This document shows positions 1-35,369 of a stretch of 35,369 nucleotides of DNA, piece after piece; positions within the stretch are counted from its first letter, which is position 1, and each line of letters opens with the position of its first letter. The position numbers were made by a program, and so were the translations under genes. The notes beneath the pieces are model-generated. The model was not told the origin of the DNA and did not search any database. It worked only from the letters and a program-made list of their open reading frames with translations. The stretch is from Firmicutes bacterium FC7 (GTDB lineage Bacteria; Bacillota; Clostridia; Tissierellales; Tissierellaceae), in contig JAKELU010000003.1 in the NCBI GenBank assembly GCA_022760735.1, positions 1 to 35,369 of the forward strand. The letters run 5' to 3'.

Positions 1-42
1 AAATTAGGGCCTTGTGCCCGTAAAGGCAAAACCACCGGCTAG
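1..42 (+). CDS. possible 3' end of an upstream gene (partial)
   Basis: Frame 1 is open from the window edge to a TAG at 40-42 and reads KLGPCARKGKTTG. The other two forward frames are closed early. The stop lies inside the hairpin at 32-50, an arrangement also seen at the end of the gene at 3864-4061. The fragment is too short to identify. It could be non-coding. Confidence 0.3.
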   Translation, partial: KLGPCARKGKTTG

Positions 43-62
43 GCCGGTGGATATTTATTCTG
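32..62 (+). terminator. probable rho-independent terminator of the upstream gene
   Basis: CCACCGGC at 32-39 pairs perfectly with GCCGGTGG at 43-50 around a three-base TAG loop. It is followed by an AT-rich stretch (ATATTTATTCTGCTT) rather than a clean U-run. It separates whatever lies to the left from the gene at 111. Confidence 0.6.
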
Positions 63-110
63 CTTAAAAATGGGTATAATCAAAATAATATTATACAACA
101 GGAGGAAAAG

Positions 111-488
111 ATGAAATTATTTAACATAATATTAATATTTGCAGGATTAATATTCACTAGCATAGGTATGATTGGAGTCCTAGTACCAGTTCTTCCTACA
201 ACCCCATTTTTGATACTTGCTTCTATATGTTTTATGAGAAGTTCTGAGAAATTTGATAAATGGCTTAGAAATACAAAAATTTATAAAAATTATGCAGAGG
301 ATTTTATAAGGGATAGGTCAATGACACTAAGAAGAAAGGCCAAGCTTATGTTTATATCGGACCTAATGCTACTATTTCCACTAATTAAGTTAGAAAGTCC
401 TTATATGAGGGCCTTTATTATATTCATTATAATGACTAAGTATTGGTATTTCATATTTAAAATCAAGACAAAAAAAGAGCAAGGATAA
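111..488 (+). CDS. DUF454 (YbaN-like) small inner membrane protein
   Basis: A 125-residue membrane protein of the DUF454/YbaN family, whose function is unknown. The family hallmark is visible near the N-terminus: a first membrane segment (about residues 4-25) running into VPVLPTTPFLILA, then the basic segment with W-L-x-N and Y-x-x-Y-x-x-D-F (about 51-66), then hydrophobic helices over roughly 78-95 and 98-117. The ATG at 111 follows AGGAGG with good spacing. It stands alone, ends inside a bidirectional terminator and converges on the ABC-F gene. Family assignment is confident; no function can be inferred from context. Confidence 0.85.
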   Translation: MKLFNIILIFAGLIFTSIGMIGVLVPVLPTTPFLILASICFMRSSEKFDKWLRNTKIYKNYAEDFIRDRSMTLRRKAKLMFISDLMLLFPLIKLESPYMRAFIIFIIMTKYWYFIFKIKTKKEQG

Positions 489-505
489 CCTTTTGGTTAT
501 CCTTT
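481..505. terminator. bidirectional terminator between convergent genes
   Basis: AAGGATAACC (481-490) and GGTTATCCTT (495-504) form a perfect 10-bp stem with a TTTT loop. On the plus strand it is followed by TAATAATATTT. On the minus strand it is followed by a U-rich run, because the plus strand just upstream reads GACAAAAAAAGAG. It overlaps the stop codons of both neighbouring genes, so it can serve both. Confidence 0.8.
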
Positions 506-2090
506 AATAATATTTCTCAATATATTCTTCGTATGTCATCAATCTATCTACGAAGCTACCATCATCTTTAATATCAATAATTCTATTTGCTATTGTTTGA
601 ATAAATTGGTGGTCTTGAGAAGCAAATAATATATTTGACTTATAGTTTATTAAACCGTTATTTACAGATGTAATTGATTCCAAGTCAAGATGATTTGTAG
701 GCTGGTCAAGAATCAATACATTTGCATTTGTAAGCATCATTTTAGCTAACATGCATCTTACCTTTTCTCCACCAGATAATACCTTAGCTTGTTTTAAGGC
801 TTCTTCACCTGAGAACAACATTCTTCCTAGGAACCCTCTTAGATAGATTTCACTTTGTTCTTCTGAGAACTGTCTTAACCAATCAACTAGGGTTAATTCA
901 CAGTCATCGAAGAACTCAGAGTTATCCTTAGGGAAATAGGATTTAGTAATAGTTTGTCCCCATTTATAGCTACCGCTGTCAGGCTCCATTTCACCTGTGA
1001 TAATCTTAAAGAATGTAGTTATAGCTATTTCATTTCCTATAAATGCAATCTTATCATTTTTATTCACTCTAAAGCTAATATTATCTAAAATCTTGACTCC
1101 ATCAATAGTCTTTGAAATATCTTCTACTGTAAGAATTTCATTTCCTACTTCTCTTTCCATTGTAAAGTTAACAAAAGGATATCTTCTGCTTGATGGTTGG
1201 ATATCGTCTAATGTTATTTTTTCAAGTAGCTTCTTACGAGATGTAGCCTGTTTAGACTTAGAAGCATTGGCAGAGAATCTAGCAATAAAGTTTTGTAATT
1301 CCTTAATTTTCTCTTCCTTCTTCTTGTTTTGATCCTTCATCATTTGAAGGGCCAATTGGCTAGATTCATACCAGAAATCATAGTTTCCAACATACATTTT
1401 AATCTTACCAAAGTCAATATCTACCATATGTGTACATACTTCATTTAGGAAATGTCTGTCGTGGGATACTACAATTACTGTTCCTTCAAAGTCTCCAAGA
1501 AATTCCTGTAACCATTTGATGGATTTTACATCTAAGTGGTTAGTAGGCTCGTCAAGGATTAGTATTCCTGGTTTTCCAAATAGGGCTTGAGCAAGAAGTA
1601 CCTTTACCTTTTCATTACCATTTAATTCTGATACTGTCTTTTCGTGTAAATCTGTTGGGATTCCTAAGCCTTGTAGTAATGCTGATGCTTCAGCTTCAGC
1701 ACTCCAACCATCCATTTCTGCAAACTCAGCCTCAAGTTCAGATGCTCTTATGCCATCCTCATCTGAAAAATCTGGCTTTGCATATAGGGCGTCTTTTTCA
1801 ATCATAATGTCATATAGTCTTTTATTGCCCATGATAACTGTCATAAGTACCTGGCAGTCATCATATTCAAAGTGATTTTGTTTTAAAACTGACATACGTG
1901 TATTAGGAGCAATAGAAATTTCACCTGTATTTGGCTCTACTTCCCCTGAAAGTATTTTTAAAAATGTACTTTTTCCTGCTCCATTTGCACCGATAACTCC
2001 ATAACAGTTACCTGGTGTAAAAGTAAGATTGACATCTTCAAATAGCTTCTGTGAGCCATATCTTAAACTTACGTTGCTTACATTAATCAA
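504..2090 (-). CDS. ABC-F family ATP-binding protein (YkpA/YbiT type)
   Basis: A 528-residue soluble protein with two ABC nucleotide-binding domains and no membrane segments, typical of ABC-F proteins that act on the ribosome. NBD1 has an intact Walker A (GANGAGKST, about 34-42), a variant signature LNGNEK and Walker B ILILDEPTNHLD. A charged helical linker (about 250-290) connects to NBD2, which has a normal LSGGEK signature. In NBD2 the Walker A reads GNEIAITT, lacking the invariant Gly-Lys, and the Walker B reads LILDQPTNHLD, with Gln where the catalytic Glu is expected. NBD2 may therefore bind or hydrolyse ATP poorly. The start is a TTG (2088-2090) preceded by AGAAGGG at a rather long spacing. 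Length and order match the YkpA/YbiT subgroup. It is monocistronic. Confidence 0.92.
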   Translation of the reverse strand: MINVSNVSLRYGSQKLFEDVNLTFTPGNCYGVIGANGAGKSTFLKILSGEVEPNTGEISIAPNTRMSVLKQNHFEYDDCQVLMTVIMGNKRLYDIMIEKDALYAKPDFSDEDGIRASELEAEFAEMDGWSAEAEASALLQGLGIPTDLHEKTVSELNGNEKVKVLLAQALFGKPGILILDEPTNHLDVKSIKWLQEFLGDFEGTVIVVSHDRHFLNEVCTHMVDIDFGKIKMYVGNYDFWYESSQLALQMMKDQNKKKEEKIKELQNFIARFSANASKSKQATSRKKLLEKITLDDIQPSSRRYPFVNFTMEREVGNEILTVEDISKTIDGVKILDNISFRVNKNDKIAFIGNEIAITTFFKIITGEMEPDSGSYKWGQTITKSYFPKDNSEFFDDCELTLVDWLRQFSEEQSEIYLRGFLGRMLFSGEEALKQAKVLSGGEKVRCMLAKMMLTNANVLILDQPTNHLDLESITSVNNGLINYKSNILFASQDHQFIQTIANRIIDIKDDGSFVDRLMTYEEYIEKYY

Positions 2091-2130
2091 ATTACTTCAA
2101 TTCCCTTCTAATAAATAATATTTAGATACC

Positions 2131-2149
2131 ATTATAACATCTCATTATA
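2131..2149 (-). promoter_or_regulatory. predicted promoter -10 region of the ABC-F gene
   Basis: Read on the minus strand, two TATAAT hexamers lie at 2144-2149 (preceded by TG one base upstream, an extended -10) and at 2131-2136. They lie 41-54 bases upstream of the TTG start. I see no good -35 match, so the extended -10 is the better candidate. Confidence 0.45.
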
Positions 2150-2273
2150 TCATATTAATAATCTTAAATATATAAGTAGCATAAAAAAATATAAATGGAT
2201 AGTATAAATAGTGCTAAAATTATGAAATTAAGATATTAGTATGATAGAATATTGTCATGGGGTTAAATATAGA

Positions 2274-2302
2274 ACACCTTATTCTTAATAGGTGTAAGGG
2301 GG
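2274..2302 (+). promoter_or_regulatory. dyad and ribosome site in front of the CPBP protease gene
   Basis: ACACCT...AGGTGT (2274-2279 and 2290-2295), with inner ATT/AAT pairing and one unpaired T on the left arm, forms a hairpin. It abuts the ribosome site AAGGGGG (2296-2302), 9 bases before the ATG. A closely related dyad lies at 4330-4346. It could be an operator, or an RNA hairpin affecting translation. Confidence 0.4.
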
Positions 2303-2311
2303 AATGTAGGG

Positions 2312-3124
2312 ATGTTTAATAAAAGGTCGTCTATGAAGGTATGGGATGCTGTAAAGATACTCACTTTATTCTTTATATTTGAATCCATTTTAACTATTGT
2401 TTTAACTTTAGTAAGTATAAAGTTGAAGATAACGGAAGATCTTCTTTTAATCAGTTCCATAAGTGTTGTAGTTGCTTTATTGCTTTGTATAAAAAAATAT
2501 AATAAAAAATATTACATTTCGTTTATAGATAGATTTAGTGCTAGAAATTGTCCTAAATCAATTTTTCCTGTACTAATTCTTACAACTATCGGATTTAGCA
2601 TAGTTATTTCTGAGTTAGTCAATTACATTTCCTTATTATTTCCGATGAATGAATTTCTTGAAGAGATTTTTAGTAAAAGCCTAAGTGGTGAGGAGAATTT
2701 AGTATCAACAATGATTAGAGTGGTTCTTGTTGCATCTGTTGTAGAGGAAATATTGATTCGAGGTATTATATTAGAGGGATTTCTTGTAGAATATTCCAAT
2801 TTCAAATCAATTCTTTTATCAGCCCTATTATTTGGAATAATACACTTAAACATATACCAATTTGTTGCAGCTCTTATAATAGGAATATTTTTAGGTTGGC
2901 TATATGTAAATACTAATTCACTCCTATTATGTATAATTTCGCATGGAGCTTTTAATTCCCTGGGATATATAGTGGGAGATATATTAAATATAGATATTTC
3001 AGGATACACGACTGAAGGCTTTCAGCCATTTTGGTTTACTGGAATAGGACTTATATTGATAATACTTGGAATATTTTTATTGAAGAGAATCTTTATTAAG
3101 AAGAGATATTGTTTTTATTATTAG
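2312..3124 (+). CDS. CPBP family intramembrane glutamic protease (CAAX/Abi)
   Basis: A 270-residue polytopic membrane protein. The CPBP (PF02517) signature is complete: E145-E146-x3-R150 in VEEILIRG, F-G-I-I-H178 in the next helix, and H211-x3-N215 in SHGAFN. In this family the glutamates and histidines form the active site in the membrane (Rce1-like). Family roles include prenyl-protein processing, bacteriocin self-immunity and signalling, and the substrate here is unknown. About seven or eight hydrophobic segments are visible. It starts at an ATG after AAGGGGG and ends 9 bases before the DUF5714 gene, so the two are probably co-transcribed. Confidence 0.88.
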   Translation: MFNKRSSMKVWDAVKILTLFFIFESILTIVLTLVSIKLKITEDLLLISSISVVVALLLCIKKYNKKYYISFIDRFSARNCPKSIFPVLILTTIGFSIVISELVNYISLLFPMNEFLEEIFSKSLSGEENLVSTMIRVVLVASVVEEILIRGIILEGFLVEYSNFKSILLSALLFGIIHLNIYQFVAALIIGIFLGWLYVNTNSLLLCIISHGAFNSLGYIVGDILNIDISGYTTEGFQPFWFTGIGLILIILGIFLLKRIFIKKRYCFYY

Positions 3125-3133
3125 GAGGCCATA

Positions 3134-3850
3134 ATGAATAACACATTTACAAATCATTCATATAACTGTATGTTTTGTGGAGAAGAATTAGAGTACTTGC
3201 AGGAATATAAAGATGTAGAATGTCTATATTGCCATGAAAAGTTTCAATCAAATGTTACTTGTAAAAGTGGTCATTATGTTTGTGACTCATGTCATTCTAT
3301 GAGCGGAATAGACCTAATTGAAAAATATTGTAAGGAAACTACTAAAACTAATCCTATTGAAATGGCTATTGAACTTATGAAAAGTCCATCTATACATATG
3401 CATGGACCAGAGCATCACTATCTAGTACCTGCAGTCCTAATATCATCTTATTATAATCTCAAGAAAGATTATAAAACTAAAATTAAAAAGCTAGCTGTTG
3501 CTAAGAAAAGAGCTAAGGATGTGCCAGGTGGAATTTGTGGTTTTAATGGAAACTGTGGTGCAGCGGTTGGTACAGGAATATATATGAGCGTAATTACTGA
3601 GGCTACTCCCTTGACAAAGGAAAGCTGGGGTCTAGCTAATATGATGACAGGTACTACATTAATAGCTATAGCTAAAAGGGGAGGTCCTAGATGCTGCAAG
3701 AGAAACTCATTTATAGCTATAAGAAATGCAGCAAAATTTACAGAGGAAAATATCGGAATTAAATTGTATGATTATAGAAAGGGCAAACCTAAATGTACCT
3801 TTAAATCAAAAAATAAGGAATGTATAGGGAATCAATGCCCATTTAATTAA
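3134..3850 (+). CDS. DUF5714 domain protein with N-terminal zinc-ribbon cysteines
   Basis: A 238-residue soluble protein. The N-terminus carries paired cysteines C12/C15, C30/C33, C43, C50/C53 and His-containing spacers, consistent with one or two zinc sites. The remainder matches what I know as DUF5714, with the conserved GGICGFNGNCGAA and GGPRCCKR cysteine motifs, a long helical middle region and a final CIGNQCPF. The conserved cysteines in the second half suggest bound metal or redox chemistry, but no reaction is established to my knowledge. It sits 9 bases after the CPBP gene and 13 bases before a Cys-rich protein gene, with GGAGG sites for each. The ATG at 3134 is preceded by AGGAGG. Confidence 0.75.
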   Translation: MNNTFTNHSYNCMFCGEELEYLQEYKDVECLYCHEKFQSNVTCKSGHYVCDSCHSMSGIDLIEKYCKETTKTNPIEMAIELMKSPSIHMHGPEHHYLVPAVLISSYYNLKKDYKTKIKKLAVAKKRAKDVPGGICGFNGNCGAAVGTGIYMSVITEATPLTKESWGLANMMTGTTLIAIAKRGGPRCCKRNSFIAIRNAAKFTEENIGIKLYDYRKGKPKCTFKSKNKECIGNQCPFN

Positions 3851-3863
3851 GGAGGAAGTACAT

Positions 3864-4061
3864 ATGTCACTAAAGAAAGAAGAAAGAACATGCCCACTAT
3901 GCGGAAAGGATAACAATTGCCAACATGGTCTAAGTGACTGCTGGTGTAATCATATTAAAGTACCAAAACATGTACTAGACATGGTTCCAGAAGATAAGAG
4001 AGGTAAAGCTTGTGTATGTAAGGAATGCATAGAGAAGTATTCTAGAATAGCCACCGAATAA
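3864..4061 (+). CDS. cysteine-rich CWC family small protein
   Basis: A 65-residue protein with eight cysteines: C10-x2-C13, C19, C26-W-C28, and C50-V-C52-x2-C55. The CWC tripeptide and its surroundings match the Cys_rich_CWC family (PF14375), a presumed metal-binding family of unknown role. It is the third gene of the CPBP-DUF5714-CWC unit. AAGGAGG precedes the ATG, and its stop codon falls inside the terminator hairpin. It may work with the preceding Cys-rich DUF5714 protein; that is inference from adjacency. Confidence 0.75.
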   Translation: MSLKKEERTCPLCGKDNNCQHGLSDCWCNHIKVPKHVLDMVPEDKRGKACVCKECIEKYSRIATE

Positions 4062-4074
4062 CCGGTGGTTTTTT
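4051..4074 (+). terminator. rho-independent terminator of the CPBP-DUF5714-CWC operon
   Basis: CCACCG (4051-4056) pairs with CGGTGG (4063-4068) and is followed directly by six Ts. It overlaps the last codons and stop of the CWC gene. Confidence 0.8.
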
Positions 4075-4089
4075 AATTCCAATTTTTTA

Positions 4090-4118
4090 TTGACATCAAG
4101 GTTATCCTATAATATATC
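4090..4118 (+). promoter_or_regulatory. predicted promoter of the decayed PadR gene
   Basis: A perfect -35 TTGACA (4090-4095) lies 17 bases before TATATC (4113-4118), a moderate -10. A better TATAAT at 4108-4113 is spaced only 12 bases away. The operator-like repeats begin at 4112, overlapping the -10 region. Confidence 0.5.
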
Positions 4119-4156
4119 GATATTAGATATATCGATATTAGATATATCGATATAAG
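4112..4156. repeat. three tandem 15-bp repeats, each with palindrome ATATCGATAT (probable PadR operator)
   Basis: ATATATCGATATTAG is repeated at 4112-4126 and 4127-4141, and at 4142-4156 with one change (TATAAG end). Each copy contains the perfect 10-bp palindrome ATATCGATAT. The array spans the predicted -10 and start of transcription. Such iterated palindromes are typical operators, and the following reading frame is the start of a PadR-type regulator, so an autoregulatory PadR site is the natural reading. Confidence 0.6.
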
Positions 4157-4175
4157 ATATAGTGGGAGTGAAAAA

Positions 4176-4217
4176 ATGGCTAGAGTAAAGTTTCAAACTT
4201 TAACAGAACCAATGTAA
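4176..4217 (+). pseudogene. N-terminal remnant of a PadR-family transcriptional regulator
   Basis: After GGGAGTG, an ATG at 4176 opens the 13-codon frame MARVKFQTLTEPM, followed by TAA. F-Q-T-L-T-E-P-M followed by Y/F-Y-I-L-L is the usual beginning of PadR regulators of about 110-180 residues, so the N-terminus is recognisable and everything after it is gone. A terminator-like hairpin follows at 4242-4274. The simplest reading is an internal deletion that left promoter, operators and the first codons intact. A functional 13-residue peptide is possible but less likely. Confidence 0.65.
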
Positions 4218-4241
4218 TAAAAAGTAAAATAAAAGAATGAT

Positions 4242-4274
4242 AAAAATCCTGGGTTGTCTTATCTGGGATTTTTT
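4242..4274 (+). terminator. probable terminator behind the PadR remnant
   Basis: AAAAATCC (4242-4249) pairs with GGATTTTT (4266-4273) around a 16-base loop, and the right arm is itself a T-run. It probably ended the original PadR transcript. Confidence 0.5.
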
Positions 4275-4329
4275 CTTACCTGTGATATAATTAGATAAAT
4301 ATGTCATTTATTTCTTTGATCAATTGGGT

Positions 4330-4346
4330 ACCTTATTCCAATAGGT
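4330..4346. promoter_or_regulatory. dyad ACCTTATTC-C-AATAGGT upstream of the coiled-coil gene
   Basis: An imperfect inverted repeat, extendable to TACC/GGTA. It nearly matches the dyad at 2274-2295 (ACCTTATTC then AATAGGT), including the single unpaired T in the left arm, while outer pairs differ in a compensated way. It lies 50 bases upstream of the ATG at 4397. Function is not known. Confidence 0.35.
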
Positions 4347-4396
4347 ATGTGTTAAAATCATTGATACTCTTAATATATAGATTGGAGGAAGTCCAT

Positions 4397-5332
4397 ATGT
4401 TAACGCAAATAAACCAGGAAATATATGAATTAAAAGAAAAACTATTAATAAAGGGAAAGCTTGAGTCTTCAATTAAGATGTTAAATGATGAGTTGGATAA
4501 GAAAAGGAGCAAAGCACAAGCTTTAAAAGAACAACTTGAATCTGAACTAAAGGATGTTGAAAAATTAGAGGGTATAAGCTTTAGTTCTCTAGTATTTTCA
4601 CTGCTTGGTAAAAAGGAAGAAAGACTAGCTAAGGAAAAGGAAGAATATTTGTCTGTAAAGCTTAAATATGATGATTGTCTAAAGGCAATAAAAGAACTTG
4701 AAAATGAACTATCTAATGTAAAAAACAAGTTAAAAAACTATGAGGGACTAGAAGATGAATATAATAGAAAAATTGCAGAAAAAAAGGAAATTATTTTAAG
4801 AAATGAAGGTGAAAATAGCCAAAACTTAAGGAATGCATTGGATAGAATAAATGATCTAAAGATTGATATCAAAGAAGTAAGAGAGGCAATATATGCAGGC
4901 GCAAGAGCATATGATGCACTCAATCAAATGGAGGATTCATTAGAGGATGCTAAAGGTTGGGGTACTTGGGATATGCTTGGAGGAGGACTTATATCCAATA
5001 TGGCTAAACACTCTGCCATAGATAAGGCTAAGAATATATCTCATGATTTTCAATACCTTCTAAAATCCTTCGTAAAGGAGCTTGAGGATGTAAATGAATT
5101 CACAAATATTGAAGTTAATATTTCTTCATTTTTAGGATTTGCAGATTTCTTCTTTGATGGTTTCTTTGTTGATTGGTATGTTCAATCAAAGATAAATGAT
5201 TCTTTGGACAGAGTTAGGGAAGCATCACATAAGGTAGAAAGCATTATACAGAAACTAAAAAATGACTTAAGTAATTTAGAAAAGGAATTAAAGGAACATG
5301 AGAATTATGTTAATCAACTACTTGAATCCTAG
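4397..5332 (+). CDS. coiled-coil protein with conserved WGTWDMLGGG segment, function unknown
   Basis: A 311-residue soluble protein with no signal peptide. Residues about 1-65 and 85-165 are strongly charged heptad-rich coiled coil, and a final coiled coil covers about 270-310. A glycine- and aromatic-rich insert near residues 190-205 (GWGTWDMLGGG) and an F-x-D-F-F-F-D-G-F-F segment near 243-252 separate the helical parts. I have seen similar unnamed proteins in Firmicutes but know of no function. An upstream in-frame ATG at 4301 exists, but the ATG at 4397 has GGAGG at 4384-4388 with 8-base spacing and the extra 32 residues look non-coding. It follows the PadR remnant, so it may once have been that regulator's target. 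Confidence 0.75.
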   Translation: MLTQINQEIYELKEKLLIKGKLESSIKMLNDELDKKRSKAQALKEQLESELKDVEKLEGISFSSLVFSLLGKKEERLAKEKEEYLSVKLKYDDCLKAIKELENELSNVKNKLKNYEGLEDEYNRKIAEKKEIILRNEGENSQNLRNALDRINDLKIDIKEVREAIYAGARAYDALNQMEDSLEDAKGWGTWDMLGGGLISNMAKHSAIDKAKNISHDFQYLLKSFVKELEDVNEFTNIEVNISSFLGFADFFFDGFFVDWYVQSKINDSLDRVREASHKVESIIQKLKNDLSNLEKELKEHENYVNQLLES

Positions 5333-5339
5333 AAAATAT

Positions 5340-5384
5340 AAAAAGTAGGCACTAAGGGGGTCATGCTTAAGATGCCTACTTTTT
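5340..5384 (+). terminator. rho-independent terminator of the coiled-coil gene
   Basis: AAAAAGTAGGCA (5340-5351) pairs over 12 bp with TGCCTACTTTTT (5373-5384). It lies directly after the stop codon at 5330-5332. Confidence 0.85.
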
Positions 5385-5781
5385 CAATATATAATTTATT
5401 ATCTGACTTTCTTACCATCTTACTTTTTCTTTAATGATTTTTAGTGATAAAGTATATTAATATAAAAAAATACCTATCTCTAAAACATCTTTGGAGACAG
5501 GGATTATCCGGGATATTACTCGAAAATTTTTGCTCCTATAATACTTTTCAGAAAATTTCAGACAACTTTGAATATAGTGAGTATTATATTATCTATTTTA
5601 AGAACTGTCAACCTTTGGAAAATGTTATCCTTAAAAAATATTTAAATTTTCTAAAAAGTTTATTCAATTTGTGTTTTTAGAGTAAGTAGGCTAAAATATA
5701 AAGATCTTTAAAGCCTACTTTTATTTATTTATAAGCTAAAATCAAATATAATTAATGTATGAGAAATAAAAGGGGGCAACA
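5385..5781. other. 397-bp intergenic stretch without a supported gene
   Basis: A 78-codon open frame from GTG 5444 to 5680 lacks a ribosome site and resembles nothing I know, so I do not call it. The stretch holds a second hairpin with the same AAGTAGGC core as the terminator at 5340-5384, a TATAAT-like hexamer near 5540, and the short inverted pair CTATCTC/GAGACAG near 5472-5498. A small RNA ending at the second hairpin is possible but unsupported. Confidence 0.4.
5684..5730 (+). terminator. second terminator-like hairpin with AAGTAGGCT stem
   Basis: AAGTAGGCT (5684-5692) pairs with AGCCTACTT (5712-5720), followed by TTATTTATTT. No gene ends immediately before it. Its stem core repeats that of the 5340-5384 terminator, which suggests a duplication, a backup terminator or the end of an unrecognised transcript. 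Confidence 0.55.
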
Positions 5782-6555
5782 ATGATGAGATTATATTATA
5801 TTTTGCTAATTATCCTAGTAGTATTAACAGGATGTAGCAAGCCTAAGGAACAACTAGTAAATGAAATTGTAGAAGAAGATCAGGAATTATCTAAAGAAGA
5901 GAAATTATCTGAAGAAGAACAAAAAGAGATTATGAAAGAGTTTTATAAAATTTTAAGTGAAGCAAAAAATAAGGAAAACCTTATTGGGTATATAGAGGAT
6001 AACTTTGAAAAACTAGATAGTGAATTTGTTGATGAGCTTGTATTAAGCCTGGAGGAATATTTAGATATAGTAGATATTTCTATAAGTGAGAAAATCGAAA
6101 TACTTACAAAATATTATGATTACTCAACAGATGAACTAAAATCTTATTTAGATATATTGAAAACTGAAGGACAAAATATGTTTACAGACGGAGAAGGCTT
6201 GAAGGTTGAATTAAATGAAATTCTAGATAGGGCATTAATATCAGAAAGACATTTAAAAATGTATCATGGTGGAAAGACCGTAGACAGGATTAAAAATTAT
6301 TATATTGCATATATAACTGGAAGTATAGTGGGCACTGGAAATCAATATATCTATGGAGAAGAAGGTAGTTCAAAGATAAGACAGGATGTTATAGATATCT
6401 ATAATAGTGTAATTGAAAAGAATAAAGAAAGTCATACATCAGAAATTCTTGAATTATATATAGATAATCTAAATAAAGATAATAATGATTTAAATGGAGA
6501 AAATGTACTAAAGTTTTATGATGAACTTGATTTCTTATTACAGTCCTTATTCTAA
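5782..6555 (+). CDS. lipoprotein of unknown function
   Basis: A 257-residue secreted lipoprotein. The N-terminus is a short lipoprotein signal: M-M-R, a hydrophobic stretch over residues 4-15, and lipobox L-T-G-C with the lipidated Cys at 18. The mature part is acidic and helical, rich in E, K and L, with no domain I can name. Two adjacent ATGs (5782, 5785) are both possible, and AGGGGG sits just upstream. The next gene is the response regulator, 83 bases on and behind its own promoter-like region, so the lipoprotein is probably a separate unit. A link to the following kinase cannot be shown. Confidence 0.75.
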   Translation: MMRLYYILLIILVVLTGCSKPKEQLVNEIVEEDQELSKEEKLSEEEQKEIMKEFYKILSEAKNKENLIGYIEDNFEKLDSEFVDELVLSLEEYLDIVDISISEKIEILTKYYDYSTDELKSYLDILKTEGQNMFTDGEGLKVELNEILDRALISERHLKMYHGGKTVDRIKNYYIAYITGSIVGTGNQYIYGEEGSSKIRQDVIDIYNSVIEKNKESHTSEILELYIDNLNKDNNDLNGENVLKFYDELDFLLQSLF

Positions 6556-6556
6556 T

Positions 6557-6608
6557 TGTCATTTCATGTTCACATTAATTTCACAATAATTATTTATCCT
6601 AGTAGTAC
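6557..6608 (+). promoter_or_regulatory. 11-bp direct repeats (PhoB/PhoP-type box) upstream of the response regulator
   Basis: TTCACATTAAT at 6569-6579 is followed by TTCACAATAAT at 6580-6590, giving two TTCACA cores exactly 11 bp apart. A weaker TGTCAT at 6557-6562 precedes them. OmpR/PhoB-family regulators bind direct repeats with an 11-bp period, and TT(C/A)ACA-N5 repeats are the Bacillus PhoP form. The second repeat could double as a -35 with a poor -10 (TAGTAC, 6603-6608), consistent with an activator-dependent promoter. Autoregulation by the downstream regulator is inference. Confidence 0.5.
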
Positions 6609-6638
6609 AAGGGTAAATATAAGTGGAGGTTAATTTTA

Positions 6639-7307
6639 ATGAATACTATATTAATTGTTGATGATCAAGAAAATATAAGAAAGCTTATTGATATATATTT
6701 AAAAAGAGAAGGTTTTGAGACCTATCATGCTAGCAATGGGGAAGAAGCCTTAGATGTTATAGACAAGCATAAAATAGATTTAATAGTCTTGGATATAATG
6801 ATGCCTATTATGGATGGATATGAGCTTACGAAGGAATTAAGGGATGCTGGGTATTTAGTACCTATACTGATGGTTACTGCTAAAGATACTTTGCCAGATA
6901 AAAAGCAGGGCTTTGATTTAGGTATAGATGATTATTTAACTAAGCCAATAGATATTGAGGAATTAGTCCTAAGGGTAAAAGCTCTTCTACGAAGAGCAAG
7001 AATTTATGAGGATAAGAAACTTTATATAAAGGATATAGTGTTGGATTATGATAGCTTAGAGGTAATAACTCCTACTCAACAGATTTCCTTACCTAAAAAG
7101 GAATTCTATCTATTATATAAATTATTGTCCTTTCCAAGGAAAATTTTTACTAGACAGGATCTACTAGACGATATATGGGGCTATGATACACAGGTAGATG
7201 AAAGAACTGTAGATGTTCATATTAAGAGACTTAGAGAGAAGTTTAAGGACTTTGATCAGTTTGAAATAGTTACAGTAAGGGGCCTTGGTTATAAAGGAGT
7301 ATATTAA
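6639..7307 (+). CDS. OmpR/PhoB-family response regulator
   Basis: A 222-residue two-domain regulator. The receiver (about 1-115) has the acidic pair D8/D9, phospho-acceptor D52 in LIVLDIMMP, T80 and K102. The C-terminal winged helix (about 125-222) shows the family pattern, with KEFYLLYKLL and the recognition segment RTVDVHIKRLREK ending in VRGLGYKGVY. It acts with the kinase encoded 2 bases downstream. GTGGAGG precedes the ATG. The cognate signal is unknown; the repeats upstream suggest that it activates its own operon. Confidence 0.93.
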   Translation: MNTILIVDDQENIRKLIDIYLKREGFETYHASNGEEALDVIDKHKIDLIVLDIMMPIMDGYELTKELRDAGYLVPILMVTAKDTLPDKKQGFDLGIDDYLTKPIDIEELVLRVKALLRRARIYEDKKLYIKDIVLDYDSLEVITPTQQISLPKKEFYLLYKLLSFPRKIFTRQDLLDDIWGYDTQVDERTVDVHIKRLREKFKDFDQFEIVTVRGLGYKGVY

Positions 7308-7309
7308 GC

Positions 7310-8608
7310 ATGAAGAAAACTATATACAAGGAACTAATACTAATATTTATACTGGTATTGTTGACCAGTAATATTCTAACAGCTTTATTTGTCTCAATGA
7401 ATTTTGAGGCTACAACAATTGAAGATATGAAAAAAATTCTAATTGCATCAGTTGAAGAAGCAAAGGAGTTGTATTCAAGCTATGGAATATCTCAAGAGGA
7501 TTTAAATAAAATTTATGAAGACAAGACAATTCCTATCAAGTTTGTAGATAATATAGATAGTTTTAACCTGACAGAAGATCAAATAAATATTATGAATTCA
7601 GGCAAAAGTATAATACTAAATGAAAATGATCTTAATAAGTATCCTATTGCAATTGCTAAACTGGACAATATGTATATTATATCTGACATTGGTGGACATA
7701 GAATGTTTAAGGTAGTTAGAGAGGTAATATCTATAAATTCAGTTATAGCAACAGTACTGGGTACTATTATATTCTTAATAGTTGGTAAAATGATAGTTAA
7801 GCCAATTAAGGAGATTACCGAAGCAACTAAAAAGGTTGCGACAGGAGACTTTAATATTGTGCTTAATAACAATAGAGACGATGAACTAGGTGAATTAATA
7901 GAAAGCTTCAATAAGATGACTAAGGATTTAAGCTCCATTGAGATACTAAGAAATGACTTTATTTCCGATATATCTCACGAATTTAAAACACCGATTACAT
8001 CAATAGAAGGATATACTAAGTTATTGGCATCAAGTAGTGATGAAAATAGAAGTGAATACACAGATATTATTCTACAGGAAACAAAACGACTGGCAACAAT
8101 GGCAAGCAATATTCTAACTATTAATAAGCTTGACCATCAAGATGTGATTAATTATGAAGAATTTAGGCTTGATGAGCAAATAAGAAAATCAATATTGCTT
8201 TTAGAAAGCAAATGGAGTTTAAAGGATATTGAATTTGATGTTGATATGGATGAGGTAAGAATTCAGGGCAATAAGGGCTTGATAAGTCAGATTTGGATAA
8301 ACCTTATAGACAATGCTATTAAATTCTCGCCAGAAAGGGGAAATATAAAGATATCATTGAGAGAATTTCAAAGTACTTGTGAGTTTACAATAGAAGATCA
8401 GGGGATTGGAATTAGCAAGGAAGATCAGGAAAGGATATTTGAAAAATTCTATAAGGCAGATAGATCAAGAAATACTGAAGGTACGGGGTTGGGACTTTCA
8501 ATCGTTAAGAGAATTGTTGAATTACACAATGGAGAGATAATTCTAAGCAGTGAAAAAGGTAAGGGTACAAAAGTAAAGGTCATAATGAATAAGAAAGTGA
8601 AAATTTAG
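7310..8608 (+). CDS. membrane sensor histidine kinase
   Basis: A 432-residue HisKA-type kinase. TM1 is at about 8-29 and TM2 at about 142-160. They bracket an extracytoplasmic region of about 110 residues with no domain I recognise. HAMP follows (about 161-213). The H-box DISHEFKTP has phospho-accepting His223. The ATPase part shows the N box (NLIDNAIKFS), G1 (DQGIGIS), F box (IFEKFYKADRS) and G2 (GTGLGLSI). No PAS domain is present, unlike classical PhoR. It is tightly coupled to the regulator gene, and ftsH follows after 24 bases, so the three are probably one operon. Confidence 0.93.
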   Translation: MKKTIYKELILIFILVLLTSNILTALFVSMNFEATTIEDMKKILIASVEEAKELYSSYGISQEDLNKIYEDKTIPIKFVDNIDSFNLTEDQINIMNSGKSIILNENDLNKYPIAIAKLDNMYIISDIGGHRMFKVVREVISINSVIATVLGTIIFLIVGKMIVKPIKEITEATKKVATGDFNIVLNNNRDDELGELIESFNKMTKDLSSIEILRNDFISDISHEFKTPITSIEGYTKLLASSSDENRSEYTDIILQETKRLATMASNILTINKLDHQDVINYEEFRLDEQIRKSILLLESKWSLKDIEFDVDMDEVRIQGNKGLISQIWINLIDNAIKFSPERGNIKISLREFQSTCEFTIEDQGIGISKEDQERIFEKFYKADRSRNTEGTGLGLSIVKRIVELHNGEIILSSEKGKGTKVKVIMNKKVKI

Positions 8609-8632
8609 TTCCAAAATATGGAGGAATGTTGA

Positions 8633-10579
8633 ATGGATAAGAAAAAACCAAAGTCTCCAAAGAAACCGTTAATATTTTACTATCTGATTTCTTTGGTAAT
8701 ATTGATGATGTTAAATAGATTTCTATTTCCAAGTTTGCTTGAGAAAAAGAAGATAACAGAAGTAGACTATACAACTTTTATAAATTATGTTGAAAATGAT
8801 AAAGTTGAAGAAGTAGAGATTACAGAAACAGAAATAAGATTTTCAATTAAGGATGAAAATGGAGAATTAACGTATTATACAACAGGTAGGATGGAACATC
8901 CTGCTTTAGTAGATATATTATTGGAGAAGGATATTAAGCAATCAAAGATAGTACCTCAAGAAATGTCACCATTATTGTATTATTTCTTATCTTTGGTACT
9001 TCCAATGGTACTTTTTTTTATACTTGGTCCTATGCTTATGAGGCGAATGACAAAGGGTATGGGAGGAAATGCATTATCCTTCGGTAAGAGTAATGCAAAG
9101 ATTTATGTACCGGCTGATCAGGATGAAAAGACATTTAAAGATGTAGCTGGACAGGATGAAGCAAAGGAAGCTTTAGTTGAAATAGTAGATTTTCTTCACA
9201 ATCCAAAGAAGTATGCAGATATAGGAGCAACAATGCCAAAGGGTGCATTGTTAGTTGGACCTCCTGGAACAGGTAAAACACTTTTAGCTAAGGCTGTTGC
9301 TGGAGAGGCTCATGTACCATTCTTTTCAATCTCTGGTTCAGATTTTGTTGAAATGTTTGTAGGCCTTGGTGCTGCGAAGGTAAGAGACTTATTTAAGCAA
9401 GCACAGGATAAGGCACCATGTATAGTATTTATAGATGAGATTGATACAATCGGTAAGAAAAGAGATGGAGCAGGATTTGGCGGAAATGATGAAAGAGAGC
9501 AGACTTTAAACCAATTGCTATCTGAAATGGATGGTTTTGATGGAAGAAAAGGAGTCGTAATCCTTGCGGCTACTAACAGACCAGAATCCCTAGACAATGC
9601 TTTATTAAGACCAGGAAGATTTGACAGAAGAATTCCTGTGAATCTTCCAGATTTAAAGGGTAGAGAAGCTATCCTTAAGGTTCACGCTAAGAAGGTTAAG
9701 ATGGAAGATAATATAGATTTCAATGAAATAGCTAGGATGACTGCTGGGGCATCAGGAGCCGAACTTGCAAATATTATAAATGAAGCAGCCCTAAGAGCAG
9801 TTAGAATGGGAAGACATCTTGTAAATCAAACTGACTTAGTTGAATCAGTAGAAGTCATTATCGCTGGATACCAAAGAAAAGGTGCTGTTATACAGCAAAG
9901 AGAAAAACGAATAATTGCTTACCACGAAATAGGGCATGCGCTTGTAGCAGCAAAGCAAACTAATTCCGCTCCTGTGACTAAGATTACAATTATTCCTCGT
10001 ACATCAGGTGCTCTTGGTTATACAATGCAGGTAGAGGAAGAAGAAAATGTATTAATGTCTAAGGAAGAAATACTAAATAAGATAACAACATTAGCAGGTG
10101 GTAGAGCAGCAGAAGAAGTAATGTTTGGAAGCATTACATCAGGAGCAAGCAATGATATCGAAAAGATGACTAAGCTAGCAAGAGCTATGGTAACTAGACT
10201 GGGGATGAGTGATAAATTTGGTATGGTAGCTCTTGAAACTGTTACAAATCAATTCCTTGGTGGAGATACTTCCTTGGCCTGTTCACCTGAGACTTCAGCC
10301 TTAATAGATAAGGAAGTCCAATCAATTATACACACATGTTATGAAAATGCTAAAAAGATTTTAACAGATAATATTGATAAACTTATAGAATTATCAAATT
10401 ATCTACTTGAAAAAGAAACCATAACTGGGACAGAGTTTATGGAGCTTTTAAATAAAGAAGATAACAAGGATAGTGAAGGTAACGAGGGTAAACAAGATAG
10501 CCAAAACAGTCAGGACAAAGTAGATATTAAAGTAGATGCTGTTGAAGAGGATGCAAAAACAGATGTTGATAAAGAGTAA
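8633..10579 (+). CDS. ftsH: ATP-dependent zinc metalloprotease FtsH
   Basis: A 648-residue membrane-anchored AAA+ protease that extracts and degrades membrane and soluble proteins. Order: TM1 (about 13-32), a small external domain, TM2 (about 113-135), Walker A GPPGTGKT (209-216), Walker B CIVFIDE (263-269), the arginine-finger region ending RPGRFDRR, zinc site HEIGH (431-435) and the third ligand D508 in GASNDIEKM. The C-terminal tail (about 610-648) is acidic and low-complexity. The HEIGHALVAAKQ form and the GGNDEREQTLNQLLSEMDGF run resemble the second FtsH common in Clostridia rather than the housekeeping copy beside tilS/hpt. Its location behind a two-component system suggests signal-dependent expression. 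A GGAGG site precedes the ATG. Confidence 0.95.
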   Translation: MDKKKPKSPKKPLIFYYLISLVILMMLNRFLFPSLLEKKKITEVDYTTFINYVENDKVEEVEITETEIRFSIKDENGELTYYTTGRMEHPALVDILLEKDIKQSKIVPQEMSPLLYYFLSLVLPMVLFFILGPMLMRRMTKGMGGNALSFGKSNAKIYVPADQDEKTFKDVAGQDEAKEALVEIVDFLHNPKKYADIGATMPKGALLVGPPGTGKTLLAKAVAGEAHVPFFSISGSDFVEMFVGLGAAKVRDLFKQAQDKAPCIVFIDEIDTIGKKRDGAGFGGNDEREQTLNQLLSEMDGFDGRKGVVILAATNRPESLDNALLRPGRFDRRIPVNLPDLKGREAILKVHAKKVKMEDNIDFNEIARMTAGASGAELANIINEAALRAVRMGRHLVNQTDLVESVEVIIAGYQRKGAVIQQREKRIIAYHEIGHALVAAKQTNSAPVTKITIIPRTSGALGYTMQVEEEENVLMSKEEILNKITTLAGGRAAEEVMFGSITSGASNDIEKMTKLARAMVTRLGMSDKFGMVALETVTNQFLGGDTSLACSPETSALIDKEVQSIIHTCYENAKKILTDNIDKLIELSNYLLEKETITGTEFMELLNKEDNKDSEGNEGKQDSQNSQDKVDIKVDAVEEDAKTDVDKE

Positions 10580-10580
10580 T

Positions 10581-10610
10581 AGCTGGGAGATTTCTCAGCT
10601 TTTTTCTTTT
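10581..10610 (+). terminator. rho-independent terminator after ftsH
   Basis: AGCTGGGA (10581-10588) pairs with TCTCAGCT (10593-10600), including one G-U pair, and is followed by TTTTTCTTTT. It closes the regulator-kinase-ftsH unit. Confidence 0.8.
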
Positions 10611-10694
10611 GGTGATAATTTTGAGTTTGATTTATCATAATAGGTACTAATCTAATGACTTCTGGAAACAATAATTTCGAAGGAGATGATTAAA

Positions 10695-10937
10695 ATGATA
10701 TTTGCAAAAACAGTAGATGCAAGAGAATATAAGCCTATTGATAAACATAGAGTAATTTTTGAAACCTTTGATTCCCTTGGTAAAGGTGAAAAGATGGAGC
10801 TAATTAATGACCACGATCCAAAACCTTTATATTATCAGTTCAAAGCTGAAAGAGAAGGTTTCTTTAATTGGGAATACCTAGAGGAAGGTCCTGAAGTGTG
10901 GAGGGTAGCAATAACAAAGAACTTTGCTAACGAATAG
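10695..10937 (+). CDS. DUF2249 domain protein
   Basis: An 80-residue soluble protein that is essentially one DUF2249 domain: DARE near the start, the H-x-x-I-F-E-T-F-D-S-L-G-x-G core, N-D-H-D-P-K-P-L-Y-Y-Q-F and the E-E-G-P-E-V-W-R-V end. I know DUF2249 mainly from genes near hemerythrin-like, DUF1858/DUF542 and nitrogen-oxide stress proteins; its biochemistry is unknown to me. An ATG at 10686 is also in frame, but AGGAG at 10681-10685 abuts it and sits at ideal distance from the ATG at 10695, so I use the latter. It is a single-gene unit closed by a strong hairpin. I see no GTAAC-N4-GTTAC box in front of it. Confidence 0.85.
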   Translation: MIFAKTVDAREYKPIDKHRVIFETFDSLGKGEKMELINDHDPKPLYYQFKAEREGFFNWEYLEEGPEVWRVAITKNFANE

Positions 10938-10950
10938 GGAAGTAAATAAA

Positions 10951-10992
10951 AAAATCGCTATAAGGGTATTTATATCTTATAGTGATTTTTTA
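10951..10992 (+). terminator. terminator after the DUF2249 gene
   Basis: AAAATCGCTATAAG (10951-10964) pairs with CTTATAGTGATTTT (10976-10989), with one C/T mismatch, and the right arm runs into TTTTTTATT. Confidence 0.8.
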
Positions 10993-11024
10993 TTGTGAAA
11001 AATAATCTTAAGGAGTTGAAGATA

Positions 11025-11207
11025 ATGAGGACTGTAATTCATATAATTTTTATAGCCCTACTGGCGTTAGTTACTTTCTTTGGAATAGGGCCTGTATTGT
11101 TAGCTGATGGAACTATGAACGAAAGATTAGTAACTCTATTAGTAGTGATATTAGTATATATCTTCATTATTGCAGTATATAGGGGCGTGTTAAAAAGAGT
11201 AAAATAA
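11025..11207 (+). CDS. small two-helix membrane protein, function unknown
   Basis: A 60-residue protein with two hydrophobic helices (about 4-26 and 34-53) and a basic tail (RGVLKRVK), predicting both ends in the cytoplasm or a hairpin orientation. The short link contains GPVLLADGTMNERL. AGGAG at 11011-11015 lies 9 bases before the ATG at 11025. An upstream in-frame GTG at 10995 falls inside the preceding terminator and is rejected. I do not recognise a characterised family. It is followed immediately by its own terminator. Confidence 0.65.
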   Translation: MRTVIHIIFIALLALVTFFGIGPVLLADGTMNERLVTLLVVILVYIFIIAVYRGVLKRVK

Positions 11208-11213
11208 TAAAAT

Positions 11214-11236
11214 GAAGCCGAGTTTCTCGGCTTTCA
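11214..11236 (+). terminator. terminator after the small membrane protein gene
   Basis: AAGCCGAG (11215-11222) pairs with CTCGGCTT (11226-11233) around TTT. The following T-run is short (TTC), so it may be inefficient. Confidence 0.6.
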
Positions 11237-11360
11237 CAAATTCAGGTGCATGTGGCTTCCATTTCTCCTAAAGCTCCTTTCAAAGTTTCGTTTTCTATAG
11301 TGTCTGTTATTTACCCTAATATTATTTTTTAACCAGAAAATATTTTAGGAATTAATAGTT

Positions 11361-11403
11361 GGTAACAATGGTTACCGACATTTGTTATATAATATATTAT
11401 TAT
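11361..11403 (+). promoter_or_regulatory. HcpR/FNR-type box and promoter of the PBP-GTPase-ABC unit
   Basis: GGTAAC (11361-11366), AATG, GTTACC (11371-11376) is a perfect 6-bp-arm palindrome. It overlaps a weak -35 CCGACA (11375-11380), which is followed after exactly 17 bp by -10 TATTAT (11398-11403). With a start about 7 bases after the -10, the palindrome centre falls at -41.5, the class II position of CRP/FNR-family activators. The hcp promoter at 16999-17040 has the same layout and the same GTTACCGACAT core. Assignment to HcpR is inference; the protein itself is not in this window. Confidence 0.7.
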
Positions 11404-11442
11404 AAGATAGTAATTAAGTCGGAATTAATTTAAGGAGGATAC

Positions 11443-12675
11443 ATGAACAAATATTTTGATATAAAGGAAAAAGTATTTGATATAACTGAAAAATATCCAG
11501 AAACACTTGATATATTTGTAGCTAATGGATTTGAACAGCTTGCCAATGAGAAGATGAGAAAATTAATGGGCAAAACCATATCTCTTGAAATGGCATGTAA
11601 AACAAAAAAAGTAAACATTGAGTTATTTGAGCAAAAATTAGTTGAAGCTATAGAGCAACATAGGATATCAGTAGATGAAGCGTTGACAGAGTCAAAAGAA
11701 GAAGTAGATGGAGATATTAGAATTGACGGAGTTCTTCCTTGTCCAATTAGAATACCTTTATTAGAAGCATTCAATGGGTGGATGGAGAAGAATAAAGGTA
11801 GCTTCGGATTTACAGTAAATTATGAGTTAAAATCAGCAAATCTAGGCCTAGACTGGATTATTGACAATGTCAAAACTGGAAATCCAGATGACCTATCTGA
11901 TTTATTCATGTCCGCAGGATTTGACTTGTTTTTTGATAAGGAATTAATGGGCAAATATAAAGATGCAGGTGTGTTTGAAGATATAACAGGTTTAGAAAAG
12001 CTAAATAAGGACTTTGATAATGACTATATAGATTTAAAGGATCCATTAAAGCAATATTCAATCATAGGTGTGGTACCAGCAGTATTTATGGTCAATGTAG
12101 ACGAATTAAACGGTAGAGAGATGCCTAAGTCCTGGGAAGATTTATTAAAACCAGAATTTGAATCTTCTATATCACTTCCTATGAGGGATTTAGACTTATT
12201 CAATGCACTTTTATTACACATTCATCAAAGATATGGTGAAGAGGGAATTACAAGATTAGGCAGAAATCTGTTAAGGAGTATGCATCCGGCTGAAATGGTT
12301 AAATCACCTACTAAGAGAGCTAGTGCAGGCATACCTGCTGTTACTATAATGCCATACTTCTTTACAAAGATGGCAATGAAAAATAGTCCATTAAAGACTG
12401 TTTGGCCGGAAGATGGTGCAATAATAAGTCCTATTTTCCTTTTAGCTAAAAAATCCAGTAAAGATAAAACTAAGAGATTCGTAGATTTCTTCTTCTCTAA
12501 AGAAGTTGGAGAGCTACTTTCATCTAACGGACACTTCCCATCAACTAACCCGGAAGTAGATAACGGATTATCAGATAATCAGAAGTTCATGTGGCTTGGA
12601 TGGGATTATATAAACAATAATGATATTGGTAGCTTAATAAGAAAGTGTGAAAAGATATTTCATGATGCAATATAA
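11443..12675 (+). CDS. cytosolic periplasmic-binding-protein-like protein with DUF1858-like N-terminus
   Basis: A 410-residue protein. Residues about 1-70 look like a DUF1858 domain (IKEKVFDITEKYPETLDIFVANGF) but lack the usual cysteines. Residues about 95-405 look like a type 2 periplasmic binding protein of the ferric/spermidine class: an LPCPIRIPLLEAF strand-helix start, a PKSWEDLLKPEF hinge-like segment and an SPIFLLAKKSS late strand. There is no signal peptide, lipobox or membrane segment, so it should stay in the cytoplasm, which is abnormal for a transport receptor. It is the first gene of a four-gene unit behind an HcpR-type box. AAGGAGG precedes the ATG. I infer a cytosolic ligand- or metal-binding role, not import. 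Confidence 0.75.
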   Translation: MNKYFDIKEKVFDITEKYPETLDIFVANGFEQLANEKMRKLMGKTISLEMACKTKKVNIELFEQKLVEAIEQHRISVDEALTESKEEVDGDIRIDGVLPCPIRIPLLEAFNGWMEKNKGSFGFTVNYELKSANLGLDWIIDNVKTGNPDDLSDLFMSAGFDLFFDKELMGKYKDAGVFEDITGLEKLNKDFDNDYIDLKDPLKQYSIIGVVPAVFMVNVDELNGREMPKSWEDLLKPEFESSISLPMRDLDLFNALLLHIHQRYGEEGITRLGRNLLRSMHPAEMVKSPTKRASAGIPAVTIMPYFFTKMAMKNSPLKTVWPEDGAIISPIFLLAKKSSKDKTKRFVDFFFSKEVGELLSSNGHFPSTNPEVDNGLSDNQKFMWLGWDYINNNDIGSLIRKCEKIFHDAI

Positions 12676-12690
12676 GGAGGAGGGATTTAA

Positions 12691-13392
12691 TTGAATTTAG
12701 TAGTATTTTCAGGTCCTCCTTCATCAGGAAAGACCTCAATAATACTTAAGACAATCGAAGCCCTTAAACAGAGAAATATATCTGTAGGGGTTGTAAAGTT
12801 TGACTGTCTATATACAGACGACGATATCTTATATGAGAAGGCAGGAATACCAGTAAAGAAAGGTTTATCTGGAGCACTTTGTCCAGACCACTTCTTTGCT
12901 TCAAATATAGAAGAGGTAGTTCAGTGGGGTTTAAAGCAAGGACTTGATCTGTTAATAACTGAATCTGCTGGTCTATGTAATAGATGTTCACCATATATAA
13001 AAGAGATAAAAGGCGTTTGTGTTATTGACAATTTATCAGGTATAAATACACCTAAGAAAATTGGTCCTATGTTAAAGTCAGCAGATATTGTAGTAATTAC
13101 AAAAGGGGACATAGTTTCCCAGGCTGAAAGGGAAGTATTTGCTTCTAAGGTAAGTTCAGTAAATCCTAGAGCAATGACAATGCATATCAATGGCTTAACA
13201 GGACAAGGTGCCTATGAATTAAGTACATTACTCATTGACAAGGAAAAAGATATTGATTCAGTACAAGGTATGGAACTAAGATTCCCAATGCCTGCTGCCA
13301 TGTGCTCATACTGTTTGGGAGAAACTAGAATAGGCGAAGCATACCAAATGGGTAATGTAAGAAAGATGGATTTAGGTGATGACTATGAATAA
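12691..13392 (+). CDS. Cys-rich P-loop GTPase (HypB/CobW-like)
   Basis: A 233-residue soluble P-loop protein. P-loop GPPSSGKTS is at residues 8-16, an ESAGLCNRCSPY segment at 91-102 replaces a switch region and carries C96-x2-C99, and VITKGD at 135-140 is the TKxD guanine motif as in HypB. A second pair C205-x2-C208 (CSYCLGETRIG) lies near the C-terminus, with single Cys at 39, 64 and 110. The layout recalls metallochaperone GTPases (HypB, UreG, CobW) that insert metals or clusters; the two Cys pairs could hold Zn, Ni or Fe-S. The start is TTG at 12691 after AAGGAGG. It lies 15 bases after the PBP-like gene, and its end overlaps the ABC ATPase gene. Confidence 0.8.
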   Translation: MNLVVFSGPPSSGKTSIILKTIEALKQRNISVGVVKFDCLYTDDDILYEKAGIPVKKGLSGALCPDHFFASNIEEVVQWGLKQGLDLLITESAGLCNRCSPYIKEIKGVCVIDNLSGINTPKKIGPMLKSADIVVITKGDIVSQAEREVFASKVSSVNPRAMTMHINGLTGQGAYELSTLLIDKEKDIDSVQGMELRFPMPAAMCSYCLGETRIGEAYQMGNVRKMDLGDDYE

Positions 13393-14386
13393 TTTAAAGA
13401 TTAGAGAACTATTAGATAAATACCCTTTCATAACAACCTATTTGGAGGATAATAAGCTTGATATCACTGGTTATGAAGAACTTACCTTTGATGAATATCT
13501 AGAACATTTTACTGATGAGGATATTGAGAACTGGGCAATTGACAAGGAGAGACTAAAAGTTGATTTAGAAGAATTTATTAATCAAATGAAGGAGTTTCTT
13601 GGTGTTAAGGATGAAGTAGGAATAGAGTCCTTAACAATTCTACCTGGTCATGATAAGTCTAAGAATCCTGAAGGATTCGAAGTACTTACTATTAGGAAAT
13701 CAGAAATCGTATCAATAGTAGGTCCTACAGGCTCAGGTAAAAGTAGACTATTAGCTGATATTGAATGGACTGCACAAAGGGATACTCCTACTGGCAGGGC
13801 TATTCTTATTAATGGTGAGGTTCCAGATATGAAGTGGAGATTCTCATCTAATAATAAATTAGTGGCTCAATTATCACAAAATATGAATTTTGTTATGGAT
13901 TTAACTGTTAGAGAATTCCTTGAACTTCATGCTCAGAGTAGATTAGTTCAAGATGTTGAAGAAACAATAGAAAAGATAATAGCTGCAGCTAACAACTTAG
14001 CTGGGGAGAAATTTAATCTTGATACACCTGTTACTTCCCTAAGTGGAGGACAATCAAGAGCATTGATGATAGCTGATACTGCAATTCTAAGTTCATCACC
14101 AATAGTGCTTATTGATGAAATTGAAAATGCAGGTATAGATAGAAAGAAGGCCTTAGAATTATTAGTAAGTAAGGATAAGATAGTTCTTATGGCAACCCAT
14201 GATCCTACACTAGCATTAATTGCAGATAAGAGGATTGTAATTAAAAATGGTGGAATATCTAAAATAATTGAGACAAGCCCAGAAGAAAAAGCAATACTAA
14301 CAGAATTGGAAAAAATGGATGCAATTATTCTAGGCATGAGAAGTGATTTAAGAGCAGGAAAACAACTTAAATCAATTAATAGCTAA
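13385..14386 (+). CDS. ABC ATPase with DUF1858-like N-terminal extension, no partner permease
   Basis: About 334 residues. The N-terminal 75 residues (LKIRELLDKYPFITTYLEDN...) resemble the DUF1858-like head of the first gene. The ABC domain follows with Walker A GPTGSGKS (about 113-120), signature LSGGQ, Walker B IVLIDEIEN and a switch His in MATHDP. After the catalytic Glu the usual P-T-S is replaced by I-E-N-A-G. No permease gene lies in the unit or within the neighbouring 10 kb up to hcp, so it may act like SufC, as a soluble assembly ATPase. Starts at 13376 (GTG), 13379 and 13385 (ATG) are all in frame. I choose 13385 because AGGTG at 13374-13378 is then well spaced. It overlaps the GTPase gene by 8 bases. 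Confidence 0.8.
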   Translation: MNNLKIRELLDKYPFITTYLEDNKLDITGYEELTFDEYLEHFTDEDIENWAIDKERLKVDLEEFINQMKEFLGVKDEVGIESLTILPGHDKSKNPEGFEVLTIRKSEIVSIVGPTGSGKSRLLADIEWTAQRDTPTGRAILINGEVPDMKWRFSSNNKLVAQLSQNMNFVMDLTVREFLELHAQSRLVQDVEETIEKIIAAANNLAGEKFNLDTPVTSLSGGQSRALMIADTAILSSSPIVLIDEIENAGIDRKKALELLVSKDKIVLMATHDPTLALIADKRIVIKNGGISKIIETSPEEKAILTELEKMDAIILGMRSDLRAGKQLKSINS

Positions 14387-14465
14387 TATCTAGTTTTAAA
14401 AACTTTAGTGATAGACTAACTAATTATGAACTGTGGATTTAATATATAAGAGGAGGAAAATAGAA

Positions 14466-14708
14466 ATGCATGATGGTTGTACAGGAAGATTTGGAGATGG
14501 GAAGCAAGTAGTAGATAAGATAAGAATGATGGGCTTTAACACAAGGCCTATGCCACCTGGAGTAATAATTAAGTGTATTGAATGTGGTGAAGAATTTGAA
14601 ATGACCCACCTGGAAACAAAATGTCCACATTGTGATATGGTTTATGGTGTAACACCATGTTCTATGAACTATCCTGAAAGAATTAAGGCAGCAGGAAAGA
14701 ACTATTAA
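14466..14708 (+). CDS. small zinc-ribbon protein, last gene of the PBP-GTPase-ABC unit
   Basis: An 80-residue soluble protein with C-I-E-C and C-P-H-C pairs (about residues 37-58) forming a classic zinc ribbon, plus single cysteines near the N-terminus (HDGC) and after the ribbon (TPC). No named family comes to mind. AGGAGG at 14451-14456 supports the ATG at 14466 over an in-frame upstream ATG at 14433. It lies 79 bases after the ABC ATPase gene with no terminator between them, so it probably belongs to the same transcript. A role as scaffold or carrier for a metal is possible but unproven. Confidence 0.7.
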   Translation: MHDGCTGRFGDGKQVVDKIRMMGFNTRPMPPGVIIKCIECGEEFEMTHLETKCPHCDMVYGVTPCSMNYPERIKAAGKNY

Positions 14709-14712
14709 AAAT

Positions 14713-14738
14713 AACCCCCAACTAATGTTGGGGGTATT
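14713..14738. terminator. bidirectional terminator between the zinc-ribbon gene and the chemoreceptor gene
   Basis: ACCCCCAAC (14714-14722) pairs with GTTGGGGGT (14727-14735) around TAAT. On the minus strand the stem is followed by TATTTTTAATAG, a good U-run. On the plus strand the tail is ATTGTTATAC, which is weaker. Confidence 0.75.
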
Positions 14739-14739
14739 G

Positions 14740-16743
14740 TTATACTTTGAATTTTTGTATTAGTATTTGTAAATCTTCTGCCATTTGAGATAATCCTTCG
14801 CTAGCGTTAGATATCTCTTCAATATTCACAGATAATTCTTCCACAGAAGCTGAAGCCTCTTGTGTTCCTGCTGCATTTTCTTCTGAAATTGCAGTTGTAT
14901 TCTGGACATGATTTAATAGATTATCCTTGTTCTTAGCTATTAATCTACTTGAGTTATTAAGCTTTTCTATAGCTGATTTAATCAAATCTATTGCTTCAGC
15001 AATTAAAACAAATTTGGTCTCTGTTTCTTTTACACTTTCTGTTTGAGAGTCAACTATGGTGGTTACTTCTTTTACTTTTTCAAATGCATCTTCTGAATTT
15101 GATTTTAGTTCAGCAATTACATCTTTAATTTCTTTGGTAAAACTATTAGATTGCTCCGCAAGTTTTCTGATTTCTTCTGCTACTACTGCAAATCCTTTAC
15201 CAGATTCACCAGCTCTAGCAGCTTCTATTGCCGCATTTAGAGCAAGAAGATTAGTTTGATTTGCAATGCTATTAATCATCTCACTTGCAGCTTCAATCTT
15301 TTCAGCACTTTCATGATTTTTAACTATTATATTGTATACTTCTTGAGAGGCTTCATTATTTTGCTTTGTTTTTTCAACCAATTTCTCAAGAATAATAGAC
15401 CCTGATTCTTTTTGGTTATTAATGTTATTTGTTGCATGATTAAGTTCTTCTAGATATTGCCTATTCTCTTCAAGTAATTTCTCCATATTTTCTACACTAG
15501 AAAAAGAAAGCTCTGCATCTTTAGCTTGTCCGCTTGCTCCTTTTGCAATTTCTTCGATTGCTCTAGCTACCTCATTTGAAGCCATAGCAGATTGCTGAGA
15601 AATAGCAGCAAGTTCTTCTGATGAAGCAGCTACTTGCTCCGAAGTATAGGAGGTTCTAATTATAAACTCTCTAACACTATTTTTCATTTTGTGTAAGGAT
15701 GTTATCATCACGCCCATTTCATCTTTACGATTTAAATAGGATAACAAATGCGAATTATCATTAATAGTAAAATCTAAATCTGATTGTTTATTAATTATAT
15801 CAGTGATTTCAGAAATAGGTTTAAAAATATGTAAATTCAATAGAGTACTTAATACTACTACCATTATGATTAGTGTTATTGTGAAAATTAAAGATAGACT
15901 AATTAACATGTTTTTACCGCTTGCTACAATATCAGAACGATCTATAACTAATTTCAAATAAGAGGTAATATTACCTTGAAAATCGGTATTTGGAATAATT
16001 AGAATACCATAATTTCCATCTCTGGTAACTTCAAAAATAGGTTCACCTAATTGTATCCTCTCATAATTTTCATCACTTATTTGATATTCATCATTTTCCA
16101 TTGTTGCTGCTAATAGTGAATTGCCATTTGCATCAACATTTTCTGCAGGATATCTATATAGAAAATTTTCAAGGCCAAATTTTTCTTTTATATTATTTAC
16201 ATAATTTTCACCAAAATCATTTCCATACTCTACTGAGCCAATGTGTTGGTTTTGATAAAACATAGGAACAACTACCCTTAAACCATAACCTGCAACACCT
16301 TCTTCAATACCTATTGTATCGACTAATTGTTCATTAGCTGTATTTACAGTAATTCTAAAGTCCTTTAAGGAGTCTCCATATTTATTAGGACTATGAAGTC
16401 TAAGAAATGACGTTGAGTCCGGTAAGTGAAACTGAAATTGTGATACTTCAGTATTAATCGACTCATACACAGGAAGCAATAAATTCAAAAGCCCTTCACG
16501 ATTACGTTCATAAAAAAGCAATTGTACATCAGGATTATTTGCAATACTTCTAACTGATGTAAGAGTGTTTTCCATTTGAGTTTGCAAATCAATTCTTATT
16601 GAGGTCGATAAAGCTTCTAAATACTTTAATTCCTCTCTTTCATTACTCTGTTTAAATTGTGTTAAAACAAGGGAAAAAATGATTATAAAAGCTATTATAG
16701 TTAGAAAACTTGATGATAATAATAGTTTTTTTCGTATTGTCAT
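14740..16743 (-). CDS. methyl-accepting chemotaxis protein with double-Cache sensor
   Basis: A 667-residue transmembrane chemoreceptor. TM1 is at about 8-29. The extracellular part (about 35-275) resembles dCache_3: [18 protein letters not shown], then D-S-L-K-D-F-R and [11 protein letters not shown]-like and IGSVEYG segments. TM2 is at about 278-305, then HAMP, then the signalling coiled coil with the hairpin tip [16 protein letters not shown]. It should feed the CheA/CheW pathway; the ligand is unknown. It lies alone on the minus strand between two units with HcpR-type promoters, so a nitrogen-oxide or redox cue is conceivable but unsupported. AGGAGG precedes the ATG (complement of 16741-16743). 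Confidence 0.92.
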
Positions 16744-16788
16744 TAATTGTCCTCCTAAATATTAGTAATCATATAAATGACCGTTAAG

Positions 16789-16797
16789 ATTATATCA
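16789..16797 (-). promoter_or_regulatory. extended -10 promoter of the chemoreceptor gene
   Basis: On the minus strand the sequence reads TGATATAAT, a TGn-TATAAT extended -10, about 46 bases upstream of the start codon. No good -35 and no flagellar sigma-D pattern is evident. Confidence 0.45.
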
Positions 16798-16998
16798 TAG
16801 CAAATAGTGAAAATATACATATTAAGACAAAAAACGACAATTAAATAATTAATTTAAATGACTTAATTTTCTAAAATAAAGGTCAATATCTCGTAGTCCA
16901 CAACTTAAGCGGTTTTTATATAAATCTAGTCTAATAAAAAGAAGTATGGATAATTTTAAAAATTGTATAATTATTGTCAATAAAATTCTTTTCAAATT

Positions 16999-17040
16999 GT
17001 AACGTATGTTACCGACATATGTTATTTATGAATATATAAT
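16999..17040 (+). promoter_or_regulatory. HcpR/FNR-type box and promoter of hcp
   Basis: GTAAC (16999-17003), GTAT, GTTAC (17008-17012) is a perfect palindrome overlapping -35 CCGACA (17012-17017). A 17-bp spacer leads to a perfect -10 TATAAT (17035-17040). The palindrome centre to -10 distance equals that at 11361-11403, again placing the centre at -41.5. The box directly in front of hcp supports an HcpR-type (CRP/FNR) activator. Confidence 0.75.
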
Positions 17041-17083
17041 AGTATCTGTAATTAGAAAACGAGATAAGAGGAGGATTTATTGA

Positions 17084-18748
17084 ATGAGTATGTTTTGTTA
17101 TCAATGCCAGGAAGCAGCTGGCGGTAAAGGTTGTACAAAAGTAGGAGTATGTGGTAAGACAAGTGAAGTAGCAAATTTACAAGACTTAATGATTTATACA
17201 CTTAAAGGTATTTCAGTACTAGGCGTAAAAGCAGACGAAATTGGATATACAATGCCTGGTTTAGATAGATTTATAATAGATGGTCTATTTATGACTATTA
17301 CAAATGCAAACTTTGACAAGGATAGATTCTTTGCAAGCATTAAAAAAGGCTTAAAATTAAGAGATGAATTAAAAGCTACATTAATTGAAAAAGGTGTTGA
17401 ATTAGGAGCGTTAGCAGACCCTGCAACATTTGCTGTAAATTCAAATGATGAAATTACTTTCAAATCAAATAGCTCAGAAGTAGGTGTTTTAGCAACTGAA
17501 AATGAAGATGTAAGATCTTTAAGAGAATTAATTACTTATGGATTAAAGGGTATGGCTGCATACGCAGAGCATGCAAGCAACCTAGGATTTGAAGATCCTG
17601 AAATAGCTAAGTTCATCAGAAAGGCTTTAGCAGCTACATTAGATGATAGCCTAACAGCAGATGACTTAGTAGCATTAACACTAGAAACTGGTAAATATGG
17701 TGTTGATGTAATGGCATTATTAGATAAGGCTAATACTTCAACTTATGGAAATCCAGAAATTACAGAAGTTAATATCGGTGTTAGAAATAACCCTGCAATA
17801 TTAGTTTCAGGTCACGACTTAAAAGACTTCGAAGAACTATTAGAACAAACAAAAGGAACTGGAGTAGACGTTTATACTCATGGTGAAATGTTACCAGCAA
17901 ACTACTACCCAGCATTCAAGAAATATGATCACTTTGTAGGTAACTATGGAAATGCATGGTGGCAACAAAAAGAAGAATTCGAGAAATTTAATGGTGTAAT
18001 TCTATTTACAACTAACTGTATAGTACCTCCAGCAGCATCATATGCTGATAGAGTATATACAACAGGTGCATCTGGATATCCAGGATTCAAACATATTCCA
18101 GATAGAGTAAATGGACAACCTAAAGACTTCTCAGAGCTTATAGAACATGCTAAGAGATTACCTGCTCCAACTGAAATTGAAACAGGTAAAATCGTTGGTG
18201 GATTTGCTCATGCACAAGTATTTGCTTTAGCTGATAAGATTGTAGAAGCAGTAAAATCAGGAGCAATTAAGAAATTCTTCGTAATGGCCGGTTGTGACGG
18301 AAGAATGAAGAGTAGAAACTACTATACAGAATTCGCTAAAGCTCTTCCAAAGGATACAGTAATCCTTACAGCTGGTTGTGCAAAATATAAATACAACAAA
18401 CTAAACCTAGGAGATATTAACGGAATTCCTAGAGTATTAGACGCAGGACAATGTAATGACTCATATTCATTAGCAGTTATTGCTCTTAAGTTAAAAGAAA
18501 TTTTTGAATTAAATGATGTTAATGAGTTACCAATAGCTTATAACATTGCATGGTATGAGCAAAAAGCTGTAATAGTATTATTAGCTCTATTATACCTAGG
18601 AGTTAAGAATATTCACTTAGGACCAACATTACCAGCATTCCTTTCACCAAATGTAGCTAAGGTACTAGTAGAAACATTTGGAATTGGAACAATCTCAAAT
18701 GTTGAAGATGACATTGCAATGTTCATGGGAGAAGCTCAAAACGCATAA
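17084..18748 (+). CDS. hcp: hydroxylamine reductase / hybrid cluster protein, class I
   Basis: A 554-residue cytosolic Fe-S enzyme. The N-terminal cluster motif C5-x2-C8-x8-C17-x5-C23 is the class I arrangement of anaerobes. All seven expected hybrid-cluster ligands are visible in order: His in SGHDL, Glu in [11 protein letters not shown], Cys in TTNCIVPP, Cys in MAGCDGR, Cys in [10 protein letters not shown], Cys in DAGQCND and Glu in YEQKAV. Hcp reduces NO and hydroxylamine and is linked to protein S-nitrosylation. AGAGGAGG precedes the ATG at 17084; an ATG at 17090 is also possible. It stands alone behind an HcpR-type promoter shared with the unit at 11443-14708. Confidence 0.97.
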
Positions 18749-18788
18749 TATTATTTTATAATATTATTTAATATAGATTCCACCCCCT

Positions 18789-18824
18789 AAAGACCCTCAT
18801 CAAAAGATGTGGGTCTTTAAAATT
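18789..18824 (+). terminator. terminator after hcp
   Basis: AAAGACCC (18789-18796) pairs with GGGTCTTT (18811-18818), and inner CATC/GATG close an AAAA loop across one T/T mismatch. A short AAAATTT tail follows. Confidence 0.7.
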
Positions 18825-18865
18825 TGCATAAACCCCTAGAATTTTAAATTACAACAATATCTAAA

Positions 18866-18900
18866 AAAGATACCCTAGTAGTATAATTTAGGGTATCTTT
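18866..18900 (-). terminator. terminator of the AraC-type regulator gene
   Basis: AAAGATACCCTA (18866-18877) and TAGGGTATCTTT (18889-18900) form a 12-bp perfect stem. On the minus strand a T-run follows (complement of CTAAAAAA at 18861-18868). It overlaps the regulator's stop codon. Confidence 0.8.
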
Positions 18901-19636
18901 ATGCTCCTTTTCTATATTCTAATGGGGTCATGCCAGTTATCTTCTTAAACGTGATGTTGTAGTAATTCTGATTGTTAAATCCTACTTGAAGTGCAACTTC
19001 AAGCACGGATAAATTACTCTCTAAGAGAAGTTTCTTGCTCTTCTCAATTCTTACTTCATTCAACATAAGAGTAAAAGTCTTTCCTGTCTCTTTTTTAATA
19101 AGTGAACAGAGATATGATTTATTAATATTAAGATGCTTTGCTAAATCTAATAATGTAATATTTTCATTATATCTGGATTCTATAAAATCTAAAGTCTTTT
19201 TAACATGGTAGCTGAATCCAGCTTTAAAATTTCTTCCATGATTTATTTCTCTTGAAATAATATACAATAATGACACTAAATTATTCATTAAGCATTTAGG
19301 TTTATAAGAGATACCCAATGGATTATTCTTGTTACAAGAATGAGGACCTAAAATATATATGCCCTTATTTAATCCACTAGTATCTAATAAGCATATAGTA
19401 TAGTTGATCCCATTTGGACAAGTAATTATAATAGGATTTTTATCAATTAATAGGTCGTACTTATTCATAGCCTTATTATATATATCATTATCCTTTAGCA
19501 GTTCATAAAGACTATCATCATAACCTGAAGAATCTATAAGGAAACCTTGTCCATCATAGGCCAATATAGGCAAGTTTGTACATATGTAAAATCTTTCCAG
19601 AATCTCTGATATAATTTTGTTCATTTCGTAAATCAC
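18899..19636 (-). CDS. AraC-family transcriptional regulator, divergent from siderophore uptake genes
   Basis: A 245-residue regulator. The C-terminal ~100 residues are an AraC/XylS double helix-turn-helix: TLLDLAKHLNINKSYLCSLIKKETG then VLEVALQVGFNNQNYYNITFKKITGMTPLEYRKG. The N-terminal ~140 residues are an uncharacterised sensor-like region (LPILAYDGQGFLIDSSG...), not a cupin that I can recognise, with several cysteines. It is transcribed away from the ferric-siderophore transporter, sharing a 252-bp region that holds a Fur box. AraC regulators of iron uptake (YbtA, Btr types) often lie this way, so activation of the transporter by a ligand is plausible. Confidence 0.88.
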   Translation of the reverse strand: MIYEMNKIISEILERFYICTNLPILAYDGQGFLIDSSGYDDSLYELLKDNDIYNKAMNKYDLLIDKNPIIITCPNGINYTICLLDTSGLNKGIYILGPHSCNKNNPLGISYKPKCLMNNLVSLLYIISREINHGRNFKAGFSYHVKKTLDFIESRYNENITLLDLAKHLNINKSYLCSLIKKETGKTFTLMLNEVRIEKSKKLLLESNLSVLEVALQVGFNNQNYYNITFKKITGMTPLEYRKGA

Positions 19637-19701
19637 CTAATCAATCTAAATATTATTATAAATTTATAAATATGTTCAAATATGCAAATAAAAATATCTG
19701 C

Positions 19702-19729
19702 TATACTTTTGATAATGATAATCATTCTC
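19702..19729 (+). promoter_or_regulatory. Fur box and -10 element of the siderophore transporter operon
   Basis: GATAATGATAATCATTCTC (19711-19729) matches the 19-bp Fur consensus at 18 positions. It sits just after a TATACT -10 candidate (19702-19707). A Fur dimer here would block transcription when iron is plentiful. The -35 is poor, fitting a promoter that also needs an activator such as the divergent AraC protein. Confidence 0.85.
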
Positions 19730-19888
19730 ATTTAAAATTATAACACAAAGGAGGTCTAAATAAAACACTTTATACATAGATGCCAAGTAAATAATGGAAA
19801 AATTTAATTACTAATTTTGAATAAGTGAAATTCATGATCACTATTAAAAAATTTAAATAAAAAACTAAGGAGAGAAAAGGAGAAAGTT
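19730..19888 (+). other. 159-bp leader between the Fur box and the binding-protein gene
   Basis: The leader holds a strong Shine-Dalgarno AAAGGAGG (19747-19754) with no ATG, GTG or TTG at usable distance. The first ATG (19780) opens only four codons. No hairpin-antiterminator pair or known riboswitch core is evident. The real gene uses AAGGAG-type sites at 19868-19883. Confidence 0.4.
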
Positions 19889-20917
19889 ATGAAGAAAACA
19901 AAATTTTTAAAATTAACATTTATTATAGCAGCATTTGCTTTAATATTAACTGCATGTGGGAATTCAAGCAATCAACCTGGTAGTGAACCTGTAGCTAATG
20001 AAGAAGTAAACGAGGCTAATGAAGAAAGATTAACAGTTGAAATTACTGATGCTCATGGTACTGTAACTGTTCCTGTAAATCCAAAAAATGTAGTAGCTTT
20101 GGATAATAGAACTTTTGAAACTTTAGCTGATTGGGGAATTGAGTTAGCAGCAGTTCCAAAGGGTGTAATGTCTTCTGATTCACCATATGTAGCTGATGAA
20201 TCGGTTCAAGATATTGGAAATCATAGAGAGCCAAATCTTGAAATTATAGCAGCTGTAGAACCTGAACTTGTAATTGTTGGTCAAAGATTTGCAAGCTTCT
20301 ATGACGATATAAAGGCATTAGTTCCAAATGCAGCTGTTATAGACTTAAATATAGATGTTTCTGAGACGGCTTCTACACCTGGAGAAAATCTAGTTAACGG
20401 ACTTAAGAGTTCTACAATTGCTTTGGGACAAATTTTTGATAAAAATGAAGAAGCCAACAAGTTGGTAGCCGAATTCGAACAAGCTATTGAAGAAGCTAAG
20501 ATGGCATATAACGGAAAAGATACTGTTATGAGTGTTATTGTTTCTGGTGGAGATATAGGTTTTTCAGCTCCTCATACTGGTCGTGTTTGGGGTCCAATGT
20601 ATGATATATTTGGATGGGTTTCATCCTTAGAAGTAGATGGATCTACTTCAGATCACCAGGGTGATGATATTTCTGTAGAAGCTATTGCACAAAGTAATCC
20701 AGATTGGATTTTCGTATTAGATCGTGATGCTGCAGTATCATCCACAACTGATGCGGTTCCAGCGCAGGATGTTATAGATAATTCACCTGCTCTTAAAAAT
20801 ACAAAGGCTGTTATAGAAGGACAAATAGTTTATGCACCAGCAGACACTTATACAAATGAATCAATTCAGACTTATCTAGAGTTATTTGAAAACATTGCAA
20901 AAGCTCTAGCTAAGTAA
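19889..20917 (+). CDS. yclQ: ferric-siderophore ABC transporter substrate-binding lipoprotein (YclQ/CeuE-like)
   Basis: A 342-residue lipoprotein with signal and lipobox L-T-A-C (lipidated Cys 23), a Ser/Asn/Glu-rich linker, and a class III (FhuD/BtuF-like) binding fold starting at about residue 47 (VEITDAHGTVTVPVNPKNVVALD). The order and motifs (DIGNHREPNLEIIAAVEPELVIVG, later QSNPDWIFVLDRDAA) fit the YclQ/CeuE group that binds catecholate siderophores such as petrobactin or their breakdown products. It is first of four genes behind a Fur box. The same four functions occur in Bacillus yclNOPQ, with the binding protein last. Exact ligand unknown. Confidence 0.9.
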   Translation: MKKTKFLKLTFIIAAFALILTACGNSSNQPGSEPVANEEVNEANEERLTVEITDAHGTVTVPVNPKNVVALDNRTFETLADWGIELAAVPKGVMSSDSPYVADESVQDIGNHREPNLEIIAAVEPELVIVGQRFASFYDDIKALVPNAAVIDLNIDVSETASTPGENLVNGLKSSTIALGQIFDKNEEANKLVAEFEQAIEEAKMAYNGKDTVMSVIVSGGDIGFSAPHTGRVWGPMYDIFGWVSSLEVDGSTSDHQGDDISVEAIAQSNPDWIFVLDRDAAVSSTTDAVPAQDVIDNSPALKNTKAVIEGQIVYAPADTYTNESIQTYLELFENIAKALAK

Positions 20918-20934
20918 TAAAGGAGCAAATTACA

Positions 20935-21948
20935 GTGCAAAAGAATACAATGCAAAATAAGTATAGGGCTGAGTGTTTTCAGCCCCAACGTAATAATCAA
21001 AATAGAATATGGATGAAACCTTTTGTGTTTGCAATTTTAATTGTTGTGGCCTTAGGTGTTATATCACTGTTTACTGGAGTATATGATATACGAGGACAAG
21101 AAGACGGAATGGATATGTTTTTCATAACTCGTGTACCAAGAACAGTTTCACTAATGCTTACTGGTGCTGCAATGTCAATGGCGGGACTTGTAATGCAACT
21201 TATTACACAGAATCGTTTGGTTGAGTCTACCACAACAGGCACCATTGAGTGGGCAGGTTTAGGCCTTACCTTTGTTTATTTATTATTTCCTGCGCCAACC
21301 TTAGTTCAAAGAATGACTGGTGCAATAATTTTTTCATTTGTTGGAACTATGATTTTCTTCTTATTTTTAAGAAAGATTAGACTTCGCTCGTCTTTAATTG
21401 TTCCGATCATTGGAATGATGCTTGGGGCAGTCATTTCTGCAATTTCAACTTTTGTTGGATTGGTTTTTCAAATGACACAAAATATTGAAACATGGTTTGT
21501 TGGTTCTTTTGCATCAGTTCAAATTGGAAGATATGAATACTTATGGCTTATTGTTATAGTTACTTTTTTCATCTTTATGTATGCTGATAAATTGACTTTA
21601 GCTGGACTAGGAGAAGATCTGACAACAAGTCTTGGAGTAAATTATAATAATATAGTCATTTTAGGTACTGGTCTTATTTCCTTTGCAGTTGGAGTTGTTG
21701 CAGCAGTTATTGGCAACTTGCCTTTCTTAGGCTTAATCGTACCAAATGTTGTTTCAATGTATAGAGGAGATGACCTAAGAAGTAATTTACCTTGGGTATG
21801 TGTTATAGGAATGGGAACTATAACTCTTTGCGACATAATTTCTAGATCAATAATAAAGCCTTTCGAAGTACCAGTTTCCTTGATACTTGGAACAGTGGGA
21901 TCAGTAGTATTTATTATAATTTTATTAAGACAAAGGAGGAGAAGATGA
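20935..21948 (+). CDS. yclN: iron-chelate ABC transporter permease (YclN-like)
   Basis: A 337-residue FecCD-family permease with about eight to nine hydrophobic helices after a cytosolic N-terminal extension of about 28 residues. The pattern M-L-T-G-A-A-M-S-M-A-G-L-V-M-Q in the second helix, AGLGEDLTTSLGVN (coupling to the ATPase) and LPFLGLIVPNVVSMYRGDDLR match YclN closely. The start is GTG at 20935, 9 bases after AAGGAG; an ATG at 20950 is an alternative. It overlaps the next permease by ATGA, implying translational coupling. Confidence 0.9.
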   Translation: MQKNTMQNKYRAECFQPQRNNQNRIWMKPFVFAILIVVALGVISLFTGVYDIRGQEDGMDMFFITRVPRTVSLMLTGAAMSMAGLVMQLITQNRLVESTTTGTIEWAGLGLTFVYLLFPAPTLVQRMTGAIIFSFVGTMIFFLFLRKIRLRSSLIVPIIGMMLGAVISAISTFVGLVFQMTQNIETWFVGSFASVQIGRYEYLWLIVIVTFFIFMYADKLTLAGLGEDLTTSLGVNYNNIVILGTGLISFAVGVVAAVIGNLPFLGLIVPNVVSMYRGDDLRSNLPWVCVIGMGTITLCDIISRSIIKPFEVPVSLILGTVGSVVFIIILLRQRRRR

Positions 21949-23009
21949 ACCAATTAGTATATGAAAAAAGAGAAAGGATCAAAATTGGCTCTAGATTACA
22001 TACTAAAACTAGATCATCTGGAGCTTTTCGTTCTAAGAAAGAAGAAAAACGCTATTGGATACTGCTGATAACTTTATTTGTTTTTGGAATTTTTGCTTCC
22101 TATGGGCTTTTAGTCTATAATAACCCGGTTCCAATAGATTCTCCTTCATTTATTCCGGTTGTTAAGAGAAGGATGATGGCAATTGTATCAATGATAATAG
22201 CAGCAGTATGTCAGAGCTTATCAACTGTTACTTTTCAGTCAATTACAAACAATAAGGTTATAACTCCTTCGCTTTTAGGATTTGAAGCACTTTACTCAGC
22301 AATTCATACTAGTACAATGTTTTTCTTTGGAGTTACTACTTTTTTAAAATTTAGTGGTGTTGGTTCATTTTTATTTCAAGTTACAGCTATGGTCTTGATG
22401 TGTATAATACTTTATGGATGGTTACTTTCTGGTAAATACGGAGACTTGCAACTTACTCTATTGGTAGGTGTTATCCTTGGAACAGGACTAAGGTCTTTAT
22501 CAACTTTTATGAGAAGGTTACTTACTCCATCTGAGTTTGATATATTACAAGCAAAATTATTTGGTTCGGTTAATAATGCTGATTCGGCATATTTTCCTAT
22601 TGCAATTCCAATTGTAATAGTTGTAGGAGCAATTCTTCTAATTTATTCTAAGAAGTTAAATATATTGTCTCTAGGGAAGGACGTTAGTACTTCTTTGGGA
22701 GTAAATCATCAATTTGGAGTAATTTTTGCACTAATATTAGTTTCTATTTTGATGGCTATATCAACAGCTTTAGTGGGACCCCTTACTTTCTATGGATTCT
22801 TAGTTGCAACTTTAAGCTATCAAGCAGCGGCAACATATGATCATAGATATATTTTCCCAATGGCTCTAGCTATTGGATTTTTGATAATAACAGGTGCATA
22901 CTTTTTAATGTATCATGTATTTAATGCTCAGGGAGTAGTTTCAATTATTATTGAAATGTTTGGTGGGCTAATATTTTTAATTGCGATTTTAAGGAAGGGA
23001 ACTTTATGA
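21945..23009 (+). CDS. yclO: iron-chelate ABC transporter permease (YclO-like)
   Basis: A 354-residue FecCD-family permease, second half of the heterodimer. It has a long basic cytosolic N-terminus of about 45 residues (ERIKIGSRLHTKTRSSGAFRS), then about eight helices. LSLGKDVSTSLGVNHQFGV is the ATPase-contact loop, and LVGPLTFYGFLVATLSYQ replaces the usual G-L-I-x-P motif, as in YclO. AGGAGG precedes the ATG. It overlaps the genes on both sides by 4 bases. Confidence 0.9.
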   Translation: MNQLVYEKRERIKIGSRLHTKTRSSGAFRSKKEEKRYWILLITLFVFGIFASYGLLVYNNPVPIDSPSFIPVVKRRMMAIVSMIIAAVCQSLSTVTFQSITNNKVITPSLLGFEALYSAIHTSTMFFFGVTTFLKFSGVGSFLFQVTAMVLMCIILYGWLLSGKYGDLQLTLLVGVILGTGLRSLSTFMRRLLTPSEFDILQAKLFGSVNNADSAYFPIAIPIVIVVGAILLIYSKKLNILSLGKDVSTSLGVNHQFGVIFALILVSILMAISTALVGPLTFYGFLVATLSYQAAATYDHRYIFPMALAIGFLIITGAYFLMYHVFNAQGVVSIIIEMFGGLIFLIAILRKGTL

Positions 23010-23758
23010 TAAAGATAGAGAATGCCAAAAAGGCATATAGTGAAAAGGTAAAAATCGGACCGTTGAATATTACGATACCAAAAGCGGGTATTACTTCTTT
23101 AATTGGACCAAATGGTGCTGGGAAGTCTACCACACTTCTTATGATAGGAAGGCTATTAAATATGGATGAAGGTCATATTAAGGTGGCCAACATGGATGTT
23201 ACAGAATCAAAATCAGTGGACTTGGCAAAGATTTTGACTATACTAAGACAGGAAAATCATTTTATAACTAGACTTACTGTTAGACAATTAGTTGGATTTG
23301 GGCGTTTTCCACATTCAAAGGGAAGATTAACTAAAAAGGATGAGGAAATCATATCAAAGTATATAGATTTTTTAGGTCTTACTGACTTGGAACATAGATA
23401 CTTAGATGAGCTTTCTGGTGGTCAAAGACAAAGGGCATATGTAGCAATGGTTTTATGTCAGGAGACAGAATATGTTCTTTTAGATGAGCCACTAAATAAT
23501 CTAGATATTGCTCGTTCAGTTCAAATGATGGAGCATTTAAGGCGTGCAGCTGATGAATTTGGCAGAACAATTCTGATAGTTATGCATGATATAAATTTTG
23601 CAGCTAAGTATTCTGATAGAATTTGTGCTATGAAATATGGGCAAATTGCTGCTTTTGGAACAGTAGAAGAAGTAATGAATTCAGAAGTTTTAACAGATAT
23701 TTTTGAAACAAAAATAGAAATTATTGATGGTCCACATGGTCCAGTAGCAATTTGTTAG
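23006..23758 (+). CDS. yclP: iron-chelate ABC transporter ATPase (YclP-like)
   Basis: A 250-residue ABC ATPase with Walker A GPNGAGKST (about 33-41), Q-loop RQENH, signature LSGGQRQRAY, Walker B YVLLDEPLNNLD and switch His in MHDINFA. It is the typical length and sequence of YclP/FepC-type importer ATPases. It starts by ATGA overlap with the second permease and ends the operon. Confidence 0.93.
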   Translation: MIKIENAKKAYSEKVKIGPLNITIPKAGITSLIGPNGAGKSTTLLMIGRLLNMDEGHIKVANMDVTESKSVDLAKILTILRQENHFITRLTVRQLVGFGRFPHSKGRLTKKDEEIISKYIDFLGLTDLEHRYLDELSGGQRQRAYVAMVLCQETEYVLLDEPLNNLDIARSVQMMEHLRRAADEFGRTILIVMHDINFAAKYSDRICAMKYGQIAAFGTVEEVMNSEVLTDIFETKIEIIDGPHGPVAIC

Positions 23759-23806
23759 TTGTTTTATTGGATAGATTTTTTAGAAAGTAGAGTCGATTGT
23801 GATAAG

Positions 23807-23870
23807 ATACTTCCAAAGTAGATAGTCTAGCTTTAAGAAATAGATATTCTGCTTGGAGGTATTTTTTATT
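23807..23870 (+). terminator. possible terminator of the siderophore transporter operon
   Basis: ATACTTCCAA (23807-23816) can pair with TTGGAGGTAT (23853-23862), including one U-G pair, around a 36-base loop and followed by TTTTTATT. The long loop makes it less certain. The rest of 23759-23984 shows no gene. Confidence 0.45.
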
Positions 23871-23984
23871 GAGGGTATTTCAAATGGTGAAATTTTAATT
23901 ATTTGGGTATTATAGTAGGATAGATGCTTTAAAAATGATATACTTATAATTATATTTACAAATAGAAAAGGAGTTAAAGTACTA

Positions 23985-25160
23985 ATGCTTACAAATTACT
24001 TGCTTAATCTAGTACTCAAGGAGGAAGTAGATTATAGCAATAAGAAAACTAGAACAAAAGTTGCATATTTAGCAAGTATTGTTGGTCTTATCGCTAATAT
24101 TCTTTTATCTGTGATTAAGCTGATAATTGGTATATTAATATCTTCTGTCAGCGTTATGGCAGATAGCATTAATAATTTATCTGATGCAGGATCTTCTATA
24201 ATAACTTTAATTGGATTTAGATTATCCAACATGCCTCCAGATAAGGAACATCCATATGGTCATGGAAGAATAGAATATATATCTGCACTTATGGTTGCTT
24301 TTATGGTAATACTAGTAGGCTTTCAGTTCATTAAGACGTCATATGAAAGAACTATAAATCCTCAGGTAGTAAAATTTGAAACCTATTCATTGATAATATT
24401 AATATTATCAATCATAGTTAAGATTTGGTTAAGTAGGTTTAACTACCATCTTGGTGAGAAGATTAACTCTTCAGGATTAAAGGCAACAGCGACAGATGCT
24501 TTAGGTGATGTACTTACTACCTCTGTTGTTCTCATATCTATTATAGTTGGCCGTTTTACTACATTGCCTATTGATGGAGTAATAGGAATAATTGTTTCTT
24601 TATTGATAATGTATAATGGATATAATCTTGTTAAGGAAACTATTAGTCCGCTTATAGGAGAAGCCCCTGATGATGAGCTAATTAGGTCAATTTATATGGA
24701 TTTATTATCCTATGACTATATTATAGGAGCCCATGATTTGATAATCCATTCCTATGGACCAGGTAGAACTATGGCCACAGTTGATGTAGAATTCCCAGCA
24801 GATATTGACAATATTACAATCCATGAAGTCATAGATAGAATGGAGAGAGAAATAGGAGAAAAGTATGATCTAACATTGGTAATCCATATGGACCCTTTAG
24901 GACCTGAAACTAAAGAAGCATATGAATTGAGAAAGAATATAAAGAGAATATTAAAGGCTGATCCGGTAGTTAAATCCATACATGACTTTCAAGTCTTAGA
25001 AAGAGAAAATGATAAATTAATTGAATTCCATTTAGTCATAGATGGAAATAAAATTAGCAAAAATACAAGTAAAGAATCAATAAAAGAAAGCTACGAAAGT
25101 TTAATAAATGAAAAGTGCACAGATATTAAATGTGATGTAATTGTTGATATTGAATACTAG
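23985..25160 (+). CDS. cation diffusion facilitator with Mn-type N-x3-D / D-x3-D motifs
   Basis: A 391-residue CDF-family metal/proton antiporter. Six helices span about 25-225. The metal site in TM2 reads A-D-S-I-N-N-L-S-D (N-x3-D), and the one in TM5 reads A-T-D-A-L-G-D (D-x3-D). In CDF phylogeny this pair is linked to manganese rather than zinc (H-x3-D), so Mn export, as for MneP/MneS, is the likely role. The His-rich loop P-D-K-E-H-P-Y-G-H-G-R follows TM2. A C-terminal cytosolic domain with one ferredoxin-like fold (about 235-310) plus an extra ~80 residues makes it longer than average. AAGGAG precedes the ATG. Confidence 0.88.
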   Translation: MLTNYLLNLVLKEEVDYSNKKTRTKVAYLASIVGLIANILLSVIKLIIGILISSVSVMADSINNLSDAGSSIITLIGFRLSNMPPDKEHPYGHGRIEYISALMVAFMVILVGFQFIKTSYERTINPQVVKFETYSLIILILSIIVKIWLSRFNYHLGEKINSSGLKATATDALGDVLTTSVVLISIIVGRFTTLPIDGVIGIIVSLLIMYNGYNLVKETISPLIGEAPDDELIRSIYMDLLSYDYIIGAHDLIIHSYGPGRTMATVDVEFPADIDNITIHEVIDRMEREIGEKYDLTLVIHMDPLGPETKEAYELRKNIKRILKADPVVKSIHDFQVLERENDKLIEFHLVIDGNKISKNTSKESIKESYESLINEKCTDIKCDVIVDIEY

Positions 25161-25175
25161 GTAAAAGGTGAAAAT

Positions 25176-26759
25176 ATGATACGAGTTTCAGAAATTAAGT
25201 TATCATTAGATCAAGATGAAAGTAAATTAATCGAAGAAGTTGCTAAAAAGCTTCATATACCTGTAAAGGATATAAAGAACTATAAGATATTTAAGAAATC
25301 AGTGGATGCAAGAAAGAAAAACGACGTACACTTCGTATACTCTGTTGATGTTGAGGTTGAAAATGAAGATAAAGTTTTGAAGAAATACTCAAAAAAAGGG
25401 GTCATAAAGACACCGGAGTTTAAGGATGAATTCGAGATTAAAAAGCCACCTAAAAATTTTATACGACCTGTGGTGGTGGGATTTGGACCAGCAGGACTAT
25501 TTGCAGGTCTTACATTAGCACAGATGGGTCTTGAGCCAATAATCCTAGAGAGGGGAAAGCCAGTTGATGAAAGAGCAAAGGATATTGAATTGTTTTGGGA
25601 GACAGGCAAGCTAAATACTGAATCAAATGTACAATTTGGTGAAGGAGGCGCAGGAACATTTTCTGATGGGAAGTTGACAACGCTTATTAAGGACCCAAGA
25701 TGCAGGAAGGTTCTGGAGGAATTTGTAGCAGCCGGTGCACCAGAGGAGATACTATATATAAATAAACCTCATATAGGTACAGATATTTTAAGAGAAGTGG
25801 TAAAAAATATTAGAAAAACCATAATATCCTTAGGTGGAGATGTTAGATTTAATAGTAAGGTAACGGATTTGATAATTGAAGATAATAGAATAATAGGTGT
25901 TAAGATAAATGATAAGGAAATATTAGAATGCGATAAGGTACTTCTTGCATTAGGACATAGTGCAAGGGATACCTTCTACATGCTATATGAAAAAGGAATA
26001 GAAATTAAACAGAAAGGATTTTCCATAGGAGTGCGAATTGAGCACCCTCAAAGGCTAATAGATGAAAGTCAGTATGGAGAATTTGCAGGTCACGAGAAAC
26101 TAGGTGCTGCAGATTATAAGCTATCAGGACATTTTGATAATGGAAGAAGTGCTTATACCTTCTGTATGTGTCCTGGCGGTGTTGTAGTTGGTGCTGCTTC
26201 TGAAGAAAATATGGTAGTAACCAATGGAATGAGTTATCATGCTAGAGATAAGGAAAACGCCAATAGTGCACTGTTAGTTGGAGTTGTTCCAGAAGATTAT
26301 GGAAGTGAACATCCTTTGGCTGGAGTTGAATTTCAAAGAAAATGGGAGAGATTGGCCTTTGAAGCAGGAGGAGGTAATTATAAGGCTCCTGCACAGAGAG
26401 TGGGAGACTTTCTAGAAAATAGACCATCATCTCACTATGGTAGTATTCTGCCATCCTATAAACCAGGTGTTAAGATGACTGATTTAAGATTATGTCTACC
26501 TAACTATGTAACTGATACCATTGATATGGCATTAAGATTATTTGATAAGAAGATAAAGGGATTTGCTAATCCTGATGCAATCATGACAGGAGTTGAAACA
26601 AGAAGTTCTTCACCGATAAGGATTCAAAGAGATGAAAGTCTTCAATCAAATATTAAAGGAATATATCCTGTTGGAGAAGGTGCTGGATATGCTGGTGGAA
26701 TAATTTCTGCAGCCGTAGATGGTATTAGAGTTGCTGAGATGGTTGCTAAGGGGATTTGA
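25176..26759 (+). CDS. FAD-dependent oxidoreductase (COG2509 type)
   Basis: A 527-residue soluble flavoprotein. Residues about 1-90 are a small basic N-terminal domain; then VVVGFGPAGLFAGLTLAQ (about 98-115) is the dinucleotide-binding G-x-G-x-x-G with the acidic I-L-E-R end. Later come QFGEGGAGTFSDGKL, LALGHSARDTF, GGVVVGAASEENM and the closing GIYPVGEGAGYAGGI. This is the COG2509 'FAD-dependent dehydrogenase' pattern; the substrate is unknown to me. It lies 15 bases after the CDF gene and 62 bases before glutamate-cysteine ligase on the same strand, so co-transcription with the thiol genes is possible. Confidence 0.85.
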   Translation: MIRVSEIKLSLDQDESKLIEEVAKKLHIPVKDIKNYKIFKKSVDARKKNDVHFVYSVDVEVENEDKVLKKYSKKGVIKTPEFKDEFEIKKPPKNFIRPVVVGFGPAGLFAGLTLAQMGLEPIILERGKPVDERAKDIELFWETGKLNTESNVQFGEGGAGTFSDGKLTTLIKDPRCRKVLEEFVAAGAPEEILYINKPHIGTDILREVVKNIRKTIISLGGDVRFNSKVTDLIIEDNRIIGVKINDKEILECDKVLLALGHSARDTFYMLYEKGIEIKQKGFSIGVRIEHPQRLIDESQYGEFAGHEKLGAADYKLSGHFDNGRSAYTFCMCPGGVVVGAASEENMVVTNGMSYHARDKENANSALLVGVVPEDYGSEHPLAGVEFQRKWERLAFEAGGGNYKAPAQRVGDFLENRPSSHYGSILPSYKPGVKMTDLRLCLPNYVTDTIDMALRLFDKKIKGFANPDAIMTGVETRSSSPIRIQRDESLQSNIKGIYPVGEGAGYAGGIISAAVDGIRVAEMVAKGI

Positions 26760-26821
26760 TGGGTATATACTTAAGATAATGATATATCGGTTTACTAAAT
26801 AAAGTGTAGGGAGTTGTTACT

Positions 26822-28114
26822 ATGGATTATCAAAGACAGATAGAAGAGATATCCAGCTACATCAGAAGCGGCGAGAAGAAAAAAGAAGATATAAAAATTG
26901 GGGTTGAGTTAGAGCACATAGTAATAGATAAGGAAACTCTTAGGTCTATATCCTATTATGGTAAGAATGGTATAGCTGAAACTTTAAAGGATTTAGAAAA
27001 TGTGGGATGGACAGGAGTATATGAGGGGGAGTATATCCTAGGTTTAAATAAGGGAGATATGTCTATTACTTTGGAACCTGGTAGTCAATTTGAATTGAGC
27101 ATACAGTGTCAAAAAAGTATTAAGGCTTTAGAGGAAGAGTACTTTAAATTTTTAAATGAAGTGATACCTATATTTGAGTCTAAAGGTCAGGGACTAATGG
27201 CAATTGGATATCATCCAGTTACTAAAATAGATGAAATACGAATACTACCAAAAAAACGATATGATTTTATGTTTAATTATTTTAAGAAGACTGGAACCCA
27301 TGCTCATAATATGATGAAGGGAACAGCTGCACTTCAAGTTTCAGTAGATTATATAAATGAAGATGACTATAGAAAGAAGTTTAGAGTTATAAATGTACTT
27401 TCACCTGTAATGTATGCGATGTTTGAGAATGCTAGATATTTTGAAGGTGAAGTAAGGAATAAGCATACGGTTAGGGCTTTTATATGGGAAAATACAGATA
27501 AGGAGAGATCAGGGATAGTTAAAGGCGCACTAGATCCTGATTTTGGATACGATGATTATGCCAAATACATTTTAAATGGTCCACCTATTCTTCAGGTAGT
27601 TGATGGTGTAGCCTACTCTACAGGAGAAAAAAGGGTAAGAGATCTTTTGGACCCTGATAATTATAATATAAGTGAATTAGAGCATTTTCTAACCATGTTT
27701 TTTCCAGATGTAAGAACAAAAAAATTCTTGGAAATACGCATGATGGATGCTGTTCCTTATCCTTTAAATTTTTCAGCTATAGCGTTATGGAAGGGATTAT
27801 TATATGATGAAGATAATCTTGATAAAATCTATGAGCTTACAAAGGACATTACAATAGATGAAGTAAATAAGGCTAAAGATGAGATGATGGATAAGGGTTT
27901 AAAAGCAAATTTAAGGGATAAATCCTTATTAGAAATAGGAAAATATTTAGTTGAGATAGCAAGAAAGGGTTTAGATGAAGAAGAAAGAGCTTATCTAAAA
28001 CCATTGGAGGAACTTATCTCTGAAGGTAAAAATCCTTATTTAGTTACAAAGGAAAAGGAGAAGTATGGTAAGAAGGAAGCATTAAAGTGGTGCTTGCTCA
28101 ACAATTTAGTTTAG
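26822..28114 (+). CDS. gshA: glutamate-cysteine ligase (GCS2 family)
   Basis: A 430-residue ligase of the plant/EgtA-type GCS2 family, which joins the gamma-carboxyl of glutamate to cysteine using ATP. Visible: IKIGVELEHIVID near residue 25-37 (the E-x-E metal/ATP motif), ITLEPGSQFELS near 88-99, a THAHNMMKGTAALQVSVDY block near 160-180 and FLEIRMMDAVP near 300-310. It is of normal length for stand-alone enzymes. GGGAG precedes the ATG. The next gene begins 10 bases on and encodes an ATP-grasp ligase, so gamma-glutamylcysteine is probably handed to that enzyme. Confidence 0.9.
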   Translation: MDYQRQIEEISSYIRSGEKKKEDIKIGVELEHIVIDKETLRSISYYGKNGIAETLKDLENVGWTGVYEGEYILGLNKGDMSITLEPGSQFELSIQCQKSIKALEEEYFKFLNEVIPIFESKGQGLMAIGYHPVTKIDEIRILPKKRYDFMFNYFKKTGTHAHNMMKGTAALQVSVDYINEDDYRKKFRVINVLSPVMYAMFENARYFEGEVRNKHTVRAFIWENTDKERSGIVKGALDPDFGYDDYAKYILNGPPILQVVDGVAYSTGEKRVRDLLDPDNYNISELEHFLTMFFPDVRTKKFLEIRMMDAVPYPLNFSAIALWKGLLYDEDNLDKIYELTKDITIDEVNKAKDEMMDKGLKANLRDKSLLEIGKYLVEIARKGLDEEERAYLKPLEELISEGKNPYLVTKEKEKYGKKEALKWCLLNNLV

Positions 28115-28124
28115 AGGTGAAGAC

Positions 28125-29447
28125 ATGGATGCTTTAGAAATTAATAATGAGTATATTGATTTGGTTCTAAGTAAACCTAATGAATATGCTAAAGATTATG
28201 ATATAACAGTGGAAAAGGTAGCAAACTCAAATGCAAAATATAAAGGGAAACCAGTTCCATTTTTATATCACCCAATGTTCTATACTGAGGAAGATATAAA
28301 GAACTTTAATAAAATCAGCGATATTATAATATCTATAACCAATAAGGTTACTGATAGATATATAAGGGATGAAGAGTTTAGAAAGAAATTTGGCTTTCCT
28401 GATTTTATAGAGGAACTTATACAGATAGATAATGGTTATGATATTCATGTTCCAATAGGTAGATTTGATATTTTCTATAAAGACTATGAAAACTTCATGT
28501 TCTGTGAGATAAATACAGATGGATCTTCTGCCATGAATGAAGACAATACAATAGGTAGTATTTTGTTAGAAACGAAAGCTTTAAGAGATTTAGGAGAAAT
28601 TTATAAATTAGATCTTTTTGAGTTGATTAATTCTTGGGTAGATAAAAGTTTAGAAATCTATTCAAAGTATGACCCAACTGACAATAAGCCAAATGTTGCT
28701 ATTGTAGACTTTGTAGAAAGTGGAACATCAGCTGAGTTTGAAGAGTTTAAAAAAGCTTATATAAAGAAAGGATGCAATTGTATAATAACAGATCCGAGAA
28801 ATCTAGAATATAGGGATGGTAAGCTTTATTTAGACGACTATAGAATAGATTTAGTCTATAGAAGAATAGTTACTTTTGAATTAATAGAAAAAGTAGATGA
28901 AATACCGGATTTTATTGAAGCTTATAAAAATAAAGCCTTTTGCTGTATAGGTTCATTAAGGTCTCAGGTAGTTCACAATAAAATAATATTTAAAATATTA
29001 CATGATGAGGATACACTTAAATACTTAACTGAAGAAGAACAGGAATTTGTAAAGAAACATATACCATTTACAGGGTTATTTGCTGGTGAAGACCAGGTAT
29101 TTAACCATGTTTTGAACAACAAGGATAAATATATTATGAAGCCTATGGACTTAAATGCATCTCAAGGTGTATTTGTAGGTAGGGATTTAACTCAGGAAGA
29201 ATGGAAGGATAGACTTGAGAATGCCTGGAATAAAGACTACCTATATCAGGAATTCTTTGATCCTTTTGAAAGAAATCATATAGTATTTAAGGATGGCAAA
29301 CCTGAAATTGAATCCCTTAAGAGCATTATCGGATTGTTTATTTACAAGGAAAAGTTTGCAGGTATCTATACTAGAGTAAGCAATAAAAATATAATTTCAG
29401 GAATTACAGACTATTATACATTGCCGAATATTTTGGTGAGAAGATAA
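28125..29447 (+). CDS. glutathionylspermidine-synthase-like ATP-grasp ligase
   Basis: A 440-residue circularly permuted ATP-grasp enzyme like the C-terminal synthetase of glutathionylspermidine synthase (PF03738). Visible: the IPIGRFDIF and MFCEINTDGSSAMNED substrate/ATP segments (about 105-145), a Rossmann-like NVAIVDFVESGTSAEFEEF, and the ATP-grasp end DKYIMKPMDLNASQGVFVGRDL with LYQEFFDPFE. There is no amidase domain. The gene is coupled to gshA, suggesting that it adds an amino acid or amine to gamma-glutamylcysteine. Whether the product is glutathione or another thiol cannot be told from sequence. GAGGTGAAG precedes the ATG, and a terminator follows. Confidence 0.8.
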   Translation: MDALEINNEYIDLVLSKPNEYAKDYDITVEKVANSNAKYKGKPVPFLYHPMFYTEEDIKNFNKISDIIISITNKVTDRYIRDEEFRKKFGFPDFIEELIQIDNGYDIHVPIGRFDIFYKDYENFMFCEINTDGSSAMNEDNTIGSILLETKALRDLGEIYKLDLFELINSWVDKSLEIYSKYDPTDNKPNVAIVDFVESGTSAEFEEFKKAYIKKGCNCIITDPRNLEYRDGKLYLDDYRIDLVYRRIVTFELIEKVDEIPDFIEAYKNKAFCCIGSLRSQVVHNKIIFKILHDEDTLKYLTEEEQEFVKKHIPFTGLFAGEDQVFNHVLNNKDKYIMKPMDLNASQGVFVGRDLTQEEWKDRLENAWNKDYLYQEFFDPFERNHIVFKDGKPEIESLKSIIGLFIYKEKFAGIYTRVSNKNIISGITDYYTLPNILVRR

Positions 29448-29471
29448 CTCTTAAATAGAAATAGACTTTTT

Positions 29472-29509
29472 AGAGTAGAAGTTATTTACATAATTTCTAC
29501 TCTTTTTTA
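29472..29509 (+). terminator. terminator after the thiol ligase genes
   Basis: AGAGTAGAA (29472-29480) pairs with TTCTACTCT (29495-29503), with inner TTAT/ATAA extending the stem, followed by TTTTT. Confidence 0.85.
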
Positions 29510-29531
29510 ATAACTTTTTTGCAAATTATAG

Positions 29532-29579
29532 TTGACAAAAAACATGTTTGGTCATATACTTAATTACACAAGTAACTAA
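29532..29579 (+). promoter_or_regulatory. promoter and palindromic operator of the GntR-ABC operon
   Basis: TTGACA (29532-29537), 17 bp, TATACT (29555-29560) is a near-consensus sigma-A promoter. Immediately downstream, TTAATTAC (29560-29567), ACAA, GTAACTAA (29572-29579) is a 20-bp inverted repeat with one mismatched pair covering the transcription start. Its position suits repression by the GntR protein encoded first in the operon. Confidence 0.75.
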
Positions 29580-29606
29580 CCATTGAACCAAGATGGAGGT
29601 GATAGT

Positions 29607-29981
29607 TTGCTAGATTTAAGTTCGGATAAATCAATTTATATACAAATAGCGGAATCAATAGAGAATGAAATACTATTAGGGAATCTTAAGGAAGAGGAAC
29701 AGGCACCTTCTACTAATCAATTTGCAAAGGCCTATCAAATAAATCCTGCCACTGCTGGGAAAGGGTTAAATCTATTAGTAGATGAGGGAATATTGTATAA
29801 GAAAAGAGGAATTGGAATGTTTGTAGCCAAGGGAGCTAGGGAGAAAATCTTAAAGAAGAGACAGATTGCTTTTTTTAATGAAGTATTGCCTGAAATAATA
29901 GTAGAAGCAAAAAGACTAGAGATAAAAACAGAGGAGATTGTTGAGTATTTAACAGGGTTAGAAGGAGGGGAGAATAAATGA
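29607..29981 (+). CDS. GntR-family regulator, YtrA subfamily
   Basis: About 124 residues: an N-terminal winged helix (SIYIQIAESIENEILLGNLKEEEQAPSTNQFAKAYQINPATAGKGLNLLVDEGILYKKRGIGMFV; positions about 8-75) and a short helical tail. This is the YtrA layout, in which a small GntR repressor controls an adjoining ABC transporter. The frame is open from a TTG at 29583, but GGAGGTGAT (29595-29603) points to the TTG at 29607. It overlaps the ATPase gene by ATGA. It probably binds the palindrome at 29560-29579. Confidence 0.88.
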   Translation: MLDLSSDKSIYIQIAESIENEILLGNLKEEEQAPSTNQFAKAYQINPATAGKGLNLLVDEGILYKKRGIGMFVAKGAREKILKKRQIAFFNEVLPEIIVEAKRLEIKTEEIVEYLTGLEGGENK

Positions 29982-30853
29982 TAGAGATTAAGAATCTAAG
30001 TAAATCATATGGAAAGACAAAAGTATTAACAGATATTAATTTAACTTTAGAGGAAAATAAAATATATGGGCTATTAGGGAGAAATGGTGTTGGTAAAACA
30101 ACATTAATAAATCTTATTTCAAATCAAATAAAAGCAGATACCGGAAAGATATTGATAGATGATGAAGAGATATTTGAAAATTCAAAGGCTATGGAAAATG
30201 TCTGTCTTGTAAAGGAAAAGGGAATTCCTGTTGACAATGATAGAGTTAAGAGGATATTTAGAATTGCAAGCATCCTATATAAGGATTGGGATGAAGACTA
30301 TAAAGATTTTCTGGTAAGGGAATTTAAAGTAGATGTAAATAAAAGATATAACAAACTATCACGTGGTAATCAGACCCTTGTAGGATTAATCATTGGATTA
30401 GCATCACGTTCTAAATTAACGATATTTGACGAACCATCACTGGGATTAGATGCTGCTGTTAGATATAAATTCTACAATATATTGCTTGAGGATGTACAAA
30501 GCAATCCTAGAACTATTATTATTTCTACACATTTGATAGATGAAGTCACTAATTTGTTTGAAGAGGTAATAATTCTAAAAGATGAGAAGGTATTTTTAAA
30601 AGATGAGGTAACCAAGTTATTGGAAAAAGGATACTTCCTAAACGGAAAAGAAGATAAAATACTACCTATTGTTAAAAATAAAAACATAATTCATAAAGAA
30701 CAATTTGGATCGTCTATTATAATAGGACTTTATGACACTTTATCACAAGAAGAAAAACAATTATTAAAGAAAAACAACGTAGAAATAAGCAGCATTCCAC
30801 TACAAAAGTTATTTGTATATCTTACTGAAAATAGTGTAAAGGAGGGTAATTAA
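29978..30853 (+). CDS. ABC transporter ATP-binding protein (YtrB-like)
   Basis: A 291-residue ABC ATPase: Walker A GRNGVGKTT (about 34-42), variant signature LSRGNQ, Walker B LTIFDEPSLGLDAAVR and switch His in ISTHLIDE. A C-terminal extension of about 80 residues follows, as in YtrB-type exporters linked to cell-envelope stress or antibiotic response. It is coupled to the GntR gene and immediately followed by a membrane protein gene, so this is a GntR-ATPase-permease module. Confidence 0.9.
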   Translation: MIEIKNLSKSYGKTKVLTDINLTLEENKIYGLLGRNGVGKTTLINLISNQIKADTGKILIDDEEIFENSKAMENVCLVKEKGIPVDNDRVKRIFRIASILYKDWDEDYKDFLVREFKVDVNKRYNKLSRGNQTLVGLIIGLASRSKLTIFDEPSLGLDAAVRYKFYNILLEDVQSNPRTIIISTHLIDEVTNLFEEVIILKDEKVFLKDEVTKLLEKGYFLNGKEDKILPIVKNKNIIHKEQFGSSIIIGLYDTLSQEEKQLLKKNNVEISSIPLQKLFVYLTENSVKEGN

Positions 30854-31591
30854 ATGGATAGCCTAAAAAGAGCTATAAGGTTTCAAAACTTAGATGCCAA
30901 AAGTGGTTTTGCATGGTTTTGGGGTATAATGTCAAGTATAGATATTGTTTCATACTTTCTACACTCTTCTTTTGTTAAAATGCCAGTTCGATTTGGTTTT
31001 GGTATCAACGATGGCAATACCCGCATGTTATCCGTAGCAGGGGCAAATTTATGGCCAATAACTATTTTTTTCATCATATATTCCTATGTAATGTATTATG
31101 AAATTTTTCCAGTTGCCATAAATTTCAGCGTTACTAGAAAGGATTTCTATAAGTCTGTGATAATAGACAATTTGAAAGTAACATTTTTATTTGCAACGAT
31201 ACAGAGTATTCTTATGAAAATAGATATATATGTATTAAGCTTGTTAAATAAAACTCCAATGGTAGATTTTAAAGTAGTAAACTCTGAAACAGATAATATC
31301 ATCTTAATGATTTTATCATTGTTTATTGTTTTTCTAACAATAACTAGTATATTTAATTTACTAGCGACACTTAATTATAAATTTGGGTGGAAGATCTGGG
31401 TAATAATAGGATTAATTTTTGTAGGACCGCTGTGGTTAATTGGAGATAAAACTAATTTGATTATTAATTGGGTATTAACTACTAGGGTAAATACCATGCA
31501 ATTTGTATATTTAGCGTTCTTGACTATTATCATGTATATAATTTTGTATGTGATAATTAAAGATATTAGTGTGAAAAATAAGATAGGTTAA
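30854..31591 (+). CDS. ABC-2-like membrane subunit of the GntR-controlled transporter
   Basis: A 245-residue integral membrane protein with about six hydrophobic segments (roughly 20-40, 62-85, 110-128, 148-172, 178-196, 214-238). No named domain is clear, but size, topology and the position directly after a YtrB-like ATPase (start codon abutting the stop, GGAGGG site inside the preceding gene's end) identify it as the partner permease. The transported substrate is unknown. Confidence 0.75.
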   Translation: MDSLKRAIRFQNLDAKSGFAWFWGIMSSIDIVSYFLHSSFVKMPVRFGFGINDGNTRMLSVAGANLWPITIFFIIYSYVMYYEIFPVAINFSVTRKDFYKSVIIDNLKVTFLFATIQSILMKIDIYVLSLLNKTPMVDFKVVNSETDNIILMILSLFIVFLTITSIFNLLATLNYKFGWKIWVIIGLIFVGPLWLIGDKTNLIINWVLTTRVNTMQFVYLAFLTIIMYIILYVIIKDISVKNKIG

Positions 31592-31609
31592 AAGTACGTA
31601 TAATAATAT

Positions 31610-31637
31610 AAAGCCCTAATATTTGGGGTTTTCTTTT
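31610..31637 (+). terminator. weak terminator after the GntR-ABC operon
   Basis: AAAGCCC and GGGGTTT flank AATATT/CCC-GGG pairing near 31610-31631, followed by TCTTTTT. A G/G mismatch interrupts the stem, so it is a modest candidate. Confidence 0.45.
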
Positions 31638-31677
31638 TAACTATTATCTGCTATATTTAGCGTAGAGGTGAATTTAA

Positions 31678-33063
31678 TTGAAGGTAATGATTGTTGGAGC
31701 AGGTAAGTTAGGAACTAAGTTAGCAGAAGCTATGGTGCTAGAAGACATAGATGTTACGGTTATAGATAACAATCCTAAGAAATTAGAGAGGTTTAATGAA
31801 CAAGTAGACTGTTTAACGGTTGAAGCAAATGGGATTGATATTAAGACCTTAAAAGGATTAGGAATAGAAAGTTATAATCTATTGGTAGCATGTACTGATA
31901 GTGATGAAACTAATACTATAATTTGTACATTAGCCAAAAAATTAGGATGCAAAGGAACTATAGCGAGGATTAGAAATCCAGAATATAAGGAACAGTTGGA
32001 TTTTATAAAGAAAGAAATGGGAATTGATGAAGTTGTAAATCCAGATTTAGCCACTTCTCATGTAATAGAGACTTATTTATTAAACAGTTATAGCTTCTAT
32101 TCTGGTGATTTTGCAGATGGGAGAATTCAAATGGTAGATTTTAACATAGGGGGTTCTGATGAGTTTGTAGGTAAAAAATTAAAAGAACTAAATAATTTTG
32201 ATAGATTGCTAATAGCAGCAATTTCAAGGCAAGGTCAAATAATTATTCCTTATGGAGAAACAGTACTTGAAGCTTTTGATACTATTTATGTTATTGGGAA
32301 AAAAACTGATATAGATAAACTTGGTAATATATTAAAGGATAATGCAAGTAATAGAAAAGTTGAAAAGGTCATGATCTTAGGCGGAAGTAACATTTCAATT
32401 TATCTTGCTAGGAGATTACGTGCTTTGGGAATTTCAGTAACTATAGTTGAGCAAGATAAAGTTCGTTGTCAGGAACTAACAGAAATACTTAATGATGTAT
32501 TAATAATCCATGGTGATGGAACTGACATTCATCTATTAGAAGAAGAACAGTTAAAGACTATGGATGCATTTGTTGGGATAACTGGATTTGATGAAGAGAA
32601 TCTTCTTATGGCCTTGATGGCCAAATATTCTGGTGTACCAAAGGCTATAGCTAAAATTAGTAGACCTAATTATAATAAAATAATTGATAAGTTAGGAATA
32701 GATGCAGCTTTTAATCCTGTATTTATAACGGCCAGTCATATTTTAAAGCTTATTAGAGGTGGTAAAGTTGTATCAGTATCTCTTCTTATTGGAGGAGATG
32801 GGGAGGTAACAGAATTAATCGTAGGGAAAGGAGTACCTATTATAGGTAAGCCATTGGAGGAGCTTAAGCTACCTAAAGGCATTATCATTGGAGCTATTGT
32901 ACATGATAATGAGGTTATTATACCAAATGGAAAGACTATTATACATGAAAATGATAGAATTATTGTATTTTGCTTGACAGAAGATTTACCTACCTTAAGA
33001 TCCTTTATAAGACCTCAAAAGGGAGGATTATTCAGTGTGTTTAATCGCCATAAAGATAACTAG
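31678..33063 (+). CDS. trkA: Trk potassium uptake regulatory subunit TrkA
   Basis: A 461-residue cytosolic NAD(H)-binding gating subunit. It has two repeats, each RCK_N plus RCK_C: the first begins MKVMIVGAGKLGTKLAE (G-x-G-x-x-G), the second KVMILGGSNISIYLARRL near residue 230. Each RCK_C ends with a V-x-G-K or D-x-I-I-V-F strand. Length is typical for a full TrkA. The start is TTG at 31678 behind GAGGTG. It lies 33 bases before trkH. Confidence 0.93.
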   Translation: MKVMIVGAGKLGTKLAEAMVLEDIDVTVIDNNPKKLERFNEQVDCLTVEANGIDIKTLKGLGIESYNLLVACTDSDETNTIICTLAKKLGCKGTIARIRNPEYKEQLDFIKKEMGIDEVVNPDLATSHVIETYLLNSYSFYSGDFADGRIQMVDFNIGGSDEFVGKKLKELNNFDRLLIAAISRQGQIIIPYGETVLEAFDTIYVIGKKTDIDKLGNILKDNASNRKVEKVMILGGSNISIYLARRLRALGISVTIVEQDKVRCQELTEILNDVLIIHGDGTDIHLLEEEQLKTMDAFVGITGFDEENLLMALMAKYSGVPKAIAKISRPNYNKIIDKLGIDAAFNPVFITASHILKLIRGGKVVSVSLLIGGDGEVTELIVGKGVPIIGKPLEELKLPKGIIIGAIVHDNEVIIPNGKTIIHENDRIIVFCLTEDLPTLRSFIRPQKGGLFSVFNRHKDN

Positions 33064-33096
33064 AAGTCTATCAGCACAACTTAAAGGGGAAGTTCT

Positions 33097-34545
33097 ATGA
33101 ATTACGGGATTATTATTAAAATAATAGGATATGTACTTATGGTTGAATCCATACTTTTATTGCCACCATTTTTTATTGGATTATATACTCAAGAAGGAGA
33201 TGCAACGGCATTTGGTATAACAATATTATTGACCTTTCTTAGTGGCTTTCTTTTCTCAAGAAAGACAATCAAAGACAAATCGATTTCTATTAGAGAAGGA
33301 TTGTCTATTGTATCCTTAAGTTGGATTGTCATTTCAATATTCGGCGCATTGCCTTTATATATGACTAAAAGCACACCAACATATATAAATGCACTATTTG
33401 AAATTGTATCGGGTTTTACTACAACAGGAGCATCTGTAATATCAAACGTTGAAGGATTAACACATGGAATATTGTTCTGGAGATCTTTTACACACTGGGT
33501 AGGTGGCATGGGAATATTGGTATTTTCCTTAGCTTTACTACCTGCCTTAGGAGTTGGAGGATTCCAGCTATATAAGTTTGAGAGTCCAGGACCGGTAGCA
33601 GGAAAAATTGCTCCAAAATTAAAAAACACAGCAAAAATACTGTATACTATTTATTTTGGAGTCACAATATTACAAGTTATATTGTTAAGAATAGGAGGAA
33701 TGAGTCTATTTGACTCCTTGGTGTATACATTTGGTACTGTTGGAACAGGTGGTTTTGCTACTAAAAATATTAGTGTAGGAGCATATAATTCTACTTATTT
33801 ACATTTAGTAATTGCTGTATTTATGACCTTATCTGGTATTAATTTTGCTAATTATTATTTAATATTAAATGGTAAGGTAAGTGACTTTTTTAAAGATGAA
33901 GAGACAAGATTATATATTGGAATTCAGGCCTTAGCTACAGTGTTAATTGCAATAAACCTATATATGACTTCGTATAACAACCTTGGATTAGCCTTTAGAG
34001 ATTCTTACTTTCAGGCATCATCTGTAATGACGACGACTGGTTATTCAACTGTTGATTTTGACCTTTGGCCGACCTTTAGTAAAGGGATTCTATTAGTTCT
34101 TATGATGATTGGTGGAAGTGCAGGCTCAACTGCTGGTGGAATGAAGGTAGTAAGAATATTAATTTTATTTAAGATGGTAAAAAGAGAGGTTATTAAAATA
34201 TTCCATCCTAGAGCTGTAGTTCCAATAAAACTAGGTGGTAAAGTAGTACCTAATGAAACAGTATCAGGAATTCATAGTTTCACAGCTCTATATATGATAA
34301 TATTTATATTATCAACTATTCTAGTATCTTTAGAAGGTATAAACTTAGAAAGTGCAGCTAGTTCAGTAATAGCCACCTTAAGTAATATTGGTCCAGGGTT
34401 AGGGTTTGTAGGTCCAACACAAAACTTTGGAGGATTTAGTCAAATTAGCATTTTATACTTTACACTATTGATGTTATTAGGAAGGCTAGAATTGTTCACC
34501 ATGTTTGCATTAATTGTACCTAAGAGATGGACTAATGATCAATAA
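33097..34545 (+). CDS. trkH: Trk potassium uptake channel subunit TrkH
   Basis: A 482-residue membrane channel of the TrkH/KtrB superfamily with four M1-P-M2-like units. Selectivity-filter loops appear as SGFTTTGASV, GTVGTGGFATKN and SSVMTTTGYSTVDF, each with the key Gly, with a fourth near SNIGPGLGFVGP. HWVGGMGILVFSLALLP is another family hallmark. It works with TrkA encoded upstream. AAAGGGGAAG precedes the ATG. Confidence 0.93.
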   Translation: MNYGIIIKIIGYVLMVESILLLPPFFIGLYTQEGDATAFGITILLTFLSGFLFSRKTIKDKSISIREGLSIVSLSWIVISIFGALPLYMTKSTPTYINALFEIVSGFTTTGASVISNVEGLTHGILFWRSFTHWVGGMGILVFSLALLPALGVGGFQLYKFESPGPVAGKIAPKLKNTAKILYTIYFGVTILQVILLRIGGMSLFDSLVYTFGTVGTGGFATKNISVGAYNSTYLHLVIAVFMTLSGINFANYYLILNGKVSDFFKDEETRLYIGIQALATVLIAINLYMTSYNNLGLAFRDSYFQASSVMTTTGYSTVDFDLWPTFSKGILLVLMMIGGSAGSTAGGMKVVRILILFKMVKREVIKIFHPRAVVPIKLGGKVVPNETVSGIHSFTALYMIIFILSTILVSLEGINLESAASSVIATLSNIGPGLGFVGPTQNFGGFSQISILYFTLLMLLGRLELFTMFALIVPKRWTNDQ

Positions 34546-34558
34546 AAGGATTGATATT

Positions 34559-35323
34559 ATGATTAGAGAAATTAAAAACATAGATGAAATGAAACAAGTC
34601 TATAGCTTAGCATCCTTAGATAAGGCAAGAAACTATTTTATTCTGTTAACTTTAGATGGAAACATAAATCTATATGATTCTATATACGGCCAATGGGATG
34701 ATGATAATAAATTAATAGCTACATTACTTAAAAGAAAGTCTGGGACCCTGCAGTTTTATGCTAAGGGTTCCTTTGATATTGAGGGCTTTTCGAAATTAAT
34801 TTCCACTTTAGATTATAAAGCTATGATTGGTCCAAAATCCATTTTAGATAATTTTTTAAACAAAGGATTATTTACTCATAAGATTGATGGAGGATTTATT
34901 AGTGAAAGAGAAAATATAAAAGTGGAAGATGAGATGGATATATCTGATGTAGAAGGAATTGGAGTAGGTGATTTAGACTCCGTAGTTGATTTATATAAAA
35001 AAGTCTTTAGCAGTTTTTCTTCAAAAGATATTATGGAGGAAAAATTAATTACTAACAGAGGAAGAGGCGTTTGTATAAAAAAAGGTAAAAAAATAATATC
35101 AGTTGCTCAGACTGATTATGAAACGGAAGATAGTGCATTAATTGTAGGTGTAGCAACTGACCCAGATTATCGAAACCAAGGATATGCAACAAAGTGCGTG
35201 AAGGTTTTAGTTAAAGAGTTAAACAGGAAGTTATTTCTACAATATGACAATCCAGATGCAGGTAGAATATATGATAAAATAGGATTTAAGGTAATTGATA
35301 GAGTTAGACATTATATAAAGTAG
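34559..35323 (+). CDS. GNAT-family N-acetyltransferase
   Basis: About 255 residues. The C-terminal half has the acetyl-CoA site VGVATDPDYRNQGYATKCVKVL (about 200-222, R/Q-x-x-G-x-A form) and the closing NPDAGRIYDKIGFKV. The N-terminal ~130 residues are a degenerate, possibly second, GNAT-like half. An in-frame ATG at 34514 would overlap trkH; AAAGGA at 34545-34550 supports the ATG at 34559. The substrate is unknown. Another gene begins 12 bases downstream. Confidence 0.8.
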   Translation: MIREIKNIDEMKQVYSLASLDKARNYFILLTLDGNINLYDSIYGQWDDDNKLIATLLKRKSGTLQFYAKGSFDIEGFSKLISTLDYKAMIGPKSILDNFLNKGLFTHKIDGGFISERENIKVEDEMDISDVEGIGVGDLDSVVDLYKKVFSSFSSKDIMEEKLITNRGRGVCIKKGKKIISVAQTDYETEDSALIVGVATDPDYRNQGYATKCVKVLVKELNRKLFLQYDNPDAGRIYDKIGFKVIDRVRHYIK

Positions 35324-35334
35324 AAGGTGAGTTT

Positions 35335-35369
35335 ATGGCAGAAATATTTAAAAACGGCTGGAAAGACTT
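35335..35369 (+). CDS. 5' end of a probable uracil-DNA glycosylase gene (partial)
   Basis: GAAGGTGAG precedes an ATG at 35335, and the frame reads MAEIFKNGWKDL to the window edge. Firmicute Ung proteins often begin with a similar N-G-W-x-x-L-L segment, so ung is my best guess. Only 11 full codons are present. Confidence 0.45.
   Translation, partial: MAEIFKNGWKD

Follow-up and report, generated by a model that had tools for sequence, protein, structure and literature searches.

Two genes and their neighbours

The window, a 35,369-nucleotide stretch of DNA from Firmicutes bacterium FC7, carries two adjacent genes together with the following features.

23985..25160, + strand: CDF-family cation exporter (PF01545), a recurrent neighbour of the pair
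25176..26759, + strand: FAD-dependent oxidoreductase (PF21688, by Pfam), upstream of the pair
26822..28114, + strand: GCS2-family (plant-type) glutamate-cysteine ligase, predicted step 1 (gamma-Glu-Cys); 430 aa, ATG start
28125..29447, + strand: stand-alone circularly permuted ATP-grasp ligase, predicted step 2 (gamma-Glu-Cys + X); 440 aa, ATG start
29472..29503, + strand: terminator-like hairpin that would close the two-gene unit; consensus match only

The gene pair is real. Both genes lie where the earlier note had placed them (26822-28114 and 28125-29447), and its description of a GCS2-type ligase coupled to a stand-alone GspS-like ATP-grasp protein stands, as does the lack of an amidase domain: the 440-aa protein has no amidase match in Pfam. 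Only 10 bases separate the GCS2 stop from the ATP-grasp start, and a purine-rich stretch lies 5' of each gene (GGGAG for GCS2; GAGGTG for ATP-grasp). The hairpin comprises 14 pairs followed by TTTTTAATAA; it is weak evidence, because the one terminator-like site found in the region compares with a mean of 1.8 in shuffled sequences.

Among 80 named loci, no third gene is constant in the neighbourhood, and the thiol unit appears to consist of just two genes. Optional neighbours include a CDF exporter (at least 14 loci), an aminoacyl-tRNA editing (YbaK-like) protein (at least 11), and what we take, from their sequences, to be NADH-dependent hydrogenase/dehydrogenase-type subunits (at least 9-11); these counts are lower bounds because the flanks differ in length. 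The suggestion that the neighbours fit a redox theme is weaker than first proposed: an FAD oxidoreductase does lie beside the pair, but it is so labelled in just 2 of 41 loci (the window and one congener), and the 25176..26759 product is probably outside the pathway. Similarly, the supposed Mn exporter is a CDF-family pump, but it falls far under each metal-specific NCBIfam cut-off among the matches listed. Neither protein of the pair matched a PADLOC defence model at E<=0.1.

Co-inheritance across genomes

Two samples were surveyed: 100 relatives, including the window's own genome; and a phylum-wide draw of 199 genomes. Among the relatives, the ATP-grasp gene is present in 55 and GCS2 in 56, and all 55 are shared (Fisher 9e-28). 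The wider draw has strong GCS2 in 14/14 genomes with the ATP-grasp gene versus 1/185 without; the strong GCS2 class excludes five weak PF04107 matches (E 1e-6 to 4e-10), and one match within an 880-codon frame (E 3e-17, genome G188) was kept out of the ATP-grasp family.

Adjacency of the two genes is far beyond chance: they are neighbours in 49 of the 55 pair genomes among relatives (coordinates read by eye), in all 14 pair genomes of the wider draw, and in 69 of the 80 named loci, many of which are the same genomes as in the 100 relatives. (The other 11 loci include two, L082 and L132, with upstream DNA too short to judge.) In the remaining six pair genomes (G039, G048, G060, G061, G065, and G081) the genes sit on separate contigs or at a distance of 15-20 kb, so co-occurrence holds without adjacency. 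The pair recurs in Tissierella, Peptoniphilus, Finegoldia, Orenia, Haloplasma, and Cloacimonadota, and adjacency extends to Cloacimonadota, Halanaerobiia, and Haloplasma. A mirror-tree comparison of 52 genomes, five duplicate loci having been dropped beforehand, gives correlated GCS2 and ATP-grasp distances (r 0.89; 0/2000 permutations as high), but with no correction for species relatedness. In G048 and G061, GCS2 and ATP-grasp have different nearest relatives.

Two other loci vary the arrangement. In Formimonas warabiya, the gene of an ATP-grasp protein (46% identical) has as a near neighbour, at 1.7 kb, that of a GshA-type ligase (513 aa; 405 bits to TIGR01434, above its cut-off of 393), which belongs to a different family from GCS2; GCS2 was not found in the fetched stretch. 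This proximity to a ligase of another family suggests that gamma-glutamylcysteine is the metabolite common to both, although the ATP-grasp and ligase genes lie on opposite strands, separated by two ABC-transporter genes. A Haloplasmataceae MAG contains an apparent 869-codon GCS2/ATP-grasp fusion. Its junction carries TAATG, so a single missing or extra base in the MAG would fake the fusion, which is taken as supportive only.

These distributions bear on the idea that gamma-Glu-Cys serves as the thiol without further extension, as it does in haloarchaea, with the ATP-grasp enzyme acting on an unrelated peptide. In halobacteria, gamma-Glu-Cys is a main thiol (PMC7278568). Relative G062 carries GCS2 but lacks the ATP-grasp gene, which fits this idea and counts against a two-enzyme pathway. 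However, the ATP-grasp gene is kept in 55 of 56 relatives with GCS2 and in 14 of 15 strong-GCS2 genomes of the wider draw. Adjacency in Cloacimonadota, Halanaerobiia, and Haloplasma, the apparent fusion, and the GshA-type partner in F. warabiya likewise argue against it, and we find it hardly credible.

No other glutathione synthetase was found in the window's genome. GshF is missing there (no PF04262 match) and there is no credible GshB: a single PF02955 stretch scores 19.5 bits, below the cut-off of 23, in a 903-codon frame. The earlier note had named a separate gshB or gshF as grounds for abandoning its proposal; neither turned up. The GshA/GshF family occurs in four of the 100 relatives, none with the pair (0/4), and GshF is thus rarer in this sample than the pair (4 versus 55). 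The pair is predicted to perform the same two steps as the bifunctional GshF of Firmicutes, named for Streptococcus agalactiae and Listeria (PMC4360819). In GshF a GshA-type ligase (PF04262) is fused with a different ATP-grasp, whereas here GCS2 and a permuted ATP-grasp are encoded by separate genes.

Two predicted enzymes

The first protein is predicted to be a glutamate-cysteine ligase, joining the gamma-carboxyl of glutamate to cysteine. It matches PF04107 well over the Pfam cut-off (E 4.3e-35; 121.9 bits, cut-off 21), and its profile matches the plant enzyme structures 2gwc and 6gmo (E 3e-84) over columns 8-422, near full length. An alignment of 44 homologues (chosen from 58 copies after removal of repeat fetches and a number of near relatives) has 36 invariant columns, 32 of which are identical in Brassica 2gwc as read by eye from the profile alignment. 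Together with the GshA-type partner in F. warabiya, these identities hint indirectly at specificity for cysteine. Scores against the related NCBIfam equivalog TIGR01436 (276 bits, cut-off 463) and the EgtA (ergothioneine) model TIGR03444 (118 bits, cut-off 371) fall below threshold. A plant-type enzyme in an anaerobe has a counterpart in Pelobacter carbinolicus, whose orphan plant-like ligase is 35% identical to that of Brassica; its authors did not identify a second enzyme (PMC3543383).

The match of the second protein to PF03738 (GSP_synth) is marginal (E 6.5e-7; 29.3 bits, exactly at the cut-off of 29.3), and that to PF14403 (E 4.5e-7) is below the Pfam cut-off. Of the 63 usable copies, 43 were aligned, the rest being repeat fetches or near relatives; two incomplete copies were set aside, and the window sequence stands for locus L001. 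PF03738 is matched by 42 of these 43 homologues at E<=0.01. Eukaryotic glutathione synthetase families are absent both from the Pfam matches of the window protein at E<=1 and from the nine families matched by the homologues at E<=0.01. Prokaryotic GshB (PF02955), which catalyses the reaction predicted here, gave no match to the window protein at E<=1 and weak matches to three of 43 homologues (best 4e-4); structure 1gsa aligns with the predicted model over 214 residues only (VIA Z 9.1). No NCBIfam model matched at E<=1, so NCBIfam annotation would miss step 2.

The AlphaFold2 model (pLDDT 92) has human glutathione synthetase as its best Foldseek match (E 9e-18), and the top 12 rows are all glutathione or homoglutathione synthetases. 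The eukaryotic enzymes (human GSS, potato StGSS1, soybean hGS) share the circularly permuted fold (VIA Z about 28-29 for closed forms), and likewise follow a plant-type glutamate-cysteine ligase, but are only about 10-18% identical. VIA-align ranks YgiC (Z 31.0) and YjfC (29.9) ahead of plant glutathione synthetase (29.0) and GspS (28.9). The GspS synthetase domain and YgiC/YjfC share PF03738, the same fold (VIA Z 27-31), and the ExNxD motif; unlike GspS, the protein described here has no amidase domain and is paired with a glutamate-cysteine ligase. The best PDB sequence match is Cp1B, an E-64 pseudodipeptide ligase (E 2e-4; profile E 4e-7; VIA Z 25.7). This fungal enzyme couples epoxysuccinate with an amino acid (PMC12568646).

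Residues R113, D115, E128, N130, S135, and R247 are invariant in 43/43 homologues. By alignment, R113, S135, and R247 match R125, S151, and R267 of human glutathione synthetase; D115, E128, and N130 match D127, E144, and N146. In the human enzyme, R125, S151, and R267 bind gamma-Glu-Cys (PMC2845819). GspS has Thr at the R247 position in a weak alignment. Other human residues fare differently: the equivalents of S149 and Y270 are Gly and Thr, and E214 and N216 align ambiguously with residues 195-201. Arg450, which contacts the glycine carboxylate, falls on aliphatic L433, and the Ala-rich A-loop is missing, the protein ending at residue 440 (both placed by eye from alignment and columns). Glycine, if used, would therefore be held differently.

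This altered acceptor site counts against glutathione and invites two other identities for X. One is a polyamine or other simple amine, giving a gamma-glutamylcysteinyl-amide thiol by analogy with the peptide-spermidine amides that GspS and YgiC/YjfC produce; we regard this as unlikely. The GSP_synth family assignment of most members points that way, as does the position of YgiC and YjfC at the head of the VIA list, since both are peptide-spermidine ligases (Pederick 2023, cited in PMC12568646); of YgiC, plant glutathione synthetase, and GspS, all close by VIA, two are amine ligases. The acidic spermidine site of GspS comprises Asp387, Asp389, Glu391, and Glu392 (PMC6272389). In a weak alignment (hhalign probability 5), E198 (33 E and 3 D of 43) lies opposite Glu391, and invariant D195 lies opposite the residue preceding Asp387. 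By the same alignment the site is only partly matched, with Glu391 alone having a direct acidic counterpart. Moreover, spermidine synthase is unlinked to the pair (strong match in 26/55 pair genomes versus 23/45 others, p 0.84), and 29 pair genomes have no strong spermidine synthase, though uptake is possible.

The other identity is a different amino acid in place of glycine, such as Ser, Ala, or beta-Ala, as added by plant homoglutathione and hydroxymethylglutathione synthetases. Relatives of plant glutathione synthetase that add beta-Ala or Ser exist, among them rice OsGS2, which adds Ser (PMC6508825). The best fold matches include homoglutathione synthetase 3kal, and the acceptor site here differs from that of the Gly-adding enzyme. 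Nothing positive favours any particular residue, however, and we judge this identity improbable.

Glutaredoxins and a candidate thiol pathway

Classical glutaredoxin 3 (TIGR02181) is present in 10/55 pair genomes, 4/4 GshF genomes, and 0/41 others (p 0.004, pair versus other; at the strict cut-off 8, 3, and 0, p 0.01). All 14 carriers have CP[YF]C, TVP, and GG.D; they score 85-106 bits, against at most 64 elsewhere, and three counted among them (G044, G075, G013) fall slightly short of the curated 90-bit cut-off. Both the first sighting of this pattern and its later test with the curated model used one set of 100 genomes. Members of one family are not independent of each other, and the 10 pair genomes represent five families. 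In the wider draw, E<=1e-18 gives eight carriers, four of them over the curated cut-off: 6/14 pair genomes versus 2/185 without the pair (G179 and G251, which may carry GshF; p 1e-6), or three versus one under the strict cut-off (p 0.001). In three genomes, two of them with the pair, glutaredoxin 3 forms a fusion with a thioredoxin-reductase-like flavoprotein. The broad family PF00462 occurs in 99/100 genomes and is uninformative; only the TIGR02181 subset separates.

Glutaredoxin 3 thus tracks GshF and the pair alike, which tells against a polyamine, though glutaredoxins might accept an amide; against a non-glycine amino acid, glutathione itself explains the link equally well. On the other side, the TIGR02181 glutaredoxin was not found in 45/55 pair genomes, the window's own included, which weighs against glutathione. 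GSHPx (glutathione peroxidase) was rejected as a marker of glutathione use: it is not enriched with the pair (strong match in 12/55 versus 17/45, p 0.12), again to the detriment of glutathione.

On balance, the pair probably specifies a pathway to a gamma-Glu-Cys-X thiol, with glycine the most likely X and the ATP-grasp enzyme a non-orthologous glutathione synthetase. The earlier suggestion of an alternative glutathione synthetase is thereby the best reading, given the fold, the co-occurrence, and a genome in which neither GshF nor a credible GshB was found. In the predicted order, the GCS2 enzyme would join the glutamate gamma-carboxyl to cysteine, and the ATP-grasp enzyme would take up the resulting gamma-Glu-Cys. 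ATP would phosphorylate its cysteine carboxylate to an acyl phosphate; attack by an amine would then yield gamma-Glu-Cys-X. With glycine as X, the enzyme would be a glutathione synthetase whose sequence family is distinct from those of GshB and GshF, and no more than a distant relative of the eukaryotic enzyme. More tentatively, Tissierellales, Peptoniphilus and kin, Halanaerobiia, Haloplasma, and some Cloacimonadota may share an undescribed gamma-glutamylcysteinyl conjugate, formed by this ATP-grasp family, in which X is no usual amino acid and on which classical and selenocysteine-containing glutaredoxins would draw.

The identity of the thiol in clostridia-like anaerobes has long been a gap. 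Glutathione has been reported for a few Firmicutes (PMC4360819). Literature titles and abstracts, in a search with most subscription journals outside its coverage, held no description of the GCS2/ATP-grasp pair. If the proposed pathway is correct, then a further glutathione synthetase was separately recruited, beside GshB, GshF, and the eukaryotic enzyme, from a family not known for glutathione synthesis. Many clostridia-like bacteria would then possess a protective thiol invisible in gene annotation, and this recurring two-gene unit would fill part of the clostridial thiol gap.

The gene pair and its distribution

Two genes of the window, which belongs to a genome of 44 contigs and 2.5 Mb (G000), follow each other with an intergenic gap of 10 bases:

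26822-28114, + strand: GCS2-family glutamate-cysteine ligase gene; plausible ribosome-binding site upstream
28125-29447, + strand: ATP-grasp ligase gene, 440 aa; plausible ribosome-binding site upstream
29472-29503: terminator-like hairpin, 3' of the ATP-grasp gene

The nearest solved structure to the GCS2 protein is the plant enzyme. The ATP-grasp protein scores right at the cut-off of PF03738 (GspS synthetase domain), and a search of NCBIfam with it returned no match. Elsewhere in the window (11443-14386), translations suggest a putative solute-binding protein, a GTPase, and an ABC ATPase encoded consecutively, possibly a metal-related system.

The GCS2 and ATP-grasp genes form a unit. Among 100 related genomes (G000 included), ATP-grasp is present in 55 and GCS2 in 56: all 55 ATP-grasp genomes also have GCS2, and only G062 has GCS2 alone. 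The two genes are adjacent in 49 relatives; in the other six (G039, G048, G060, G061, G065, and G081), they are on separate contigs or at a distance of 15-20 kb. A phylum-wide draw covered 199 genomes and has G000 and G012 in common with the relatives. In it, the ATP-grasp profile matches 14 genomes at E <1e-100, and a strong GCS2 adjoins in all 14; a strong GCS2 without ATP-grasp occurs in G209 only. Named species were represented by the best 80 of 389 encoded ATP-grasp relatives, a set that shares many genomes with the 100 relatives. GCS2 is directly upstream in 69 of these 80 loci, the aligned ends being separated by 2 to 241 bases, and the 69 take in Cloacimonadota, Halanaerobiia, and Haloplasma.

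Other neighbours were seen as well. In three loci where ATP-grasp lies apart from GCS2 (L074, L081, and L083), the genes downstream encode a ZIP metal transporter, a CcdA/DsbD-type membrane protein, and an AhpC-TSA/TlpA-type thioredoxin-like protein, assignments for which the Pfam basis covers the L081 copies only. An aminoacyl-tRNA editing (YbaK-like) protein is encoded in 11 of the 80 named loci (L099 and L147 included), mostly just upstream of GCS2; Pfam was run on the L099 copy only. This protein is possibly a Cys-tRNA(Pro) deacylase, which would suit high cysteine use.

The ATP-grasp protein and its predicted substrate site

The AlphaFold2 model of the ATP-grasp protein, built with 43 sequences (mean pLDDT 92.2, pTM 0.91), has the predicted fold of the permuted ATP-grasp amide ligases. 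The first 12 Foldseek rows are glutathione or homoglutathione synthetases of human, potato, soybean, and yeast (best E 9e-18), followed by a putative GspS (3n6x), further synthetases, Cp1B, and E. coli GspS. VIA-align scores are close together for amine ligases and glutathione synthetases (YgiC, 31.0; YjfC, 29.9; potato glutathione synthetase, 29.0; GspS, 28.9; human synthetase, 28.4-28.9), so the fold alone selects neither an amino acid nor an amine as acceptor.

Among the contacts described for the human synthetase in PMC2845819, R267, S151, E214, and N216 bind the gamma-glutamyl part of glutathione; R125 and S149 contact the cysteine backbone; and R450, together with the A-loop, holds the glycine carboxylate. 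R113, S135, and R247 of the window's protein align with human R125, S151, and R267, and all 43 sequences keep these three residues unchanged; the placement of E214 and N216 is ambiguous. Human S149 aligns with Gly133, the R450 position is occupied by an aliphatic residue, and the chain stops where the A-loop would start. E. coli GspS differs in having Thr at the position of R247, albeit in a weak alignment. On the donor side, the site therefore resembles a gamma-Glu-Cys ligase; on the acceptor side, it differs from the known enzyme.

Two rarer arrangements point to the metabolite on which ATP-grasp would act. In a Haloplasmataceae MAG (L103), GCS2 and ATP-grasp read as a single 869-codon frame, although the junction contains TAATG, so a sequencing slip could fake the fusion. 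The complete chromosome of Candidatus Formimonas warabiya (L123) has no GCS2 within the 13 kb fetched; instead, another glutamate-cysteine ligase lies 1.7 kb from ATP-grasp on the opposite strand, with two ABC-transporter genes between:

L123:9008-10546, - strand: stand-alone GshA-type glutamate-cysteine ligase, 513 aa; over the curated TIGR01434 cut-off

Two glutamate-cysteine ligase families thus accompany one ATP-grasp family, the second in this one genome, and their common product would be gamma-Glu-Cys.

The earlier note had raised the question of whether a separate gshB or gshF accounts for the thiol. G000 has no match to PF04262 (GshA and GshF), and PF02955 finds only a sub-cut-off stretch within a 903-codon frame; neither search revealed another route in this genome. 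PF04262 matches four of the 100 relatives, all of family f16, with frame lengths near 800 codons that fit GshF; the pair is absent from all four. Some PF02955 match occurs in 45 of the 100 relatives (best E 2e-13); the frames are mostly about 270-350 or 880 codons long and presumably encode RimK-like and other ATP-grasp proteins.

Glutaredoxin 3 and the predicted thiol

Glutaredoxin 3 is glutathione-dependent in known cases. TIGR02181 scores are bimodal among the 100 relatives: 85-106 bits in 14 genomes, all with the CP[YF]C, TVP, and GG.D motifs, and at most 64 elsewhere. Glutaredoxin 3 is present in 10 of 55 pair genomes, 4 of 4 GshF genomes, and 0 of 41 others (G062 among them); applying the curated 90-bit cut-off leaves 8, 3, and 0 (pair versus other, p 0.01). 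The same comparison can be made within families, with versus without the pair: f9, 1/1 versus 0/2; f10, 2/2 versus 0/1; f3, 1/2 versus 0/6; and f1, 2/25 versus 0/3. Three families lack glutaredoxin 3 on both sides (f4, 0/6 versus 0/4; f6, 0/8 versus 0/1; f13, 0/5 versus 0/1), and in f18 all four pair genomes have it. In the 199-genome draw, glutaredoxin 3 occurs in 6 of 14 pair genomes versus 2 of 185 others at E<=1e-18, and in 3 of 14 versus 1 of 185 above the curated cut-off.

Against a link between the pair and this thiol user, glutaredoxin 3 is absent from 45 of the 55 pair genomes, the window's own included, and glutathione peroxidase shows no link with the pair among the 100 relatives.

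In G215 and G275, both pair genomes, and in G179, which lacks the pair, glutaredoxin 3 is the N-terminal part of a thioredoxin-reductase-like flavoprotein, an arrangement that would suit an enzyme reducing a glutathione-type disulfide. Such fusions to a thioredoxin-reductase/AhpF-like flavoprotein, of 398-404 aa, are encoded at L182, L183, and L184, and their make-up is similar to that of a thioredoxin-glutathione reductase.

The window's contig, outside the window, also contains a glutaredoxin-like frame (G000:C23:143596-143790; L202) in which TGA takes the place of the codon for the first active-site cysteine. Read as Sec, this gives the active site UPWC, and the product is probably a selenoprotein. 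The name Uxx-star came up in the analysis for a different protein. The 100 relatives include at least 25 with similar single-TGA frames, and 17 of those 25 are pair genomes.

The pair very probably makes a thiol of the predicted form gamma-Glu-Cys-X, where X is the third unit; glutathione is the simplest candidate. The earlier note, which proposed an alternative glutathione synthetase route or the addition of another amine or amino acid, was right in its core. If true, the novelty would be a recruited synthetase family, along with a broad set of anaerobes having a thiol invisible to annotation.
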